A stretch of 64,000 bases of DNA from Clostridia bacterium (GTDB taxonomy: Bacteria; Bacillota; Clostridia; Peptostreptococcales; Acidaminobacteraceae): positions 1-64,000 of the forward strand of contig JAGYOH010000013.1 in NCBI GenBank assembly GCA_018399635.1, written 5' to 3'. Numbering within the stretch: the stretch's first letter is position 1; each line of letters begins with the position of its first letter. The position numbers and the translations under genes are program-made. Of this stretch, positions 1 through 64,000 are shown one piece after another. Under the pieces are notes generated by a model. That model ran no database searches, had not been told where the DNA came from, and saw only the letters and a list, made by a program, of their open reading frames with translations.

Positions 1-44
1 TTCCAATCTGTGAAGTCGGTTTTTTTTTAATTTAAAAATTGCTT

Positions 45-74
45 CTGACACAGGGGCCGGTCTTGTGTTACAAT
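45..74 (+). promoter_or_regulatory. Sigma-A-like promoter for the gate-protein pair
   Basis: A -35 hexamer CTGACA (45-50) is followed after 18 bases by a -10 hexamer TACAAT (69-74), each 5 of 6 to consensus. Transcription would begin near 81, leaving a very short leader before the ATG at 90. A run of nine T at 20-28 may be the tail of a terminator whose stem lies left of the window. Confidence 0.45.
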
Positions 75-89
75 CTGAGTGGTGATGAC

Positions 90-509
90 ATGTTGAAAAT
101 GGCAACCTTGAAGCGGGGATTTCACAAGGGAATCATGACGGCCCTGGACATGGGCAAGATTCTGGTTCCGATCTATATTCTGGTGTCCTTGCTCAAGGAG
201 ACCCCCGTCATACCTGTGATTTCAGGCGCTCTGACGCCCCTCATGGGGCTTTTCGGCCTGCCCGGGGAGGCTTCCATCGCGATTGTTCTCGGCAATGTCA
301 TCAATATGTACGGGGCCCTGGGAGCCATGGCTTCCCTGGACCTGACGGCCAAGCAGATCACCATCATCGCGGTGATGCTCTCCTTTTCCCATTCTCTGAT
401 CGTGGAATCCACCATCATGAAAAAGGTGGGGGTCAGCGTCCTGATGATCATCGTCATTCGGGTCGGTCTTTCCGTGACTTCGGGCATCATACTCAACTGG
501 ATTCTTTAG
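90..509 (+). CDS. Nucleoside-recognition (Gate) domain membrane protein, first of a pair
   Basis: A 139-residue, very hydrophobic protein with several membrane segments and the glycine/asparagine-rich pattern of the nucleoside-recognition Gate family (SpmA/SpmB, YjiG/YjiH-like). Family members are thought to form small membrane pores or transporters, but the substrate is rarely known. ATG 90 is chosen because a GGTGA stretch lies just before it and the promoter at 45-74 leaves no room for the in-frame TTG at 39. The stop lies 9 bases before the next gene, whose product is of the same family, so the two probably form one heteromeric unit. The specific function is not known. Confidence 0.75.
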   Translation: MLKMATLKRGFHKGIMTALDMGKILVPIYILVSLLKETPVIPVISGALTPLMGLFGLPGEASIAIVLGNVINMYGALGAMASLDLTAKQITIIAVMLSFSHSLIVESTIMKKVGVSVLMIIVIRVGLSVTSGIILNWIL

Positions 510-518
510 GAGGTCGTC

Positions 519-953
519 ATGATTGTTGATGCGGTTCTGGGAGCCTTGAAATCCTATTTCAATATCGTCATCATCATTGTTCCGGTCCTGATGTTCATCG
601 AAATCGCCCGGGACCTCAACATCATCGCCTGGTCGGCCAGGCTCATGCATCCCGTCACCCGGCATCTCAAAATGGCGGATGAAGGGACGATTCTGGTGGC
701 CATCGGGATGATCTTCGGCCTGACCTACGGGGCCGGGGCCATTATCCAGAGTGCCAGGGACGGTCATCTCGACAAAAGGAGCATGATCCTGGTAGCGGTC
801 TTCGTTTCCACCTGCCATGCCCTCATCGAGGATACCTTCCTCTTTTCCGCCCTGGGAGCCGACATCGCCCTGGTGATGGGGGTCCGGTTCATGGTGGCCA
901 TGATTCTCACCACCTTCATGGGGATGCGGATTGCTCAAACCAAGCCGCTTTGA
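519..953 (+). CDS. Nucleoside-recognition (Gate) domain membrane protein, second of a pair
   Basis: A 144-residue membrane protein with about four hydrophobic segments, similar in style to the preceding gene and to YjiG/SpmB-like halves of Gate transporters. It contains a conserved-looking patch with the motif GLTYGAGAIIQSA near residues 67-79. AGGAGG at 508-513 gives a strong start at ATG 519. Co-transcription with the upstream gene is very likely because only nine bases separate them. The family is often adjacent to amino-acid or peptide metabolism genes; here the next unit is aromatic amino acid biosynthesis under its own promoter, so no functional link is claimed. Confidence 0.75.
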   Translation: MIVDAVLGALKSYFNIVIIIVPVLMFIEIARDLNIIAWSARLMHPVTRHLKMADEGTILVAIGMIFGLTYGAGAIIQSARDGHLDKRSMILVAVFVSTCHALIEDTFLFSALGADIALVMGVRFMVAMILTTFMGMRIAQTKPL

Positions 954-1006
954 GTTTCCCATATTATTTGAAGCCTTGAACGAAATTGCCCTTTTCAAGG
1001 GATTGT

Positions 1007-1028
1007 GTTCCCTGTCTTGACAGGGAAC
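1007..1028 (+). promoter_or_regulatory. Perfect 22-bp palindrome over the -35 box of the aro leader promoter
   Basis: Two 10-base arms, GTTCCCTGTC (1007-1016) and GACAGGGAAC (1019-1028), flank a TT centre. The TTGACA -35 element (1017-1022) lies inside it. The position suggests a repressor operator. It could also act as an RNA hairpin ending the upstream transcript, but no U-run follows it. Confidence 0.5.
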
Positions 1029-1045
1029 CGTAAAAAGAATAAACT
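1017..1045 (+). promoter_or_regulatory. Sigma-A-like promoter of the aromatic leader/aro operon
   Basis: A consensus TTGACA (1017-1022), a 17-base spacer and TAAACT (1040-1045, 4 of 6) place the transcript start near 1052, about 25 bases before the leader-peptide ATG. Confidence 0.65.
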
Positions 1046-1076
1046 GTTCCTAACTTAATGACAGGCGGTACGGATC

Positions 1077-1169
1077 ATGAAGAGGACTATGGAAGCGCAA
1101 AACCACATGGATTTCAACTATTTCTACGGCTGGGGCTATTACTTTTTTAGCGCCGGCGGTTTGAATTGA
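1077..1169 (+). CDS. Aromatic-rich leader peptide of the aro attenuator (30 aa)
   Basis: A short open frame starts at ATG 1077 after AGGCGG (1063-1068, 8-base spacing) and ends at TGA 1167-1169. Residues 13-24 read FNYFYGWGYYFF, so 9 of 12 are Phe, Tyr or Trp. This is the hallmark of a ribosome-sensing leader peptide like those of pheA and trp operons. The stop codon lies two bases before the antiterminator strand at 1172, so a ribosome that finishes the peptide would cover that strand, while one stalled on the aromatic codons (1113-1148) would leave it free. The peptide itself probably has no other role. It sits just upstream of two shikimate-pathway genes. Confidence 0.85.
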   Translation: MKRTMEAQNHMDFNYFYGWGYYFFSAGGLN

Positions 1170-1171
1170 AA

Positions 1172-1286
1172 AAATCCCTTCCAATGTCCGAGAGTGATTG
1201 AGTGGATCAAGGTCATTGAACAGTCCTCAAGGTGAGGACATTGAAAAGCAGTCTGAAGGGATTTCCGAGGGAAATCCCTTTTTTTT
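1172..1286 (+). promoter_or_regulatory. Ribosome-mediated transcription attenuator (antiterminator/terminator)
   Basis: The terminator is an 11-bp perfect stem (1256-1266 with 1270-1280, loop GAG) followed by eight T (1279-1286). The sequence AAATCCCTT occurs both as the terminator 3' arm (1272-1280) and upstream at 1172-1180, so the upstream copy can pair with AAGGGATTT (1256-1264) and block the terminator. Next to it, CAATGTCC (1182-1189) can pair with GGACATTG (1236-1243), which extends the antiterminator. A competing 7-bp hairpin (1223-1229 with 1233-1239) would free the terminator. These strands are arranged as required for control by the aromatic leader peptide at 1077-1169: aromatic starvation favours read-through and sufficiency favours termination. 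Confidence 0.85.
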
Positions 1287-1327
1287 ATGCTTTTTAGAAA
1301 CGACGGAGAAAAACAAGGAGGATTACG

Positions 1328-2203
1328 ATGCCCAGACTAGAGATGCTCAGAAGAAAGGTCGATGATGTCGATCAAAAGATGGCGGCGCTGCTGGAACAAA
1401 GACTGAAACTCGTGCTTGAAATCATGGAAGAGAAGAAACACCAGCGTCTTCCGATTTTCAGCAAGGACCGGGAGGCCGAGGTGATTGAAAGGGTGGGCAA
1501 TCACGTCCGCAATCCCCTTTTGAAGGAGGAAGTCCGGTTCATCCACCAGTACGTGGTACAAAGCTGTCGCAGAATCCAGTCCCGCAGGCTTTTCCCCTAC
1601 CACATCACCCTGGTGGGGTTCATGGGAAGCGGCAAGACCACCGTGGGGGTGGAACTGTCCAAACTTCTGGCCATGGAACAGATTGACGTGGACCATGTCA
1701 TCGAGGACCGGACCAAGATGCGCATCAGTGAAATATTCGAACATTTCGGTGAGAAGACCTTCAGGAAAATGGAAAGCGACGTGGTGGAGGAGCTTTCCAA
1801 GCGGCACAACGTCATCATCTTCTGCAGTGGCGGCGGGGTGGTGCTCAATGAAAGCAATGTGGAGCACATCAAGCGCACCGGCGTGGTGGTCTGGCTCAAG
1901 GCCTCTGCTGAAGAGATTTTCCGCAGAATCAAGGACGACGACAGCCGTCCCTTGCTCAAGGATGACATGACGGTGGAAAAAATCGCCGCAATGCTGAAGG
2001 ACAGACGCCACCTCTACGAGGGGGCGGCGGACCTCGTCATCGATACCGACGGCAAAACCGTCGAAGCCGTGAGCTGTGAAATCGTGGAAAGACTCATGGA
2101 GAAGGAATTCGACCGAAGGGTGGATGACAAGGACATCGAGGCCGTTGACCTGGTTCCCAGAATCATGAAGTCCATGGATTCGGCGAGCGAATCCTACAAA
2201 TAA
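1328..2203 (+). CDS. Chorismate mutase (AroQ class)–shikimate kinase fusion
   Basis: A two-domain enzyme of 291 residues. Residues 1-88 form an all-helical AroQ-type chorismate mutase domain. Residues 92-270 are shikimate kinase: Walker A GFMGSGKTT (97-105), the substrate-binding acidic pair D120/D122, SGGG (167-170) and the lid motif RPLL (207-210). The kinase makes shikimate-3-phosphate. The mutase converts chorismate to prephenate at the Phe/Tyr branch. AAGGAGG at 1315-1321 sets the start. A terminal tail of about 30 residues is of no known type. The gene lies directly behind the aromatic attenuator and is followed after a few bases by dehydroquinase, so the pair is probably one biosynthetic operon controlled by aromatic amino acid supply. 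Confidence 0.9.
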   Translation: MPRLEMLRRKVDDVDQKMAALLEQRLKLVLEIMEEKKHQRLPIFSKDREAEVIERVGNHVRNPLLKEEVRFIHQYVVQSCRRIQSRRLFPYHITLVGFMGSGKTTVGVELSKLLAMEQIDVDHVIEDRTKMRISEIFEHFGEKTFRKMESDVVEELSKRHNVIIFCSGGGVVLNESNVEHIKRTGVVVWLKASAEEIFRRIKDDDSRPLLKDDMTVEKIAAMLKDRRHLYEGAADLVIDTDGKTVEAVSCEIVERLMEKEFDRRVDDKDIEAVDLVPRIMKSMDSASESYK

Positions 2204-2215
2204 GGGGGAATGTCA

Positions 2216-2986
2216 GTGAGCCGGCATGTTCAAATCGGAAAAGTCACTCTGGGAGAGGGATGCCCGAAAATCTGTGTACCCCTGGTGGGGAAGGACCATG
2301 AAACCCTGATGCGGGAAGCCGCCATCATCACCACACTGCCTGCGGATCTGGTGGAATGGCGGGTGGATTTCTTCGATGGGGTCTCGGATGAAACCCAGGT
2401 CCTTGACACCTTGAAGGGCATCAAAGGAATCCTCAAAGATCTGCCCATGATCTTCACCTTCAGAACCCTGTCCGAGGGGGGAGTGAGACCCTTTTCACCG
2501 GCGGCCTATGAAAGTCTTTTAAGGACGGTCATTGAAGCCGGTGAAATCGAGGCGGTGGATCTCGAACTCTTCGCGGAGGCCGTGAGCAAATCCAGTCTGG
2601 TGACCCTGGCCCGGAAAAAAGAAGTCAAGGTGGTCATGTCAAGTCACGACTTTCACAAGACACCTTCGATGGATGAGATCGTCAGCCGCCTCCTGAGAGC
2701 AAGGGAGGAGGGGGCCGATATTCCTAAAATCGCCGTCATGCCCGGGAACGCCAGGGATGTGGGGATTCTTCTGGAGGCCACCAGAATCGTCAAGGAGGAT
2801 CATGGTGTCGGCCCCCTCATCACCATGGCCATGGGCGGTTTGGGCCTTGTGACCCGGCTTTCCGGGGAAATTTTCGGATCAAGTCTGACCTTCGGAGCGG
2901 CCAGGGAAGTATCCGCTCCAGGACAGATCGATGCGGTGACACTCAAAAAAATCATCGCTTTGGTCCATGACAGCTTTGAAGAATAA
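2216..2986 (+). CDS. aroD: Type I 3-dehydroquinate dehydratase
   Basis: This enzyme dehydrates 3-dehydroquinate to 3-dehydroshikimate through a lysine Schiff base. At 256 residues it matches the usual AroD length. The catalytic pair H144 (in SSHDFHK) and K171 (in IPKIAVMP) sits within one residue of the E. coli numbering, and substrate-binding residues E47, R49 and R83 are present. The start is taken as GTG 2216 because the AGGGGG Shine-Dalgarno at 2203-2208 is seven bases away from it; it would touch the ATG at 2210. The gene is the second of the attenuator-controlled unit. A catabolic use in quinate breakdown is possible given the downstream cluster, but the leader control points to biosynthesis. 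Confidence 0.92.
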   Translation: MSRHVQIGKVTLGEGCPKICVPLVGKDHETLMREAAIITTLPADLVEWRVDFFDGVSDETQVLDTLKGIKGILKDLPMIFTFRTLSEGGVRPFSPAAYESLLRTVIEAGEIEAVDLELFAEAVSKSSLVTLARKKEVKVVMSSHDFHKTPSMDEIVSRLLRAREEGADIPKIAVMPGNARDVGILLEATRIVKEDHGVGPLITMAMGGLGLVTRLSGEIFGSSLTFGAAREVSAPGQIDAVTLKKIIALVHDSFEE

Positions 2987-3034
2987 CATTTTATAAATTT
3001 TGTTGAGGTTGGCATCACAGGCCTCAGGCAGTCG

Positions 3035-3064
3035 ATCCCGGGTTCGAAATGATGAATCCGGGAT
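3035..3064 (+). terminator. Stem-loop after aroD (terminator-like, no U-run)
   Basis: An 11-bp stem with one G-U pair (3035-3045 with 3054-3064) closes an 8-base loop. Only TTCTTGT follows, so termination would be weak. It separates aroD from the promoter of the catabolic cluster. Confidence 0.45.
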
Positions 3065-3096
3065 TCTTGTAGGATGAAAAATTCCTTGAATACTTA

Positions 3097-3125
3097 TTGA
3101 CAAGTCTCCTGAAGGATGATATTTT
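3097..3125 (+). promoter_or_regulatory. Promoter of the catabolic cluster
   Basis: A consensus TTGACA (3097-3102), 17-base spacer and TATTTT (3120-3125) predict a start near 3132, followed by a leader of about 70 bases to the TTG start at 3201. Confidence 0.55.
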
Positions 3126-3152
3126 GAAGACAGTTCCAATCTGTGTTATCAA

Positions 3153-3169
3153 GTTCCATCAGACGGAAC
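3153..3169 (+). promoter_or_regulatory. Candidate operator: GTTCC-N7-GGAAC inverted repeat
   Basis: A perfect 5-base inverted repeat (3153-3157, 3165-3169) lies about 20-35 bases downstream of the predicted transcript start, a fitting place for a roadblock-type repressor such as the IclR protein encoded at the end of the cluster. The link to that regulator is inference. Confidence 0.3.
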
Positions 3170-3200
3170 AAAGCCGAATCACCTTAGGAGGAGATCTAAA

Positions 3201-4022
3201 TTGTCCAGAAAGTACTCGTTGGCCCATTTGACCGTACTGCAAGTCCCCCCACCAGAAATGATCTATATCGCTTCCATGGCCGGTTACGATTATGTGAGCC
3301 TGAGAACGATTTACATGGGTTTGCCGGGTGAACCCAACTACGAACTGTCTAAAAACAAAGAGATGCTCAAACAAACCAGAAGAGCCCTTTCAGACACCGG
3401 CCTCAAGCTTCTGGACATCGAACTGGCCAGGGTCTTCGACGGCATGGACCCCAGGGCCTTTGAACCGGCCATGGCGGTGGCCGCCGAACTGGGAGGCAGG
3501 CATGTCCTGAGCAGTATCTGGACTGACAATCGGGATTATTATCTGGAAAAATTCGCTCAGATCTGCGACCTGGCCAAGGGTTACGGCCTCACCGTCGATC
3601 TTGAATTCGTTCCCATTGCCGGCGTCAAGGATCTCAAGGGAACCATCGACGTGCTTGAAACCGTGAACCGGGACAATGCCGGTATCATGATCGACACCCA
3701 TCATTTTCAGCGCTCTGGTGAAAATCCCGAGGAACTGAAAAAACTGCCGCGGTCCTGGTTCAATTTCGCCCATCTCTGCGATGCCCCGGGACCCATCCCC
3801 ACCGATAACGAGGAGATGACCCGGATACTCAGGGAGGCCCGTGAATATGTGGGTGAGGGAGGCATCAATGTCGCTGAAATACTCGGTGCCATGCCGAGGG
3901 AGATCAATTACTCCATTGAGCTGCCCAATCTTGAAAAGGTCAGGGAGCTCGGTTATGCCGAACATGCCAGAAGATGTCTTGTCACAGCAAAGGCCTATAT
4001 GGATCAGCACCTGCCACTATAA
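3201..4022 (+). CDS. Sugar phosphate isomerase/epimerase-like TIM-barrel protein
   Basis: A 273-residue member of the xylose-isomerase-like TIM-barrel superfamily (IolE, IolI, QuiC/AsbF relatives). Likely divalent-metal ligands fall in the usual order: E135 (in DLEFVP), D165/H168 (in IDTHHF), H191 (in FAHLCDAP) and E240 (in SIELPN). Such proteins isomerise or dehydrate polyhydroxy keto compounds. The start is TTG 3201, nine bases after AGGAGG (3186-3191). It is the first gene of a cluster with acylating aldehyde dehydrogenase, Gfo/Idh/MocA dehydrogenase, ThDP enzyme and TRAP transporter. The nearby aroD and aroE-like genes leave 3-dehydroshikimate dehydratase-type activity open, but nothing in the sequence decides the substrate. 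Confidence 0.8.
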   Translation: MSRKYSLAHLTVLQVPPPEMIYIASMAGYDYVSLRTIYMGLPGEPNYELSKNKEMLKQTRRALSDTGLKLLDIELARVFDGMDPRAFEPAMAVAAELGGRHVLSSIWTDNRDYYLEKFAQICDLAKGYGLTVDLEFVPIAGVKDLKGTIDVLETVNRDNAGIMIDTHHFQRSGENPEELKKLPRSWFNFAHLCDAPGPIPTDNEEMTRILREAREYVGEGGINVAEILGAMPREINYSIELPNLEKVRELGYAEHARRCLVTAKAYMDQHLPL

Positions 4023-4072
4023 AAACATTGGTGAAGCGGTCGTATTCATCAATCGATGAGGAGGAAAATGAG

Positions 4073-5494
4073 ATGAGTGAAGTCAAAGAGAAAGCCTTGA
4101 CCCCGGAACAGAGAGCAGAACTCGATGAAGCCTTTGCCAGGGCCAGGAAGGCCATGAAGGAGATCGAGAATCACACCCAGGAAGAGGTGGATCATCTGAT
4201 CAGGGCGGTCGCCTGGTCCGTGGCCCACAAGCAGGCCTTTGAAAAACTGGCGGTCATGGGGGTCGAGGAAAGCGGACTCGGCGATCCCGTGGGCCGGGTG
4301 AACAAGCGATTCAAGATCAAGGGAATCCTCAGGGATGCCTTGAGACAAAAGAGTGTCGGTATCATTGAAGAAATTCCGGAAAAGGGCATCGTGAAGTACG
4401 GCAAGCCCGTGGGAATCATCGGTTCCATCGTTCCCACCACCAACCCGGAACTGACCCCGCCCGGCACGGCCATCTACGGCATCAAGGCCAGGAACGCCAT
4501 CATTTTTTCACCACATCCCCGTTCGAAAAAAACCACCTTCGAGACCGTCAGACTGATGAGGGAGGCTTTGAAAAAGCAAGGCGCCCCTGAGGACCTCCTC
4601 ATCTGTCTGCAGAATGTCAACATCCCCATGACCAAGGCCCTGATGGCGGAGTGTGATCTGGTTCTGGCCACCGGAGGCCCGGCAATGGTAGCCTCCGCCT
4701 ACAGTTCGGGGACTCCAGCCTATGGAGTGGGGGCAGGGAATTCCACCATGATCATCGACGAAACGGCGGATGTCGAAGAGGCGGCCATGAACACCCGGAT
4801 GAGCAAAACCTCAGATTTCGGGTCCGGCTGCTCGGCCGACGGCAATCTGATCATCGAGGACACCGTCTATGACGCCATGCTGGTCCAACTTCAGAAGGAG
4901 GGGGGCTACCTGGCTTCTGAAGAAGAGAAGGAAATGCTCAAAAAAGTGATGTGGGACGAGGAAGGGCATCGACTTCCGGACACCGTGGCCCAGGCCGCAC
5001 CGACCCTGGCCAGACTTGCCGGCTTTGAGATTCCCGAGGACCGGAAATTCATCATCGTCGTCGGGGACGGCATCGGCAAGGAGCATTTCTTCTCGAGTGA
5101 AAAACTCACCACCCTCCTGGCGGTCTACCGCTACAAGGGCTTTGAGAAGGCCCTCGACATGATGAGAGGCATTTACGAAGTCAAGGGCAAGGGCCACTCC
5201 TGCGGCATCTATTCCTTCAATGACGACCATATCCATCGACTGGCCCTGGCGGCGCCGGTGAGCCGGATCATGGTGAGACAGCCCCAGTCCAAGGCCAACG
5301 CCGGATCCTTTACCAACGGCATGCCCATGACCTCGAGCCTGGGCTGCGGGACCTGGGGGGGCAATATCGTCTCCGAAAATGTCAACCTCAAACACTACAT
5401 GAACGTTACCTGGGTGGCCAAGCCGATTCCCGAGGACAAGCCATCGGATGAAGAACTCTTTGGTGAATTCTACGATCCAACATTGGATCAATAA
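4073..5494 (+). CDS. CoA-acylating aldehyde dehydrogenase (EutE/PduP/SauS-like)
   Basis: A 473-residue aldehyde dehydrogenase of the acylating branch, which converts an aldehyde, CoA and NAD(P)+ to acyl-CoA or the reverse. The catalytic cysteine is C253 in DFGSGCSADG. The GSIVPTTNP segment (about 117-125) is typical of the EutE/AdhE-type nucleotide fold, and overall the protein most resembles the sulfoacetaldehyde dehydrogenase (SauS) subgroup. The start at ATG 4073 follows GAGGAGG (4058-4064); longer upstream frames overlap the previous gene. In this operon it would take the aldehyde released by the ThDP enzyme two genes downstream. The sulfonate substrate of SauS is not established here. 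Confidence 0.85.
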   Translation: MSEVKEKALTPEQRAELDEAFARARKAMKEIENHTQEEVDHLIRAVAWSVAHKQAFEKLAVMGVEESGLGDPVGRVNKRFKIKGILRDALRQKSVGIIEEIPEKGIVKYGKPVGIIGSIVPTTNPELTPPGTAIYGIKARNAIIFSPHPRSKKTTFETVRLMREALKKQGAPEDLLICLQNVNIPMTKALMAECDLVLATGGPAMVASAYSSGTPAYGVGAGNSTMIIDETADVEEAAMNTRMSKTSDFGSGCSADGNLIIEDTVYDAMLVQLQKEGGYLASEEEKEMLKKVMWDEEGHRLPDTVAQAAPTLARLAGFEIPEDRKFIIVVGDGIGKEHFFSSEKLTTLLAVYRYKGFEKALDMMRGIYEVKGKGHSCGIYSFNDDHIHRLALAAPVSRIMVRQPQSKANAGSFTNGMPMTSSLGCGTWGGNIVSENVNLKHYMNVTWVAKPIPEDKPSDEELFGEFYDPTLDQ

Positions 5495-5505
5495 GGGGTG
5501 AAATC

Positions 5506-6681
5506 ATGAAGTCAGTGGTGGTTGTGGGGATGGCGGGAGCAGGATACGCCGCCACCCTCCACGGAAACGGGTACCGCAGAGTCAGCGGCATCGAGGTGAG
5601 ACTCAAGACCGTGGTGGACCTTGATATTCAAAAGGCACGGAGAGTTGCCGAGACCTATGGCTTTGAAATGGCGACGGATAGTTTTGAAGAAATGTTGATG
5701 GACGAGGAAATCGATGTCATTGACATCGTCACCCCCCCGGCCCTGCACGAAGAAATGATTATCAGAGCATTTGCGGCAGGCAAGCACGTAATTTGTGAAA
5801 AACCCTTGAGCGGTTACTTCGGGACGCCAGAGGACGTGAAACCTATCGGCATCAAGGTTCCGAAAAGAAAGATGTACGAGGCGGTTCTGGAATCCATGGA
5901 TCGAATCGAGGCGGCCCTTGAAAAAGCACCAGGCCGATTCTTGTATGCCGAGAACTATGTCTACAGCACTCCTCTAGAGAAGTCCGCTCAACTGCTCCGG
6001 GCGAAGAAATCCCGCATTCTTTTCGCAAAGGGAGAGGAGAGTCTGAAGGGATCGAGTTCCCCCGTCGCCGGCAGATGGGACATGACAGGAGGTGGAAGCA
6101 TGATTCGACTCGGCGTCCATCCGTTATCGGGAATCATCTGGCTCAAGCAGCAAGAAGCCAGGGCACTTGGAAGAAGCATCCGGGTAGAGAGCGTGATGGC
6201 TGATACGGGGGTCGTCACCGCAAATCTTGACGATTACGAGAAACGACACATCAGCGCTGAACCGGAGGATGTCGAGGACATCGGCACCCTGACTCTGACT
6301 TTTACAGATGGATCCAAGGCCCTCATCATTGCTTCGGATCTCTGCCTTGGGGGAACCAAGAACGAAATCGAACTGTATTGCAATGACACCAACCATGTCT
6401 GTCACATCACGCCAACTGACCTGCTGAGCACTTATTATCTGGATGAAGAAGGGATGGAAGAGCTGGTTCTGGCAGAAATGCTACCTTCGAAACTCGGCTG
6501 GAACAAGGCTTTTGTCTCTGACGAAATCATCAGAGGCTACACAGCCCAGATGCAGGATTTTATGGAGAGCATCGCCCATGACCGGGAACCGAAGTCCGGT
6601 TTCAATCTGGCCAGGGAGACACTGAAAACCATCTACGCCGGCTACTGGTCGGCTGAAGAGGGACAAAGAATCAATCTATAG
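5506..6681 (+). CDS. Gfo/Idh/MocA family NAD(P)-dependent oxidoreductase
   Basis: A 391-residue two-domain dehydrogenase. The N-terminal Rossmann fold starts with GMAGAG (8-13) and ends with the family signature CEKP (97-100), whose K99 contacts substrate. The C-terminal alpha/beta domain contains the GGGSMIRLGVHPLSG segment with the likely catalytic histidine. Relatives oxidise inositols, hexoses and amino-sugars at a ring or chain hydroxyl. It lies 11 bases after the aldehyde dehydrogenase and 9 before the ThDP enzyme, so it is surely co-transcribed. Codon choice looks somewhat less GC-biased than in its neighbours, possibly a separate origin. A role as the first oxidation step in the pathway is inferred. 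Confidence 0.85.
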   Translation: MKSVVVVGMAGAGYAATLHGNGYRRVSGIEVRLKTVVDLDIQKARRVAETYGFEMATDSFEEMLMDEEIDVIDIVTPPALHEEMIIRAFAAGKHVICEKPLSGYFGTPEDVKPIGIKVPKRKMYEAVLESMDRIEAALEKAPGRFLYAENYVYSTPLEKSAQLLRAKKSRILFAKGEESLKGSSSPVAGRWDMTGGGSMIRLGVHPLSGIIWLKQQEARALGRSIRVESVMADTGVVTANLDDYEKRHISAEPEDVEDIGTLTLTFTDGSKALIIASDLCLGGTKNEIELYCNDTNHVCHITPTDLLSTYYLDEEGMEELVLAEMLPSKLGWNKAFVSDEIIRGYTAQMQDFMESIAHDREPKSGFNLARETLKTIYAGYWSAEEGQRINL

Positions 6682-6690
6682 GAGGCGGCT

Positions 6691-8490
6691 ATGAAAAAAC
6701 TGATATCCCATCAATTGGTGGACTACCTCGAAAGAAGGGGAGTCACCCATGTCTTCGGCCTCTGCGGCCATACGGTCATCGGGATGCTCGATCCCTTGAT
6801 GAAGGCGAAACTGAAATTCATTTCCGTGCGACATGAGCAGGTGGCGGCCCACGCCGCCGACGCCTATGCCCGGGTGAGCAAGAAAGCCAGCGTCCTTCTG
6901 ACCCACCTCGGACCCGGCCTCACCAATGCCACCACCGGGGTGGCCAATGCGGCCCTGGACTTCATTCCCATGGTGGTCATTGCCGGCGATGTACCCAGCT
7001 ACTATTATGGCAAACATCCCCACCAGGAGGTCAACCTCCACGGGGACGGTTCCCAGTATGAAATCTACAAGCCCTTCGTGAAACGGGCCTGGCGGATCGA
7101 CAAGGCGGAACTCTTTCCCGAGATTCTCGACAAGGCCTTTCGACTTGCGGAATCCGGCCGACCCGGACCGGTACTGATTTCCGTTCCCATGGACATGTTT
7201 TCAAGAGAAATCGACACCCTCTGGTTCGAAAGAACCTATCGGGACGCCCATGAAACCATCAAGCCCTCACTGGATCCTGAAACTGCGAAAGCCGTGGCCA
7301 AGGCCCTGATCGAGGCGAAGCATCCGGTGATCCATGTGGGTTCCCAGGTCATCTACCACCAGGCTACTGAGGCCTTGAAGGACCTGGTTGAATTCCTGGA
7401 CCTGCCCGTGACCCACGGTCTCATGGGGCAGGGCGCCATTCCCGACACCCATCCCCTCCACGTCGGCATGACGGGATTCTGGGGCACTCAGTTCGTCAAC
7501 GGCGTGACCAAGGGAGCCGACCTGGTTCTCGGAGTCGGCACCCGGTTTGCGGAAGCGGACAGCAGCTCCTGGTACGAGGGCGTGACCTTTTCTGAGAAGA
7601 CCACCTTCATGCAGATCGACCCGGATCCCGCTGAAATCGGCAGGAACTACCCCGTGGCCCTGGGTGCGGTGGCGGATCCCCGAAAAGCCCTTCAGGCCAT
7701 ACTGGAGGCGGCAAAGACCTTGGTTCCCGAGGGGATTGACCGTCCTGGAATCAGGGCTGCCATAGCCACCTACCGCAGGGATTTCAAAGCTTCAAACCAG
7801 GCTATTTCAGAGGATGACCGATATCCCATGACTCCTCAGAGGATTCTCAAGGATGTGGCGGAGGTCTTTCCGGCCGACGGCATCATCGTCACCGATGTGG
7901 GCTGGAACAAGAACGGCATGGGCCAGCAGTACGACATCACCCATCCCGGGACCATTCTCCATCCCGGCGGACTGGCCACCATGGGCTTCGGTCCCGCGGC
8001 CGTCCTGGGGGCGAAACTGGCAGCCCCGGACAAGAAAGTGATCACCCTGGTGGGTGACGGCGGTTTCGGCGCCAATCCAACCGTGATGGCCACTGCAGTG
8101 GAACAGAACATTCCCGTGGTCTGGGTCGTGATGAACAACCGCGCCTTCGGCACCATCGCCGGTCTTGAAGCCGCCCACTATGACCATTCCTTCGGAACCC
8201 TGTTCAAGAAGCCCGACGGTTCCTCCTACAGCCCGCAGTGGGCCGAGGTGGCCAGGGCCTACGGTATCAAAGGCAGAAAAATCCAGGCGGCGGCGGAATT
8301 CAAGTCAGCCCTGGCTGAGGCCCTTGCCGCCGATGAACCCTATCTTCTGGATGTGCCCATGGAAAATATTCCAGTACCCACCGACGGCATCTGGAATATC
8401 AACGATATCTATACTCCCAAGGAGAATGTCGCAGAGGGAAGACTTTTCGGTGGTGAGGCCATCAAATCGCTTCACAGAGCGACGGATTAA
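6691..8490 (+). CDS. Thiamine diphosphate-dependent enzyme, acetolactate synthase-like
   Basis: A 599-residue ThDP enzyme with the standard three domains: the PYR domain with activating glutamate E49 (in VRHEQ), a central Rossmann domain, and the PP domain with the GDG...NN cofactor motif (GDG 455-457, NN 482-483). Family members include acetolactate synthase, sulfoacetaldehyde acetyltransferase, glyoxylate carboligase and the inositol enzyme IolD. It is not obviously any of these. Its place between a Gfo/Idh/MocA dehydrogenase and a TRAP transporter, with an acylating aldehyde dehydrogenase nearby, suggests C-C cleavage or decarboxylation that releases an aldehyde. AGGAGG just before ATG 6691 supports the start. 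Confidence 0.85.
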   Translation: MKKLISHQLVDYLERRGVTHVFGLCGHTVIGMLDPLMKAKLKFISVRHEQVAAHAADAYARVSKKASVLLTHLGPGLTNATTGVANAALDFIPMVVIAGDVPSYYYGKHPHQEVNLHGDGSQYEIYKPFVKRAWRIDKAELFPEILDKAFRLAESGRPGPVLISVPMDMFSREIDTLWFERTYRDAHETIKPSLDPETAKAVAKALIEAKHPVIHVGSQVIYHQATEALKDLVEFLDLPVTHGLMGQGAIPDTHPLHVGMTGFWGTQFVNGVTKGADLVLGVGTRFAEADSSSWYEGVTFSEKTTFMQIDPDPAEIGRNYPVALGAVADPRKALQAILEAAKTLVPEGIDRPGIRAAIATYRRDFKASNQAISEDDRYPMTPQRILKDVAEVFPADGIIVTDVGWNKNGMGQQYDITHPGTILHPGGLATMGFGPAAVLGAKLAAPDKKVITLVGDGGFGANPTVMATAVEQNIPVVWVVMNNRAFGTIAGLEAAHYDHSFGTLFKKPDGSSYSPQWAEVARAYGIKGRKIQAAAEFKSALAEALAADEPYLLDVPMENIPVPTDGIWNINDIYTPKENVAEGRLFGGEAIKSLHRATD

Positions 8491-8553
8491 AAGCGTGTAT
8501 AATGGGGTATGACGACATGCTTTAATTGAACAAACCTTAAGGAGGTGCAAATC

Positions 8554-9093
8554 GTGAAAGTGATCAAATGGTTGGACAAGAACTTCGAAGAGGTTCTACT
8601 GATGGTCTTCCTGGTGGGCATTGTGTTGGTCATGGGGGTCCAGGTATTCATGCGGTATTTGTTGAACGAATCCTTGTCATGGTCTGAAGAATTGAGTCGG
8701 TATCTCTTCGTATGGTCGGCATTTCTGAGTGTCAGCTACACTATCCGAAACGATTCCATCATCAGGATCGACCAGCTGGTCCGAATGCTGCCGCCGCAAT
8801 CCTTCCTTCGAAAAAGTCTGATTATCATTGTGAAAGTGTTCTTGTTGGTCTTTTTCGCCTACATCTTCTATTACGCCATTGATGTGGTATCGAATGCCAT
8901 TGCGAGAGGACAAAAGAGTGCGGCCATGGGACTGCCCATGTACCTGGTCCAGGCATCCATCCTGGTCGGGTCAGGGCTTTCAGTCATCCGAATGATCCAA
9001 TCGCTGCTCAAGGGCTCAAGACCCATGATCGATCCCGAGGATGAAATACGGGAAATCGATGAATTGATAGAAGAGGCCAGTGGACAAATGTAA
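8554..9093 (+). CDS. TRAP transporter small membrane subunit (DctQ type)
   Basis: A 179-residue protein with four hydrophobic segments and the DctQ signature around LNESLSWSEELSRYLFVW. DctQ bridges the large permease in tripartite ATP-independent periplasmic (TRAP) transporters, which use an ion gradient to import carboxylates or sulfonates. The start is placed at GTG 8554, eight bases after AAGGAGG (8539-8545). The in-frame GTG at 8545 would overlap that site. A TATAAT at 8498-8503 just upstream lacks a spaced -35, so a separate promoter is doubtful. It forms an operon with the large subunit 36 bases downstream and the lipoprotein binding subunit. Confidence 0.9.
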   Translation: MKVIKWLDKNFEEVLLMVFLVGIVLVMGVQVFMRYLLNESLSWSEELSRYLFVWSAFLSVSYTIRNDSIIRIDQLVRMLPPQSFLRKSLIIIVKVFLLVFFAYIFYYAIDVVSNAIARGQKSAAMGLPMYLVQASILVGSGLSVIRMIQSLLKGSRPMIDPEDEIREIDELIEEASGQM

Positions 9094-9129
9094 GCGTTTG
9101 AAAATGTTCATTGGAAAGGAGGAAAACAA

Positions 9130-10422
9130 GTGTCATCTAGCCTGTTGATTGTGATTTTTGTTGCAATGATCGTCATTTCAGTGCCCATCGGGGTCACCAT
9201 AGCCTTTTCTGCCTTCCTGCCCAATCTGGTGGACCCTTCATTTCCGGCGGATGCCCAGTACGTCATCCGCTCCATGATCGGAGGAGTCGACAGTTTCCCC
9301 ATATTGGCCATTCCCCTGTTCATTTTTTCAGGAATCATCATGGCAAGGGGGGGCGTTTCAAAAAAACTCTTCGAAACCTTCGCCTACTTTTTAGGCAATA
9401 AAACGGCGGGAATGCCGGCTGCGGTGATCATCACCTCATTGTTTTACGGGGCGATTTCCGGATCTTCTCCGGCAACCACCGCCGCTGTCGGGGCCATGAC
9501 CATCCCCTTGCTGACGGACTTGAACTATGACAAGACCTATGCTACGGCGATCGTGGCGGTCTCAGGCGGGCTGGGGGTCATCATCCCTCCAAGCATCCCC
9601 TTCATCCTGTTCGGCATGGCCACCGGAACCTCCGTCGGCAAGCTCTTCCTGGCCGGGATCATTCCCGGAATTCTAATCGGTCTTCTCCTGATCGCCTATG
9701 TGGTGATTTACGCCAAGGTAAAGGGTGAGGACAAGGAAAAGCTCAAGGCCCATTACGACGAGCTCCATGAAAGAGGTTTTCTGAAAATCTTCAAGGACAG
9801 TTTCTGGGCCCTTCTGGCTCCAGTAATCATCCTCGGCAGCATCTACAGCGGTGTGGCATCTCCCACGGAAGCGGCGACGATTTCAGTGTTTTACTCCCTC
9901 TTTGTCAGCATCGTGATCTACAAGACCTTGAAGGTGAGTGAAATCGTGCCCATGATGAAGTCGGCGATCCACAATTATGCGACCTTGCTCTTCATACTGG
10001 CGGCGGCAGTGGCCTTCGGCCGTGTGCTGTCCCTGCTCCAGGTGCCGCAACTGCTGGCAGCATCAATCACTTCAGTATTCGATTCGAAGATTGCCATTCT
10101 CCTGATCATCAACCTCATGCTGCTTTTTATCGGGATGATCATGGACGGCGGTCCCGCAATTCTGATCCTGGCCCCGATACTCACCCCCATTGCAATCACC
10201 GTCGGGGTAGATCCGGTACAGTTCGGTATCATCATGGTCACCAACCTGGCCATCGGGTTTGTCACACCTCCCATGGGCATCAATCTCTTCGTCGCAAGCT
10301 CTCTTACCGGCGTACCCGTGGACAAGATCGCCAGACAGGCTGTTCCGCTGATCATCGCCTTTCTGATGGCCTTGATGCTGATCACCTTCATACCCCCACT
10401 CAGTTTGTTCCTGGCAGGCTAG
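9130..10422 (+). CDS. TRAP transporter large permease subunit (DctM type)
   Basis: A 430-residue, highly hydrophobic permease with about twelve membrane segments and the DctM landmarks GAISGSSPATTAAVG near residues 98-112, SGGLGVIIPPSIP, and TNLAIGFVTPPMGINLF near the C-terminus. It carries the ion-coupled substrate path of the TRAP system. The start is GTG 9130 after AAGGAGG (9117-9123). Only a stem-loop-bearing gap of 128 bases separates it from the binding-protein gene. The substrate class cannot be read from this subunit. Confidence 0.93.
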   Translation: MSSSLLIVIFVAMIVISVPIGVTIAFSAFLPNLVDPSFPADAQYVIRSMIGGVDSFPILAIPLFIFSGIIMARGGVSKKLFETFAYFLGNKTAGMPAAVIITSLFYGAISGSSPATTAAVGAMTIPLLTDLNYDKTYATAIVAVSGGLGVIIPPSIPFILFGMATGTSVGKLFLAGIIPGILIGLLLIAYVVIYAKVKGEDKEKLKAHYDELHERGFLKIFKDSFWALLAPVIILGSIYSGVASPTEAATISVFYSLFVSIVIYKTLKVSEIVPMMKSAIHNYATLLFILAAAVAFGRVLSLLQVPQLLAASITSVFDSKIAILLIINLMLLFIGMIMDGGPAILILAPILTPIAITVGVDPVQFGIIMVTNLAIGFVTPPMGINLFVASSLTGVPVDKIARQAVPLIIAFLMALMLITFIPPLSLFLAG

Positions 10423-10433
10423 TTTCTGCCGAT

Positions 10434-10470
10434 CCGCCTGCAGGAGAATTGTTTTGAAATGCAGAGGCGG
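10434..10470 (+). other. Intercistronic stem-loop between dctM and dctP
   Basis: CCGCCTGCA (10434-10442) can pair with TGCA-GA-GGCGG (10460-10470), leaving a two-base bulge and a 17-base loop. No U-run follows. Such hairpins ahead of binding-protein genes often stabilise or process mRNA to raise expression of the binding protein. Confidence 0.45.
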
Positions 10471-10550
10471 TGCATGACCTTGCTTTTAACAAAAGACCGA
10501 TGCTAGGGGTGTTTTGTTGAAATAAATAGAGATTTGAAAGGATGATGGAA

Positions 10551-11588
10551 ATGAGAGGATCCAAGAAGTATTTGGCAATGGCGCTGCTCTTGATTGCGGC
10601 ATTGGCGTTAACGGCTTGCAGTGGTGGCAACGAGCCTGCTGCTGAGGCAGGGGAACCGGCACAGGAAACTTTTGAGATGAATCTCGGGATGGATTCTCCC
10701 GAGGATACCGTGACCTATCTTTATGCTGAGAAATTCAGCCAGTTGCTCAGTGAAAAAACCGGAGGCGCTGTTGAAGTACAGCTCTATGCCAACGGACAGC
10801 TGGGCAATGACCGAGAACTGGTAGAGAGTCTTCAAACCGGAAGTGTCGACTTTGTCGTACAGACGACGGCACCCCAGGTGAATTTCATTCCAGAACTTGC
10901 CGTCTTCGACATGGCCAACGTGTTCCCCAATGTCGACGTGGCCAGAGAAGTGCTTGACGGTCCGTTTTTCGACACGGTTGCCAAGTACTACGACGATGCG
11001 GGTCTCAAGCTCCTCGGTTATGCCGATCAGGGATTCCGTACTTTGACGGCAAATCGTGAAGTCCACACCCTGGCGGATCTTTCCGGCTTGAAGGTGCGTA
11101 CCATGGAAAATCCCTACCACCTGACCTACTGGAAGGCCATGGGAGCCAACCCGACGCCGATGGCATGGGGCGAAGTCTACATCGGCCTGCAGCAGGGCAT
11201 GATCGACGGCCAGGAAAACCCCTATGAAGTCATCGTGGCCAACAAGATGTATGAACAACAGGAATATGTCATCAACACCAATCACATTCTCCACACCCTT
11301 TCCCTGGCCATGAGCAGTGTTTCTTATGATCTGCTGCCTGAGGAATATCAGACGGCGGTTTATGAAGCCGCATCGGAGGCCAAGGTCTGGGCGCGTGAAC
11401 AAACCGACCTCAGAATCGATGAAAGAGCCGAAATCATTCTGGAAAACGGCACAGAGATCATTGATCTGGCCCCGGAGGTTCTTGCTGAGATGCAGGAAAA
11501 AGCAGAAGAGCAGTATCAGGAAATCAGAGACGCCATTGGAGCGGAACTCGTCGACACCCTTCTGGACGCATCCAAAGCCGCCCAGTAA
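10551..11588 (+). CDS. TRAP transporter substrate-binding lipoprotein (DctP type)
   Basis: A 345-residue lipoprotein with a signal peptide and lipobox LTAC (C23 lipidated), then a short Ala/Glu/Pro linker and a DctP-fold domain. The DctP hallmark KVRTMENP, whose arginine usually clamps the substrate carboxylate or sulfonate, is followed by the typical GQENP stretch. The start at ATG 10551 is preferred because AAAGG (10537-10541) is nine bases upstream; the ATGs at 10542 and 10545 are too close. A strong hairpin follows at 11616-11648. The partner genes just upstream encode the two membrane subunits. It should decide the specificity of the catabolic cluster. Confidence 0.92.
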   Translation: MRGSKKYLAMALLLIAALALTACSGGNEPAAEAGEPAQETFEMNLGMDSPEDTVTYLYAEKFSQLLSEKTGGAVEVQLYANGQLGNDRELVESLQTGSVDFVVQTTAPQVNFIPELAVFDMANVFPNVDVAREVLDGPFFDTVAKYYDDAGLKLLGYADQGFRTLTANREVHTLADLSGLKVRTMENPYHLTYWKAMGANPTPMAWGEVYIGLQQGMIDGQENPYEVIVANKMYEQQEYVINTNHILHTLSLAMSSVSYDLLPEEYQTAVYEAASEAKVWAREQTDLRIDERAEIILENGTEIIDLAPEVLAEMQEKAEEQYQEIRDAIGAELVDTLLDASKAAQ

Positions 11589-11615
11589 TCCCCCTTTAGA
11601 ATAGATGTCAAGTCT

Positions 11616-11648
11616 GCCTGGGCTGTATTTTCCAAATACGGCCCGGGC
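11616..11648 (+). terminator. Strong stem-loop after the TRAP genes
   Basis: A 15-bp stem with two G-U pairs (11616-11630 with 11634-11648) and a three-base loop. It lacks a clear U-run, so it may be a weak terminator or an mRNA 3'-end stabiliser rather than a full stop before the aroE-like gene. Confidence 0.5.
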
Positions 11649-11707
11649 ATGTCTTGTCAAAGAGAAACAAATAATTGGCACCTGATTGCGGTGATCAATG
11701 GCAGACT

Positions 11708-11720
11708 GAAGACAGTCTTC
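11708..11720 (+). promoter_or_regulatory. Short palindrome GAAGACAGTCTTC before the aroE-like gene
   Basis: A perfect 6-base inverted repeat around a central A, 36 bases upstream of ATG 11757. The loop is too small for an RNA hairpin, so if functional it would be a protein-binding site. No promoter could be placed confidently beside it. Confidence 0.25.
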
Positions 11721-11756
11721 GGTGCATGAAGACTTTCAAGAAAAGGGAGTGAACAT

Positions 11757-12617
11757 ATGTACAATAAAATCACAGGGGATACCAGACTGATCGGACTGCT
11801 CGGTTCCCCCATCCGACACAGCAAATCTCCGATGATGCACAATACGGCCTTTCAACATCTGGGTCTGGATTATGTCTACCTCGTCTTCGAGGTGGACAAC
11901 CACAATCTGGAAGAAGCGGTCCAGGCGATGAAAACCCTTGATGTCACGGGATTCAATGTCACCATGCCCAACAAGCAGAAGGTGATTCCCCTGCTGGATG
12001 AAATCACCGAGTCGGCCAGAATCATCGATGCAGTGAATACCGTCAAGAACCAGGACGGCCGTCTTGTGGGAGACAACACCGACGGCAAGGGTTTCGTCAT
12101 GTCCCTGACCGATGAGGGAGTGGCTGTCAAGGACAAGGATTTCGTCATCATCGGGGCCGGTGGTGCCGCCAGGAGTATCGGAATTCAACTCGCCCTGGAT
12201 GGCGCCAGAAAGATCAGCATTTTCAATCGGACCCTCCAGCAGGCGGATGATTTGAAAAAGGTGATTGAAGAAAATATTCCGGGATGTACCGTTGAGACCC
12301 ATGAAATAGACATGGGGTTGCTCAAAGCGGAGGCCTTGAAGGCGGACGTGCTGGTCAACTGCACCAATATCGGCATGGGCGTCCACAAGGATCAGAGTGT
12401 CATTACGGATCCCTCAGTCTTCCACAAGGACCTGGTGGTGGCCGATGTCATCTACTCCCCTCCCTTTACGAAAACCCTTCAAATGGCCGATGCCGCCGGC
12501 TGCAAAACCATCAACGGTCTCGGCATGATGATCGGGCAGGGGGCCCTGGCCTTCAAAATCTGGACGGGAGAGGACATGCCCGCCGATCTGATCAAGGAGG
12601 TCATCCTCAAGCCGTGA
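11757..12617 (+). CDS. aroE: Shikimate (or quinate/shikimate) dehydrogenase, AroE/YdiB family
   Basis: A 286-residue enzyme that interconverts 3-dehydroshikimate and shikimate. Substrate-binding residues S22 and S24 (in RHSKSP), catalytic K73 (in TMPNKQ) and D109 (in DNTDG) are all present, as is the nucleotide-binding GAGGAA (133-138). The NRT motif (157-159) argues for NADP(H). The FEVDN and MPNKQ stretches look more like YdiB, which accepts both quinate and shikimate. AGGGAG precedes the start. It sits between the TRAP genes and the IclR regulator, not with aroD, so it might serve biosynthesis or the catabolic cluster. No other shikimate dehydrogenase is seen in the window. Confidence 0.88.
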   Translation: MYNKITGDTRLIGLLGSPIRHSKSPMMHNTAFQHLGLDYVYLVFEVDNHNLEEAVQAMKTLDVTGFNVTMPNKQKVIPLLDEITESARIIDAVNTVKNQDGRLVGDNTDGKGFVMSLTDEGVAVKDKDFVIIGAGGAARSIGIQLALDGARKISIFNRTLQQADDLKKVIEENIPGCTVETHEIDMGLLKAEALKADVLVNCTNIGMGVHKDQSVITDPSVFHKDLVVADVIYSPPFTKTLQMADAAGCKTINGLGMMIGQGALAFKIWTGEDMPADLIKEVILKP

Positions 12618-12651
12618 TTGCCGGGAGACCGGAAAAAAATGCCGCCGCCAT

Positions 12652-12680
12652 TTGATAAATCCCGCAATAAATGATAAACT
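12652..12680 (+). promoter_or_regulatory. Promoter of the iclR-type gene
   Basis: TTGATA (12652-12657), a 17-base spacer and TAAACT (12675-12680) match sigma-A elements; the -10 is identical to that of the aro leader promoter. The transcript would begin only about 12 bases before the start codon. Confidence 0.5.
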
Positions 12681-12698
12681 ATTTGAGTTTAGGAGTGG

Positions 12699-13493
12699 AT
12701 GAAATTGAAGGAAAATACATCAAGTGGCAATGGCGGCATTCGGTCCATCGAAAGAGCACTCAGTGTGCTCCTTTGCTTCGACTGGCAGAATCAGACCCTG
12801 TCGACGACTGAAATCGCAAAAAAAATCGGGCTGGCCAAATCAACCACCTCCCGGATTTTGAGCACCCTTGAAAACGAGGGTTTTCTCTTCAGGGATGAAA
12901 CCACCAGTCTGTATCAACTCGGCCACCAGATATATTATCTCGGGATGCTTGCCCAGAAGGATTTCGACATCCGGGAGGTCAGTTATCCCATCATGAAGGA
13001 AATCCGGGACAAGACCCAGGAAACCATCAGTCTGTATCTGCTCAAGGACTATCAAAGGGTCTGTGTCGCCCAGGTGGAGAGTGAACGCTCCATCAAGCAG
13101 TCCTCGGTCATCGGCGAGGGCCTGCCCATATGGCTCGGCGCCAGCGGCAAATCCATTCTGGCTTTTCTCGATGACCAGGCCTGGCAGCAGGCGGCCGGTG
13201 AAGTCCAGCCCCTGACGCCCAAGACCATCGTCAAGGAATCGGAGCTCTTCGGTGAACTCGACACCATCAGAAATCGTTTTTATGCCGTGAGTGAAGGAGA
13301 GCGCTACGATGAAGTGGCCTGTGTTTCAGCGCCGATTTTCGGCAAAAACAACGAGGTCATCGGTTCTCTGTCGATTTCAAGTCCCTATTATCGCTTTCCC
13401 AAGGACACCCGGGATTTTTCAGAACTCATTATAGAGGGAGCCAAAAAAATCTCAGAGCGGATGGGATACCGGTGGATGGCCCCCCGGAAATAG
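12699..13493 (+). CDS. IclR family transcriptional regulator
   Basis: A 264-residue regulator with an N-terminal winged helix-turn-helix (about residues 14-75, including EIAKKIGLAKSTTSRIL) and a C-terminal IclR effector domain with the typical GLPIWLGASGKSILAFL and AVSEGERYDEVACVSAPIF stretches. IclR proteins bind small acids or aromatic compounds and control catabolic operons. The most likely targets are its own promoter and the cluster promoter at 3097-3125, where an inverted repeat is present. ATG 12699 is close to AGGAG (12691-12695), so TTG 12705 is a possible alternative start. A bidirectional terminator follows. Confidence 0.9.
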   Translation: MKLKENTSSGNGGIRSIERALSVLLCFDWQNQTLSTTEIAKKIGLAKSTTSRILSTLENEGFLFRDETTSLYQLGHQIYYLGMLAQKDFDIREVSYPIMKEIRDKTQETISLYLLKDYQRVCVAQVESERSIKQSSVIGEGLPIWLGASGKSILAFLDDQAWQQAAGEVQPLTPKTIVKESELFGELDTIRNRFYAVSEGERYDEVACVSAPIFGKNNEVIGSLSISSPYYRFPKDTRDFSELIIEGAKKISERMGYRWMAPRK

Positions 13494-13507
13494 AATCGGC
13501 ACTTTAA

Positions 13508-13536
13508 AAAACTGTCAAATCAATGACAGTTTTTTT
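13508..13536. terminator. Bidirectional terminator between iclR-type gene and exonuclease gene
   Basis: A 10-bp stem (13508-13517 with 13524-13533) with A-rich 5' and T-rich 3' flanks works in both directions. The stop codon of the convergent minus-strand gene (13515-13517) lies inside the stem. Confidence 0.8.
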
Positions 13537-14471
13537 GTGATGATTTCTCCCAGGTTGTCGTAGCGGAGGGTCTCGTTGTGGATCAGCAGCAGGGCTTCCC
13601 GGTCGGCCCCCTGGAGTATATCGAAGTCTTCTTTGAACAGGGCGGCGGGATCGGCGAAGGTCATTTCATCCAGATTCGTTTCGAAGGTGATGACCGGGAG
13701 CTGCAGGGAGGGTTTTTTGAGGCTGGTGTCGATTCTGAAGGCCCCCTCCCAATGGGCGACGGCGGGGAGATTTTCCGTGGCCTCAAGGCTGAGGTAGAGG
13801 AGGTCGGTGGACCGGGTGATCTTTTGTATGTAGGCGGGCTTTCCCTGGATGTAGAAGAGCCTGGGTCCGTACTGCAGCAGCCGGGGATCCCTGTGGTACA
13901 TGAGATTGAACAATTCGGCCAGATGGACCAGGTCCTCCCTGTTGTGGCCCAGGAGGGCTTCAAGGAGTTTCTGATCCCTCGAGGTGAGATACAGATAATA
14001 GTCCCTGGGGAAATCATCCCCTCCCAGAGAGTCCTCCCGGAGGATGCCGAAATGCTTTTCCAGGGTCTTGAGCTTCAAGTTCTCCAGGGGATAGTGCCGC
14101 CGGTTTTCCTTGAAAAACCGGTAGAGGTCGAAGGATTTGTAGAGGGGAATCTCAAAGGGAATCTTGTGATGTTCATAACGCCGGTTGAGGTAGGGCAGGT
14201 CGAAGAGGGTGCCGTTGAAGTTGAGGACGGCTTCGAGGTCGTTGAGGACGGGCATGAGTTCAGTGAGGAGCAGGATTTCTTCACCGGGGTCCTCCGCGGT
14301 ATATTGCCTCAGAAGGACCTCCTCCCCGACGGGGATAATCAGTCCCACCATCACCGCATGGGTGGTGGATCGGTTGAGACCGGTGGTTTCAATATCCAGG
14401 ATACCCCAGGCGATGTTTTCGATGTAGGGGGGGATGGTGAATCCTGGCAGGGGGTATTCATTGATGAGCAT
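13515..14471 (-). CDS. YprB-like ribonuclease H-fold exonuclease
   Basis: A 318-residue protein of the YprB/RNase_H_2 type. The DEDD-family catalytic acids are visible: D26 and E28 in LDIETTGLN, D91 in NGTLFDLPYL, and the aspartate of GHNREDLVHL about 90 residues later. It is predicted to be a 3'-5' exonuclease acting on nucleic acid. The true substrate of this bacterial family is not well known. The start is placed at the ATG reading MLINEYP because GAGGAAA lies seven bases upstream on the minus strand; an in-frame TTG six codons earlier lacks spacing. It is a single gene, convergent with the IclR-type gene and divergent from the racemase-like gene. Confidence 0.8.
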   Translation of the reverse strand: MLINEYPLPGFTIPPYIENIAWGILDIETTGLNRSTTHAVMVGLIIPVGEEVLLRQYTAEDPGEEILLLTELMPVLNDLEAVLNFNGTLFDLPYLNRRYEHHKIPFEIPLYKSFDLYRFFKENRRHYPLENLKLKTLEKHFGILREDSLGGDDFPRDYYLYLTSRDQKLLEALLGHNREDLVHLAELFNLMYHRDPRLLQYGPRLFYIQGKPAYIQKITRSTDLLYLSLEATENLPAVAHWEGAFRIDTSLKKPSLQLPVITFETNLDEMTFADPAALFKEDFDILQGADREALLLIHNETLRYDNLGEIITKKLSLI

Positions 14472-14498
14472 ACGCTTTCCTCTTTTCAAGACAATCTG

Positions 14499-14507
14499 TG
14501 ATATAAT
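14499..14507 (+). promoter_or_regulatory. Extended -10 promoter for the racemase-like gene
   Basis: TGA-TATAAT (14499-14507) forms a perfect extended -10 without a good -35. It lies 47 bases before the start codon at 14554. Confidence 0.45.
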
Positions 14508-14553
14508 AATCTAAATATCGACTTTGTACCATTATAAGGGGGGTTGGGATTTC

Positions 14554-15375
14554 ATGCAACTGAATTATGTCAAGGTGAACCCGTCACAGAACATGACGAT
14601 TTTCGTCAAGGATCCCCTGCCCAGGGAGGAATATCCGAGAATCGCCATGAGATTGATGGACTACAGTTCCCTTCACGGGGAGCAGGTCGGATTCATTGAA
14701 GAACCCCGGCTTGCCGGGGGGGCTTTGGGGCGCCTGCAGATGATGGGTGGGGAATTCTGCGCCAACGCCTCGAGAGCCTTTGCCGTCTATCTGGCCATGC
14801 GTCACTTTCCCGAGTCACCGGCGGTCACGGTGCCCATCGAGGTTTCAGGGAGTGAGGAGATGATCCCCATCGAGGTCACGAAAATTTCCCGGGGGATCTA
14901 CGACGCGGCCCTCACGGTGAAGGAAGCCTACACCACGGAGGATGAGACCTTCTATTTCAGAAATCTCAACGTCTACGGGACCTGGGTCCACCTCGAGGGC
15001 ATCGACCATCTCATCGTGATGAAGGAGGAGATGAAGTGTCCCGAGGACTTTTTCAGGGAACTGGTCAAATCCATGGCGGACCAGGAATACGAGGCCCTGG
15101 GGCTCATGGTCTATGAACCCGCCAGGGAATTCCTCGATCCCTATGTCTACGTCAAGGCGACGGAGTCCCTGGTCCATGAAAGATCCTGCGGTTCCGGCAC
15201 CATCGCCGTGGGCATCTACAAGGCCCACACCCAGGGGAAGAGCATCGACCTGACCCTTTTCCAACCGGGGGGCTATCTCAAGATCCAGGGAGACTACAAG
15301 GGGCGTCTGGAAAAGATCACCCTCAGCGGTCCCATTGAAATCGTCAGTGAAGGCGTCGTCAACGTCAACTATTAG
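14554..15375 (+). CDS. DapF-fold amino acid racemase/epimerase, CntK-like
   Basis: A 273-residue protein with the diaminopimelate-epimerase fold. The two catalytic cysteines of this cofactor-independent family are C69 (in GGEFCANASR) and C212 (in RSCGSGTIAVG), at almost the spacing of histidine racemase CntK (72 and 209). The normal DapF asparagine-glycine motif is GGEF here, which argues against plain DapF. The start is ATG 14554 after AAGGGGGG. The stop overlaps the stop of the convergent asparaginase by four bases. The amino acid substrate is unknown. No nicotianamine-like synthase is nearby, so metallophore synthesis is unsupported. Confidence 0.7.
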   Translation: MQLNYVKVNPSQNMTIFVKDPLPREEYPRIAMRLMDYSSLHGEQVGFIEEPRLAGGALGRLQMMGGEFCANASRAFAVYLAMRHFPESPAVTVPIEVSGSEEMIPIEVTKISRGIYDAALTVKEAYTTEDETFYFRNLNVYGTWVHLEGIDHLIVMKEEMKCPEDFFRELVKSMADQEYEALGLMVYEPAREFLDPYVYVKATESLVHERSCGSGTIAVGIYKAHTQGKSIDLTLFQPGGYLKIQGDYKGRLEKITLSGPIEIVSEGVVNVNY

Positions 15376-16355
15376 TATTCGTCCAACTCGAAGATTTTCT
15401 TGAGCATTTCATGATCGCGTGTCTTGGCCAGGGCGAGCATCAGCTTGATCCTGGCCTTTTGACCGTTGAGGTTGCCTCCGAAGATGACCCCGCTGTCCCT
15501 GAGGTTCTTGCCGCCGCCCTCATAGCCGTAGGTGCCCAGGACCCTGCCCATGGGGCATCTCGAAACCAGGACCAGGGGGATGCCGAGGGCCAGGGCCCTC
15601 TCGATGCCCCCGAGCATGGCCGGAGGCACATTGCCCCGGCCCAGGGCCTCAAGGACAATGCCCTGGTAGCCCTGGGCCACCATGAAGTCCATGAGAGAAC
15701 TGTCCATTCCCAGGGTGACCTTGATCAGGCCCACCCGCTCCTCGAGACGGTCGACATCGATGTGTTCGTGGCGGGTCATTTCCCGGTAGAAGATCACCTC
15801 GTCGTTGTCGATGATGCCCAAGGGACCGAACTCCATGGACTTGAAGGTGTCCAGGGAGAGGGTATGGCTTTTGGTGACCTCGCTGGCGGCGTTGACCTCG
15901 TTGTTCATCACCACCAGGCAGCCCTTGTTCCAGGCGCGGTCCGAGGCGGCGGTGGCCACGGCGGCGGCGATATTGCTCGGGCCGTCATAGCCGAGCTCCG
16001 AAGAATTGCGCATGGCGGCCACCATGACCATGGGCTTGGGCGTGATGACGTTGAGGTCCAGAAGGAAGGCGGTTTCTTCAAGGGTGTCGGTGCCGTGGGT
16101 GATGACGGCCCCGTCGATGTCGGGTCGTCCGAGCAGTTCTTTGACCAGATTGCTCAGGACCATGAGTTTTTCAGGGGTCATGTGGGGACCGGGAATATGG
16201 GAAAAATCAATGACCTGGGTCCTGGCGATCCGGTCGATATTGGTGACCATGGACATGATTTCCTCGTTGGACAGGGCGGGGATTGCCGCGGCAAGGCGGG
16301 GGTCCACCTTCATGGAGATGGTGCCGCCGGTGAAGATCACTGCGATGTTTTTCAT
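15372..16355 (-). CDS. L-asparaginase, type I-like
   Basis: A 327-residue asparaginase/glutaminase-family enzyme that hydrolyses L-asparagine to aspartate and ammonia. The two threonine motifs are intact: TGGTIS (9-14, nucleophile T12) and HGTDTLEET (87-95, T89/D90). There is no signal peptide, so it acts in the cytoplasm. GAGGAGG precedes the ATG on the minus strand, and a TATAAT (minus strand, 16390-16385) may be its -10. It stands alone between a convergent racemase-like gene and the divergent cysteine desulfurase gene. The family also contains D-amino-acid-specific members and Glu-tRNA amidotransferase GatD, but the GatD N-terminal domain is absent. Confidence 0.88.
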   Translation of the reverse strand: MKNIAVIFTGGTISMKVDPRLAAAIPALSNEEIMSMVTNIDRIARTQVIDFSHIPGPHMTPEKLMVLSNLVKELLGRPDIDGAVITHGTDTLEETAFLLDLNVITPKPMVMVAAMRNSSELGYDGPSNIAAAVATAASDRAWNKGCLVVMNNEVNAASEVTKSHTLSLDTFKSMEFGPLGIIDNDEVIFYREMTRHEHIDVDRLEERVGLIKVTLGMDSSLMDFMVAQGYQGIVLEALGRGNVPPAMLGGIERALALGIPLVLVSRCPMGRVLGTYGYEGGGKNLRDSGVIFGGNLNGQKARIKLMLALAKTRDHEMLKKIFELDEY

Positions 16356-16424
16356 GGAGACCTCCTCAGTAGTTTTCTAACTTTATTATACAAAAATCCA
16401 AGCATTTTTTGAGGATATGATGAA

Positions 16425-17552
16425 ATGATTTATTTTGACAATAGCGCCACCACCCCTCCCCGCCAGGAGATTCTCGACTTTGTCCTGGCCCGGGCCGGGG
16501 AGAATTTCGGCAACCCCTCCTCGATCCACCGGATCGGTGTCGAGGCCCACAGGGCCCTCAGCAGGGCCCGGGAGTCCGTCGCCGGTTACCTGGGGGTCAG
16601 GGCCCCTGAAGTTCTTTTCACCTCAGGAGGGACCGAGGCCAACAATACCGCCGTTTTCGGCGCCACGGGGCATAGACAGAGGGGCCACCTGATCACCACC
16701 ACCTTCGAGCATCCCTCGGTTCTGGAGGCCTTCAGGGTCCTTGAAGACCGGGGATTCGAGGTCAGCTGGATCAAACCGGACGGCCGGGGGCAGGTGGATG
16801 CCGGGGCCGTCAGAGGGGCCCTCAGGAAGGACACCCTCCTGGTGAGCGTGATCCACGTCAACAACGAGCTGGGCACGATTCAACCCATCGCGGCCATCGG
16901 GAGGGCCTTGAGTGACCATCCGAGGACCCTCTTTCATGTGGACGGGGTCCAGTCCTATGGGAAAATCCTCATGGACGGGATTCCTGAGAGGGTGGATCTC
17001 TTCAGCTTCAGCGCCCACAAGATCCACGGCTTCAAGGGGGTCGGCGGGCTCTATATCAAGGGAGGCCTTTCCCTGGCCCCCCTGCATTTCGGCGGCGACC
17101 AGGAGGGGGGCTTGAGACCGGGCACCGAAAATGTTCCCGGGATCCTGTCCCTGGGAGAGGCCACCCGGCTGGCACAAGCCCATCAAAGGGAGAATTTCGA
17201 CAGGGTCACCCGGATCAAAGCCGTGCTTCGCCAGGGGCTTGAGGGCCTGGCGGGAATCCGCTTCAACGGAGGCGGGGAGGTGTCGCCCTATATCCAAAGC
17301 CTTTCCTGCCAGGGGATGCTCTCGGAGGTGGTGGTCCACGCTCTGGAGGAGGAAGGGCTCTACGTGTCCTCGGGTTCCGCCTGCCATGCCAGACACAAGG
17401 TCTCCCACGTTCTCAAGGCGATCGATCTGCCCGAGGAATACCTCCAGGGGACCCTCAGAATCAGTTTTTCTGCCATGAACACCCTGGAAGAGGCCGGGGA
17501 AGCGGTGAAGATCATTCGGAGGACCCATGGCAGACTCAAGAACTATTTCTAA
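16425..17552 (+). CDS. Cysteine desulfurase, NifS/IscS-like (ThiI partner)
   Basis: A 375-residue PLP enzyme that takes sulfur from cysteine as an enzyme persulfide. The PLP lysine is K199 (in SAHKIHG) and the catalytic cysteine is C320 in SSGSACHAR. The start is ATG 16425, nine bases after GAGGA (16411-16415). It lies 21 bases upstream of thiI, the arrangement seen in Bacillus (nifZ-thiI) and many Clostridia, where the desulfurase feeds sulfur to ThiI for 4-thiouridine in tRNA. Iron-sulfur or thiamine roles cannot be excluded, but no scaffold gene is adjacent. Confidence 0.92.
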   Translation: MIYFDNSATTPPRQEILDFVLARAGENFGNPSSIHRIGVEAHRALSRARESVAGYLGVRAPEVLFTSGGTEANNTAVFGATGHRQRGHLITTTFEHPSVLEAFRVLEDRGFEVSWIKPDGRGQVDAGAVRGALRKDTLLVSVIHVNNELGTIQPIAAIGRALSDHPRTLFHVDGVQSYGKILMDGIPERVDLFSFSAHKIHGFKGVGGLYIKGGLSLAPLHFGGDQEGGLRPGTENVPGILSLGEATRLAQAHQRENFDRVTRIKAVLRQGLEGLAGIRFNGGGEVSPYIQSLSCQGMLSEVVVHALEEEGLYVSSGSACHARHKVSHVLKAIDLPEEYLQGTLRISFSAMNTLEEAGEAVKIIRRTHGRLKNYF

Positions 17553-17573
17553 TCAGACAAAGGAGAGACGGCT

Positions 17574-18752
17574 ATGACCCAGCGGGTAATCATCATCAAG
17601 TACGGGGAAATCGGGTTGAAAAAACGCAACCGGCATGTTTTTGAAGATCTTTTGATCGAGAATATCCAGAAGGTGCTGCTGCCCCGGAAGCCGAAGGTCT
17701 TCAAGACCTTCGGCCGCCTCTATGTCGAGGACTACGAGGCTTCTGAGGAAGGGCGGATCGTGGACCGCCTCAAGGATGTTTTCGGAATCGTGGAGCTGGG
17801 CCTGGGAATGAAGGTGGCCCTCGATCCCGGGCTCAAGGAGGCCAGGGCGGCGGCCCTGGAGTTGATGGGGGAGATTGCCGGGGAGACGGTCACCACCTTC
17901 AAGGTGGAGACCAGCCGGAGCAACAAGGGCTTCAAGATCAAGTCTCCGGAGGTTTCCAGGCTCATCGGCGGATTGATCCACAACCATTTCGACGCCTTCG
18001 AAGTGGAGGTCCACCATCCCCAGGAGATTCTCCATATCGAAATCAGGGAAAAGATCTACCTGTATGTCAGACGGATCCCCGGCGTCGGGGGACTGCCCTA
18101 CGGTGGGGGCGGCACGGGTCTTCTGCTCCTCTCCGGCGGTTTTGACTCTCCGGTGGCGGGCTACCTCATGGCCCGCAGAGGGGTGGCCATCCATGCCCTG
18201 CACTGCCACTCCTACCCCTTCACCTCCCACCAGGCCAGGGAAAAGATTCATGATCTTTGCCGGCGACTGAGCTACTACATGGGGGAGATCACGGTCTACA
18301 GCGTCAATATCCTCGGCATCCAGAATCAGATCAAGAATCAGTGCGATCCCAAGTACGCCACCATCATCAACCGCCGGTTCATGATGCGGATCGCCGAGAG
18401 AATCGCTGCGGATGTCGGGGCGGGGGCCATCATTACCGGTGACAACATCGCCCAGGTGGCCTCCCAGACCATGGAGGGACTCGGAGTGGTGAGCGCCGCG
18501 GTGGATACGGCGATCTTCAGACCCCTGATCGCCTATGACAAGCTGGACATCATTCAAAAGGCCCGGGAAATCCAAACCCATGATATCTCCATCCGCCCCT
18601 TTGAGGACGCCTGCACCGTCTTCCTGCCCTTGAAGGTGGTGACCCGGCCCGAAATCGGGGATGTCCTCAGGGAGGAGGAGGCCCTCGACATTGAAGCCCT
18701 CCTCCTTGAGGCCCTGGCCACCCTGGAGGAGGCTTCCTTCAAACAGTGGTGA
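17574..18752 (+). CDS. thiI: tRNA 4-thiouridine synthase ThiI
   Basis: A 392-residue enzyme that adenylates U8 of tRNA and inserts sulfur. It has an N-terminal ferredoxin-like region, a THUMP domain (about 60-165) and a PP-loop ATPase domain with SGGFDSPV beginning at residue 187. The C-terminal rhodanese domain of the E. coli enzyme is missing, as is normal in Gram-positives, where the dedicated desulfurase encoded immediately upstream supplies sulfur. The two genes form an operon that ends in the terminator at 18759. Confidence 0.95.
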   Translation: MTQRVIIIKYGEIGLKKRNRHVFEDLLIENIQKVLLPRKPKVFKTFGRLYVEDYEASEEGRIVDRLKDVFGIVELGLGMKVALDPGLKEARAAALELMGEIAGETVTTFKVETSRSNKGFKIKSPEVSRLIGGLIHNHFDAFEVEVHHPQEILHIEIREKIYLYVRRIPGVGGLPYGGGGTGLLLLSGGFDSPVAGYLMARRGVAIHALHCHSYPFTSHQAREKIHDLCRRLSYYMGEITVYSVNILGIQNQIKNQCDPKYATIINRRFMMRIAERIAADVGAGAIITGDNIAQVASQTMEGLGVVSAAVDTAIFRPLIAYDKLDIIQKAREIQTHDISIRPFEDACTVFLPLKVVTRPEIGDVLREEEALDIEALLLEALATLEEASFKQW

Positions 18753-18758
18753 CAAAGA

Positions 18759-18788
18759 AAGTCCGGTGTCTTCAAAGACACCGGACTT
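18759..18788. terminator. Bidirectional terminator between thiI and the PBP gene
   Basis: A 13-bp perfect stem (18759-18771 with 18776-18788) with a TCAA loop. A T-rich tail follows, and an A-rich flank precedes it for the convergent strand. Confidence 0.8.
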
Positions 18789-18798
18789 CTTCTTGTTT

Positions 18799-21700
18799 CT
18801 AGTCGTTTTCTTCCCCGGGATTTTCCGGTTCTCCGGTCCCCTCCCCGGGGACCTCCTCCACCACCGGGGGCACGAAGTCCGGCCGGTCGATGGACTCAAG
18901 GTAGTAGTCCTCGGGTTGGTAGAGGGTGCCGTCAGGCATCCTGATGGACATGTTGGGATTGAAGCGGGAGGCGAATTCCAGCAGGATTCTCTCGCCGCTG
19001 ACCAGGGTCACTGAAATGGGCCTGAGGACGTAGACGGTGCCTCCTGGAAAGATGGTGAACTTATCCTTGTCTTCAAAGCGGTCCATGAAGCCTTCGCTGG
19101 AATAGCGGTGCAATTCGCAGTATTCCGTGGGAAGGACGTATTCGTGATCCCTGATGTAGATGGGTTCCAGATACCGGTTGAGATGGTCTTCAGGATCATA
19201 GGGTTCCTGCCGCTGGATGAAGACCCGGGTCTCCACGAGCTCCTCGGGACAATTGGGGGTGGCCAGCTGGTTGGTGGAGACATCCACCGTGGCCTGTACA
19301 TGGACGTCGTCAAAGGTGGTGGGCTGGGTGCCGGGCAGGAAGATTTCGGAAATCACCGTGGATCCCCTGGGATCCTGATAAGAGAGTTCCGTGGGCAGGA
19401 GCCCCGACTGGGTGTCCACCTGGACCGTCACGAGACCCTCGGGTCTTTCGAAATCGGCATCAGGCAGGTCTTCATGAACCGCCCCCATCAGTTTGGACCA
19501 GAAGACCGCACTGACCTTGGAACCCTGGTCAAGGGGGACGTTGAGGTCGTTGCCGAACCAGAGAGCGGCGGCGTAGTAGGGGGTATAGCCCACGAACCAG
19601 GCATCGAACTTGTTGGAGGTGGTGCCGGTTTTTCCGGCCACGGTGATGCCGCTGTTATAGGGACTGATCTGGGCCGAACTGGAAAGTCCCCGGGTGACCC
19701 CGCTGACCATCATGTCCTGGACGATATAGGCGACCTGGGGGTCCACCACCTTGTTCTTTTCGGAGTCCTTTTCCAGGATGATGTTGCCCTTGAGATCCTC
19801 CACCCGGGTATAGGTGATGGTCTGGGTGTGGATGCCGCCGTTGGCCAGGGTGCCGTAGGCCTCCGTCATCTCCATGGGGGAGATGCCCTTGGACATGCCG
19901 CCCAGGGCCATGGCGGAGAGATTCACATCGCTGACAGGACCGCTTTCCACGATGGAGCTGATCCCCATTTCCTTGAGATACTTGATGGAGGTTTCCGGTC
20001 CGAGATCGTGGGCGATCTTGGCGGTCACCACGTTGAGGGACTGCTCGATGCCCATCCTGACGGTCATCAGACCCCAGTATTTGGGGACGGACTGGTCCAG
20101 GGTGCCGGTTTCATACCAGTTGAGGGGCCATCTGGCATTGGGATCCGGACTGAGATAGGTGGGGACGTCATCGATGACGGTGGCGGCGGTGTAGCGCCTG
20201 GAATCGATGGCGGGGAGATAGACGGCGATGGGTTTGATGGAGGAACCGGGTTGTCGGGGTTCGTCGGCCCGGTTGTAGATTTTCTGGCCGGTGACATTGC
20301 GACCACCCACCAGGGCTCTGAGCTGACCGGTGGCATAGTCCGTGAGTACGAAGGCGCTCTGGGGCTGGATGGTCCCCTTTTCGTCAATGGCATAATGGTC
20401 CTTGCCGATGAGCAGATTGCCCTCTGGATCCTGGGTGAAAAAGGACTCGCCGAGGATTTCCTTTGAGAGGATGAGATTGTTGTCTTCATCAAGGGACTTG
20501 TATTCGTCCTGGAGGTAGAGGTCGCGGCCGGTATAGGTGAAGAAGCTGGGGATGTTGTAGCTGGGCAGCCGGGTGATGGACCTGACCCCGGCCTCGATCT
20601 GCTCCGGCGTGAGGTAGTCGCTCCTGCCGGAAATCTCGGTGATGGTGGGGTCCTCTTCGTCATAGGTGAAGGAATTCTTGAGATAGACATCGACCCGGGA
20701 GGTCCCGGTGTCCGGGTCCTTCCGCTCGACGAAATAGAGGCGGCGGTTCTTGCTGAGGACATAGTCGCCTTCGTCGTTGAGGGTATAGTCGGTGGCGGGA
20801 ATCACGAGATTTTCATCGGCATCCACCAGGTTCTGGTAACGGTAGATAAGAATGGTCCTGTTCTCATTGATGATGTTCTTGTCAGCGTCCATATGGACCG
20901 TGACCCTGGGGAAATACTCGTGGTTGTTGAAGAAGCCCATCTTGTTCAAGGACTCCTTGAGGGTCACCACCGCCTCGTCGGTCATGCCGGTTCTCAGGAG
21001 GTAGTCGGGAATCATTTCCTCCTCCACGGCGCCGAGTTCGAGGAGCTTCGACCAGGTCCCTTCTCCCACGATGCCGTCCACGGCGATGGCGTAGCGACTT
21101 TGGAAGTTTTTCACCGAGGCTGCCGTGGAATCGCCGAAGTAATCCGAAAAATCCTTCTGATTGTAGATGTTTTCGATGGTGGTCTGAAGTTCGAGATCCA
21201 TGGTGGAATAGATTTTCAAGCCCTGGTTGTAGAGGGTCTGGGTGGCTTCATCCTTGGTGTAGCCGTATTCCGCCATCAGATCCGTGATCACGTCCTCGAT
21301 GACGAGGTCTGAAAAATAGCTGGAAATATTGGAATCTTTGAGCTTGCCGGGGACGATTTTTTCGTAGAGGGGGGTCTCCTTGGCCAGGGCGTATTCCTCC
21401 TCCGTGATGACCCCGTTTTCGTGCATCAGGCGGATCACGGTGAGATAACGGTCCCTGCTGCTTTCATTGAAGACGATGGTGTAGACGGGGTCCGAATCAT
21501 CGATGATGATGCTGTCGGGGGACACGTCCTCTTTATTGAGGGTCTTCATGGGGGAGTAGGCGGTGGGGGATTTGGGAATCCCCGCCAGAATGGCGCTTTC
21601 GATGTAGTCGAGGTCCCTGGCGCTTTTTGAAAAAAAGATTTCCGAGGCGGCCTCCACGCCGTAGGCGCCTGATCCCAGGTAGATGGTATTGAGATAGGCT

Positions 21701-22245
21701 TCCAGGATCTGTTCCTTGCTGAGGCGCTGTTCCATGAGAATGGTGTAGTAGGCTTCCTTGATCTTTCGGTCCATGGTTCTCTCCGTCATGGAGTCCGGCA
21801 GGTAGAGGTTTCTCGCCGCCTGCTGGGTGATGGTGGAGGTGCCGCTGATCCGGCCGCTGCCTGAGACGGCATCCCAGACGGCGCCCACCAGGCGGACATA
21901 GTTGAAGCCGGTGTGCTCCCAGAAGGTCCTGTCCTCCACGGCGATATAGGCGCCCACCAGGGAGGGACTCATGTCATCGTAATCGATGACGGTGCGGTAG
22001 CCACCGGATTGAATCTTCTCGATCAGAGCGCCCTTCTGGTCCAGGAGTTCGGCGTTCTGGGTCCAGAGTTCGGAAAACCGGGTGGGGTCGATCCTCGGAG
22101 CATCGTCGATGATGTCCTTGACGACATATAATACGGCACCGGCCGCCAACAGGCCGAGGACGAGGACGATGAGCACAAGGGTGGTGAAAATATTGAGCAA
22201 CCGATGTTTCTTCTTTGCACCGGGGCGTTTCTTTTTTATCGTCAT
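18799..22245 (-). CDS. Class A penicillin-binding protein (transglycosylase/transpeptidase), extra-large
   Basis: A bifunctional peptidoglycan synthase of 1148 residues, longer than the 700-900 usual for PBP1a. Order: basic cytoplasmic tail, membrane anchor (about 17-42), GT51 glycosyltransferase with catalytic E104 (in AVEDRTFWE) and GTSTITQQ (135-142), an inserted segment (about 370-445) that looks like a peptidoglycan-binding repeat (motif VDGIVGEGTWSKL), transpeptidase with S668-x-x-K671 and KTG (872-874), then an about 250-residue extracellular extension ending in a Pro/Glu-rich tail. AGGAGG precedes the start. It makes and cross-links cell-wall glycan. It is transcribed divergently from hflX. 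Confidence 0.93.
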   Translation of the reverse strand: MTIKKKRPGAKKKHRLLNIFTTLVLIVLVLGLLAAGAVLYVVKDIIDDAPRIDPTRFSELWTQNAELLDQKGALIEKIQSGGYRTVIDYDDMSPSLVGAYIAVEDRTFWEHTGFNYVRLVGAVWDAVSGSGRISGTSTITQQAARNLYLPDSMTERTMDRKIKEAYYTILMEQRLSKEQILEAYLNTIYLGSGAYGVEAASEIFFSKSARDLDYIESAILAGIPKSPTAYSPMKTLNKEDVSPDSIIIDDSDPVYTIVFNESSRDRYLTVIRLMHENGVITEEEYALAKETPLYEKIVPGKLKDSNISSYFSDLVIEDVITDLMAEYGYTKDEATQTLYNQGLKIYSTMDLELQTTIENIYNQKDFSDYFGDSTAASVKNFQSRYAIAVDGIVGEGTWSKLLELGAVEEEMIPDYLLRTGMTDEAVVTLKESLNKMGFFNNHEYFPRVTVHMDADKNIINENRTILIYRYQNLVDADENLVIPATDYTLNDEGDYVLSKNRRLYFVERKDPDTGTSRVDVYLKNSFTYDEEDPTITEISGRSDYLTPEQIEAGVRSITRLPSYNIPSFFTYTGRDLYLQDEYKSLDEDNNLILSKEILGESFFTQDPEGNLLIGKDHYAIDEKGTIQPQSAFVLTDYATGQLRALVGGRNVTGQKIYNRADEPRQPGSSIKPIAVYLPAIDSRRYTAATVIDDVPTYLSPDPNARWPLNWYETGTLDQSVPKYWGLMTVRMGIEQSLNVVTAKIAHDLGPETSIKYLKEMGISSIVESGPVSDVNLSAMALGGMSKGISPMEMTEAYGTLANGGIHTQTITYTRVEDLKGNIILEKDSEKNKVVDPQVAYIVQDMMVSGVTRGLSSSAQISPYNSGITVAGKTGTTSNKFDAWFVGYTPYYAAALWFGNDLNVPLDQGSKVSAVFWSKLMGAVHEDLPDADFERPEGLVTVQVDTQSGLLPTELSYQDPRGSTVISEIFLPGTQPTTFDDVHVQATVDVSTNQLATPNCPEELVETRVFIQRQEPYDPEDHLNRYLEPIYIRDHEYVLPTEYCELHRYSSEGFMDRFEDKDKFTIFPGGTVYVLRPISVTLVSGERILLEFASRFNPNMSIRMPDGTLYQPEDYYLESIDRPDFVPPVVEEVPGEGTGEPENPGEEND

Positions 22246-22279
22246 ATCGGGCCTCCTAATTTCGCTTGTTTTCTAGTAG

Positions 22280-22288
22280 ATTATAACA
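22280..22288 (-). promoter_or_regulatory. Extended -10 promoter of the PBP gene
   Basis: On the minus strand TGT-TATAAT (22288-22280) is a perfect extended -10. The -35 position holds only weak similarity. It lies 35 bases before the PBP start codon. Confidence 0.5.
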
Positions 22289-22326
22289 TAGAATGGGGTT
22301 TTTTTGTACGCGGCTTGAAGCAAGTC

Positions 22327-22335
22327 TGTTATAAT
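22327..22335 (+). promoter_or_regulatory. Extended -10 promoter of hflX
   Basis: TGT-TATAAT (22327-22335) matches the extended -10 exactly, with no clear -35. Transcription would begin near 22342, ahead of AAGGAG (22351-22356). Confidence 0.55.
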
Positions 22336-22367
22336 AGACCATGACAAGAAAAGGAGCCACTTGAAAA

Positions 22368-23642
22368 ATGAAAGAAATGACGACGAATCATGAAACCCTT
22401 GAGCAAAGAGCCATTCTCATGGTGGTGGATTTCGGCCTTCAGAATCCGGCGGAGACCCTGGAGGAGTTGAAAAACCTCACCATCGCCGCCGGAGCCCGGG
22501 TCATGGACACCCTGGTCCAGAAGCGGGAAAAGGTGGACAGCCGCTACTATATCGGCAAGGGAAAGCTGGAAGAGCTTGGTGAACTGGCGAAATTCCACGA
22601 GGCCAATCTCGTGATCATCGACCATGAACTCTCCGGGGCCCAGCTTAGAAATCTCGAGGAGGCCCTGGATCTCAAGGTGGTTGACCGGACGGCCCTGATT
22701 CTGGATATTTTCGCCTCGAGGGCCCATTCCAATGTGGCCAGACTCCAGGTGGCCCTGGCCCAGATGAATTACAGCCTGCCTCGTCTGACGGGCCTTGGCA
22801 GATCCATGTCAAGACTGGCCGGAGGCATCGGCACCCGGGGCCCCGGGGAACAGAAACTCGAGATCGACCGCCGGAGAATCAAGAGCAAAATCGACGATAT
22901 CAAGGCACAGCTGCAGGAAATCGAGAAGGAGAGACGCACCCAGCGGTCCCAGCGGGAAAAGAACAGGATTCCCCTGGTGGCCCTGGTGGGCTACACCAAT
23001 GCGGGAAAATCCACCCTCCTCAACGCCCTGCTGCAGACCTATGAAACCACGGGAAACCAGGTCTTTGTCAAGGACATGCTCTTTGCCACCCTGGATACCA
23101 GCACCCGCCGCATCGCCCTGGACAAGAACCGGGTCTTCCTCTTGTCGGACACCGTGGGTTTCGTTTCCAATCTGCCCCATCAGCTGGTGGCGGCCTTCAA
23201 GGCCACCCTCGAGGAGGTGGTCCTGGCGGACCTCCTGATTCATGTGGTGGACGGCACCGATGAAAGGGCGGAGTACCAGAGAAAGACCACCGAGGAGGTT
23301 CTCGAGGAAATCGGTGCCGGGGAAAAGCCCCAGATTCTGGTGTACAACAAGATGGACCGGAGAAGCCAGCCCCTCTACAGTCCCCTGGAACATCTCGAGA
23401 TTTCCGCCACGGAGGGCTATGGCATCGGGGACCTGATGGAGAAAATCTCTGAAGAGCTTTTTGCGGATTTGAAGCCGGTGACCTTTCTGATTCCCTATGA
23501 AGCCGGTCAGATTCTCAATGAACTGATGACCCACGGCGAGTCAGCCAGGGTGGACTATCTCGAGACCGGAACGAAGATCACCCTGGTGGTGGACCGGGTG
23601 TTGAGGAACCGCTACGGGGCCTATCGAATCGAGGAGGACTGA
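22368..23642 (+). CDS. hflX: GTPase HflX, ribosome-associated
   Basis: A 424-residue HflX GTPase that binds the 50S subunit and can split or rescue stalled ribosomes under stress. The N-terminal HflX domain contains the conserved GTRGPGEQKLEIDRR stretch (about residues 162-176), followed by a coiled-coil linker. The G domain follows with Walker A GYTNAGKST (208-216), the G3 motif DTVGF and the G4 motif NKMD. The start at ATG 22368 follows AAGGAG at an 11-base spacing. The stop codon overlaps the yigZ start by one base (TGATG), so translation is coupled. It heads the five-gene run hflX-yigZ-CoA-binding-nadE-yebC. Confidence 0.95.
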   Translation: MKEMTTNHETLEQRAILMVVDFGLQNPAETLEELKNLTIAAGARVMDTLVQKREKVDSRYYIGKGKLEELGELAKFHEANLVIIDHELSGAQLRNLEEALDLKVVDRTALILDIFASRAHSNVARLQVALAQMNYSLPRLTGLGRSMSRLAGGIGTRGPGEQKLEIDRRRIKSKIDDIKAQLQEIEKERRTQRSQREKNRIPLVALVGYTNAGKSTLLNALLQTYETTGNQVFVKDMLFATLDTSTRRIALDKNRVFLLSDTVGFVSNLPHQLVAAFKATLEEVVLADLLIHVVDGTDERAEYQRKTTEEVLEEIGAGEKPQILVYNKMDRRSQPLYSPLEHLEISATEGYGIGDLMEKISEELFADLKPVTFLIPYEAGQILNELMTHGESARVDYLETGTKITLVVDRVLRNRYGAYRIEED

Positions 23643-24283
23643 TGTACCGTTCAGTGCTTGAGGCGACCCATCATGAAATCACCATTGAGAAATCCCGGTT
23701 CATCGGCCACGTGAGTCCCGTGAAAACCGTGGAGGAGGCCAATGCCTTCATTGAAAGAGTCCACAAGGACCACTACAATGCCACCCACAATGTGCCGGTT
23801 TACGTCATCGGGGAGGATTATGCCCATCAGAAGTTCTCTGATGACGGAGAGCCCTCGGGAACGGCGGGACTGCCGGTGCTGGAAATGCTCAAAAAGGAAG
23901 CCTACACCAACCTGGTCCTGGTCATCACCCGTTATTTCGGCGGCGTCAAGCTGGGCAAGGGGGGCCTTGTCAGGGCCTATACCCGCAGCGCCAAGGAGAC
24001 TCTGGCCCGGGCCGGTGTCCTGACCTTCGACAGGTATCTCAAGGTCAGGATCGAATACGATTATCCCCACCACGGCAAAATCGAGAATCTGCTGGCCAAC
24101 CAGGACGATGTTCTGGTCGGTGAAATCGGTTTTACCGACAAGGTGACGGACATTCTTTATCTTCCTCCGGAATCCGGGGATTTTCTCAAGACGCTGATAT
24201 CCCTCACCAGGGGGGAGGCGGTGGTGGAAACCCTTGGGCAAGGCCATTATGCCAGGCTGGGGGATCAAATAATTGGAGGTTGA
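23642..24283 (+). CDS. yigZ: YigZ/IMPACT family protein
   Basis: A 213-residue UPF0029/IMPACT-family protein. The N-terminal domain carries the family signature around DDGEPSGTAGLPVL and ITRYFGGVKLGKGGLVRAY (about 60-115). The shorter C-terminal DUF1949 domain has a ferredoxin-like fold seen in EF-G. The eukaryotic relative IMPACT regulates translation through GCN1; the bacterial role is unproven but a ribosome link is often proposed, which fits its coupling to hflX. The start overlaps the hflX stop. Confidence 0.9.
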   Translation: MYRSVLEATHHEITIEKSRFIGHVSPVKTVEEANAFIERVHKDHYNATHNVPVYVIGEDYAHQKFSDDGEPSGTAGLPVLEMLKKEAYTNLVLVITRYFGGVKLGKGGLVRAYTRSAKETLARAGVLTFDRYLKVRIEYDYPHHGKIENLLANQDDVLVGEIGFTDKVTDILYLPPESGDFLKTLISLTRGEAVVETLGQGHYARLGDQIIGG

Positions 24284-24288
24284 CGAGG

Positions 24289-24681
24289 ATGAGACAGATC
24301 ATGCAGGAAATGCTGGATAAAAAAATCTGGGCGGTGGTGGGAGCCACCGGCAATCCGTCGAAATACGGCTATCACATCCTGGCGTCTCTGAGGGACTCGG
24401 GATACACGGTGTATCCGGTGAACCCCAATCATGAGACCATCGAGGGCCTGAAATGCTACCCCTCCCTGGGGGATTGTCCCGGGGACCTCGAGGCGGTGAA
24501 CGTGGTGATTCCGCCGGAAAAATCCCTGGTCCTCGCCGACGAGGCGGCGGCCCTCGGACTTGAATATCTCTGGTTCCAGCCGGGAACCTATGACGGCAAG
24601 GTCATCAAGAAGACCGCGGAAAACGGTTTGAAAACAGTTTACGGCCCCTGTATCATGGTGGCCCTGAGGGAGGGAATTTAA
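24289..24681 (+). CDS. CoA-binding domain protein (YccU-like)
   Basis: A small single-domain protein of 130 residues with the CoA_binding_2 Rossmann fold: GATGNPSKYGYHI near the N-terminus, PVNPNHETIEGLKCYPSL in the middle and LWFQPGTYDG toward the end. It resembles the CoA-binding module of succinyl-CoA ligases without catalytic parts. The exact job is unknown. ATG 24289 is chosen over the in-frame TTG at 24280 because TGGAGG (24274-24279) touches the TTG but is nine bases from the ATG. The nadE start codon directly follows its stop. Confidence 0.85.
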   Translation: MRQIMQEMLDKKIWAVVGATGNPSKYGYHILASLRDSGYTVYPVNPNHETIEGLKCYPSLGDCPGDLEAVNVVIPPEKSLVLADEAAALGLEYLWFQPGTYDGKVIKKTAENGLKTVYGPCIMVALREGI

Positions 24682-25422
24682 ATGACGATTGCAAATGAAG
24701 TCAATGGTGTTGTAAAGTGGTTGAGGCGGCAGGTGGAGGAGGCCGGTGCCGGGGGACTGCTGGTGGGTCTTTCCGGCGGTGTGGATTCCTCGGTGGTGGC
24801 CTTTTTGATCAAGGAGGCTTTTCCTGAGAATTCCCTGGGCGTGATCATGCCCATCCACTCGAACCCCAGGGATGCGGAGGATGCCCTGGCCCTGGTCGAG
24901 GCCAGCGGTATCGACATGAGGATGGTGGATCTTACCCGGGTGCATGACAGCGTCAAGCACCTGGTTCTGGAGAATCTCGGAGAGGACATCAACGCCCGGA
25001 GCGCCGATGCCAATCTCAGGGCGCGGCTGAGGATGAGCACCCTCTATACCTTTGCCAACGCCTTGAATTATCTGGTGGTGGGTACGGACAACGCAGCGGA
25101 GCTTCACACGGGATACTTCACCAAGTACGGCGACGGCGGGGTGGATCTGCTCCCCATCGCCAATCTGGCCAAGGGTGAAGTCTACGAGTGGGGCCGTTAT
25201 TTCGGGGTGCCCGGGACCATTCTTGACCGGGATCCCACGGCAGGACTCTGGGAGGGTCAGACCGATGAAAAGGAGATGGGGGTCACCTATGCGGAAATCG
25301 ACCGCTATCTCAAGGGAGGGACCATCGATGAAGCCTCCAGGGTCGTCATCGACCGGCTCCACCAGAAGAGCGAGCACAAGAGAAGGATGCCCCCCATGCC
25401 CCAGGGGACCGGCCGACAATAA
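24682..25422 (+). CDS. nadE: NH3-dependent NAD+ synthetase
   Basis: A 246-residue enzyme that amidates nicotinic acid adenine dinucleotide to NAD+ using ammonia and ATP. The PP-loop SGGVDSS (31-37) and the synthetase segment GTDNAAELHTGYFTKYGDGG with the downstream DPTAGLWEGQTDE are intact. There is no glutaminase domain, so free ammonia is the nitrogen donor. It starts immediately after the CoA-binding gene and is followed 21 bases later by yebC, so it belongs to the hflX operon. Confidence 0.95.
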   Translation: MTIANEVNGVVKWLRRQVEEAGAGGLLVGLSGGVDSSVVAFLIKEAFPENSLGVIMPIHSNPRDAEDALALVEASGIDMRMVDLTRVHDSVKHLVLENLGEDINARSADANLRARLRMSTLYTFANALNYLVVGTDNAAELHTGYFTKYGDGGVDLLPIANLAKGEVYEWGRYFGVPGTILDRDPTAGLWEGQTDEKEMGVTYAEIDRYLKGGTIDEASRVVIDRLHQKSEHKRRMPPMPQGTGRQ

Positions 25423-25443
25423 ATCATCGAGGAGATATCGAAT

Positions 25444-26160
25444 ATGGGAAGAATAGGAACCATCATCAACCGAAAAGGCAAGCAGGATGCCAAAAAGGCG
25501 AAAATATTCACTAAAATGGGCCGGGTCCTCATGGTGGCCGCCCGGGAGGGAGGGTCGGATCCGGAATACAATCCCACTCTGAAGACCGCCATCGAGAAGG
25601 CCAAGGCCAACAACATGCCGGGTGACAACATCGACCGGGCCGTCAAAAAGGGTGCCGGAGAACTCGAGGGCATGGTCTTCGAGGAATTCACCTATGAGGG
25701 CTACGGGCCCGGCGGGGTGGCGGTCCTCGTGGAAATCCTCACCGACAACAAGAACCGCACCGCCGCCGACGTGCGGAGTTATTTTTCCAAGACGGGGGGC
25801 AATCTCGGAGCCAACGGCTGCGTGGGTTTCCTCTTCGACCAGGTGGGGGTCCTGGTCATCGATCTCAAGGAGGGGATGGATCCGGAAACCCTCGAGATGG
25901 ATGCCATCGAGTCCGGCGCCTCGGATTTTTCCCTGGAGGAGGACCATGTCGAGATTTTCACCGAGCCCCAGGACTTCGGTGCCGTCAGGGACTATCTCAA
26001 GGAAAAGGGTTATGAATTCTCCATGGTGGAGTTGCGGTATCTGCCCAATACCTACACCCGTCTCAGCGGGGAAGAGGATTTGAAAAACATGGCCAGACTC
26101 ATCGATCTCCTGGAGGACAATGATGACGTTCAGAACGTCTATCACAACTGGGAGGAATAG
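25444..26160 (+). CDS. yebC: YebC/TACO1 family protein
   Basis: A 238-residue YebC-family protein. The N-terminus keeps the family form (GRIGTIINRKGKQDAKKAKIF in place of the usual GHSKW), followed by GGSDPEYNPTLKTAIEKAKANNMP and the later AGELEG and NLGANGCV segments. Family members bind DNA as regulators or act at the ribosome to ease translation of proline stretches. The divergent N-terminus suggests the YebC-II/YeeN side of the family. It closes the hflX gene run. The next gene starts 22 bases downstream and may be co-transcribed. Confidence 0.92.
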   Translation: MGRIGTIINRKGKQDAKKAKIFTKMGRVLMVAAREGGSDPEYNPTLKTAIEKAKANNMPGDNIDRAVKKGAGELEGMVFEEFTYEGYGPGGVAVLVEILTDNKNRTAADVRSYFSKTGGNLGANGCVGFLFDQVGVLVIDLKEGMDPETLEMDAIESGASDFSLEEDHVEIFTEPQDFGAVRDYLKEKGYEFSMVELRYLPNTYTRLSGEEDLKNMARLIDLLEDNDDVQNVYHNWEE

Positions 26161-26182
26161 ATTCGAAAGGATCTGATCGAAG

Positions 26183-26584
26183 GTGAAGAAAAAAATTCTG
26201 ATTCCGGTCCTGTGGCTGCTGGGAGCGGCTCTCCTTTTGTGGGTGGTTTTCCCCGGGCTGACGGGAGATTCCTACCCCTTGAGACTGGGGGTGGGGATCA
26301 TGAGGGTCACCTTGGGAGATGAAGCCATCGTGACCTATGCCCGGGACCTGTCCACGGCCTACATGGTGTCCCCCTTCTCTTCAGGAGCGGCCCCCCTGAA
26401 GGCGGTGCTCCTTGCGAAGGGGTGGCGTTTCACCGAGCAGATGGGTGCCGGCTATCTTTTCGAGAGGGAGGGGCGTCCCGATGAAACCCTGATGGTCACC
26501 GGCCGGCAGTTCACCCGGCATTTCAGGGTCTGGCAGGTGCCGGGGATTTTCTTAAAACAAGGGGACGGCCCTGAACTGCACTGA
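26183..26584 (+). CDS. Hypothetical membrane-anchored protein, 133 aa
   Basis: Not recognised. The product has a basic start, one hydrophobic segment (about residues 5-25) that could be an anchor or signal peptide, and a soluble part of about 105 residues on the outer face. The soluble part contains two similar-looking beta-rich stretches but no catalytic motif. The GTG start at 26183 follows AAAGG at a rather long 12-base spacing. It lies between yebC and a VanZ-like gene, and all run in the same direction. Confidence 0.6.
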   Translation: MKKKILIPVLWLLGAALLLWVVFPGLTGDSYPLRLGVGIMRVTLGDEAIVTYARDLSTAYMVSPFSSGAAPLKAVLLAKGWRFTEQMGAGYLFEREGRPDETLMVTGRQFTRHFRVWQVPGIFLKQGDGPELH

Positions 26585-26625
26585 AAAAAACCACGGCACG
26601 ACACAAGCCGGTTGAGGAGTTTGTC

Positions 26626-27114
26626 ATGATGGGATCCGAACTGAAAAAGGGCCTTGTCCGCCTCTTGTTCGTCTTTTACATTGGATTGCTGGTCAAGGTG
26701 ATCCTGCTCAGAGGGGTCTCCCCCGGGGAGTTCTGGGAATTGACGGTCCACTCACCGGTGTGGCGGTTCATTCCGAGACCCCTGGAGCGGATCAACTGGG
26801 TCCCCTTTGACACCATCAGACTTTATATCGATTATTACCGGATCGTGACTCTGGAACTCAGCCTGCTCAATCTCATCGGCAATGTCCTCCTCTTCATTCC
26901 CCTGGGTTTTCTGCTCAAGCTGCAGAAAAATCCGCCCCTCAAGGGGGGGATGGTCCTGGTCCTGGGGATGGCCCTGAGCCTGCTTCTGGAGGGCCTGCAG
27001 TATGTGAGCGGCACCGGGGTCATGGATATCGACGATGTGATGCTCAACAGCCTGGGGGTCGGCATCGGCCTGGGGCTGTATCTGGTCATGAAAGGACTCA
27101 AAGGATTGTTTTGA
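26626..27114 (+). CDS. VanZ-like membrane protein
   Basis: A 162-residue membrane protein with about four helices and the VanZ-family landmarks: NWVPFDTI, NLIGNVLLFIPLGFLL, and ExxQ followed by DIDDVMLNSLG near the C-terminus. VanZ itself lowers teicoplanin binding; most chromosomal members have no known role beyond the envelope. GAGGAG at 26614-26619 supports the ATG at 26626. It sits with two other small envelope-type genes of unknown function. Confidence 0.85.
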   Translation: MMGSELKKGLVRLLFVFYIGLLVKVILLRGVSPGEFWELTVHSPVWRFIPRPLERINWVPFDTIRLYIDYYRIVTLELSLLNLIGNVLLFIPLGFLLKLQKNPPLKGGMVLVLGMALSLLLEGLQYVSGTGVMDIDDVMLNSLGVGIGLGLYLVMKGLKGLF

Positions 27115-27165
27115 AGGACGGCAAGTCGAAGGGCTTGACTCAAGGTTTGGATTGGAGGAATTGAT

Positions 27166-27831
27166 GTGAAAGGTTGGAGCATCGCCCTGGTGGTGATTTT
27201 GATCGTACTGGGTTCTTTGGGCTCGGTGTATCTCCTCAGGGCCGTGGGTGAACTGAGCATTGAAATCGAAGCCCTCAAGGGGGAACAGGAGGTTCTCGAG
27301 AACTTCAAGGCCACTGCGGAGGAGACCTTCAAGACCCTTGAGGCGGCCCAGGGAGACCTGCAGGAGCAGATGACCGCCCTGGATGAGGAAAACCAGGGGC
27401 TTGAAGAGACCCTGACTTTTCTCAAGGAGAAATTCGTGGCCCTGCCCGGCGTCCTCACCCGCCTGGGGACCATTGACAAGATGGCCGTCGCCTCGGGTCA
27501 TATCGAGCTCGCCATCGATGCCGTGGAGGTGATTGAAGGAGAGGAAGCCATGCGCTATCTCATGGAGACCTACGGCTACTCCATTCAAAGCGCCTCCGAA
27601 GCCCTGGTCGACGGCCGGTTCAGAATCGACCTGGAAAACGACGGGGTGACCTACCGGCTTCGAAGAGAATCCATGATCTATCTGGTCAAGGAGGATGAGG
27701 TGGCCGAGGCCACCCTGGAGGAATTGGTCGCCTATGTGCAGCAGACCTATCCGCCTGGAGAGGAACCCCTCTTCAGTTTCTATGTGATCGAGTCGGAAAT
27801 CGTTGAAATCAAGGAAGTGCATCTCCCGTGA
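27166..27831 (+). CDS. Hypothetical protein with membrane anchor and coiled coil
   Basis: Not recognised. The 221-residue product has an N-terminal membrane helix (about 5-27), then an acidic coiled-coil stretch (about 28-90, rich in Glu, Leu and Gln heptads), then a mixed alpha/beta region outside the membrane. This layout suggests an envelope scaffold or sensor of cell-wall state. The GTG start at 27166 is seven bases after GGAGG (27154-27158). Its stop codon is only 14 bases from the start of the double-GNAT gene, so they are probably co-transcribed. Confidence 0.65.
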   Translation: MKGWSIALVVILIVLGSLGSVYLLRAVGELSIEIEALKGEQEVLENFKATAEETFKTLEAAQGDLQEQMTALDEENQGLEETLTFLKEKFVALPGVLTRLGTIDKMAVASGHIELAIDAVEVIEGEEAMRYLMETYGYSIQSASEALVDGRFRIDLENDGVTYRLRRESMIYLVKEDEVAEATLEELVAYVQQTYPPGEEPLFSFYVIESEIVEIKEVHLP

Positions 27832-27845
27832 AGGAGGGTTATGAG

Positions 27846-28721
27846 ATGACCGCAGTCCTGAGACTGGAAAAAATGAATGAAAAAACCAGGGGGGAGGTCC
27901 TGGAGCTGGTATCGAGGTGCAATGCCCACGACGGTACCCGGTCTGAACTGAAAATCGACGAGGGCATCAATTTCCATCCTGACATGGCCACCACATTTTT
28001 GATCTACGAGGGGGGGACCCTGGAGAGTTTCATGCATCTCATGGCCATCACGGCCACTGAAATCGAGATTTCAGGATATACCCTGCCCGAGGCCCGGGGG
28101 AAGGGCCATTTCAAGGCGCTTCGGGAGGCGGTCTTTCGGGAGGCCCGCCGTTTGGGCTACCACAAGGCCGTGTACGTGATCGACACCAACTCCCTGGAGG
28201 GTCTGGAGTGGACCAAGAAAAAACACTTGACCTACGAATACACCGAGGTTTCCATGTTCCTGGCCAACCCCTCCATCAAGGAGAAGATCAACGACAAGAT
28301 CCACTGCCGGGTCCTGGAGAAAGCCGGCCTGCCCCTGGCCTTCGACATCTACAACAAGATATTCGACCTTGATCCCGTGGCCGCCGAAGGCTACTTGAAC
28401 CGGTTGCTGGAGGATCCTCAACGGCATTTTCATATTTTCTACTACGAAGAAACCCCCATCGGCCTCGGCGGCATCCAGTACGGGGATGACCGGGCCATCC
28501 TCTTCGGAGTCGGCATCCTCAAGGATTACAGGGGCAGGGGCTACTCCAGGCAGCTGATGCAGCGGCTGATGGGGAAAATCAAAGAGCAGGGAATCTCCAG
28601 GATTCTTCTCGAGGTGAACCAGGACAACCAGGTGGCCTATGAAGCCTATAAAAAACTGGGCTTCATCGATGCCTACGCCATGAGTTATTACAGTGAAACG
28701 ATACCATCATCGGAAAGCTAA
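27846..28721 (+). CDS. Protein with two GNAT acetyltransferase domains
   Basis: A 291-residue protein made of two GNAT folds. The first (about 1-140) has a partly eroded acetyl-CoA site (PEARGKGHFKAL). The second (about 150-290) has the clear motif A VGILKDYRGRGYSRQLM followed by NQDNQVAYEAYKKLGF. One acetyltransferase domain is therefore probably active and the other structural. The substrate is unknown. The start is ATG 27846, with AAGGAGG (27831-27837) upstream; the in-frame GTG at 27828 overlaps the previous gene and has no site of its own. Confidence 0.8.
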   Translation: MTAVLRLEKMNEKTRGEVLELVSRCNAHDGTRSELKIDEGINFHPDMATTFLIYEGGTLESFMHLMAITATEIEISGYTLPEARGKGHFKALREAVFREARRLGYHKAVYVIDTNSLEGLEWTKKKHLTYEYTEVSMFLANPSIKEKINDKIHCRVLEKAGLPLAFDIYNKIFDLDPVAAEGYLNRLLEDPQRHFHIFYYEETPIGLGGIQYGDDRAILFGVGILKDYRGRGYSRQLMQRLMGKIKEQGISRILLEVNQDNQVAYEAYKKLGFIDAYAMSYYSETIPSSES

Positions 28722-28733
28722 AAGGAGACTGAC

Positions 28734-30179
28734 GTGTTGATATTGAGTGTTGTAATCTACGGTCTGGTCGTCACGGGAGTGGGGGCCTACTTTTTCAAGC
28801 GGGTCCAGCATATCAACGATTTCATTCTGGGCAATCGCGGCATGAATTTCTGGGTGTCGGGACTCAGCGCCCAGACCTCCCTGCTGGGGGGCTGGGTGCT
28901 CCTGGGCCTGCCGGCCCTGGGCTTCAGTCTGGGCCTGGAGGCTGTCTGGCTGGTTCTGGGCCTGCTCCTGGGGACCTTCCTGGGCTGGCGGACTGTCGCC
29001 TTCAGACTCAGGATTTTCAGTCTCAAATCCGAGAACGCCCTGACCATCCCCGCCTATTTTCAAAAGCGGTTCAGGACCGACCGGATCTCCTTGAGGCTGC
29101 TGGTCTCCGTGATCCTCCTGGCGGCTTTCATGGTTTACACCGCCGCCGGTCTTTCCATGGCCGCCGGGATGCTTCAGGTCATCCTCGGGGTCGGCTATCT
29201 GGCGGCCCTGGTCGGGGTGACCCTGCTGGTGGTGGCTTATGTGGCCCTGGGCGGTTTCCTGGCCGTCAGCTGGACCGATGTCATCCAGAGCCTCATGATT
29301 CTGACGGCGGCGGTCGTCCTTCCCCTGGTCACCCTGGGCCGACTGGGAGGGGCTGAAAGAGCCCTGGCCATTCTTCATGAGATGGATCCGGAATTTCTGA
29401 GTCTGAAGGGGGGGGCCCTGGGCCTGGTGGAGAAAATTTCCTTTTTTGCCCTGGGCCTGGGCATTCTGGGTCAGCCCCATGTGCTGGCCCGGTTCATGGC
29501 CATGAGGGACCCGGAAAACACCCCCCTGGCCGCCTTGGTGGGGGGAGGATGGACCCTGCTGGTCCTGACCGGCGCCCTGGCGGTGGGGGTCCTGGGAAGA
29601 GCCTACTATCCGGGGGCCTTTCCCTTTGAGACGGACATGCTGGTCTACCAGCTTCTTGAGGCCTTTTTCGAGGGATCTCTGGGAATCTTTCTTCAGATCA
29701 CTCTCCTGGCCGCCCTGATGAGCACCATCGACTCCAAACTCATGGTGACGGTATCGGTTTTCATGAGGGACTTCTATCGCATCATGGTGCATCGGGAAAT
29801 CCCCAATCAGACCCAGGTGAGAATGGGCCGGTTCCTGGTGGTCCTCATGGCCCTGGCGGCATTTTTGATCGCCATGGATGCCGGAAGTTCGGTCCTTGGT
29901 CTTGTCGGTCTGGCCTGGATCGGTCTTGGCGGCACCCTGGGTCCCGCCTTGATATTCAGCCTGTATTATCCGGGAGTCACCTACCGGGGGGTCCTGTGGG
30001 GGATCCTGACGGGAGGGGCGACCCTGCTGTTCTGGGAGTTGATGCTCAGCGGCGGTGCCTTCGATCTCACCGGCCTCATTCCCGGGGCGGCGGTGTCTTC
30101 ACTGGTGATCTGGCAGGTCAGCAAACGGGATTCCGGGCACCAGGACCGTGAGCATTTCGAGGAATTGATGAAATGGTGA
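28734..30179 (+). CDS. Sodium:solute symporter (SSS/PutP family)
   Basis: A 481-residue permease with about 13 membrane helices of the SSS family, which uses the sodium gradient to import proline, pantothenate, sugars or other small solutes. The conserved LGNRGMNFWVSGLSAQTS in the first helix region and LMSTIDSKLM in helix 8 (the sodium site) are present. It is closest in style to PutP-type proline transporters, but substrate specificity cannot be read. The start is GTG 28734, six bases after AAGGAG. It is separated from the downstream liv operon by a promoter. Confidence 0.9.
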   Translation: MLILSVVIYGLVVTGVGAYFFKRVQHINDFILGNRGMNFWVSGLSAQTSLLGGWVLLGLPALGFSLGLEAVWLVLGLLLGTFLGWRTVAFRLRIFSLKSENALTIPAYFQKRFRTDRISLRLLVSVILLAAFMVYTAAGLSMAAGMLQVILGVGYLAALVGVTLLVVAYVALGGFLAVSWTDVIQSLMILTAAVVLPLVTLGRLGGAERALAILHEMDPEFLSLKGGALGLVEKISFFALGLGILGQPHVLARFMAMRDPENTPLAALVGGGWTLLVLTGALAVGVLGRAYYPGAFPFETDMLVYQLLEAFFEGSLGIFLQITLLAALMSTIDSKLMVTVSVFMRDFYRIMVHREIPNQTQVRMGRFLVVLMALAAFLIAMDAGSSVLGLVGLAWIGLGGTLGPALIFSLYYPGVTYRGVLWGILTGGATLLFWELMLSGGAFDLTGLIPGAAVSSLVIWQVSKRDSGHQDREHFEELMKW

Positions 30180-30233
30180 AGGGGGCGGGAGCCTGATTCC
30201 AGATTATGGTGAATCATACTTTTGCCTTCCATA

Positions 30234-30261
30234 TTGATTTACCCCGAAATCGTGGTATGAT
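30234..30261 (+). promoter_or_regulatory. Promoter of the liv operon
   Basis: TTGATT (30234-30239), a 16-base spacer and TATGAT (30256-30261) preceded by TGG, an extended -10. The transcript would start near 30268, with a leader of about 50 bases to the livK start. Confidence 0.5.
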
Positions 30262-30316
30262 ATTAACAGAATGTTGCCGAACCGGCACGTTCAAAGATAT
30301 CTAAGGGGGAACCTAA

Positions 30317-31507
30317 ATGAAAAAAGTCACATTTTTGCTGGTACTCGTTCTGATCCTCAGCCTGGCCTTGACGGCCTGCAGTGCACCTGCTGCTGAAGCA
30401 CCGGCGGGAGAAGAACCGGCAGCCGAAGAACCTGCTGCTGAAACCGAGGAAGTCGTTTTCGGAGTTTTTGAGCCCTTGACAGGTGCCTATGCGGCAGGCG
30501 GCGCCATGGAGCTTGAAGGCATTGAGCTGGCCCAGGAACTCTATCCTGAAGTATTGGGGATGCCGATCCGTGTGGTCGTAGTCGACAACAAGTCCGACAA
30601 GGTGGAATCCGCCAATGCGGCGACCAAACTGGTCGACCAGGAAAAAGTCAACGTGGTACTCGGCTCATGGGGGTCTTCCTTCTCTATGGCAGCCGGCCCC
30701 ATCGTCGAAGAAGCCGGCGTTCCCGCCATCGGGACCTCCTGTACCAACCCGCTGGTCACCCTGGGCAATGATTATTACTTCCGCGTGACCTTCATCGACT
30801 CCTTCCAAGGGGTGGTCATGGCCAATTACGCTTATGACGTTCTCGGCGCTGAAAAAGTCGTCATCGTGCAGGATATTTCCAATGACTACGCCGTCGGTCT
30901 GGCGAAATTCTTCAAGGATGAATTCGTTCGACTCACCGGTGACGAAGAATCCATCATGTCCATCGCCAACTACAATACCGGTGATCAGGACTTCTCGGCC
31001 CAGCTGACCAATATCAAGGCCATGAATCCCGATGCCATCTTCGCACCCGGCGGTTATTCAGAAACAGCCATGCTGGTGAAGCAGGCCAAGGAACTCGGCC
31101 TGGAAGCTCCCTTCCTCGGCGGCGACGCCTGGGAAGCTGCTGAATTCCTGGAAATCGGTGGAGATGCCGTCAATGGCGTGGTCTTCAGCACCTTCTTTGA
31201 TGCGGCAGCACCTCTGACTCCTGAATCTGAAATCTTCATCAATGCTTATCGTGAAAAATACGGCGAAGATCCCGCTTCAGTGACGGCTCTGGCCTATGAC
31301 GCCTATATCCTGGCCATCGATGCCATCGAGCGGGCCGGCAGCACCGATCCGGAGGCCATCCGTGACGCTCTGGCTGAAACCGTCGGATTCGACGGCGCGG
31401 CAGGGGTGGTCACCCTGGATGCCAACGGCGACGCCATCAAAAATGCCGTCATCAAAACCGTTGAAAACGGTGAATTCACCTACCTGACCACGATTTCACC
31501 CAAGTAA
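30317..31507 (+). CDS. livK: Branched-chain amino acid ABC transporter, substrate-binding lipoprotein
   Basis: A 396-residue lipoprotein with a lipobox LTAC (C21), a linker built of repeated Ala-Pro-Glu units (about 22-44) and a periplasmic-binding type I domain of the LivJ/LivK family. Landmarks are FEPLTGAYAAGG at the start of the domain and LGSWGSSFSMAAGPIVEEAGVP around the binding cleft. It captures Leu/Ile/Val or related amino acids outside the membrane for the permease encoded downstream. A GAAA-loop stem (31529-31556) separates it from livH, consistent with higher expression of the binding protein than of the permease. Confidence 0.9.
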   Translation: MKKVTFLLVLVLILSLALTACSAPAAEAPAGEEPAAEEPAAETEEVVFGVFEPLTGAYAAGGAMELEGIELAQELYPEVLGMPIRVVVVDNKSDKVESANAATKLVDQEKVNVVLGSWGSSFSMAAGPIVEEAGVPAIGTSCTNPLVTLGNDYYFRVTFIDSFQGVVMANYAYDVLGAEKVVIVQDISNDYAVGLAKFFKDEFVRLTGDEESIMSIANYNTGDQDFSAQLTNIKAMNPDAIFAPGGYSETAMLVKQAKELGLEAPFLGGDAWEAAEFLEIGGDAVNGVVFSTFFDAAAPLTPESEIFINAYREKYGEDPASVTALAYDAYILAIDAIERAGSTDPEAIRDALAETVGFDGAAGVVTLDANGDAIKNAVIKTVENGEFTYLTTISPK

Positions 31508-31528
31508 GACAAGAATAAAACATCCATG

Positions 31529-31556
31529 AGTTGTGCAGAAGAAATTCTGCACAACT
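31529..31556 (+). other. GAAA-tetraloop stem between livK and livH
   Basis: A perfect 12-bp stem (31529-31540 with 31545-31556) closed by a GAAA tetraloop and followed by a weak T-rich tail (TTGTTGTTG). It probably acts as a partial terminator or as a 3' stabiliser of livK mRNA. Confidence 0.65.
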
Positions 31557-31580
31557 TGTTGTTGTCTGGAGGCGTTTGAG

Positions 31581-32474
31581 ATGTCCATCAATACCTTTTT
31601 CCAGCATCTCAGCAACGGACTTGCGCTGGGAAGCCTTTACGCCCTGATCGCCATCGGTTATACCATGGTGTACGGGATCCTACGACTGATCAACTTCGCC
31701 CATGGCGAAATTTTCATGATATCCACCTACGTGGTCTTCTATGGCGTATCCATGTTCTATCTGCCCTGGTGGGTTTCCATCCTGGTCGCCATCCTGATCA
31801 CCGGGCTGCTCGGCATTATCGTGGAGCGGGCCGCCTACAGACCCCTGAGGAATTCTCCCAGGATCTCAGTCATGATTTCAGCCATCGGCGCTTCATATCT
31901 GATCCAGAATCTCGCCATCGTCATTTTCGGCGGCAGACCCAAATCCTTTCCAATTCCAGATTATTTCAATACGGTTATTCAAGTGCAAGGCGTGTCCGTT
32001 CCGATCGTGAACTTCTTTATCCCCGTCATCACCCTGGTCGCCCTTGTGGTTTTAATATACATTGTTGAAAAGACCAAGACCGGCATGGCCATGCGGGCGG
32101 TTTCAAGGGATTACGAAACGGCGCGACTGATGGGAATCAGCGTTGACAACATCGTTTCCATCACCTTCGGCCTGGGCTCCATGATGGCCGCCATCGGCGG
32201 GGTCATGTGGGGACTCAAGTACCCCAACCTGATCCCCCTCATCGGCACCATGCCCGGGCTCAAGGCCTTCATTGCGGCGGTCATCGGCGGTATCGGCAAT
32301 ATCAAGGGGGCGGTCCTCGGCGGCTTCCTGCTGGGAATGACGGAGATCATGATCATCGCCTCCCTGCCCGATGTGACGGGATACCGGGATGCCTTCGCCT
32401 TTATTCTACTGATCGGTATTCTGATCTACAAGCCGTCGGGCTTGCTGGGCCAGGATATCGGAGAGAAGGTGTAG
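31581..32474 (+). CDS. livH: Branched-chain amino acid ABC transporter permease LivH
   Basis: A 297-residue permease of the LivH type with about eight membrane helices and the characteristic GLALGSLYALIAIGYTMVYG at the N-terminus and the EAA-like loop GISVDNIVSITFGLGS. The start is ATG 31581 after TGGAGG; the longer upstream frame would read through the intercistronic hairpin and is rejected. Together with LivM it forms the membrane channel. The livM start codon overlaps the end of this gene almost directly. Confidence 0.93.
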   Translation: MSINTFFQHLSNGLALGSLYALIAIGYTMVYGILRLINFAHGEIFMISTYVVFYGVSMFYLPWWVSILVAILITGLLGIIVERAAYRPLRNSPRISVMISAIGASYLIQNLAIVIFGGRPKSFPIPDYFNTVIQVQGVSVPIVNFFIPVITLVALVVLIYIVEKTKTGMAMRAVSRDYETARLMGISVDNIVSITFGLGSMMAAIGGVMWGLKYPNLIPLIGTMPGLKAFIAAVIGGIGNIKGAVLGGFLLGMTEIMIIASLPDVTGYRDAFAFILLIGILIYKPSGLLGQDIGEKV

Positions 32475-32475
32475 C

Positions 32476-33519
32476 ATGATTGACAAAAAGAACCTGATCC
32501 GGTTCGGACTGATCCTGATTCTGATCCTGATCCTGACCATTCTCAATACCACCATGGGGAAATACGAAATCAGGGTGCTGAATCTTGCAGGAATTTACAT
32601 TATTCTGGGCCTGAGTCTCAACGTGATCAACGGTTTCACGGGACTCTTCTCCCTGGGGCATGCCGGCTTCATGGCCATCGGCGCCTACACCAGCTCCCTC
32701 CTCACCATGAGTGCGCTACAGAAGGAATCCAATTTTTTTGCAGAACCCATCGTTCCCTGGCTGGCCAACGTCCAGATCGGTTTCCTGCCGGCCCTGCTCA
32801 TGGGAGGAATCATTGCGGCGATTCTCGGCGCCCTGATAGCCGCGCCGATTCTCAAACTCACCGATGATTATCTCGCCATCGCCACCCTGGGCTTCAGCGA
32901 AATCATCCGGGTCATTTTCACCAACACCCAGTCCCTCACCAACGGGGCCCTGGGCATCAAGGGTCTCACCCGGTTCACCACCATCCACTATACCTGGGGG
33001 ATTGCCATCCTGACGGTCCTCTTCATGTTTTCCCTGAGGAGGAGCAGCTACGGCAAGGCCCTGATGGCGATCCGGGAGGACCAGACCGCCGCGGAGGCCA
33101 TGGGGATCGACCTCTTCAAGCACAAGCTTCTGGCCTTCACCATCGGTTCTTTTTTTGCCGGCATCGGCGGCGGCCTGCTGGCCCATCTCATGGGCACCAT
33201 CGATCCGCTGATGTTCCGTTTTCTCCTGACCTTCAACGTGCTCCTCATCGTGGTTCTAGGCGGGATCGGCAGCATCACCGGCACGGCGATTTCAGCCGTG
33301 GTGGTGACCGTGATGCTGGAGTGGCTCAGATTCCTCGACGGGGTCATCGACCTGGGCTTCATGACCATCCAGGGCATACCCGGCCTCAGGATGGTGCTCT
33401 TTTCCCTGCTTCTCATGATGGTCATCATTTTCAAACAGAAGGGTCTGATGGGGCGGGATGAAATCACACTTGACAGTCTGGGCGGTTTTTTGGGCCGTTT
33501 CAAGAAGAAGGAGGCCTAA
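32476..33519 (+). CDS. livM: Branched-chain amino acid ABC transporter permease LivM
   Basis: A 347-residue permease of the LivM type with about nine to ten helices. Family landmarks are YIILGLSLNVINGFTGLFSLGHAGF near the N-terminus and the cytoplasmic coupling loop GIDLFKHKLLAFTIGSFFAG. It starts one base after the livH stop and is followed directly by livG, so the operon is tightly packed. The first part reads IL repeats in the first helix, visible as a repetitive CTGATC stretch in the DNA. Confidence 0.93.
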   Translation: MIDKKNLIRFGLILILILILTILNTTMGKYEIRVLNLAGIYIILGLSLNVINGFTGLFSLGHAGFMAIGAYTSSLLTMSALQKESNFFAEPIVPWLANVQIGFLPALLMGGIIAAILGALIAAPILKLTDDYLAIATLGFSEIIRVIFTNTQSLTNGALGIKGLTRFTTIHYTWGIAILTVLFMFSLRRSSYGKALMAIREDQTAAEAMGIDLFKHKLLAFTIGSFFAGIGGGLLAHLMGTIDPLMFRFLLTFNVLLIVVLGGIGSITGTAISAVVVTVMLEWLRFLDGVIDLGFMTIQGIPGLRMVLFSLLLMMVIIFKQKGLMGRDEITLDSLGGFLGRFKKKEA

Positions 33520-33520
33520 A

Positions 33521-34285
33521 ATGACGATTCTCAGAACCAACAACCTCACCATGCGCTTCGGCGGCCTCACTGCGGTATCCGATCTGACCATCGAGGTGCC
33601 CAGGGGCGGCATCGTCGGCCTCATCGGCCCCAACGGGGCGGGCAAGACCACGGTCTTCAACATGATCACGGGGGTCTACAAGCCCACCTCGGGGAACATC
33701 ATTTTCGACAACAAGGACATCAGCCGGATGGAGCCCCATGTGATCACCAGAAACGGCATTGCCAGAACCTTTCAGAATATCCGGCTTTTCAAGGACCTGT
33801 CGGTGCTGGACAATGTCATGATCGCCAACCATCTCAGACTTGATTCCAACTTCTTCTCCGCCGTCGCCCGGACCCCGGGCTACCGGCAGAAGGAGGAGGG
33901 GATCCGCAAAAAATCCCTGGAACTCCTCGATGAGGTGGGTCTGCTTGAATTCAAGGATGCCAAGTCCACCTCCCTGCCCTACGGACAGCAGCGAAAGCTG
34001 GAAATCGCCCGGGCCCTGGCTACGGATCCGAAAATGCTCCTCCTCGATGAACCGGCCGCAGGGATGAATCCCCAGGAATCCATCGAGCTCATGGCCTTCG
34101 TGAAGGAAGTCCGGGACAAGTTCGATCTGTCCATTTTGATGATCGAGCATCACATGCAGGTCATCATGGGAGTCTGCGAACATATCTACGTGCTTGACTA
34201 TGGGTTGAAAATCGCCGAGGGCAACCCCGGTGTGATTCAGAACGATCCCAAGGTCATTGAAGCCTATCTGGGGGTGGAAGAATGA
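33521..34285 (+). CDS. livG: Branched-chain amino acid ABC transporter ATP-binding protein LivG
   Basis: A 254-residue ATPase with Walker A GPNGAGKTT (about 37-45), a variant signature LPYGQQRKLEIARAL and Walker B MLLLDEPAAGMNP, as is typical for LivG, plus the family C-terminal extension. The start is ATG 33521 after AAGGAGG within the end of livM. Its TGA stop overlaps the livF ATG (ATGA), giving translational coupling. It energises import together with LivF. Confidence 0.94.
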   Translation: MTILRTNNLTMRFGGLTAVSDLTIEVPRGGIVGLIGPNGAGKTTVFNMITGVYKPTSGNIIFDNKDISRMEPHVITRNGIARTFQNIRLFKDLSVLDNVMIANHLRLDSNFFSAVARTPGYRQKEEGIRKKSLELLDEVGLLEFKDAKSTSLPYGQQRKLEIARALATDPKMLLLDEPAAGMNPQESIELMAFVKEVRDKFDLSILMIEHHMQVIMGVCEHIYVLDYGLKIAEGNPGVIQNDPKVIEAYLGVEE

Positions 34286-34986
34286 TTACCATCAGCGATC
34301 TGCATGTCTACTACGGCGGAATCCACGCCATCAGAGGGGTGTCCCTGGCGGTTTCAAAGGGACAGATCGTCAGCCTGATCGGGGCCAACGGGGCCGGCAA
34401 GAGCACGACCCTGCGGTCCATCATGACCCTGGAGAAGCCCAGGGAAGGCAGGATCCTGTACAAGGACAAGGACATCACCCTCACCAGGACCACGGACCTG
34501 GTCAAGGACGGCCTCGTCCTGGTGCCGGAGGGCAGACACGTCTTCACCAACCTCACCGTGGAGGAGAATCTGATCCTGGGGGCCTATTTGAGAAAGAACG
34601 CCCAGGCCATTGCAGAGGACATGGCCTGGGTCTACCAGCTCTTCCCCAGACTGAAGGAGCGGAGCAGGCAGCGTGCCGGGACCATGTCCGGCGGCGAGCA
34701 GCAGATGCTGGCGGTGGGCAGGGCCCTGATGAGTTCTCCGGAACTGCTGCTGATGGATGAACCCTCCCTGGGCCTGGCCCCGCTGATCGTGAAGGATATC
34801 TTCGAAATCATCAAAAAAATCAACGAGAAGGGGGTCACCATCCTCCTCATCGAGCAGAATGCCAAGGTGGCTCTGGAGATTTCCGACTACGCCTACGTCA
34901 TGGAGACGGGCAACATCGTACTCGAAGGCAAGGGTCGGGACCTGCTCAAGGACGAAAATGTGAAAAAAGCCTATCTGGGCGCCTAA
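34282..34986 (+). CDS. livF: Branched-chain amino acid ABC transporter ATP-binding protein LivF
   Basis: A 234-residue ATPase with Walker A GANGAGKST, signature MSGGEQQMLAVGRAL and Walker B LLLMDEPSLGLAP, all canonical for LivF. The start overlaps the livG stop by four bases. It completes the five-gene liv operon; a DUF975 gene follows 20 bases later and may be co-transcribed up to the terminator at 35648. Confidence 0.95.
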   Translation: MITISDLHVYYGGIHAIRGVSLAVSKGQIVSLIGANGAGKSTTLRSIMTLEKPREGRILYKDKDITLTRTTDLVKDGLVLVPEGRHVFTNLTVEENLILGAYLRKNAQAIAEDMAWVYQLFPRLKERSRQRAGTMSGGEQQMLAVGRALMSSPELLLMDEPSLGLAPLIVKDIFEIIKKINEKGVTILLIEQNAKVALEISDYAYVMETGNIVLEGKGRDLLKDENVKKAYLGA

Positions 34987-35005
34987 AGAATTCAGGAGGG
35001 ATCCG

Positions 35006-35608
35006 ATGTCCTACCAGCAATTGAAATCAGAAGCCAGAAAAAACCTTGAGGGTCAGTGGCCCCTGCTCGTGGGGGTGACCCTCCTGGTCATGATCGTCAC
35101 CTCGGTGGGATTCAACAGTCTGAGAGTCGGGGGAGAGGAGGGGGCGAGGGCCTCCATCGACTTGATTTCCCTGATTCTCTCCGGCCCCGTCAACCTGGGG
35201 GTCGCCCTCCTCTACCTGGAACTCAGAAAGACGGGAGTGGCCCGGATCGAGCCCCTCTTGGAAGGGTTTCGCCGGTTCATCGACGCCTTCATGCTTCATC
35301 TGATCACCATGGTCTTCATTTTTTTATGGAGTCTTCTCCTGGTGGTTCCCGGCATCATCGCCGCCATCCGTTATGCCATGGCCTATCTCATCATGGCGGA
35401 GGACCCCGCCATGACTCCCTTCAAGGCCCTTGAGGCCAGCAAGGCCCTGATGGCCGGCCACAAGGCGGACTACGCCCTCTTTGTCCTGAGTTTCATCGGC
35501 TGGGGGATTGTGTCCCTCCTGACCTTCGGCCTCGGGACCCTCTACCTGCTGCCCTATTTCAATGCGTCAAAGGTGAATTTTTATCAGGCCATCAAGGGAG
35601 ATGTCTAG
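35006..35608 (+). CDS. DUF975 family membrane protein
   Basis: A 200-residue membrane protein with four to five helices. It starts with the DUF975 signature (SYQQLKSEARKNLEGQW) and contains VVPGIIAAIRYAMAYLIMAEDP and KALMAGHKADYALFVLSFIGW, both typical. Members are common in Firmicutes and have no established function. AGGAGG lies just upstream. Its place directly behind livF suggests read-through transcription with the amino acid transporter, but no functional link is known. Confidence 0.85.
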   Translation: MSYQQLKSEARKNLEGQWPLLVGVTLLVMIVTSVGFNSLRVGGEEGARASIDLISLILSGPVNLGVALLYLELRKTGVARIEPLLEGFRRFIDAFMLHLITMVFIFLWSLLLVVPGIIAAIRYAMAYLIMAEDPAMTPFKALEASKALMAGHKADYALFVLSFIGWGIVSLLTFGLGTLYLLPYFNASKVNFYQAIKGDV

Positions 35609-35647
35609 AGGGAGTCTGGATGGCGTGGAGAGGAAAAACCAGTCGAG

Positions 35648-35678
35648 AAGCGTCAATCCCATGGGGTTGACGCTTTTT
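35648..35678 (+). terminator. Rho-independent terminator after the liv/DUF975 unit
   Basis: A 12-bp stem with one G-U pair (35648-35659 with 35664-35675), a CATG loop and a run of five T (35674-35678). Confidence 0.85.
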
Positions 35679-35810
35679 AAATGGAAAATAAATCACATTA
35701 AAGGCACATATTGAATTATAAGTGATGAAGAGGTAAAATTTGGGTATCAAGAAAACTGTAAAGCATTCAGGAATCAATGAGAATCCATGATGTGATTGGA
35801 GGTGAAACAC

Positions 35811-38800
35811 GTGGGAGGCAGCGTGTCGGCGCCACAGGGCATGACGGAGCAGAAATTTCTTAGAGAGATTGCTGATTTTTATCTGTGTCTGGATGAAAAG
35901 GGTCGGGTTCTCGGCATTGAGGAAGCCAGTCACCAGGCGAAGCGCTACATCGACAGCCTCAGAGAGGTCCTGTTGACGTGGCGTTTTTTGCCCGCCGGGC
36001 CGGAGGAATCCGGCAGCCCCTTAGAGAGCCGGGACGGCTCATTGACGGTTGCTCCCCACCGAAGGACGGTGCTTCACCTTGACCTCCCCCAGGAGGGTCC
36101 CTTGAATTTTCGAGGAGAATTCATCCAGGAGGCAGAGGCCGGAAAAGCCCGCTACCACGGCTACTTCATCCGGGTACATGCGGATGACAGGACGGGAACG
36201 GACCAGAGCAGCTTCGAGGCCTTCTTCCACAGGATGGCCCAGATGCTGCTGGTCATGGATGCCGGCTACCGGATCATTTTCGCCAACGGGGAGGTCATCC
36301 GAAGGACGGGCTATTCCTTCGAGGCCCTCAAGGGCATGAGAATCTGCGACCTGTTGTCCCTCGAAGGAGTCGATTGCGACCAGGCCAGGCTCAAGGCCCT
36401 CTGCGAGGGCTGCCTCACCCCCTGTGAAATGACCATGACCGCCCGGGACGGGGGTCTCATCCGGGTCAGGATGCAGGCCCATGACGGACAGTGGGAAGGC
36501 AGCCCCTGCATCTACTGCCTGGCCAGCGAACTCACCGCCGATGAAGCGGCCCTCTACCGCTTTGAAAAGATTTTCCAGAAATGTCCTGACCTGCTGGTCA
36601 TCCTGGACGGGGCCACCCAGGAAGTCATCGACGGCAATGAGACCTTTTACAGGACCACGGGCTATCTCCCGGAGGAAATCGTGGGTCGTCACATCGACCA
36701 GCTGGCCATCATCCACCCCGTCAAATACTACAAGATTCTCAAGAATGAACTGGTCCGCAAGGGATTCCTCCATGAAAAAGAAGTGACCTTGAGACTCAAG
36801 TCCGATCAACTCTATGACGTGGTCCTCAATGTCGACCGGGTGCAGCATCATGACAGGGCCTACTGGGTGATTTTCATGCTGCCCATCGGCCGCCTCAAGT
36901 CCCTCAGAGGCATCCTTGAAAACAAGTCCCGGGAAAGAAGCATCCTCTTGAACAACATCGGCACCCAGGTCTGGTACCTCATCGACGCCTACACCTACGG
37001 CAAGGTCAACCGGGCCCATGCCAGGTTTCTGGGCTTGAAGACCCGCGACCTTTCCCACCAGGATATGAGAAAGGTGCTGGACAAGGCCCTGGTGGCGGTT
37101 TTCGGCCTGCCGGACTTCGAGACGGGGGCCGTCCGCAGGACCACCTCAGAAGTCTGGGTGGATCCCCCCGGAGGCGGATCCCGCTGTCTGGCCATCAGAC
37201 GGACCCCGGTCCATGATCTTCAGGGCAACCTGCAGTATGTGGTCTGTTCCGCCGAGGATATCACCGAGAGCATTCTCGACAAGCACACCCTCCAGGCCCG
37301 GGAGGCGGAGTTCTGGGCCCTCATCAGCCGGATGAACCAGGGGATTGCGGTTTTCAAGGCGGTCCCGGACCAGACGGAAGAAGTGGTGGATTTCAAGATC
37401 ACTCAAATCAACCACCGGTTCGCGGAGATGATGGGCCATTCCCGGGATAGAATCCTGGGATCCCGCCTGCTGGAACGGGAACGGGAAGCCCGCCTGGACT
37501 GGTTCGGGGTGATGAAGCAGGTGGCCCGGGAGGGGACCACCTCGACCCATGTGGAGTTCTATCCAGGAACCGGCCTCTGGCTGCAGGTCACGGTCTATCG
37601 GCCCCTTCCGGGCCATGTGGCGGTCATGCTCAACGACATCACCCTTCAGAAGTCCTTTGAAGAAAATCTCCACATTGAAAAGGAGCGCCTCAGGATGACC
37701 CTCCTGTCCGTGGGGGACGGGGTCATCACCAGCAATGAAGGGGGTGAAATCCTTCTGATGAACCAGGTGGCCCAGGAACTCACCGGCTGGCCGGCAGGCG
37801 AGGCCTGCGGGCGGGAAATCACCGAGGTCTTCCAGATCAGAACAAGTCAAAGCGGGATGGACAAGGACCTTTTCAAGACCGTTCTGGCGACCAACCGGTC
37901 CTTTGACCTGGATTCCCACCGGGTCCTTGTTCCCCGAACTGGAGAGGACCTGTCCATCGAGGGGGGGATCCATCCCATCCGGGACGAGTCGGGTGCCCCC
38001 ATTGGACTGGTGGTGGTCTTCCGCAACACCGCGAAAAAAAGGGAAGAAGAGAAGAAAATCGAGTATCTCAGCTTCCACGACTACCTGACCGGGCTCTACA
38101 ACCGGCGCTATGTGGAGGAATCCTTGAGCCGGCTGGATACACTGAGAAACCTGCCTCTGACCCTGATGAGCCTCGATGTCAACGGACTCAAACTCACCAA
38201 TGACGCCTTCGGCCACCAGGAGGGGGACCGGCTGCTCAAGATCGTGGCCGGAATCCTGACGACCAGCTTGAGAGAGGACGAGATCATCGGAAGAATCGGC
38301 GGAGATGAGTTCATGATCCTGCTGCCCGCCACCACGCCCCAGGAGGCCGACCACCTGAGAGAAAGAATTCTCCAGGCGACCAGGGTCAAGTGCCGTGATC
38401 CCCTGGTCATCTCCCTGGCCGTGGGCCACGCCACGAAGACCTCTCCTGCAGAGGATATCGAGGAAATCAAACGACTGGCGGACCAGAGGATGTATGAAGA
38501 CAAGCTGGAAAACGGAAAATTCATGCGGTTGCAGACGGTGGAGATGCTGCTCAGACTGGTCAAGGCCCGCTTTTCCCATGAAAGCATGCACGTCCTGAGG
38601 GTCACCCGGTATGCCGAGGCCATTGCCAGGGGTCTGGGGCTTTCCCGGGAGGAAATCGACAACGTCAGGTCGGCCAGCGAGCTCCATGAAATCGGCATGG
38701 TGATGATTCCCCAGGAGCTCATCAGCAAGCAGGGCCCACTGACGGAAAAGGAAAGGCGCCTCATGGAGCTTCATACCAAACGGGGTTATCAGATTCTCAG

Positions 38801-39095
38801 GTCGGTGGACGAGTACTCCCATCTGGCGGATTTCATCCTCCACCACCATGAGTTCTGGGACGGCAGCGGCTATCCCGAGGGACTCCAAAAGGATGAGATT
38901 CCCCTGTGTTCGCGGATCATCGCCGTGGCCAATGCCTATGAGGCCATGACCGCCCTGCGGCCCTATCGCCGCCGGATGACCATGGAGGAGGCCCTGGGTG
39001 AAATCCGACAGAACAGCGGCAGCCAGTTCGATCCCCGGGTGGTGGCGGTTTTTGTCAAGCTGCTGCATCAGAAGGGATTTGATGACCTGGCCTGA
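35811..39095 (+). CDS. Multi-PAS GGDEF and HD-GYP domain protein
   Basis: A soluble signalling protein of 1094 residues. About five PAS-type sensor domains occupy residues 130-750, followed by GGDEF (intact motif 830-834, I-site-like R821-x-x-E824) and an HD-GYP domain (about 905-1085). The HD dyad is changed: H959 is followed by E960, and the usual lysine is M963 (LHEIGM instead of LHDIGK), while HHHE (1011-1014) and GYP (1020-1022) remain. It should make cyclic di-GMP; breakdown activity is uncertain. There is no membrane segment, so it probably senses redox or a cytoplasmic ligand. The start is GTG 35811, seven bases after GGAGGT (35798-35803). Confidence 0.9.
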   Translation: MGGSVSAPQGMTEQKFLREIADFYLCLDEKGRVLGIEEASHQAKRYIDSLREVLLTWRFLPAGPEESGSPLESRDGSLTVAPHRRTVLHLDLPQEGPLNFRGEFIQEAEAGKARYHGYFIRVHADDRTGTDQSSFEAFFHRMAQMLLVMDAGYRIIFANGEVIRRTGYSFEALKGMRICDLLSLEGVDCDQARLKALCEGCLTPCEMTMTARDGGLIRVRMQAHDGQWEGSPCIYCLASELTADEAALYRFEKIFQKCPDLLVILDGATQEVIDGNETFYRTTGYLPEEIVGRHIDQLAIIHPVKYYKILKNELVRKGFLHEKEVTLRLKSDQLYDVVLNVDRVQHHDRAYWVIFMLPIGRLKSLRGILENKSRERSILLNNIGTQVWYLIDAYTYGKVNRAHARFLGLKTRDLSHQDMRKVLDKALVAVFGLPDFETGAVRRTTSEVWVDPPGGGSRCLAIRRTPVHDLQGNLQYVVCSAEDITESILDKHTLQAREAEFWALISRMNQGIAVFKAVPDQTEEVVDFKITQINHRFAEMMGHSRDRILGSRLLEREREARLDWFGVMKQVAREGTTSTHVEFYPGTGLWLQVTVYRPLPGHVAVMLNDITLQKSFEENLHIEKERLRMTLLSVGDGVITSNEGGEILLMNQVAQELTGWPAGEACGREITEVFQIRTSQSGMDKDLFKTVLATNRSFDLDSHRVLVPRTGEDLSIEGGIHPIRDESGAPIGLVVVFRNTAKKREEEKKIEYLSFHDYLTGLYNRRYVEESLSRLDTLRNLPLTLMSLDVNGLKLTNDAFGHQEGDRLLKIVAGILTTSLREDEIIGRIGGDEFMILLPATTPQEADHLRERILQATRVKCRDPLVISLAVGHATKTSPAEDIEEIKRLADQRMYEDKLENGKFMRLQTVEMLLRLVKARFSHESMHVLRVTRYAEAIARGLGLSREEIDNVRSASELHEIGMVMIPQELISKQGPLTEKERRLMELHTKRGYQILRSVDEYSHLADFILHHHEFWDGSGYPEGLQKDEIPLCSRIIAVANAYEAMTALRPYRRRMTMEEALGEIRQNSGSQFDPRVVAVFVKLLHQKGFDDLA

Positions 39096-39102
39096 ACAAG
39101 AA

Positions 39103-39148
39103 AAGGTCCCTGACCGCCTCCATCGGCGGAAAGGGACCTTCTTTTTTT
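39103..39148. terminator. Bidirectional terminator between the PAS-GGDEF gene and the FMN gene
   Basis: A long interrupted stem (39103-39111 with 39132-39140, plus an inner CCGCC/GGCGG stem) is flanked by A-rich and seven-T tracts. Confidence 0.8.
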
Positions 39149-40691
39149 AGAGCTTCTCCAGGGCGTCCAGGGCCGTTTCACTGTAGGTCTTCAGGCCGGT
39201 GATCCTGGCGGCGGTTTCCGTCAGGGGGACCAGGTCCTCTCTGGCGATGTGGTCCAGGGTGAAGCGGCGATTCAAGGCCATGAACTGCTTGAGGCCGGTT
39301 TCAATCCGACTGAGGTAGGAATAGACCCCGACGGATCCCAAGGGAAGCGATTGGGCTGCTTCACCGTACCAGGACTTGAGAACCCGGATCTGGTTGAAGA
39401 TTTCCCCGGCGGTTTCACCATAGGCGGCGTGGGTCTTGGAAAGGGTGCCTTCCTTCAGGGCGTCTCCCGTTTCCTTGCCCACGAAGGCGGCGGCCATGGC
39501 GCCCCGGCCGATGCCGACGAACTTGATATGGGGGGCCCCCAGGGCCAGGGCCTTGTAGACGTCATCCTCCATGACCAGCCCGCCGGCCAGGGCGACGTTG
39601 GGAAGTTCATAGCCCTTTTCGGCCATTTTTTCAAGAATCCGGACCAGGAGACTGCCCATCTCCACCGTGGGAATGCCCCATTCGTTCATCATTTTGGTGG
39701 GGCTGTTGCCTGAGCCGCCGCCGGCGCCGTCGAAGGTGACCAGGTCCACCCTGGCCTTGGAGGCGATGACGAGGATTTTCATCAGGTCGGCAGGGTCGAA
39801 GGGACCGGTCTTGAAGAAGACCTGGTCCGCCCCCAGGGCCCTGAGTTCCTCGACTCTCTGAATCAGAAAGGCTTCATCCCAGAGGGGGAGTTTTCCGATT
39901 TTCATGAAGGGCTCTCCGATCCCCTCCTCGTGGGCCCGGGCCACTTCGGGATCCTTGGGATCCGGCAGGATGAGATAGCCCATGGCGTCGAATCTCAAGG
40001 CGTCTTTCAGAGTCTTGACCGGGCCCATCCCCTGGATGCCCTTGGCGGCCTGGCCGAATTTCAACTCCACGGACTTGACGCCGAGCCGGGTGATGGCGTA
40101 ATCCAGGACCTTCAGATTCTCGTCATCGGGGTTGGCCTGGAGGACGATGTCCCCGTAACCGCGGTCATATCTGCGGAAGGTCTCCACCATCTCCTGAATG
40201 AGAGGCGCCTTGGTGACCACGCCCTTTTCAAGCTCGAGACCGGGATCCTTGGCCACCACGTCTTCACCGATGACCACGGGAATGCCGTAGAGGGCGGCGC
40301 CGGCGTAGTAATCCTGCCAGTTGAGCTTGGCCATGGCCGGGAGGATGATGGGGGCGGTCATTTTGATCTTTCCGATTCGAGTGGCCAGGGAAGCCCTGGG
40401 ATAGGTGGCCTCCTCCTGGGTCTCGCCGGTGCCGTGGACTCCGAAGACCCTGCCGTTGATATTGAAGGAGGAGAAGTCCAGGGGATAATCCTTTTCTGAG
40501 GCGAACTGGTTGATGTCCGCCTTGTAGGGATAGATGGCGTCGGGACCCCTGAGAGCGGACAGGCCGATTTCACAGGGACCGGGGCAGTTGCTCGAACAAG
40601 TGGCGCACATGCCGGACAGGGGGGAGACGTTTTGAGGCGTACGCATTCTGGTATTGGTGATGGATGAACTGAGGGACGGACTGTAACTCAT
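39147..40691 (-). CDS. FMN-binding glutamate synthase-family protein
   Basis: A 514-residue member of the glutamate synthase large-subunit-like FMN family, which contains only the synthase barrel and no glutaminase domain. An N-terminal cysteine group C29-x2-C32-x3-C36-x3-C40 probably holds an iron-sulfur cluster. The barrel has the FMN/2-oxoglutarate type segments DLVTFDGAGGGSGNSP and VALAGGLVMEDDV. It could make or use glutamate with ferredoxin, but the free-standing family is poorly characterised. ATG 40691 has AAGGAGG upstream; an in-frame start 14 codons earlier is rejected. It is divergent from the gamma-glutamyltransferase gene, with paired promoters between them. Confidence 0.82.
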   Translation of the reverse strand: MSYSPSLSSSITNTRMRTPQNVSPLSGMCATCSSNCPGPCEIGLSALRGPDAIYPYKADINQFASEKDYPLDFSSFNINGRVFGVHGTGETQEEATYPRASLATRIGKIKMTAPIILPAMAKLNWQDYYAGAALYGIPVVIGEDVVAKDPGLELEKGVVTKAPLIQEMVETFRRYDRGYGDIVLQANPDDENLKVLDYAITRLGVKSVELKFGQAAKGIQGMGPVKTLKDALRFDAMGYLILPDPKDPEVARAHEEGIGEPFMKIGKLPLWDEAFLIQRVEELRALGADQVFFKTGPFDPADLMKILVIASKARVDLVTFDGAGGGSGNSPTKMMNEWGIPTVEMGSLLVRILEKMAEKGYELPNVALAGGLVMEDDVYKALALGAPHIKFVGIGRGAMAAAFVGKETGDALKEGTLSKTHAAYGETAGEIFNQIRVLKSWYGEAAQSLPLGSVGVYSYLSRIETGLKQFMALNRRFTLDHIAREDLVPLTETAARITGLKTYSETALDALEKL

Positions 40692-40713
40692 GGCATGACC
40701 TCCTTGAAATGGA

Positions 40714-40742
40714 TTGAACGGGGCGGCAAACATCTGTATAAT
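40714..40742 (+). promoter_or_regulatory. Promoter of the gamma-glutamyltransferase gene
   Basis: TTGAAC (40714-40719), a 17-base spacer and a perfect TATAAT (40737-40742). The transcript would begin near 40749, giving a leader of about 80 bases. Confidence 0.6.
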
Positions 40743-40745
40743 CTG

Positions 40746-40774
40746 ATTATATACGATTCATGGGGAGATGCCAA
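40746..40774 (-). promoter_or_regulatory. Promoter of the FMN glutamate synthase-like gene
   Basis: On the minus strand TTGGCA (40774-40769), a 17-base spacer and a perfect TATAAT (40751-40746). The divergent promoter's -10 lies four bases away, so the two promoters face each other and may compete for polymerase. Confidence 0.6.
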
Positions 40775-40827
40775 ATAATCAATATTTTCGTATCATAATA
40801 CAAGTGACTGGAAAAGGGAGGACATCG

Positions 40828-42441
40828 ATGAAAAAAATTCAAGATTCCCAGGAATTGACTGACCCCTTCCGGCGGCGTGTCGTTTACGGCAGGCGGGGGA
40901 TGGTAGCCACCTCCCAGCCCCTGGCCGCCCAGGCCGGGCTTGAAATCCTGCACAAGGGGGGCAATGCCGTGGACGCCGCGGTGGCCGTCGCCGCCGCCCT
41001 GACGGTGGTGGAACCTGCCAGCAACGGGATCGGAGGAGACAGCTTCGCTCTGGTCCATACCGGGGGAAGGCTTCACGGCATGAACGCCAGCGGCAGAGCG
41101 CCCCTGGGTCTGAGCATTGAAGGACTCAGGGACTTGGGGTATGAGGGGATTCCCAGGGAGGGGGTCGTCCCCATCACGGTTCCCGGCGCCCCCGGAGGCT
41201 GGGCGGCCCTCAACCGACGGTTCGGAAGGCTTTCCCTGGAGGAGGTCATGGCACCGGCCGTCCGCCTGGCGATGGAGGGCTACGGGGTCACGACCACGGT
41301 GGCCCACCTCTGGCGGCAGGCCTGCCGGGACTACGGTGAAAGACCGGGGGAGGAGGTTTTCAAGCCCTGGTTCGATACCTTCATGCCTCAGGGAAGTCCT
41401 CCCCGGGAGGGTGATCTGATGGTGCTCAAGGATCACGGGGAGACCCTCAAAGAGATTGCCGGAACCGGGGCCAGAAGCTTTTATGAAGGGGCCCTGGGGC
41501 AAAAAATCACGGACTACCTGCAGAGGCATGGTGGTTTTATGACCCTGGCGGATCTGAAGAATTTCAAGGTGGAATGGGTGGATCCCATCAGCGTGGCCTA
41601 CCGGGGGTACGAGATCTGGGAGATGCCCCCCAACGGCCAGGGCATCGTGGCCCTCATGGCCCTGAACATTCTCAAGAAAGACCATTTTCAGGAGACCCGG
41701 GACCTGTCCGGTCTCCACCGTCAGATCGAGGCCATGAAGCTGGCCTTCGCCGACGGCGAGGGGTTCGTGGCGGATCCGGATTTCATGCGGGTGACAACCC
41801 GGGATCTTCTGAGCCCGGAATACGGTCAAAGACGCCGGGCCCTGATTTCAGACAGGGCGGCCCTTCCCTCGGCGGGAGACCCTGAGGGAAGCGGTACGGT
41901 CTACCTGGCCACCGCCGATGAAGGGGGGGACATGGTTTCCATGATCCAGAGCAATTACACCGGCTTCGGTTCCGGTGTCGTCATTCCGGGTACCGGCATC
42001 GCCCTGCACAACCGGGGGGCTAATTTTTCCTTTGATCCGGCTCATCCCAATGCCCTTGCCGGGGGCAAAAGACCCTACCACACCATCATTCCCGGCTTCA
42101 TCACCCGGGGGGGAAGGGCCGTGGGTCCCTTCGGCGTCATGGGGGGCTTCATGCAGCCCCAGGGGCATCTGCAGCTGGTGATGAATCTGCTGGACTTCCA
42201 CATGGATCCCCAAAGGGCCCTGGAAGCGCCGAGATGGCAGTGGCTGGGAGGCTTGAGGGTGGGGGTCGAGGCGGGATTTCCCGAGGAGGTCCTTGCAGGT
42301 CTCGAGGCCCTGGGCCACGACCTGGTGAGGAACTACGACCCGGTCCGGATGGGTCGCGGTCAGATGATCATCAAACTGGACAACGGTCTCTACGCCGGGG
42401 GCACGGAGCCTCGGGCGGACGGGGTCGTGGCAGCCTGTTAG
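40828..42441 (+). CDS. Gamma-glutamyltransferase, cytoplasmic type
   Basis: A 537-residue Ntn-hydrolase that self-cleaves and moves or hydrolyses gamma-glutamyl groups, for example of glutathione. The predicted nucleophile is T357 in GSGTVYLATAD, and the large-subunit landmarks GGNAVDAAVA and SNGIGGDSF are intact. It lacks a signal peptide, like the YwrD-type enzymes and unlike secreted Ggt. The start is ATG 40828 after GGGAGG. It is divergent from a glutamate-synthase-like gene and co-directional with a YbaK-type deacylase, so a role in glutamyl-amide turnover is plausible but unproven. Confidence 0.88.
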   Translation: MKKIQDSQELTDPFRRRVVYGRRGMVATSQPLAAQAGLEILHKGGNAVDAAVAVAAALTVVEPASNGIGGDSFALVHTGGRLHGMNASGRAPLGLSIEGLRDLGYEGIPREGVVPITVPGAPGGWAALNRRFGRLSLEEVMAPAVRLAMEGYGVTTTVAHLWRQACRDYGERPGEEVFKPWFDTFMPQGSPPREGDLMVLKDHGETLKEIAGTGARSFYEGALGQKITDYLQRHGGFMTLADLKNFKVEWVDPISVAYRGYEIWEMPPNGQGIVALMALNILKKDHFQETRDLSGLHRQIEAMKLAFADGEGFVADPDFMRVTTRDLLSPEYGQRRRALISDRAALPSAGDPEGSGTVYLATADEGGDMVSMIQSNYTGFGSGVVIPGTGIALHNRGANFSFDPAHPNALAGGKRPYHTIIPGFITRGGRAVGPFGVMGGFMQPQGHLQLVMNLLDFHMDPQRALEAPRWQWLGGLRVGVEAGFPEEVLAGLEALGHDLVRNYDPVRMGRGQMIIKLDNGLYAGGTEPRADGVVAAC

Positions 42442-42454
42442 GAGGAATCATACA

Positions 42455-42916
42455 GTGAGTATTGAAAGCGTCAAAAGTGAGTTTCAAAGCAGGGGGCTGC
42501 CCCTTGAAGTGATTGAAATGGATACCAGCACCGCCACGGTGTCCCTGGCGGCCCGGGCCCTGGGGGTGGAGCCGGCCAGAATCGCCAAGACCATGGCCCT
42601 GCGCCTCAAGGAAGAGGATATCCTGATCCTGTCCAAGGGGGACGCCCGCCTGGACAACCGGAAATTCAAGGACCTGTTTTCCCAGAAGGCCCGGATGATT
42701 CCCCTCGACGAGGTGGAGGCGGCGACGGGGCATCCCGTGGGAGGGGTCTGTCCCTTCGGTCTGAAAACTCCCCTGAAGGTGTTTCTGGATGAATCCCTGA
42801 AAATCTTCGACGTGGTGTATCCGGCCGGCGGGGGACCCAATACCGCGGTTAAAATCACCGTCGAGGATCTGGCGGCGGTCACCGGGGGCCGCTGGGTGGA
42901 CCTGTGCCAGGTCTGA
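42455..42916 (+). CDS. YbaK/EbsC-type aminoacyl-tRNA deacylase
   Basis: A 153-residue single-domain editing protein of the YbaK/ProX family, which hydrolyses mischarged aminoacyl-tRNAs in trans. The conserved lysine lies in the stretch ARIAKTMALRL (about 41-51), and the GGVCPFGL and PAGGGPNTAVKI segments near the C-terminus match the family. Its exact editing target cannot be read. The start is GTG 42455, with AGGAGG overlapping the stop of the gamma-glutamyltransferase gene, so the two are co-transcribed. Confidence 0.88.
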   Translation: MSIESVKSEFQSRGLPLEVIEMDTSTATVSLAARALGVEPARIAKTMALRLKEEDILILSKGDARLDNRKFKDLFSQKARMIPLDEVEAATGHPVGGVCPFGLKTPLKVFLDESLKIFDVVYPAGGGPNTAVKITVEDLAAVTGGRWVDLCQV

Positions 42917-42930
42917 CCGGACCATTAAAA

Positions 42931-42960
42931 AAAGCTCAGGAGAGTTTTCTCCTGAGCTTT
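42931..42960. terminator. Bidirectional terminator between ybaK-type and PDO genes
   Basis: A perfect 13-bp stem (42931-42943 with 42948-42960), GTTT loop, with A-rich and T-rich ends that serve both converging units. Confidence 0.85.
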
Positions 42961-42967
42961 GTGTTGG

Positions 42968-43609
42968 CTAGAGGGCTTCGATGGTCTTGAGGAATTCCTC
43001 AAGGGGCTGGTTGCCCACCAGATCCGGTCCTTCATTGAAGATGATCTTGGGGACGCCGCTGACGTTGAAGCGGTTGGACAGTTCGCCGAAGGTGTTGGCT
43101 TCCACCATCTCCGCGTTGACCATGGGATTGAGCATGGCGATCTTGTGGGCCTTGGCCACGGCACCCGGGCAATGGGGGCAGGACAGGGTGACGAAGACCT
43201 TGATGTTGACCGGGGTGTTGATTTTTTCGATTCTCTCGACGATTTCCTGGGGCAGCGCTTCGCCGACACCGGAGACTTCCAGCACACCGGTGATAAAGGA
43301 ATTGATTTCGTGGCCGGCGGGAATGCCGTAGTATTTCACGCCCAGATCCTTGCCTGCTTCGTCCAGAAGGACGATGGCGGGAACCATTTCCACGCCCAGC
43401 TCACCGGCTCTTGCCGCATCTTTTTGTGCATCAAGGACTTCAAGGGAGATTTTTTCACTGAGTTCAGCCATCTCCTCCATGTAGCCCTTGGTATCTTCAC
43501 AGGATTCGCAGCCGCTTTCCTCGGTGAAGACGACGATCTTCACCTCTTTTTCCATGGGGGCGAAAATCTCTGAAATCTGCTTTCGGATATCATCGTTCAA
43601 AAATGCCAT
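42968..43609 (-). CDS. Protein disulfide oxidoreductase with two thioredoxin folds
   Basis: A 213-residue PDO-type protein with two thioredoxin-like halves, each with a redox pair: C34-E-S-C37 in the first and C144-P-H-C147 in the second. Two-domain PDOs are best known from hyperthermophilic archaea and act as glutaredoxin-like hubs. In anaerobic bacteria they often pair with a dedicated thioredoxin reductase. Here trxB lies 17 bases upstream on the same strand, so the pair is very likely an operon that passes electrons from the reductase to protein disulfides. AGGAGG precedes the ATG. Confidence 0.88.
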   Translation of the reverse strand: MAFLNDDIRKQISEIFAPMEKEVKIVVFTEESGCESCEDTKGYMEEMAELSEKISLEVLDAQKDAARAGELGVEMVPAIVLLDEAGKDLGVKYYGIPAGHEINSFITGVLEVSGVGEALPQEIVERIEKINTPVNIKVFVTLSCPHCPGAVAKAHKIAMLNPMVNAEMVEANTFGELSNRFNVSGVPKIIFNEGPDLVGNQPLEEFLKTIEAL

Positions 43610-43626
43610 TGTTATTCCTCCTAAAA

Positions 43627-44595
43627 TTATAATTTATTCACAAAATCATTTGCGCTCAGGGCCGCCTTGGCGCCGTCTGCAGCGGAAATGATGATTTGCT
43701 TGTAGGGACCGTCGGTGATGTCTCCTGCGGCGTAGATGCCGGGGACATCGGTTTCTCCCAGGGGGTTGACCATGATTTCCTTCTTGTCGTTCAAGGCGAC
43801 GAGGCCTTCAAAGAGCTCGGACTTCGGCAGGTAACCGATTTCCACGAAGAGTCCCTCCGCCGTGATGTCGATTTCTTCTCCCTGGGTCTTGTCCAGGGCG
43901 GTGACGTGGGTCAGAAGGTTTCCCCCCTTGATTTCAAGAATCTGGGTCTGAAGGTGGACTTCCACATTCTCAAGACTCATCAGTTTGTCGATGAGGACCT
44001 TGTCGGCCCTGAAATCGCTGCGGTGGACCAGCTTCACCTTGCTTGAGGTCTTGGAAAGGTCGATGGCCGCCTCCACCGCCGAGTTGCCGCCGCCGGCGAC
44101 GATGACATCCCTTCCGGTGAAGAGGGGACCGTCACAGATGGCGCAGTAGGCGACGCCCCGTCCTGAAAATTCCTTTTCGCCGGGAACGCCGAGTTTTCTC
44201 GGCTTGGAGCCGGTGGCCAGGATCAGGGTCTTCGCCCTGTAGGTCTTGCCGTCGCTTGAACTCACCAGCTTGGGGCTGCCCTCGACGATGCCCTCCACCA
44301 GGACGTCCGTGGTGACGGGCACCTGGTATTCCTTGACATGGGCTTCGAAATTGTGGACCATGTCCTCCCCGGTGAGGAAGGGGTAGCCCAGGTAGTTTTC
44401 AACGCTGGAGGTATCGAGAACCTGACCCCCCATGCGCTCGGCGATGATGCCCACTTCAAGGCCCTTTCTTTTGGCGTAGAGGGCGGCGCCGAGTCCGGCG
44501 GGGCCCCCGCCGATGATGATGGTATCGTAGAGAGTGCCGGGATCGAGGGCTTTCGCCTTTTCGCCGCCGACGTTGATGCTGAAGTCTAAACTCAT
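43627..44595 (-). CDS. trxB: Thioredoxin reductase (TrxB)
   Basis: A 322-residue flavoprotein with an N-terminal GGGPAG dinucleotide motif (29-34) after a short extension of about 20 residues not seen in E. coli TrxB. The active-site pair C151-A-I-C154-DGP and the second nucleotide site GGGNSAVEAA follow, and GIYAAGDITDGPYKQ binds FAD near the end. It reduces thioredoxin-fold partners. The downstream PDO gene is the obvious candidate. The ATG at 44595 fits the Shine-Dalgarno GAGGTG better than the GTG at 44604, which overlaps it. Confidence 0.92.
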   Translation of the reverse strand: MSLDFSINVGGEKAKALDPGTLYDTIIIGGGPAGLGAALYAKRKGLEVGIIAERMGGQVLDTSSVENYLGYPFLTGEDMVHNFEAHVKEYQVPVTTDVLVEGIVEGSPKLVSSSDGKTYRAKTLILATGSKPRKLGVPGEKEFSGRGVAYCAICDGPLFTGRDVIVAGGGNSAVEAAIDLSKTSSKVKLVHRSDFRADKVLIDKLMSLENVEVHLQTQILEIKGGNLLTHVTALDKTQGEEIDITAEGLFVEIGYLPKSELFEGLVALNDKKEIMVNPLGETDVPGIYAAGDITDGPYKQIIISAADGAKAALSANDFVNKL

Positions 44596-44610
44596 AATTT
44601 TCACCTCGAA

Positions 44611-45345
44611 TTATTTTGTTCTGGAAATGATCTTGCAGACGGCGGATTCCGAGAGTCCGCCGAAGAGGAGGCCGATGTCCTTCAAGGAGAGGGTGGTCTT
44701 TTTCCGGAATTTCAGCAATGCCTCGTTTCTCAGGGCCTTGTTCGCGAGAAAGTCATCGAGGGCCAGCCCGTATTCTCCGGCGATTTCCTGCAGGATCTCC
44801 TGCCCCTTTTCATAGGACCGGATGCAGTCCGCCGTGTTTTCACAGTGGGGTCCTTCCCGCATGCAGACCTCGTGGGTTTCGGGGTCCAGGACCAGGATCT
44901 GCTCCTTGTGGGAGTCGGCCAGGGTGAAGATGATTTCTGTGTCGATGAGCGCTTTTAACGAAATCCCGTGGTTCAACACCGGGTCGGGGGGCTTGAAGGC
45001 TTTGAGCACCTCCGTCAGCGCCTCAGGGGTCTTGATCAGGGTGGACCGGTACCGGTCCTTGAAGACCCTGCCCCGGTCCTTCAAGAGGTAGCTGAGGGAA
45101 ATGTTGATGGATTTCATGATCTTCGAGATGTCGCTGCCGTGGTCGTAGACCACGAGTCTGTAACAGGTCTCGTCATGGATCATGACCCCGTAGATCTTGA
45201 AGTTGAACTGGCGCTTCTTCTCCAGGAGGAGATCTAAAAATTTTGCCCGGTCTTCATCGGATTCAAAGATTCGCTTGCCGGGGACCCCTCGCTGCTCGAT
45301 TTCATAGGTCCCGTAAGGAATTTTTTCTCGCGCTTTCCGAGGCAT
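44611..45345 (-). CDS. RAYT-like Y1 transposase relative without HUH motif
   Basis: A 244-residue protein that follows the IS200/REP-associated transposase (COG1943) pattern: YGTYEIEQRG at 11-20, KIYGVMIHDE near 50-59, KSINISLSYLLK and VFKDRYRS (94-101). The DNA-cutting HUH dyad normally found as NHxH is C61-Y62-R63 here, while a helix tyrosine (Y86) remains. A C-terminal helix-turn-helix (about 219-240, LSLKDIGLLFGG) and a Cys-rich stretch (C161, C168, C174) follow. It is therefore probably a domesticated, non-cutting binder of REP-like DNA. The start is ATG 45345 after GAGGTG. It sits directly upstream of trxB on the same strand. Confidence 0.7.
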   Translation of the reverse strand: MPRKAREKIPYGTYEIEQRGVPGKRIFESDEDRAKFLDLLLEKKRQFNFKIYGVMIHDETCYRLVVYDHGSDISKIMKSINISLSYLLKDRGRVFKDRYRSTLIKTPEALTEVLKAFKPPDPVLNHGISLKALIDTEIIFTLADSHKEQILVLDPETHEVCMREGPHCENTADCIRSYEKGQEILQEIAGEYGLALDDFLANKALRNEALLKFRKKTTLSLKDIGLLFGGLSESAVCKIISRTK

Positions 45346-45364
45346 AAGCATCACCTCAAGGACC

Positions 45365-45393
45365 ACGATACAACAAAAGGGAACGGTTGTCAA
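45365..45393 (-). promoter_or_regulatory. Promoter of the RAYT-like gene inside the REP-like element
   Basis: On the minus strand TTGACA (45393-45388) is spaced 17 bases from TATCGT (45370-45365). The -35 occupies the loop of the REP-like hairpin. Confidence 0.45.
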
Positions 45394-45404
45394 GTACCGT
45401 CCCC
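45379..45404 (-). repeat. REP-like hairpin of the GGGGACGGT type
   Basis: On the minus strand GGGGACGGT (45404-45396) and ACCGTTCCC (45387-45379) form a 9-bp stem with one mismatch and an 8-base loop. REP elements of this kind (GGGGAC tetranucleotide start) flank RAYT genes in many genomes. This one lies 34 bases before the RAYT-like start. No second copy was seen in the window's intergenic DNA. Confidence 0.6.
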
Positions 45405-45411
45405 TAATTTT

Positions 45412-45777
45412 TCAGGTGATTTTTTCTGTGAATTCGAAGCGCTCGTTGTTGGGGCCCTTGATGAAGATGATCCTGGCGCTTCCCACGATCCGGGGTTCTC
45501 CGATGATGTCGATGTGGTGATTGTGCAGTTTGATCATCACCTCGTCCAGGGAGTCCACCTTGAAGGCCATGTGGTCGATGGCCCCCCTCAGGGGACGATA
45601 GGCGCTGTTCTCTTTCTTGATGAGCTCGATGACCGTGCCGCCGGCGTCGAGAAAGACCAGGTGGGAGTCCGGGTATTCGTACTCCTTGAGGACCTCGCAA
45701 CCGAGAATTTTGGTGTAGAAGGCCTTGGATGCCTTCAAATCGTCGACGTAGACTCCGATGTGTCCGAAGGTGTACAT
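45412..45777 (-). CDS. VOC (glyoxalase/bleomycin-resistance) family protein
   Basis: A 121-residue single VOC domain made of two beta-alpha-beta-beta-beta units. Metal-ligand candidates sit in the normal places: H6 (FGHIGVYV), E in VIELI (about 51), H69 (DHMAFKV) and E in ERFEF near the end. This is the pattern of lactoylglutathione lyase-like and methylmalonyl-CoA epimerase-like members. Which reaction it runs is unknown. GGGAGG precedes the start. It is transcribed with the same direction as the SPFH/NfeD pair upstream of it, and the REP-like hairpin follows its stop. Confidence 0.82.
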   Translation of the reverse strand: MYTFGHIGVYVDDLKASKAFYTKILGCEVLKEYEYPDSHLVFLDAGGTVIELIKKENSAYRPLRGAIDHMAFKVDSLDEVMIKLHNHHIDIIGEPRIVGSARIIFIKGPNNERFEFTEKIT

Positions 45778-45792
45778 GGGCGCCTCCCTTCT

Positions 45793-46758
45793 TTACGATT
45801 CAGTGACGTCTTCAGGTGTCGCTTCAGGTTTTGCAGGGGCGGGGGCCGGTTCCGGCCTGTCATCGGCAATCATTTCCTTCAAGGAGGCGGCCATACCGGC
45901 CAGACTCTGGATCTCTGAAGGAATGATGATCTTGGTGGCGGTGCCCTTGGAGACCTCCACGAAGGCGTCGAAACTTCTCAGGGTGAGGATTTCCTTGTTG
46001 GGGGCCGCTTCCTTGATCATCTTGATGGCCATGGCCTCGCCCTCGGCCACCCGGATGGCGGCTTCCTTCTTGGCTTCGGCCTGGAGGATGAAGGCGGTCT
46101 TCTCCCCCTCGGCATACAGAATCTGGGATTCCTTCTTGCCCTCGGCGATGAGAATGGCGGACCGCTTCTGTCCCTCGGCCCTGAGGATGCTTTCCCGTCG
46201 CTCCCGCTCGGCCCGCATCTGCTTCTCCATGGCGTTTTGAATGTCCTCGGGAGGCAGGATGTTCTTCACCTCGACCCGGTTGACCCGGATTCCCCAGGGG
46301 TCCGTGGCCTCGTCGAGGGTGGCCCTCATCTGGGTGTTGATGAGGTCCCGGCTGGTGAGGGTTTCATCGAGCTCGAGCTGGCCGATGATGTTTCTCAGGG
46401 TGGTGGCGGTGAGGTTTTCAATGGCCAGGATGGGCCGGGCCACACCGTAGGCGTAAAGTTTCGGATCGGTGATCTGGTAGAAGACCACGGTATCGATGGT
46501 CATGGTGACGTTGTCCTTGGTGATGACGGGCTGGGGCGGGAAGTCGATGACCTGTTCCTTGAGATCCACCTTCTGGACCACCCGGTCGATGATGGGCATT
46601 TTAAGGTGGAGGCCCACGCTCCAGGTGGTGAGATAGCCTCCGAGGCGTTCAATGACGAAGGCGGTGGCCTGGGGCACGATCCGGACATTGGTGATGACCA
46701 GGACTGAACCCAGAATCACGATGAAGAGAATCAAAAATAAGTCTAGCATGTCGATCAT
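45793..46758 (-). CDS. SPFH/band 7 membrane scaffold protein (QmcA-like)
   Basis: A 321-residue protein with an N-terminal membrane anchor (about 4-24), an SPFH/prohibitin domain with the motif ITKDNVTMTIDTVVFYQI, and a long charged coiled coil (about 180-270), then a Pro/Ala-rich tail. Such proteins form rings or lipid microdomains at the membrane. The start codon overlaps the stop of the NfeD gene (ATGA), which supports 46758; ATG 46749 is possible by its Shine-Dalgarno spacing. Pairing of NfeD with an SPFH protein is a well-known arrangement. Confidence 0.92.
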   Translation of the reverse strand: MIDMLDLFLILFIVILGSVLVITNVRIVPQATAFVIERLGGYLTTWSVGLHLKMPIIDRVVQKVDLKEQVIDFPPQPVITKDNVTMTIDTVVFYQITDPKLYAYGVARPILAIENLTATTLRNIIGQLELDETLTSRDLINTQMRATLDEATDPWGIRVNRVEVKNILPPEDIQNAMEKQMRAERERRESILRAEGQKRSAILIAEGKKESQILYAEGEKTAFILQAEAKKEAAIRVAEGEAMAIKMIKEAAPNKEILTLRSFDAFVEVSKGTATKIIIPSEIQSLAGMAASLKEMIADDRPEPAPAPAKPEATPEDVTES

Positions 46759-47186
46759 CCTTTCTTGACTTTGAGGCGCACGCCGCTGACGGATTCCACC
46801 TCGACGGTGGTGCCTTCAGGGAGCTCTTCCTCGCTGTAGGCGGTCCAGATCTGGCCATTGACCTTGATCTGACCGGTTTCATGGGTGGTGATGGCTTTGG
46901 TGACGATTCCCGTCGCCCCGATGTATCCGTCGATATTGGTTTTTTCTTCTCCCACGTGGAGGTGGCGCTTCACCAGGGGTTTGGTGAAGACCAGGGAGAG
47001 GACGGAGGCCAGGACGAAGACAATGATTTGAAGCAGGAGGGAATCGATGAAAAAGGCGGTGATGAGGGCCGCTAGAGCGCCCAGGGCGAACCAGATGGAG
47101 GTCAGCCCCAGGGAAATGATTTCAAGAATCACGAAAAGTATCATTAAAGCGGTCCAGATGATCTGGGGGGATAGACTCAATGGCAT
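46755..47186 (-). CDS. NfeD-like membrane protein
   Basis: A 143-residue short NfeD (NfeD1b type): two to three membrane helices (about 10-70) followed by an OB-fold domain with GATGIVTKA and GQIKVNGQIWTAYSEE. It lacks the serine protease domain of long NfeD proteins. AGGAGG precedes the ATG. It is translationally coupled to the SPFH gene, the usual partner with which it forms a membrane complex. Confidence 0.92.
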   Translation of the reverse strand: MPLSLSPQIIWTALMILFVILEIISLGLTSIWFALGALAALITAFFIDSLLLQIIVFVLASVLSLVFTKPLVKRHLHVGEEKTNIDGYIGATGIVTKAITTHETGQIKVNGQIWTAYSEEELPEGTTVEVESVSGVRLKVKKG

Positions 47187-47309
47187 GGGAACCTCCTTGT
47201 CGGTTGAAATTGGCTTGCTATAAGTAGTTACCCCAAGGGGGCCGGCTTCAATAAAATATTTTCAAAATCGGATTCAGGACACCGGCATGCCTTTTTGCGG
47301 GGAATCAGT

Positions 47310-47315
47310 TATAAT
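47310..47315 (+). promoter_or_regulatory. -10 element before the alpha-hydroxy-acid dehydrogenase gene
   Basis: A perfect TATAAT at 47310-47315, 62 bases before the start codon. The -35 region (near 47287) is poor, so an activator may be needed or the call may be chance. The 190-base gap 47187-47376 otherwise holds a short CCCC-AA-GGGG repeat and nothing else recognised. Confidence 0.35.
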
Positions 47316-47376
47316 GGGGGTGTCGGTTTGAATTTTTCTCAGCAAGGGGATTGGATCGAGGAGGATACTGAAAAGG

Positions 47377-48411
47377 ATGAATTACAATGAAGCCCGTTTA
47401 AAAACAAAAACAATGGAAAATTTTTCATGCAAGTCCTGTGAAGTCTGCAACGGCGTGGCCTGCAGGGGCGAGGTCCCCGGGGTGGGGGGCAAGGGGACCG
47501 GCAGCGGTTTCACCCGGAACTTCGCCAAGATCAAGGAAGTGATGCTTCAGATGGACACCCTGTATGAGGCCGGCGTCATCGACACCGGCATCGAACTCTT
47601 CGGGACCTCCTTCGAAACCCCGATTTTCGCCGCTCCCGTGGGAGGCCTGGCCAACGCCTACAACGATTCCATGACGGACTATGAATATTCTAAAGCCATC
47701 CTCGAGGGGACCCTGAGGGGGGGCGGCAGCGGCTTTCTCGCCGACGGCATCGCACCGGAACAATTCCAGGGGCCCCTGAGGGCCCTGAAGGAAAAAGAGG
47801 GAAGGGGCGTCCCCACCATCAAGCCCTGGGAGGACCCGGAGGTCTTTGAAAAAATGGCCATGGCCCGGGAGGCCGGAGCCATGGGCCTCGCCATGGACGT
47901 GGACGCCGCCGGACTCACCCTCCTGGCGGATCTGGGCAAACCGGTGCATCCCAAGTCAGCCGCCACCCTGAAAACCTACATCGACCAGGCGGGACTGCCC
48001 TTCGTCATCAAGGGGATCATGACCCCCGGGGCCGCCTTGAAAGCCCTGGAGGCGGGGGCCTACGGCATCGTGGTGTCCAACCACGGGGGACGGGTTCTCG
48101 ACCATACCCCGGCCACCATCGAGGTACTGCCGGCCATCAAGGCCGCCGTGGGGGACAAAATAAAAATCTTCATCGACGGCGGCATCCGGACCGGTCATGA
48201 CGTTTTCAAATGCCTGGCCCTGGGCGCCGACGCCGTCCTCATCGGCAGACCCTACGCCCTGGCAGCCTTTGGCGGCGGGTCCGAGGCCGTTGAATCCTAC
48301 ACCAGGCAGCTGACGGCAGAGCTGGTGGACGCCATGAGGATGACCGGCGCCCTGAGTCTCGATCAGATCGATGAGACCCGGGTGATCCGGGAGTCGGCCC
48401 TGGGCTTCTAG
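47377..48411 (+). CDS. FMN-dependent alpha-hydroxy-acid dehydrogenase-like protein with N-terminal Cys cluster
   Basis: A 344-residue TIM-barrel flavoprotein of the lactate/glycolate oxidase family. The FMN-site motifs SNHGGRVLDH and DGGIRTGHDVFKCLALGADAV are intact. Unlike classic oxidases it carries C18, C21, C24 and C29 at the N-terminus, which may bind an iron-sulfur cluster and fit electron transfer in an anaerobe rather than oxygen use. The exact acid substrate is unknown. ATG 47377 follows GAGGAGG at longer spacing. Its stop overlaps that of the convergent YaiI-type gene. Confidence 0.82.
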   Translation: MNYNEARLKTKTMENFSCKSCEVCNGVACRGEVPGVGGKGTGSGFTRNFAKIKEVMLQMDTLYEAGVIDTGIELFGTSFETPIFAAPVGGLANAYNDSMTDYEYSKAILEGTLRGGGSGFLADGIAPEQFQGPLRALKEKEGRGVPTIKPWEDPEVFEKMAMAREAGAMGLAMDVDAAGLTLLADLGKPVHPKSAATLKTYIDQAGLPFVIKGIMTPGAALKALEAGAYGIVVSNHGGRVLDHTPATIEVLPAIKAAVGDKIKIFIDGGIRTGHDVFKCLALGADAVLIGRPYALAAFGGGSEAVESYTRQLTAELVDAMRMTGALSLDQIDETRVIRESALGF

Positions 48412-48842
48412 AGTTTTTCAAGCAGGTCGGTGAGGCCTTTGAGAAAGGCCTCATCCCGGGTCTTGTCCCTTTTCTTCTGTCTGGAGTAGATCCGATGTTT
48501 GCGTCGAAGTTCGGCCTGGGCATGGCGGCGGCCGAGGAGTCCCTGGATATTGCCTTCGTCGATCACGAGACCGTCCTGGGTGAGGACCGAGGCTTTTTTG
48601 GCCAGGGCCATGGCGGCGAGACCGTAATCCTGGGTGATAAGCAGGTCGCCGGCCTGGAGTCGATTGGCGATGTAATAGTCGGCGCCGTCTGGGCTGATGT
48701 CCACGGTGACCACCCTGGCCCCGGGGTGGGAAATTTCATGGGCATGGTTTTTGACGATCACCGACTCGACGCCATAGGCCAGGGCCTTGTCCACGGCGAT
48801 GCCCACCACGGGACAGCCGTCTGCATCAATCCATAATGACAT
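48408..48842 (-). CDS. YaiI/YqxD (UPF0178, DUF188) family protein
   Basis: A 144-residue protein with the UPF0178 pattern: WIDADGCPV at the N-terminus, DISPDGADYYIA in the middle, LITQDYGLAAMAL, and a basic tail (RRKHRIYSRQKKRDK). The fold is PIN-like, so a nuclease role has been suggested, but the function is not established. GAGGTGATG precedes the ATG. It converges on the flavoprotein gene with overlapping stops and is divergent from the methyltransferase gene. Confidence 0.88.
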   Translation of the reverse strand: MSLWIDADGCPVVGIAVDKALAYGVESVIVKNHAHEISHPGARVVTVDISPDGADYYIANRLQAGDLLITQDYGLAAMALAKKASVLTQDGLVIDEGNIQGLLGRRHAQAELRRKHRIYSRQKKRDKTRDEAFLKGLTDLLEKL

Positions 48843-48897
48843 GTCATCACCTCGACAAGATTATATCACAAGAAACCCCCTTGAAAGGAGGAAGAAA

Positions 48898-49482
48898 ATG
48901 GATCTGGGCACCCTGGGCTACGATGCCTTCATGCTTTATTTCGAGAAACGCGGCCTCGACGCCATGAGAAAAAAGATTCTCACGGGGGTGGCGGGCAGGG
49001 TCCTGGAGCTGGGTCCCGGCACCGGGGTCAATCTGAAATACTACGATCCGCAAAAGATCGACTCCCTCACCTATCTGGACCTCAAGCTGAAGCCGGAACT
49101 GGCAAAGAGGGCCAGGGCCCTGTGCCCCGACATCACCCTCCGTGAGGGGGATGCCAGCCGGCTGCCCTTTCCCGGGAACAGCTTCGACCGGGTGGTCTTC
49201 ACCCTGGTCTTCTGCAGTGTCGCCGACCCTCTCAAGGGCCTTGAGGAGGTCAGGAGGGTCTTGAAGCCCGGCGGCACCCTGCACTTCATCGAGCATGTGG
49301 CCCCCCCTGGAGGCCTTCTCCAACCGGTCTTCAACCGGGTCAATCCCCTGTGGCGCCATATTGCCGGGGGATGCAACCTCAACCGCCCCACCCTGGACCT
49401 CATGACCGGGGTTTTCAGGGAGGTGACGGTGGTGGACAGACGCTTTTCCGATATTTTCGTCGGGGGAACCGCCCGGCCATAA
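48898..49482 (+). CDS. Class I SAM-dependent methyltransferase
   Basis: A 194-residue methyltransferase of the Methyltransf_11/UbiE type. The SAM motif is VLELGPGTGVNL (about 32-43); the acidic motif II follows as YLDLKLKPE, and LPFPGNSFDRVVFTLVFCSV and RVLKPGGTLHFIEHV are typical motif III/post segments. The substrate is unknown; small-molecule or lipid methylation are both possible. The start is ATG 48898 after AAAGGAGG; longer frames run antisense over the YaiI-type gene and are rejected. Confidence 0.85.
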   Translation: MDLGTLGYDAFMLYFEKRGLDAMRKKILTGVAGRVLELGPGTGVNLKYYDPQKIDSLTYLDLKLKPELAKRARALCPDITLREGDASRLPFPGNSFDRVVFTLVFCSVADPLKGLEEVRRVLKPGGTLHFIEHVAPPGGLLQPVFNRVNPLWRHIAGGCNLNRPTLDLMTGVFREVTVVDRRFSDIFVGGTARP

Positions 49483-49549
49483 TTATGACATATTTTTCCT
49501 CTAGAATGATACGGCACCCTCCAAATGACTCAAGAAAAGAGGAAAAGCG

Positions 49550-50383
49550 ATGACTTTGTGGTTCAACATCATTCTGGCCTGGACGGCATGGGTCCTCAGC
49601 GGGCTGCTTGCCGTCATCTGGCCGTTGAGAGTCTTCACCCAAAAGAAAAGGCTGCCAAAGGGCCATCCCCTGGCGAGAATCCACCGGGTCCTGAGAAGGC
49701 ACCACAAAAGCCTGGGAACAGGGATGGTGGCGGCCGGCCTGGCCCATGGCCTCCTGTCCTCCCAGGAAGTATGGCATTTGAATTTCGGCACCCTGGTCCT
49801 GGTCCTGGGAATCCTGCTGGGACTGGTCTTTTTTGTGAGAAAAAGGTTCAGGACCGGCAGGGGCTGGATCCGGTGGCACCGGGGTCTGACCCTGGCCTTT
49901 TTCACGGTGCTGGCCCTGCATCTCGTGGAGGTGGAGGGCTTCGTCGGCATGGCGGCCTTGCAGGAGGCCCTCCGCGAAGCCCCGCCGGCGACAATCTACG
50001 CCCTGCCTGAGGGGAATGTCTACGCCGACGGAGTCTACCGGGGGGAGGCCACGGGCTACCGGGAGGGTCTCGTGGTGTCGGTGACGGTGAAGGACAACCT
50101 CATCACCGCCATCGAGGTGGTTTCCCACCATGAAGTCGGAGAACGGTTTTACGAAAAAGCCATCCTGGGGATTCCCCCGGCCGTCCTGGAGGCCCAGAGT
50201 CTGCAGGTGGATGCGGTATCCGGCGCCACCCGCACCTCGACGGGCATTCTGAACGCCGTGGGGGAGGCCCTGAATGAGGCCCTGATTGAAGGAGAGTTGA
50301 TTCAAGATGAAGTGCTGGCTCAAAGCCCGACCCGGGGCGGGGGCAAAGGCAAAAACGCCGCCCAAAAGAATGCGGATCAATGA
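49550..50383 (+). CDS. Membrane protein with extracytoplasmic FMN-binding domain
   Basis: A 277-residue protein with four to five N-terminal membrane helices carrying several histidines (H39, H45, H51/H52, H66, H113-H123 region) that could hold heme, as in ferric-reductase-like modules. A C-terminal FMN-binding domain follows, with D221-AVSGAT-R-T229. This DxxSGATxT motif is the site where ApbE attaches FMN covalently in NqrC/RnfG. The layout suggests transfer of electrons from the membrane to an outer flavin. No apbE gene is in the window. The Lys/Gly-rich tail overlaps the next gene by 14 bases. Confidence 0.78.
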   Translation: MTLWFNIILAWTAWVLSGLLAVIWPLRVFTQKKRLPKGHPLARIHRVLRRHHKSLGTGMVAAGLAHGLLSSQEVWHLNFGTLVLVLGILLGLVFFVRKRFRTGRGWIRWHRGLTLAFFTVLALHLVEVEGFVGMAALQEALREAPPATIYALPEGNVYADGVYRGEATGYREGLVVSVTVKDNLITAIEVVSHHEVGERFYEKAILGIPPAVLEAQSLQVDAVSGATRTSTGILNAVGEALNEALIEGELIQDEVLAQSPTRGGGKGKNAAQKNADQ

Positions 50384-51059
50384 CCGGGAGGTCCTGGTCA
50401 GCTTCAAGACCATGAAAAACCTCAGGATGAGGCTCTCCAGGGAGGGCCGGGTCCTGGTCAGCGCCCCCCGGGGGACCTCTACGGGGAGGATCCGGGACTT
50501 TGTCCAGGGTCAGGAGGCGTGGCTTTCAGGGGTCGAGGAAGCCGTCGCCAGGCAGGCCCGTGATACATGGCGCTTCGAAAGCGGCCTGGTGGATTACCTG
50601 GGCAGGCCCTGCCGGATTGAAATGAAAGCCGCCCGCAAGAAAGAAGTCCTTTTGAAGGAGGGGGTCATCACCCTCTATCTGCCGGATCCCGGGGATGCCG
50701 GCGCCGCAGAGGCTCTTCTGAAGGCCTTTCTGAAGAGTCAGGCGGCCGGGGTCTTCAAGGCCCTCCTCGGAGAACTGGCCATGACGGGGGCGGATTATCC
50801 CTGGGAGGACATCACCCTCAAGCCCTATGCCATGAAAAAGCGCCTGGGGACCTGCTATCCCGACAGAGGCCTCATCCACCTGAATACCCGCCTCATCCAC
50901 AGCGACCCTGAGGCCATCCGCTATGTCCTGTGGCATGAAATCGTCCATTTGAAACATCCTGACCACGGCAGGGGTTTTTACGAGGAGCTCGGCCGGCGGT
51001 GTCCCCGGCATCGGGAAAGAAAAAAATTATTAGAAGACCAGCTCAAGGGGTATCTATAA
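50370..51059 (+). CDS. YgjP-type M48-like metallopeptidase (DUF45)
   Basis: A 229-residue protein of the YgjP/WLM group, which hydrolyses peptides with a zinc site. The motif HEIVHLKHPDHG near the C-terminus has the HExxH plus a downstream histidine and glutamate (GFYEEL), as expected. The N-terminal half is a beta-rich domain of the same family. ATG 50370 lies inside the end of the FMN-protein gene, so translation is coupled; a longer upstream frame runs antiparallel in reading frame to that protein's tail and is less likely. The biological target is unknown. Confidence 0.82.
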   Translation: MRINDREVLVSFKTMKNLRMRLSREGRVLVSAPRGTSTGRIRDFVQGQEAWLSGVEEAVARQARDTWRFESGLVDYLGRPCRIEMKAARKKEVLLKEGVITLYLPDPGDAGAAEALLKAFLKSQAAGVFKALLGELAMTGADYPWEDITLKPYAMKKRLGTCYPDRGLIHLNTRLIHSDPEAIRYVLWHEIVHLKHPDHGRGFYEELGRRCPRHRERKKLLEDQLKGYL

Positions 51060-51142
51060 AAAGGTTAACCCGGCTCGGCATTTCAGACCGGCGGCAACCC
51101 TGAAAGAACAATGAGAGAACACAATTTTTAAGGAGTGATGAT

Positions 51143-52534
51143 GTGCAGAAATATGATATGATCGTGATCGGCATGGGACCGGCAGGCATGGTGGTTTCGG
51201 GAATGGCTTCCCAGATGGGGATGAAGATTCTGGGTGTGGATGCCAAGAAGGTCGGGGGAGAGTGTCTCAACAACGGTTGCATTCCCTCCAAGTCCCTGCT
51301 CAAAATGGCCAATCTCAAGCATGCGGCCGACCATCTCGAGGGCAAAGGCCTGGAACTGGCCGGCGAGGTCAAGGTCCTCAATCCTCTGGGGGTCGTGAAC
51401 CAGCAGCTGAGGATGCTCACCGGTGACAACCTGCTCAAGAAATTCCACCTGGTGGATCTCATCATCAAGGAAGGCTACGGCCGCTTTGTGGATGACCATA
51501 CCGTGGAAGTCGCCGGAGTGAAATACACGGCGGACCTGATTTTCATCGCCACGGGGACCGAACCCTTCATTCCACCGATTCCGGGTCTGGACCAGGTGCC
51601 GGTGATCACCAATCTCAATGTGTTTGAAGAAAGGCCCGTCCCTGAACGCCTGCTGATCATCGGCGGCGGGGCCATCGGCTCTGAAATGGCCCAGGCCTTC
51701 AACCGCCTGGGTTCTGAAGTGGTTCTGGCCCAGATGGACGCCCACCTGCTCCCCAACGGGGACGAAGAGGCGGCCCGGGTCCTGGAAACCGCCTTTGACA
51801 GGGAGGGCATCAAGGTCCTCAATTCCACCGGCATCACCAAGGTGGCCAAGGGGAAGAAGGGGATCGAAATGCACACGGACCAGGGAGTTTTCTACGGCGA
51901 TGAAATCCTGGTGGCCACGGGAAGAAAGCCGGTCCTCGAACCCTTGAATCTGGAGGCGGCGGGCATCGAATACACCAAGAAGGGCATCACCGTGGATGAA
52001 TTCAACCGCACCAGCAAAAAGCACATCTACGCCGTGGGGGACTGCAACGGCCAGTGGCTCCTGTCCCACGCCGCCATGCACCAGGGCATGGTTTCCCTCA
52101 TGCAGGCCATGAGCGGGGCCGAGGACCAGAAATACAACCGGGACAACTATCCGGTTCCCTGGTCGGTCTTCACCGATCCCGAAGTCGCCCAGGTGGGTCT
52201 GACGGAGGCCCAGGCCAAGGCCCGGGGCATTGACTGCTTCGTGGTCAAGGAGGAGTACAAGACCTACGCCAGAGCCATCACCGACGGGGCCACCCAGGGC
52301 TTTGTCAAGGTCATCACGGACCTCAAGGGGACCGTCTACGGGGCCACCATCGTGGGAGAGCTGGCCTCGGAACTGATCCAGGAATGGACCATGATCATGA
52401 GCAACCGGCTGACCATGATGAACGTCCTCATGATGCAGCACAGCTTCCCGACCCTGGGACTGCTCAACAAGAACCTCAGCGAAACCTGGATGATGAGGGT
52501 GGCTCAGCAGGGAGACCTCAGAAAAATGCTGTAA
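51143..52534 (+). CDS. Flavin-dependent disulfide reductase, Lpd/MerA-like, atypical
   Basis: A 463-residue protein of the dihydrolipoamide dehydrogenase/mercuric reductase group. FAD-binding GMGPAG (10-15), the redox pair C41-LNNG-C46 and the NAD site GGGAIGSEMA (about 173) are intact. However, the C-terminal His-Glu acid-base pair that normally reads HPTLSE is FPTLGLL, so lipoamide dehydrogenase chemistry is doubtful. No pyruvate or glycine cleavage genes are close. The start is GTG 51143 after AAGGAG. It stands alone, followed by a terminator at 52540. Its electron acceptor is unknown. Confidence 0.85.
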   Translation: MQKYDMIVIGMGPAGMVVSGMASQMGMKILGVDAKKVGGECLNNGCIPSKSLLKMANLKHAADHLEGKGLELAGEVKVLNPLGVVNQQLRMLTGDNLLKKFHLVDLIIKEGYGRFVDDHTVEVAGVKYTADLIFIATGTEPFIPPIPGLDQVPVITNLNVFEERPVPERLLIIGGGAIGSEMAQAFNRLGSEVVLAQMDAHLLPNGDEEAARVLETAFDREGIKVLNSTGITKVAKGKKGIEMHTDQGVFYGDEILVATGRKPVLEPLNLEAAGIEYTKKGITVDEFNRTSKKHIYAVGDCNGQWLLSHAAMHQGMVSLMQAMSGAEDQKYNRDNYPVPWSVFTDPEVAQVGLTEAQAKARGIDCFVVKEEYKTYARAITDGATQGFVKVITDLKGTVYGATIVGELASELIQEWTMIMSNRLTMMNVLMMQHSFPTLGLLNKNLSETWMMRVAQQGDLRKML

Positions 52535-52539
52535 AGGAG

Positions 52540-52568
52540 AAGGATGGGCTTTTGTCCATCCTTTTTTT
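52540..52568 (+). terminator. Rho-independent terminator after the Lpd-like gene
   Basis: An 8-bp stem (52540-52547 with 52556-52563), an 8-base loop and seven T at 52562-52568. Confidence 0.8.
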
Positions 52569-52647
52569 GTGTCTGTCTAATGATTCGACGAGCCCCATTG
52601 CTTTTGCCAGGAATTGTGAAATAATGGGGATGAAGGAGGTTTTTCTT

Positions 52648-53571
52648 TTGAATACGTATCGCTATTTGTATGGTCCCGTGCCCTCGAGGCGGATGGGGAT
52701 CAGTCTGGGCATCAGCCCCATTCCCCAGGGCACCTGCAACCACGCCTGCGTCTACTGCCAGCTGGGGCGGACCAGCCATATGACCAATACCCCTGAAATG
52801 TTTTTCGAGGTGGAGGCGATTCTCGAGGAATTCAGGACCTGGCAAAAGACCGGCAAGGCCGTGGACGTCATCACCATCGTGGGGGAGGGGGAACCCACCC
52901 TCTACAAGGGTCTCGGAGACCTGCTGAGGGGACTCAAGGCCCTGACGCGGATCCCCGTGGCCGTCATCACCAACGGGGCCCTGCTCTATGATCCGGCGGT
53001 TTCCGAGGCCCTCCAGGCCGCGGACATCGTCCTTCCCTCGGTGGACGCTCCCGATGAAGCCGTCTACAAAAGAATCAACCGGCCCCACGGCCAGCTCCAA
53101 TACCGCCGGGTCACGGAGGGCCTTGTGGCATTTTCCAGGGTCTACAAGGGCCAGCTGTGGATCGAGACCATGCTGGTCAAGGGGGTCAACGACGATGACG
53201 AGGCCCTTTTCGGTTTAAAAAAACTCATGGATGAGATTCACCACGACCGGATCTACATCAATACACCGGTGCGTCCTCCCGCGGAATCCGAGGTGGAGGA
53301 ACCCTCGAAGGACCGGGTGGAAAGGGCCATCGAAATCCTGGGGGGCATCGCCATCGACCACCTGGTCAGCGAGGGATTCTCCAGCGACATCGAGGATGAC
53401 TTCCAGGCGGTCCTCAGCATCATCAAGCGTCATCCCATGAACCAGTTCGAGGTGAAGAGCTTCCTCGCCATCCGGGGAAACCCGGACCCCGAGGGTCTGC
53501 TCGCCCGTCTGGAAGCCTCGGAGGCGGTCAAGGTGGTGGCCTACAAGGGCTATCAGACCTACCGGGGCTGA
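52648..53571 (+). CDS. Radical SAM protein
   Basis: A 307-residue radical SAM enzyme. The [4Fe-4S] motif is C30-NHA-C34-VY-C37, followed by the GEGEPTLYKGL glycine motif (GGE equivalent) and a C-terminal extension rich in acidic residues. It belongs to the group often labelled 'radical SAM protein, YfkAB/MoaA-like' and begins with the conserved GPVPSRRMGISLGI. The reaction is unknown. The start is TTG 52648, eight bases after AAGGAGG (52633-52639); longer frames cross the preceding terminator. A possible promoter TTGCTT (52598-52603) with AATAAT (52620-52625) lies upstream. Confidence 0.85.
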   Translation: MNTYRYLYGPVPSRRMGISLGISPIPQGTCNHACVYCQLGRTSHMTNTPEMFFEVEAILEEFRTWQKTGKAVDVITIVGEGEPTLYKGLGDLLRGLKALTRIPVAVITNGALLYDPAVSEALQAADIVLPSVDAPDEAVYKRINRPHGQLQYRRVTEGLVAFSRVYKGQLWIETMLVKGVNDDDEALFGLKKLMDEIHHDRIYINTPVRPPAESEVEEPSKDRVERAIEILGGIAIDHLVSEGFSSDIEDDFQAVLSIIKRHPMNQFEVKSFLAIRGNPDPEGLLARLEASEAVKVVAYKGYQTYRG

Positions 53572-53658
53572 AGGACCCGGGATTCTCAATAATTTACAGT
53601 GCAAAAGCCCGCCTTTTGAGGTAGAATTGACTTGAGATTTTTTCAAGGGAGGTGGGGC

Positions 53659-55026
53659 ATGAGTCGCAAGGTATCCATGATGGACCACAACGTCACACAG
53701 ACCATCCTGAAGCTCACGGGCCCCATGATTTTCGGCATGCTGGGGATGATGATCTACAATCTCATCGACACCTATTACGTGAGCATGCTGGGGACCAATG
53801 AACTGGCGGCCCTGTCCTTCACCTACCCGGTGGTCCTCATCGTCAATTCCATTTCCCTGGGCATCGGCATGGGGACCACCTCGGTGGTGGCCCGGGCCAT
53901 GGGGGAGGACCGCTTCGACCTGGTGGTCCGCCGGTCCACGGATTCCCTGATTCTGGGCCTTGTGCTCTCCGTGATCTTTTCCATCATCGGCGTGGCCACC
54001 ATCCGTCCGGTCTTTCACCTGCTGGGTGCCGAGGGGGACATCCTCGAGATTATTGTGAGCTACATGCGGATCTGGTTCATCGGCAGCGCCTTCGTGGTGG
54101 TGCCCATGATCGGCAACAGCGTGCTCCGTGCCCTGGGGGATACCAAGACCCCCAGTTACGTCATGCTCTTTTCCGCCCTGACCAACGCCCTCCTGGATCC
54201 TGTTCTGATCTTCGGCCTGGGCCCCTTTCCCAGGCTCGAGGTGCCGGGGGCGGCCATCGCCACCGTCATTGCCCGGATGATCACCTTTGTCGCGGCCCTC
54301 TATCTCCTGGTCCACCGGGAAAGGGTCATCTCCTTCAAGGCCGTGGCCGTGAGAGACCTGGCCGCTTCCTTCAAGGGGATTCTCTATATCGGGGCCCCCA
54401 ACGCCTTTATCCGCATGGTCCAGCCCTTCGGGACGGGGATCATCACCGCCCTCCTGGCCACCATCGGTGTGGAGGCGGTGGCGGGATTCGGCATCGCCGC
54501 CAAACTTGAGCGCTTCGCCATCATCATCACGGCGGCCCTGGCCGTGGTGATGATTCCCTATATCGGACAGAACTACGGGGCCAGGGCCTACGGCCGGATC
54601 AGGGAGGGCCTGAGGGCGAGTTACCGGATCATCGCGATTTCCTCCTCGGTGATCTACCTGGTCCTCTATTTTTCAGCCCCCTTCATCGGCGGCCTCTTCA
54701 GCAGGGATTCCGAGGTCATCAGGGTCTTCGTCATGTATGCCCGGATCGTGCCTCTTTTCTACGGCATCTACGGCATCCAGCTCATGGGCAACTCCTTCTT
54801 CAACGCGGTGAACGCCCCCTTTGTCGCCGCCTCCATCACCGTCCTGCAGATGTTCATCGTCTTCATCCCTCTGGCCTATTTTTTCAGAGGAATTTTCGGC
54901 TATGCCGGGGTCTTCTTCGCCCTCGGTCTCTCCTTCCTGATCACCGGAGTCGTGGCCTACGCCATGATGCTCAGGCGCATGGATTCCTGGACTGGAGAGG
55001 AAGAGCCCACCCCTACAAGGAGGTAA
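53659..55026 (+). CDS. MATE family efflux transporter
   Basis: A 455-residue transporter with twelve predicted helices of the MATE (NorM/DinF) family, which exports drugs and metabolites using sodium or proton gradients. Landmarks include KLTGPMIFGMLGMMIYNLIDTYYVS in helix 1 and VPGAAIATVIARMI in helix 6. The substrate is unknown. The start is ATG 53659 after GGGAGG. It ends four bases before the pyridoxamine kinase gene, so the two form an operon. Confidence 0.92.
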   Translation: MSRKVSMMDHNVTQTILKLTGPMIFGMLGMMIYNLIDTYYVSMLGTNELAALSFTYPVVLIVNSISLGIGMGTTSVVARAMGEDRFDLVVRRSTDSLILGLVLSVIFSIIGVATIRPVFHLLGAEGDILEIIVSYMRIWFIGSAFVVVPMIGNSVLRALGDTKTPSYVMLFSALTNALLDPVLIFGLGPFPRLEVPGAAIATVIARMITFVAALYLLVHRERVISFKAVAVRDLAASFKGILYIGAPNAFIRMVQPFGTGIITALLATIGVEAVAGFGIAAKLERFAIIITAALAVVMIPYIGQNYGARAYGRIREGLRASYRIIAISSSVIYLVLYFSAPFIGGLFSRDSEVIRVFVMYARIVPLFYGIYGIQLMGNSFFNAVNAPFVAASITVLQMFIVFIPLAYFFRGIFGYAGVFFALGLSFLITGVVAYAMMLRRMDSWTGEEEPTPTRR

Positions 55027-55030
55027 CACC

Positions 55031-55912
55031 ATGCACAAGACCAATCCGGTCAAAAAAGTGATGGCCATTCACGACCTTTCAGGCTTCGGCAGGGCCTCCC
55101 TGTCCGCCATCATTCCCATCCTCTCCACCATGGGAACCCAGGTCTGCCCCGTCCCCACCGCCATCCTCTCCACCCATACGGGGAATTTTGAAAATTTCAT
55201 CTACGTGGATCTCACCGACACCATGGAGGCCTATATTGACCACTGGAAGTCCCTGGACCTTGCCTTCGACTGCGTCTACAGCGGATTCCTGGGCGGCATC
55301 CGGCAGATCGAGATCGTTTCAAGGGCCATCGACCTTTTCAAGACCGAGGACAATTTTGTGGTGGTGGACCCGGTGATGGGGGACGACGGCGAGTTGTACC
55401 AGACCATGGACGAGACCATGGTGGAGGCCATGAAGCACCTGGTGCAGAAGGCGGACATCATCACCCCCAACTACACCGAGGCGGCCCTCCTGCTGGGAAA
55501 ACCCTATGATCTGACCATCGACGAGGAGGAGATCAAGGTCTGGCTCAGAGCCCTGTCGGCCATGGGACCCCAGATCGTGATCCTCACCAGCGTGCCCCAC
55601 GACGACAACCACAAACGCACCTCGGTCATGGCCTTCAACCGGGACCACGATGTCTTCTGGAAGGTCACCTGCGACTACATTCCCGCCTACTATCCCGGGA
55701 CGGGGGACGCCTTCGCCAGCGTGGTCATCGGCTCCCTTCTCCAGGGGGATTCCCTGCCCATCGCCCTCGAGCGGGGGGTCCAGTTCATCACCACGGGGAT
55801 CAAGGCCAGCTACGGCTTCGATTATCCCAAGCGGGAGGGGATTCTCCTGGAACGGGTCCTGGATTCCCTGAAGCTGCCGGTGATGACCTCGAGCTACGAG
55901 CTCGTCAAGTGA
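55031..55912 (+). CDS. Pyridoxamine kinase (PdxY-like)
   Basis: A 293-residue kinase of the ribokinase fold that phosphorylates pyridoxal, pyridoxamine or pyridoxine for PLP salvage. The family features HDLSGFGRASL at the N-terminus, VVDPVMGDDGELY (about 112-124) and the catalytic YYPGTGDAFAS (aspartate of GTGDAF) are intact. It is co-transcribed with the MATE gene; AAGGAGG sits at the end of that gene. PLP enzymes in the window (the cysteine desulfurase) would benefit, but no direct link is implied. Confidence 0.9.
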   Translation: MHKTNPVKKVMAIHDLSGFGRASLSAIIPILSTMGTQVCPVPTAILSTHTGNFENFIYVDLTDTMEAYIDHWKSLDLAFDCVYSGFLGGIRQIEIVSRAIDLFKTEDNFVVVDPVMGDDGELYQTMDETMVEAMKHLVQKADIITPNYTEAALLLGKPYDLTIDEEEIKVWLRALSAMGPQIVILTSVPHDDNHKRTSVMAFNRDHDVFWKVTCDYIPAYYPGTGDAFASVVIGSLLQGDSLPIALERGVQFITTGIKASYGFDYPKREGILLERVLDSLKLPVMTSSYELVK

Positions 55913-55927
55913 ATATTCAAAAAATAA

Positions 55928-55968
55928 AGCGGGGGGAAGTCAAGAGACTTCCTCCCGCTGGTTTTTTT
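55928..55968. terminator. Bidirectional terminator between pdxY-like and beta-glucan synthase genes
   Basis: A 14-bp stem with one G-U pair (55928-55941 with 55946-55959), AAGA loop, seven T at 55962-55968 and an A-rich flank on the other side. Confidence 0.88.
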
Positions 55969-55973
55969 GCCCG

Positions 55974-58900
55974 TCAATCCGGTGACAGGGTCACCCGGAC
56001 CTTGTAGAGGTGGGGATGGTCCGACAGGGGCAGCCGGTTGCCCGGCAGGGCCTTTTCGTCCAGGGTGATCCTGACCCTTCCCCTGGAGATATGGTGGGGG
56101 TTGGTCACCTTGATTTCATAGAGGGCTTCACCGTTGCGGTAGGAAATTTCATAGCCGTCCCAGGCCTTGGGGATGCAGGGATCGATTTCGAGCTGGTCCT
56201 TTCTTTGACGGATTCCCAGGATGGATTCGATGCCCACCCGGTAGAGCCAGCCGGCGGCGCCGGTGTACCAGGTCCACCCGCCCCGGCCCACCTGGTCCTT
56301 GGCATTGTAGATGTCCGCGGCGATGACGTAGGGCTCCACCTTGTAGTGGTTGGCGGTGTAGACCGACCGGGAGTGGACGATGGGGCTGAGCATCATGTAG
56401 AGGTCGAAGGCCTTGGTGCCTTCGCCGAGGCGGGTGAAGGCCTCGATGACCCAGGCGGCGGCGTGGGTATACTGGCCGCCGTTCTCCCGGATGCCCCCGG
56501 CGTAGCTCATGATGTAGCCGGGGTTTTTCTCCCACCGGTCAAAGGGCGGGGTGAAGAGGAGAATCAGGCCCTGGTCCTTGAGAATCAGGTGGTTCTCCAC
56601 GCTTTCCATGGCCTTTTTCGCCTTGTCGGGGTCGCCCTGGCCGGAAATCACCGACCAGGTCTGGGCGATGGAGTCGATCATGCACTCCGGGTTGACGATG
56701 GAGCCCAGGGGGCTGCCGTCATCGAAGAAGGCCCGTTTGTACCAGGAGCCGTCCCAGGCCTGGGTGTTCAGGTTCTGGCTCAGGTTCACGAGATGTTCCG
56801 AATAGATGGCGGCCTTTTGAGAATCCCCACGGGCTTCACAGATGGGGATGAAGCCTTTGAGAATGACTGTAAGAAACCAGCCCAGCCAGACGCTTTCCCC
56901 CCTGCCTTCGATGCCTACCAGATTCATGCCGTCGTTCCAGTCGCCTCCCCCCATGAGGGGAAGACCGTGGACCCCGCATTCAAGACCCCGGTCGACGGCC
57001 CGCAGACAGTGGTCGTAAAGGGTGGCGGTTTCCTTTGAAACCCCGGGATTGAAGTAGCGCTCGGTCTCCCCGGGTGCCAGGACCTCCCCGGTGACGAAGG
57101 GCATCCGGTGGTCCAGGAGGGCGGTATCCTCCGTGGCTTCGAGGTAGCGGAGGAGGGCATAGGGGAGCCACAGAAAATCGTCCCTGAACCGGGTCCGGAT
57201 GCCTCTCAAGGGCCGGCCCTCATGCCACCAGTGGAGGACGTCCCCCTCGGGAAACTGCCGCCTGGCGTGGAGGAGGATCTGCTTTCTGGCCAGGGAGGCG
57301 TCGAGGATGATCAGATTGACGGCATCCTGCAGCTGGTCCCGGAAGCCCAGGGCCCCGGAGGTCTGATAAAAGCCGGTCCGGGCCTTCAAGCGGCTGTTGA
57401 TGGTCTGGTAGGGCAGCCAGTCGTTGAAGAGGATGTCGAATTTGCGGTCCGGTGTCTTGATCCTGAGGCGACCCAGGAGGGTCCGCCAGGAGTCCTTCAC
57501 CGCTTCGAGGGCGTTCCGGGCGTAGTCGGGGTCCCGGTAGGCCTGGCTGAGGTGACGGGCCTTTTGGAGGGAATCCGCCGCCCCCATGAAGACCACCGTC
57601 TGCCGGCTTTCCCCCGGGGCCAGGGTGAGGTCCATCTGGATGCCCCCGGCGGGATCCAGGCCGCCCCCGGTCTGTTGGATCAGCTTGTCATACCCCAGGA
57701 GGGCTTCTTCCCTCAAATGGCGGGCATGGCCGGTGAAGGCGACGGGGGGGATGGAGGCCCCCATGAAGAGGAGCTTGTCCCCGTGCTCCAGGTGGTAGGG
57801 GTTCTTGAAATAGAGGCCCGCCGCCTGGTCATAGTAGCTGACCAGGTGTTTTTTGGTTTTTTGTGCATGGATGCCCAGGACGGGATCCACCCGGTAATAG
57901 AGGCTCAGGGTCCTGGTCCTGGCCGTGTCGTTGGTCAGGGTGACGAGGCTGACCTTGACGGCATCGGTTTTGGGGACGAAGACCGTCAGGGTCTGGCGGA
58001 TGCCCCGGTTTCTGGAATCGAAAAGGGTGTAACCCCTGCCGTGGGTCACTTCAAAGGGGACCTCCCTGCCCAGGGGATCCGGAGTCAGGCTCCAGAGGTC
58101 TCCGTACTCCCGGTCCTTGAGATAAAGCACCTCATGGGGCGTATTGAAAAGGGGGTCGTTGACCCAGGGGGTGAGCTTGAATTCGTTGGCGTTGTAGGCA
58201 TAGGTGCAGCCCCCGCCGTTTTCTGAGACGATGGCGCCCAGGTGCTCGTTGGCCAGGATGTTGACCCAGGGGAGGGGGGTGGTGCCGCCAACCTCCAGCC
58301 GGATCATGTAGGCGTGGTCCTTTTCGGTGAAGCCGCCGTAGCCGTTGAAGTAGGTGAGGTTCTCCACCTTCTGGAGGGGATGGCGGGCTTCACGGTCATC
58401 ACTCTTGGTGCGGGGCGGAGGGGTCTTTCTTTCGGTCTTCATCTGCAGCTGGTCCTTGAGGGGGGCTTTGGCCTTGAAGATGAGGTCCGCCGTGGCATGG
58501 AGGAGGTGCCTGTCGCCTTCCTCCACCTGGCTGCCCTTGAGGGTGAAGATGCCCAGGCTGGCGGGATCCGTGACAAAGCCGAACTTCTTGTAGATCATCT
58601 CCTTCACCAGGTCTTCGAAATCACTCAAGTAGGACTGGGGACACAGACTCAGGATGACCAGGTCCACGTCAAGGCCCTTGAGCTTGAAGAATTCCTTGGC
58701 CTTGGTCAGGGTCCAGAGGCTTCTGGCGTCCTCCAGGTCATCGATGGTGATGAGAATCAGGGGTTTGTCTCCCGAGATGCCGAACTTGAAGAGCTCGCTC
58801 TGGGGGAGGGTGCTCTCTTCAATCAGGTGGCGGTAGTGGTGGCGGAGGGGACTGGGATAGACCAGGTGGGGGAACATGTCGAAGAAAAGACCGATTTCCG

Positions 58901-61900
58901 CCGGACTCAGGTCCAGATAACTCAGCTCCACCTGGGATTGGATGGTGCTGATTTCCAGCTGGTCCTTCACCATGTGGGGGTTCTTGTAGCTGCTGATGAG
59001 CTCCGTCAGATCCTCCTTGACCTGGGTGGCTCCGAGACTGAAGGTGACGACGGTCTTTTCGCCGGCTTCAAGCCGCAGCCGCTTGCGCAGACTGAAAATG
59101 GGCTCCAGGACGACTCCCCGGCTATAACCGAGGACCTTTTCGAGGGCGATGGGGTTGCTCAGATTCCTCCCCCGGCCGACGAAGGCGGTGCGGTCGGTTT
59201 CATACTGGGTCTCCCCCTGGAGGTTGCCGGTGCACAAGAGGGTTTCAAAGAGGTAGAGGGGGGCTTCCGAGGCGTCCCGGGGTCTGAGACTGGCCGTCAA
59301 GGCTTCGGGACCGGCCAGGTAGTCCGTGGTGACGAAGAGGTTGTTGAAGGCCGGGTGGGTCACGTCCTGCTCATAGGTCTTCATGGAGAGTTCGGAATAG
59401 CTGGTGACCTCGAGGGTCACGGGGTGGGTATTCTGGTTGACCAGGGTCACTCGACGGATGGCCACCGGGTCCTTGGGGGAAACGAAGACCTCGAGGTGGC
59501 TCAGGATGCCGTAGTCTCTTCGGATGATTTCTCCCTTGTTGAGGCTGAAACGGGCTTCGTAGCTCTGGGGGGCGGCCATGGCCTGGTCGTAGTGGATGGA
59601 CCAGGATCTCGAGGCCTCGATGTCCTTGAAGTAGATGAGGGTGCCCTTGTAGGGACTGGCCGTCTCTTTTCGGAAGCGGGTGATGAGCCGGTCCCCGATC
59701 ATGTCGTAACCCGTCCCCGTCTGGGTCAGAAGGAGGTGGTAGTGCTTGTTGGAAAGGATCGTTCCCTGGGGCAGGGGCCCCGGCATCTCCCTGGCGACCC
59801 TCAGGAAATTGACCGGGGTCACGGGGGTCTTGAAGATTTCCCGGGGTTCCTCCGCGATGGGCTTCACCGTGGGAATCCGGTAGGGGAGTTTTTCCTGAAG
59901 GAGGAAGTCTCCGGTCTTGACCAGGGTCAGGCCGTGGAAGCGCTCCTGCATGATTCCAGAGTTGATGCCGTTGTTGATGGCCAGCAGACTCATCCCCATG
60001 TGATGGGCCATGTAGCTCTTGATGACCTTGTGGGACTGGCCGGGTTCCAGGCGGCCGGGGGTGTAGTCCACGGCCTCGAAGAGGCCGTAGGGACCCTGCA
60101 GGTCCGCCACTTTCCTGAGGGCTGTGAGATTGTCCAGGGCCTTGCGGTGGTGCATGCCCAGGGCCAGATAGGTGGCGTAGGGGGAGACCACGTAGTCGTT
60201 GACCAGACCCCGCTTGAAACCCAGACTTGGAACGCCGAAGGCCTTGTACTGGTAGTTCAGGTCCAGGTCGAAGGCGTAATAGGCGGATTCCGAGACCCCC
60301 CAGGGCCTGCCCTTTTCCAGGCCGTAGCGTTCCTGGGCCATGATGACGGAGTGGTAGGTTTCATCGAAGAGACTTTCGTCGTAATTGCGCATGATGAGGT
60401 TGGGCATGAAATACTCGAACATGGTCCCGGACCAGGAGGCCATGGCCCGGTAGCCCTTGGAGAGGGTCAGGGTGCGGCTCAGGGCGTACCAGTGTTCCAG
60501 GGGGACCTGCTTGTGGAGGATGGCCACGAAGCTGGCCGTCCGGGCCTCCGAGGCCAGGAGGTCGTAGTAGCTGTCGGTGAGCACATGGTTCTCCTCGTCG
60601 TAACCGATGCTGAAAAGCCGCTTGTTGCGGTCGTAGAGGGGGGAGAAGTCCGTGGCCAGGATGAGCCGGTCGGTGATGTTGGCCATCCGGGTGATGGACC
60701 GGTTGAGATCCTCGAGATTGCCGATCATGGTCTTGATCTTGTCCTCCAGGTGGTTGAGATGGGCGGTGTCCGACAAGGGATCATGGCGTTCCTTTTTGAG
60801 GTCCATGAGGATCTTCACGTAGGCCGCCTTGAGGTCCATGAGACTCAGGGCCATGGGAATTTCCTGGATCTCCCCCTTGATTTTCAGATAATGGGGATCC
60901 GCCATCAGACCTTCTTCCCTTTCAGGATAGAGATAGAGGTCGTAGTAGCGGTGGTGTTCCCTCTGGAGTTCCAGGACCATCTGCAGGGTCTTGCTGCAGG
61001 GGGCGGGACTGCCGGCGCAGCGGTCCTTGAAGGCGGCGAGAAAATCGGACCACTCCTTGACGGTTTTGCCCCGGATGGTGGCGAAATCATCGAAAAAGGC
61101 CTCAAGTTCCGGATGACTGCAGCCCTCCAGGGCGCAGGTCTCCCTGAGCCCGTCGACGATGTCGTCGTCGATCACCGGCAGGGACCGGTATTCCTCCAGG
61201 GCGGCCTTGAGCACCATCAGGTAGCTCACCAGATTGCCGCTGTCCACGGTGGAGACGTAACGGGGTCTGAGGGTCTTCAGATCATCGGTCCGGTACCAGT
61301 TGTAGAGATGGCCGTGCCATTTTTCCAGGCGGTCGATGGTCAGCAGCATGTGGTTGAGGAGGCCGAACATCCTTGAGATGGAGATCATTCCCATGTCCCG
61401 GGCGCTGATGACGCTGAGGAGGCCCAGGCCGATATTGGTGGGGGAGGTGCGTCTGGCCTCCTCCCGGGGGGGATAGATCTGCAGGTTGTCCGGGGGCAGA
61501 AAGTGGTTTCGGGCCGTGAGGTATTCCTCGAAGTAGGACCAGATCATGCGGCCGTCCTGGCGGAGGGTGGTGATTTCCTCCCGGGTGAGGGGCAGGACCT
61601 TGGGCGGTTCCCGGCCGATGAAATAGGCCACCAGGGGGGCCAGGCCCCAGAGGAGGAGAAGGGGGGTGACCGCCAGGAGTTCATCGGGGCGAAGATACAG
61701 GATTCCCGTCAGGAAGACGAGAAGGAGGGGATAGAGGGCCTTCATTTCGAGAAACTGCGACCAAAGGTCCCTTTTGGCCCGTTTGTCCACCAGGGCGGCG
61801 GAGGTCCATTCTAAAAGTCTTTTGTGGCTGATGAGCAGCCGGTAGAGGGCCTTGAGGATGGCGGAGAGGGTCAGGACGGCTTCAAAGGGCAGGAAGATGA

Positions 61901-64000
61901 ACTGCAAGAAGGTGTACTGGAAGGAACCCTTGAGATTGAATTTGATCCGGCGGCTTTTGCGGTATTCCCGGTGAGGGGTGTAGAGGCGGCCCATGAGGAC
62001 GGTGTCGAAGACCTCCAGAATCAGGGGGGTGAAGATGAAAATCAGCACCAGAATGATCCAGGGATGGGGGGGCCCCGGCAGGAAGAGGTAGGTGGCGACC
62101 AGGATCATGAAGAGGGTGACGGATTCCAGACTCCTTCTGAGGTTGTCGAGGATCTTGAACTTGCTCAGGGTGGAGAGGGGGTTGAGGCGCCACTTGTCCT
62201 CGGCGTCCTTGACGAGGGGGAAAAGCCAGCCGATGAGCTGCCAGTCTCCCCGGATCCAGCGGTGGAGCCTCAGCAGATAGGGGATGTACTGGGTGGGGTG
62301 GGTGTCGATGAAGCTGATATCCGAAGCATAGGCGGCCCCGATGTGGCTCCCCTCGAGGAGGTCGTGGCTCAGGATGCAGTTGAGGGGGATCTTGTGATTG
62401 AGGACCTTGGAGAAAAGGTCGACGTCATAGATGCCCTTGCCGAAGAAGATGCCCTCGCCGAAGATGTCCTGGTAGAGGTTGGAGATTCCCTCCACGTAGA
62501 GGTTGGTACCGCTGGTCCGGGCGTAGATCTTGGTGAAGCGGGAGTGGTTGGCGTATTCGAGACCGATGCTGATATGGGGCTGGATGATGCCGTAGCCCGA
62601 GACCACCCGCTGTTTTTTTTCGTCGAAGACCGCCCGGTTCAGGGGGTGGTGGATGGTGCCCACGAGTTTTTTGGCGCTGTCGATGGGCAGCTCCGTGTCT
62701 TCGTCGAGGGTGATGACGTAGCGGATTCGTCCCTGGAGGTCATTGAGACCCTGGGACAGAAAAAGATGGGAGGTGGGGGAGTGGTCCAGGATGAAGTTGT
62801 TGAATTCCGTCAGGGACCCGCGCTTTCTTTCCCAGCAGAGCCATTTCCCCTCCTGGGGATTGTAGAGGCGTTTGCGCTGAAGATAAAAAAAGACGGGGTC
62901 GTACCGGCTGTTCAGGGCCTTGACGGCGGCATTGGCGGTCTTGATCAGTTCATTGTCCTCGGGAACGAATTCCGTCGCGGCATCGGGGAATTCCCCGAGC
63001 AGGGCGAAATAGAGGTTGGGCCCCCGGTTGGCCAGGTAGTATTTTTCAAGTTTCTGCGTCATCTCCAGGACGTGGTCCGGAGACCGCAGCAGGGTGGGAA
63101 TCACCACGAAGGTCCTGGCCTCCTCGGGGATCCCCTCCTCGAGCTCGAGTTTGGGCAGAAAATCCATGGGGAATATCTTCTGCAGCAGATGGTTGAGCAG
63201 GTGGATGACCAGGCCGCTCACCGGCACCAGGAAAAGAAAGGTCATGACCAGGGAAAAGGGAATCGACGAGGCGTAGCGGTAGTTGAGGCCGAAGAGACCG
63301 AGACCCATGAGGAGGGTGATGAAGCTCACGATGAAAATGTAGACGGTATCGTTGAATTTGAGCCTGTCAAGGAAGCCCTGTCTGATCTTCAGGGTCTCGA
63401 GGAGGGCGGGCCGTCCCTCGCCGATGAGGTAGTAACCCACGTGGGAGCCCTTGCCGGTGGCCCGGCCGGCCAGATTCAGGGCTTCCTTGGCCACGTCGAG
63501 TTCCCTTTTCTTGTATTTTTTGGCCAGTTCTTCGAGTTTTCTGCGGGTGTAATTCCTCGAGGGGAAGTCCATGCTGGCGTAGGTGGCCGCGGGATCCTTC
63601 TGCAGGGTGGCTTCGACGAGGTTGACGGATTCAAAGATATGGTGCCAGTTGAAACGGTTGATCCGGCTCAGGGACATGAAGAGATTCCCGATATAGATGT
63701 CCTGGGTGGACTGGGTGATATGGCTGAGGGTGATGGTCTTCGAGAGGGTGGTATCATATTCTTTGAGTTTTTCCTGGATGAATTCAGTGATGCAGTCGGG
63801 ATGGTCGGGGAGGTCCTTGGCCCGCCTGAAGAGGGTTTCAATGTAGATGGGGGACAGGGTGGGGGAAAGGTCGAACCGGGCCTTGACGGTTTCCAGGGCC
63901 TCCTCAGGGTGGGTAAGGTCCAGGTCACCGGCCTGCTGTCGCTGGACTTGGTGGTTGTAGATGGCCTCGGTGGCGGACCGGATTTTTTCAATCAGGGCGA
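55974..64000 (-). CDS. Cyclic beta-1,2-glucan synthase-like protein (GT84/GH94), partial
   Basis: The frame is open without a stop from 55974 to the window edge, so at least 2674 residues are encoded and the N-terminus is missing; M at 63677 is internal. The visible order is: helical N-terminal region, membrane helices, a glycosyltransferase core with TLDEDTELP, more helices, a middle Glycoamylase-like region, and a C-terminal GH94 phosphorylase-like domain with the catalytic GGGDWNDGMN. This is the NdvB/Cgs layout, in which GT84 polymerises UDP-glucose into beta-1,2-glucan and GH94 trims length. Homologues occur in several Clostridia, where the product may be linear or cyclic. Confidence 0.93.
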   Translation of the reverse strand, partial: ALIEKIRSATEAIYNHQVQRQQAGDLDLTHPEEALETVKARFDLSPTLSPIYIETLFRRAKDLPDHPDCITEFIQEKLKEYDTTLSKTITLSHITQSTQDIYIGNLFMSLSRINRFNWHHIFESVNLVEATLQKDPAATYASMDFPSRNYTRRKLEELAKKYKKRELDVAKEALNLAGRATGKGSHVGYYLIGEGRPALLETLKIRQGFLDRLKFNDTVYIFIVSFITLLMGLGLFGLNYRYASSIPFSLVMTFLFLVPVSGLVIHLLNHLLQKIFPMDFLPKLELEEGIPEEARTFVVIPTLLRSPDHVLEMTQKLEKYYLANRGPNLYFALLGEFPDAATEFVPEDNELIKTANAAVKALNSRYDPVFFYLQRKRLYNPQEGKWLCWERKRGSLTEFNNFILDHSPTSHLFLSQGLNDLQGRIRYVITLDEDTELPIDSAKKLVGTIHHPLNRAVFDEKKQRVVSGYGIIQPHISIGLEYANHSRFTKIYARTSGTNLYVEGISNLYQDIFGEGIFFGKGIYDVDLFSKVLNHKIPLNCILSHDLLEGSHIGAAYASDISFIDTHPTQYIPYLLRLHRWIRGDWQLIGWLFPLVKDAEDKWRLNPLSTLSKFKILDNLRRSLESVTLFMILVATYLFLPGPPHPWIILVLIFIFTPLILEVFDTVLMGRLYTPHREYRKSRRIKFNLKGSFQYTFLQFIFLPFEAVLTLSAILKALYRLLISHKRLLEWTSAALVDKRAKRDLWSQFLEMKALYPLLLVFLTGILYLRPDELLAVTPLLLLWGLAPLVAYFIGREPPKVLPLTREEITTLRQDGRMIWSYFEEYLTARNHFLPPDNLQIYPPREEARRTSPTNIGLGLLSVISARDMGMISISRMFGLLNHMLLTIDRLEKWHGHLYNWYRTDDLKTLRPRYVSTVDSGNLVSYLMVLKAALEEYRSLPVIDDDIVDGLRETCALEGCSHPELEAFFDDFATIRGKTVKEWSDFLAAFKDRCAGSPAPCSKTLQMVLELQREHHRYYDLYLYPEREEGLMADPHYLKIKGEIQEIPMALSLMDLKAAYVKILMDLKKERHDPLSDTAHLNHLEDKIKTMIGNLEDLNRSITRMANITDRLILATDFSPLYDRNKRLFSIGYDEENHVLTDSYYDLLASEARTASFVAILHKQVPLEHWYALSRTLTLSKGYRAMASWSGTMFEYFMPNLIMRNYDESLFDETYHSVIMAQERYGLEKGRPWGVSESAYYAFDLDLNYQYKAFGVPSLGFKRGLVNDYVVSPYATYLALGMHHRKALDNLTALRKVADLQGPYGLFEAVDYTPGRLEPGQSHKVIKSYMAHHMGMSLLAINNGINSGIMQERFHGLTLVKTGDFLLQEKLPYRIPTVKPIAEEPREIFKTPVTPVNFLRVAREMPGPLPQGTILSNKHYHLLLTQTGTGYDMIGDRLITRFRKETASPYKGTLIYFKDIEASRSWSIHYDQAMAAPQSYEARFSLNKGEIIRRDYGILSHLEVFVSPKDPVAIRRVTLVNQNTHPVTLEVTSYSELSMKTYEQDVTHPAFNNLFVTTDYLAGPEALTASLRPRDASEAPLYLFETLLCTGNLQGETQYETDRTAFVGRGRNLSNPIALEKVLGYSRGVVLEPIFSLRKRLRLEAGEKTVVTFSLGATQVKEDLTELISSYKNPHMVKDQLEISTIQSQVELSYLDLSPAEIGLFFDMFPHLVYPSPLRHHYRHLIEESTLPQSELFKFGISGDKPLILITIDDLEDARSLWTLTKAKEFFKLKGLDVDLVILSLCPQSYLSDFEDLVKEMIYKKFGFVTDPASLGIFTLKGSQVEEGDRHLLHATADLIFKAKAPLKDQLQMKTERKTPPPRTKSDDREARHPLQKVENLTYFNGYGGFTEKDHAYMIRLEVGGTTPLPWVNILANEHLGAIVSENGGGCTYAYNANEFKLTPWVNDPLFNTPHEVLYLKDREYGDLWSLTPDPLGREVPFEVTHGRGYTLFDSRNRGIRQTLTVFVPKTDAVKVSLVTLTNDTARTRTLSLYYRVDPVLGIHAQKTKKHLVSYYDQAAGLYFKNPYHLEHGDKLLFMGASIPPVAFTGHARHLREEALLGYDKLIQQTGGGLDPAGGIQMDLTLAPGESRQTVVFMGAADSLQKARHLSQAYRDPDYARNALEAVKDSWRTLLGRLRIKTPDRKFDILFNDWLPYQTINSRLKARTGFYQTSGALGFRDQLQDAVNLIILDASLARKQILLHARRQFPEGDVLHWWHEGRPLRGIRTRFRDDFLWLPYALLRYLEATEDTALLDHRMPFVTGEVLAPGETERYFNPGVSKETATLYDHCLRAVDRGLECGVHGLPLMGGGDWNDGMNLVGIEGRGESVWLGWFLTVILKGFIPICEARGDSQKAAIYSEHLVNLSQNLNTQAWDGSWYKRAFFDDGSPLGSIVNPECMIDSIAQTWSVISGQGDPDKAKKAMESVENHLILKDQGLILLFTPPFDRWEKNPGYIMSYAGGIRENGGQYTHAAAWVIEAFTRLGEGTKAFDLYMMLSPIVHSRSVYTANHYKVEPYVIAADIYNAKDQVGRGGWTWYTGAAGWLYRVGIESILGIRQRKDQLEIDPCIPKAWDGYEISYRNGEALYEIKVTNPHHISRGRVRITLDEKALPGNRLPLSDHPHLYKVRVTLSPD

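Follow-up and report, generated by a model that had tools for sequence, protein, structure and literature searches.

Leader-peptide attenuators of Proteobacteria include those of trp, his, and pheA. Background on them is also given in PMC9413887 and PMC1262725, the latter of which covers trp attenuators in Actinobacteria as well. The authors of PMC2965389, who predicted hisS leader-peptide attenuators in bacilli, stated that no leader-peptide system was known outside Proteobacteria and Actinobacteria save ermC. Histidine leader attenuators have been predicted in Firmicutes including Peptostreptococcaceae (PMC9413887), and the Leu-rich cis-acting attenuator peptide of the Staphylococcus aureus ilv operon was tested by its authors (PMC5794164). 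An earlier note on the DNA studied here argued for novelty on the ground that Firmicutes usually use T-boxes or TRAP, which is too strong, since Firmicutes leader-peptide attenuators are in print. Closest to the present case are two descriptions of short ORFs in front of aromatic genes. The candidate uORFC-13-1, a Phe uORF with an intrinsic terminator before aroF for which the authors propose attenuation, was described in 2021 with 24 representatives found only in Acholeplasma and environmental DNA (PMC8632094), and a 2019 survey of five genomes, Clostridium novyi among them, reported two candidate uORFs with Phe and Tyr that are associated with shikimate genes (PMC6429828). Searches of open-licence literature, in which most subscription papers are missing, showed no published family of aromatic leader peptides in Clostridia. 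The terms 'leader peptide', 'aroF', and 'attenuat' do not occur in a C. difficile riboswitch review (PMC11477304), nor do 'leader peptide' and 'DAHP' in a survey of 104 candidate RNAs (PMC2864571).

Here we describe a leader in front of shikimate genes in a stretch of 64,000 nucleotides from a Clostridia bacterium (the window). As judged from sequence comparison and folding, it is very probably a ribosome-mediated transcription attenuator that senses charged tRNA for Phe and Tyr, and perhaps for Trp. The mechanism itself is of a known kind; what the analysis adds is the breadth of the family, the genes behind its leaders, and a hairpin within the control codons, here called P1.

Layout of the locus

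The window's first 3 kb carry, upstream of the leader, a pair of small membrane-type genes, of which the latter has a Gate domain (Pfam). The gap of 374 bases between the Gate-domain gene and the chorismate mutase-shikimate kinase gene holds a promoter-like site, the leader, and a terminator, as follows.

1017-1045, + strand: sigma-70-like promoter TTGACA-17-TAAACT (consensus scan 10/12, chance expectation 0.6)
1063-1068, + strand: Shine-Dalgarno-like AGGCGG, 8 nt 5' of the leader ATG (read directly)
1077-1169, + strand: predicted leader peptide ORF, 30 codons plus TGA, MKRTMEAQNHMDFNYFYGWGYYFFSAGGLN, with the aromatic run at 1113-1148
1084-1114, + strand: segment 1, pairing as 1084-1087/1186-1189, 1090-1095/1178-1183, and 1109-1114/1172-1177 in the minimum-energy fold
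1130-1156, + strand: hairpin P1 in the control codons, CUGG-G-GCU (1130-1137) with AGC-G-CCGG (1149-1156) and a G x G mismatch, in the window fold
1172-1189, + strand: segment 2, with the antiterminator strand at 1172-1180 and the partner of segment 1 at 1172-1189
1256-1264, + strand: segment 3, AAGGGATTT, terminator 5' arm and partner of segment 2 or 4
1255-1281, + strand: intrinsic terminator hairpin (segments 3:4) followed by a T run, 12 pairs, -16.5 kcal/mol for 1250-1290
1328-2203, + strand: first gene, chorismate mutase (CM_2)-shikimate kinase (SKI) fusion (Pfam E 2.8e-15 and 6.2e-49)
2210-2986, + strand: second gene, aroD, type I 3-dehydroquinate dehydratase (Pfam E 8.4e-69; TIGR01093 above cut-off)

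Transcription is expected to start near 1052, as the promoter-like site suggests. The sister genome described below has TTGACA-17-TACACT at the same position and also carries AGGCGG. Terminator-like sites number four in 950-1330 on both strands (0.5 expected), two of which overlap at 1255-1281, and region 1052-1300 folds 5.9 sd better than its dinucleotide shuffles (z -5.9), none of 200 shuffles being as good. 

Much of what the earlier note had read from the letters holds. The 30-codon leader with nine Phe/Tyr/Trp residues in 12 is present at 1077-1169, its run being FNYFYGWGYYFF (1113-1148), and no other stretch in the six frames of the window has at least nine aromatic residues in 12 codons, nor does any in 10 dinucleotide-shuffled windows. 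The genes said to belong to the shikimate pathway are a chorismate mutase-shikimate kinase fusion and aroD by Pfam. Direct reading also bears out the exact repeat of 1172-1180 (AAATCCCTT) at 1272-1280 and its complementarity to 1256-1264, as well as that of 1182-1189 (CAATGTCC) to 1236-1243. Features absent from that note are segment 1 (1084-1095 and 1109-1114) and P1 (1130-1137/1149-1156). The locus combines the hallmarks by which an attenuator is recognized: codons of the regulated amino acids clustered in a short predicted ORF, an intrinsic terminator (1255-1281) 5' of the first gene, a segment 2 complementary to the terminator 5' arm in 9 of 9 bases (p 0.03), a segment 1 able to pair with segment 2, as seen in the window fold and in the family tests given below, and downstream genes that make the amino acids of the control codons.

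Beyond these genes, the next cluster (3201-9093) encodes a TIM-barrel isomerase-like protein, an aldehyde dehydrogenase, and a Gfo/Idh-like dehydrogenase (Pfam, NCBIfam), together with an acetolactate synthase-type thiamine-diphosphate enzyme and the small subunit of a TRAP transporter. The top NCBIfam match of the aldehyde dehydrogenase is the acylating sulfoacetaldehyde dehydrogenase SauS, at 488.8 bits below the cut-off of 600, and the cluster is perhaps a sulfonate or sugar-acid catabolic operon.

A leader family in front of aromatic genes

The earlier note had treated the leader as a feature of a single Clostridia-like genome, and had let its reading depend on conservation of the leader frame and the stem pairing in relatives. 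Both are conserved in relatives, and the leader belongs instead to a family that extends across the order and class. Nearest is a sister genome (LQBE01000010.1), the only match in a contig scan for the region, which has the same leader before the same gene. It keeps DFNYFYGWGYYFFSAG, and its three nucleotide differences from the window there are all synonymous. After the SAG codons, however, the sister has an extra T (TTTT versus TTT in the window, 1161-1170) that shifts the frame, so that its leader ORF has 49 codons and runs through segment 2, whereas that of the window ends just before segment 2. Since both are draft assemblies in many contigs, a sequence error at this site is possible. The sister record is named 'delta proteobacterium ML8_F1' at NCBI, a label that looks doubtful because the window's genome carries 19 T-box matches, 7 of them over the cut-off. 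T-boxes and gene content suggest that the genome is Clostridia-like, although a search of it for a Spo0A domain, meant to support such a placement, found none.

A search of relatives with the single leader protein gave matches in 31 of 148 genomes at E<=1, many of them by chance; their coherent part consisted of short ORFs with F.WG[FY]YFSAG before DAHP synthase or chorismate mutase-shikimate kinase. The profile built from 13 leaders found in this way matched in 95 of 393 genomes of the order (E<=0.1) and in 20 of 398 genomes of the phylum (E<=0.01), the latter including the window's own genome and some weak, doubtful matches. With 11 weak profile rows (E 8.5e-4 to 0.095) left out, 138 places were fetched, of which 130, in 103 genomes, have an S-A-G-type triplet; these make up the family, and 123 of them have a terminator-like hairpin 3' of the leader. 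The window's genome itself holds a second copy, L114, before aroF-tyrA-aroA-aroC-pheA. At two places (L124, G241:C1:1978200-1978599, and L126, G194:C69:494-894), one pair per genome, leaders lie in tandem about 290 bases apart in the same orientation. These are apparent tandem attenuators, which could sharpen the response.

The family is absent from Rfam, Pfam, and NCBIfam. Rfam 15 gave no gathering-score match in the window and, up to E 10, four sub-threshold matches near the site, the best at 0.081. The T-box (RF00230), considered as a candidate for the site, had no match there at gathering, nor up to E 10 in 1000-1330. For the 13 leaders, NCBIfam gave no family at E<=1, and Pfam only two unrelated families with one leader each (E 0.12 and 0.34).

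The genes behind the leaders are mostly those of aromatic biosynthesis. First-gene labels are named BLAST clusters, with Pfam applied to representatives or to the window genome's own copies; the labels checked by Pfam are DAHP synthase, tyrA, aroA, aroC, pheA, SSF, LarA, SBF, type II dehydroquinase, and chorismate mutase-shikimate kinase. DAHP synthase is the first gene at 93 of the 130 places, and another shikimate or aromatic-branch gene at 17 further ones. Chorismate mutase-shikimate kinase comes first at 9 of the 130, pheA at 4, aroE at 2 (by BLAST cluster label only), and aroA at 1. A sodium:solute symporter is first at 4 (L056, L133, L141, and L170), a LarA-like protein of the lactate racemase family at 3 (L168, L169, and L176), and a cluster with only a weak Iso_dh match at 3; at the remaining 11, the first gene is another one, in one case type II dehydroquinase, or none was found. 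An SBF-family transporter lies behind the leader at one place (L162). The shared leaders suggest aromatic substrates for the symporter, LarA-like, and SBF proteins, whose identities come from Pfam on one representative each, and thus tie genes of unknown substrate to aromatic amino acids.

Since the leader profile favours aromatic frames, an RNA model without a reading frame was used as a second test. This covariance model, R1, was built from the 73 aligned leaders described below with no reading frame supplied. It scores the window, a training sequence, at E 4.7e-7, and it matched in 43 of 291 genomes of the class (E<=0.01). The 45 matched rows comprised 30 with loci and 15 without; 28 loci were examined (L235 and L239 were known already), and 27 of these are independent of model building, the exception being L224. 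Taking the best frame per locus, we found an open aromatic-rich frame at 28 of 28, with 6-13 aromatic codons per 22 codons at 20 loci and 8-12 in the best 18 codons at 8. A tblastn search with representatives of the family placed DAHP synthase behind 24 of the 28, tyrA or pheA behind two (L233 and L244), and aroA about 1.4 kb downstream at one (L229); the last (L240) has a weak symporter match of 69 bits. R1 thus finds further members of the family.

Alternative pairings and folding of growing transcripts

In the proposed mechanism, RNA polymerase would start near 1052 and a ribosome would begin the leader at 1077. When charged aromatic tRNA is plentiful, the ribosome would reach the stop codon (1167-1169) and cover the start of segment 2; with no ribosome, segment 1 would pair with segment 2. 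In either situation the 3:4 terminator (1255-1281) would form, and transcription would end in vivo before the chorismate mutase-shikimate kinase gene. When aromatic tRNA is short, the ribosome would stall in 1113-1148, between segments 1 and 2, so that segment 2 would be free to pair with segment 3, the terminator would be pre-empted, and the aro genes would be transcribed.

The competing structures have window energies of -16.5 (terminator), -14.2 (2:3 duplex), and -10.6 kcal/mol (1:2 duplex). In folding of growing transcripts without a ribosome, the antiterminator had a probability of 0.00 and the terminator reached 0.96 by 1280. With the A site at 1119, the antiterminator stood at 0.94-0.96 for transcript ends 1264-1271. 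With the ribosome at the stop codon, it stood at 0.00. When pairs across the ribosome are barred, it stood at 0.93-0.98 at all nine aromatic codons (ends 1264-1271) and again at 0.00 at the stop codon. When such pairs are allowed, A sites 1119-1125 alone gave about 0.5 or more (0.48-0.96), while for the same ends 1137 kept a partial effect (0.21-0.35), 1131 a small one (0.06-0.10), and 1113 and 1140-1146 gave 0.00-0.03. With the transcript end at 1280, the terminator was favoured at all positions if spanning pairs are allowed, and at 6 of 9 aromatic codons if they are barred. The antiterminator must therefore form before segment 4 is made, and timing matters.

For the pairings in the family, 79 non-redundant leaders of the 130 were used (<=80% identical, E<=0.02, terminator 60-175 nt after the Ser codon). 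The pairing of each leader with its own partner was compared with that of partners permuted among the 79, segment 2 being taken as 18-66 nt after the Ser codon and segment 1 as 110-36 nt before it. Own 2:3 pairing averaged 13.09 against 11.79 for permuted partners (sd 0.26), and own 1:2 pairing 20.65 against 16.35 (sd 0.35), with 0 of 10,000 permutations as high in either case, whereas a decoy region with the terminator arm was equalled by 1122 of 10,000. Against dinucleotide shuffles, z was 9.4 (2:3) and 16.4 (1:2), and 1.6 and -2.4 for decoys. Furthermore, the paired sequences themselves vary among members, as in CTAATGAG/CTCATTAG, TCTAAGA/TCTTAGA, AAATCCCTT/AAGGGATTT, and CGGGAAACT/AGTTTCCCG. 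In many leaders, segments 1 and 2 show through in the peptide as N-terminal LIRKG and C-terminal FSNE.

This pairing signal belongs to the set as a whole rather than to each leader. Leaders above their own 95% shuffle limit number 31 of 79 for 1:2 and 16 of 79 for 2:3, only 45 of 79 pair better in 2:3 with their own arm than with the median foreign arm, and an individual pairing test gave p<=0.05 for 47% of 122 records. The second copy in the window's genome, at the aroF operon, has no clear 2:3 match (12.5, p 0.82). The stop-codon step may also differ among members, since the stop of the window precedes segment 2, as one of only 6 of 79 with a stop before +43, while in 67 of 79 the stop lies at +54 or later, past the usual place of segment 2. 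In the latter, the translating ribosome itself would open segment 2.

The composition of the leaders bears on what would be sensed. In the 22-codon core, the 79 leaders average 6.1 Phe, 4.7 Tyr, and 1.1 Trp, and almost every position of the aromatic run is F in some leaders and Y in others. Given these counts and shared positions, Phe and Tyr supply are the likely signals. The view of the earlier note that the leader would sense all three aromatics is plausible, but its Trp part is weakly supported, since there is about one Trp codon and P1 would conserve it anyway.

Hairpin P1, rival readings, and known systems

Among 73 aligned leaders (of the 79, L163, L197, L198, L201, L206, and L100 were left out as weak or odd), RNAalifold found one helix, P1, in which C-UGG-R-GCU pairs with AGC-G-CNGG across a mismatch. 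In P1, 98.6% of 511 alignment cells are paired, three pairs show changes on both sides (6 cells), and 0 of 500 shuffles reach any of five measures. Sliding one strand by 1-3 columns lowers pairing to 20-47%; in the control with a -1 slide, 28.2% of cells pair and three pairs (4 cells) likewise show two-sided changes. As the alignment rows are related, these counts are not independent events. Where UGG becomes UUG, in four sequences, the Ala codon changes from GCU to GCA and restores a U-A pair in three (L114, L179, and L099), the fourth, L096, having no matching change. For the Ser of SAG, 119 of 122 codons are AGC, and for the Gly that follows W, 80 of 82 are GGC; the Gly of SAG varies, with GGC in 46, GGT in 42, GGA in 14, and GGG in 2. 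The conserved W-G and S-A-G codons are thus explained by P1, which implies that a stretch of peptide can be held constant by RNA structure, with no selection acting on the peptide itself.

This has a direct bearing on a nascent-chain arrest, for which TnaC is the model. Here a peptide of the type W-G-x-YFFSAG would stall the ribosome in response to free aromatic amino acids, and the sequences might seem to invite it: 113 of 130 leaders have a Trp no more than 10 residues ahead of the triplet, and in 89 of 130 the triplet is exactly S-A-G. Yet what is kept is the codon rather than the residue (AGC and GGC, as above), the UUG change is compensated by GCA in 3 of 4 sequences, and hardly any position of the run is restricted to F or to Y; an arrest triggered by excess would presumably also work in the wrong sense for biosynthetic genes. 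We regard such an arrest as improbable. Slightly less probable still is a riboswitch or protein-binding RNA in which P1 and the 1:2 stem bind a ligand and the reading frame is incidental. P1 is indeed more invariant than pairing requires, one pair being C-G in 73 of 73, but Rfam has no gathering-score match in the window, the aromatic-rich frame is open at all the R1 loci examined, again with the best frame taken, and the P1 loop lengths of 5, 8, 11, 14, or 20 are in frame in 100 of 100, a set chosen by the protein profile and the left-arm pattern. That an aromatic ORF stands by chance before a plain terminator, with no regulation, has a negligible probability: short ORFs abound, positions 1-9000 holding 105 of 25 codons or more, but conservation across the family, gene association, covariation, and a frame and pairings kept in relatives argue against it.

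We therefore keep to the ribosome-mediated attenuator, within which P1, a nascent-RNA hairpin where the ribosome should be, probably pauses the polymerase or slows the ribosome, so that the two stay in step. The motif TTNTTT, which we take to be a NusG-type pause motif, was considered as well and set aside; it occurs just 3' of P1 in 25 of 79 leaders against 17.7 in shuffles, a weak excess. A bolder reading, which we put forward tentatively as possible rather than probable, is that of an uncatalogued, class-wide attenuator in which P1 combines codons with a programmed pause or slow-down signal and possibly a second sensor. If true, this would be the main switch on shikimate pathway entry in a large group of Clostridia-like bacteria. 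To our knowledge, a hairpin of this kind within the control codons has no counterpart in the textbook trp and his attenuators.

The leader family offers a testable answer to how DAHP synthase and the shikimate pathway are controlled in many Clostridia-like bacteria, with leader-peptide attenuation and T-boxes side by side in one genome. Like the T-box (RF00230), the family would answer tRNA charging before amino acid genes in Firmicutes; unlike the proposed leader-peptide switch, the T-box binds tRNA directly. The predicted His and hisS attenuators of Firmicutes have His codons before his or hisS genes (PMC9413887, PMC2965389), and the S. aureus attenuator has Leu codons before branched-chain genes (PMC5794164), unlike the aromatic codons and genes of the present family. 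By its published description, uORFC-13-1 contains at least one Phe (PMC8632094), and the shikimate uORFs reported in PMC6429828 may already include part of the leader family. With the Proteobacterial attenuators, the family shares an ORF with control codons, the 1:2, 2:3, and 3:4 alternatives, an intrinsic terminator, and biosynthetic genes downstream. Unlike them, it mixes Phe, Tyr, and Trp codons, its segment 1 precedes the control codons or coincides with their beginning, these codons contain an additional conserved hairpin, P1, and segment 2 is usually inside the ORF, as the late stops in 67 of 79 leaders indicate.
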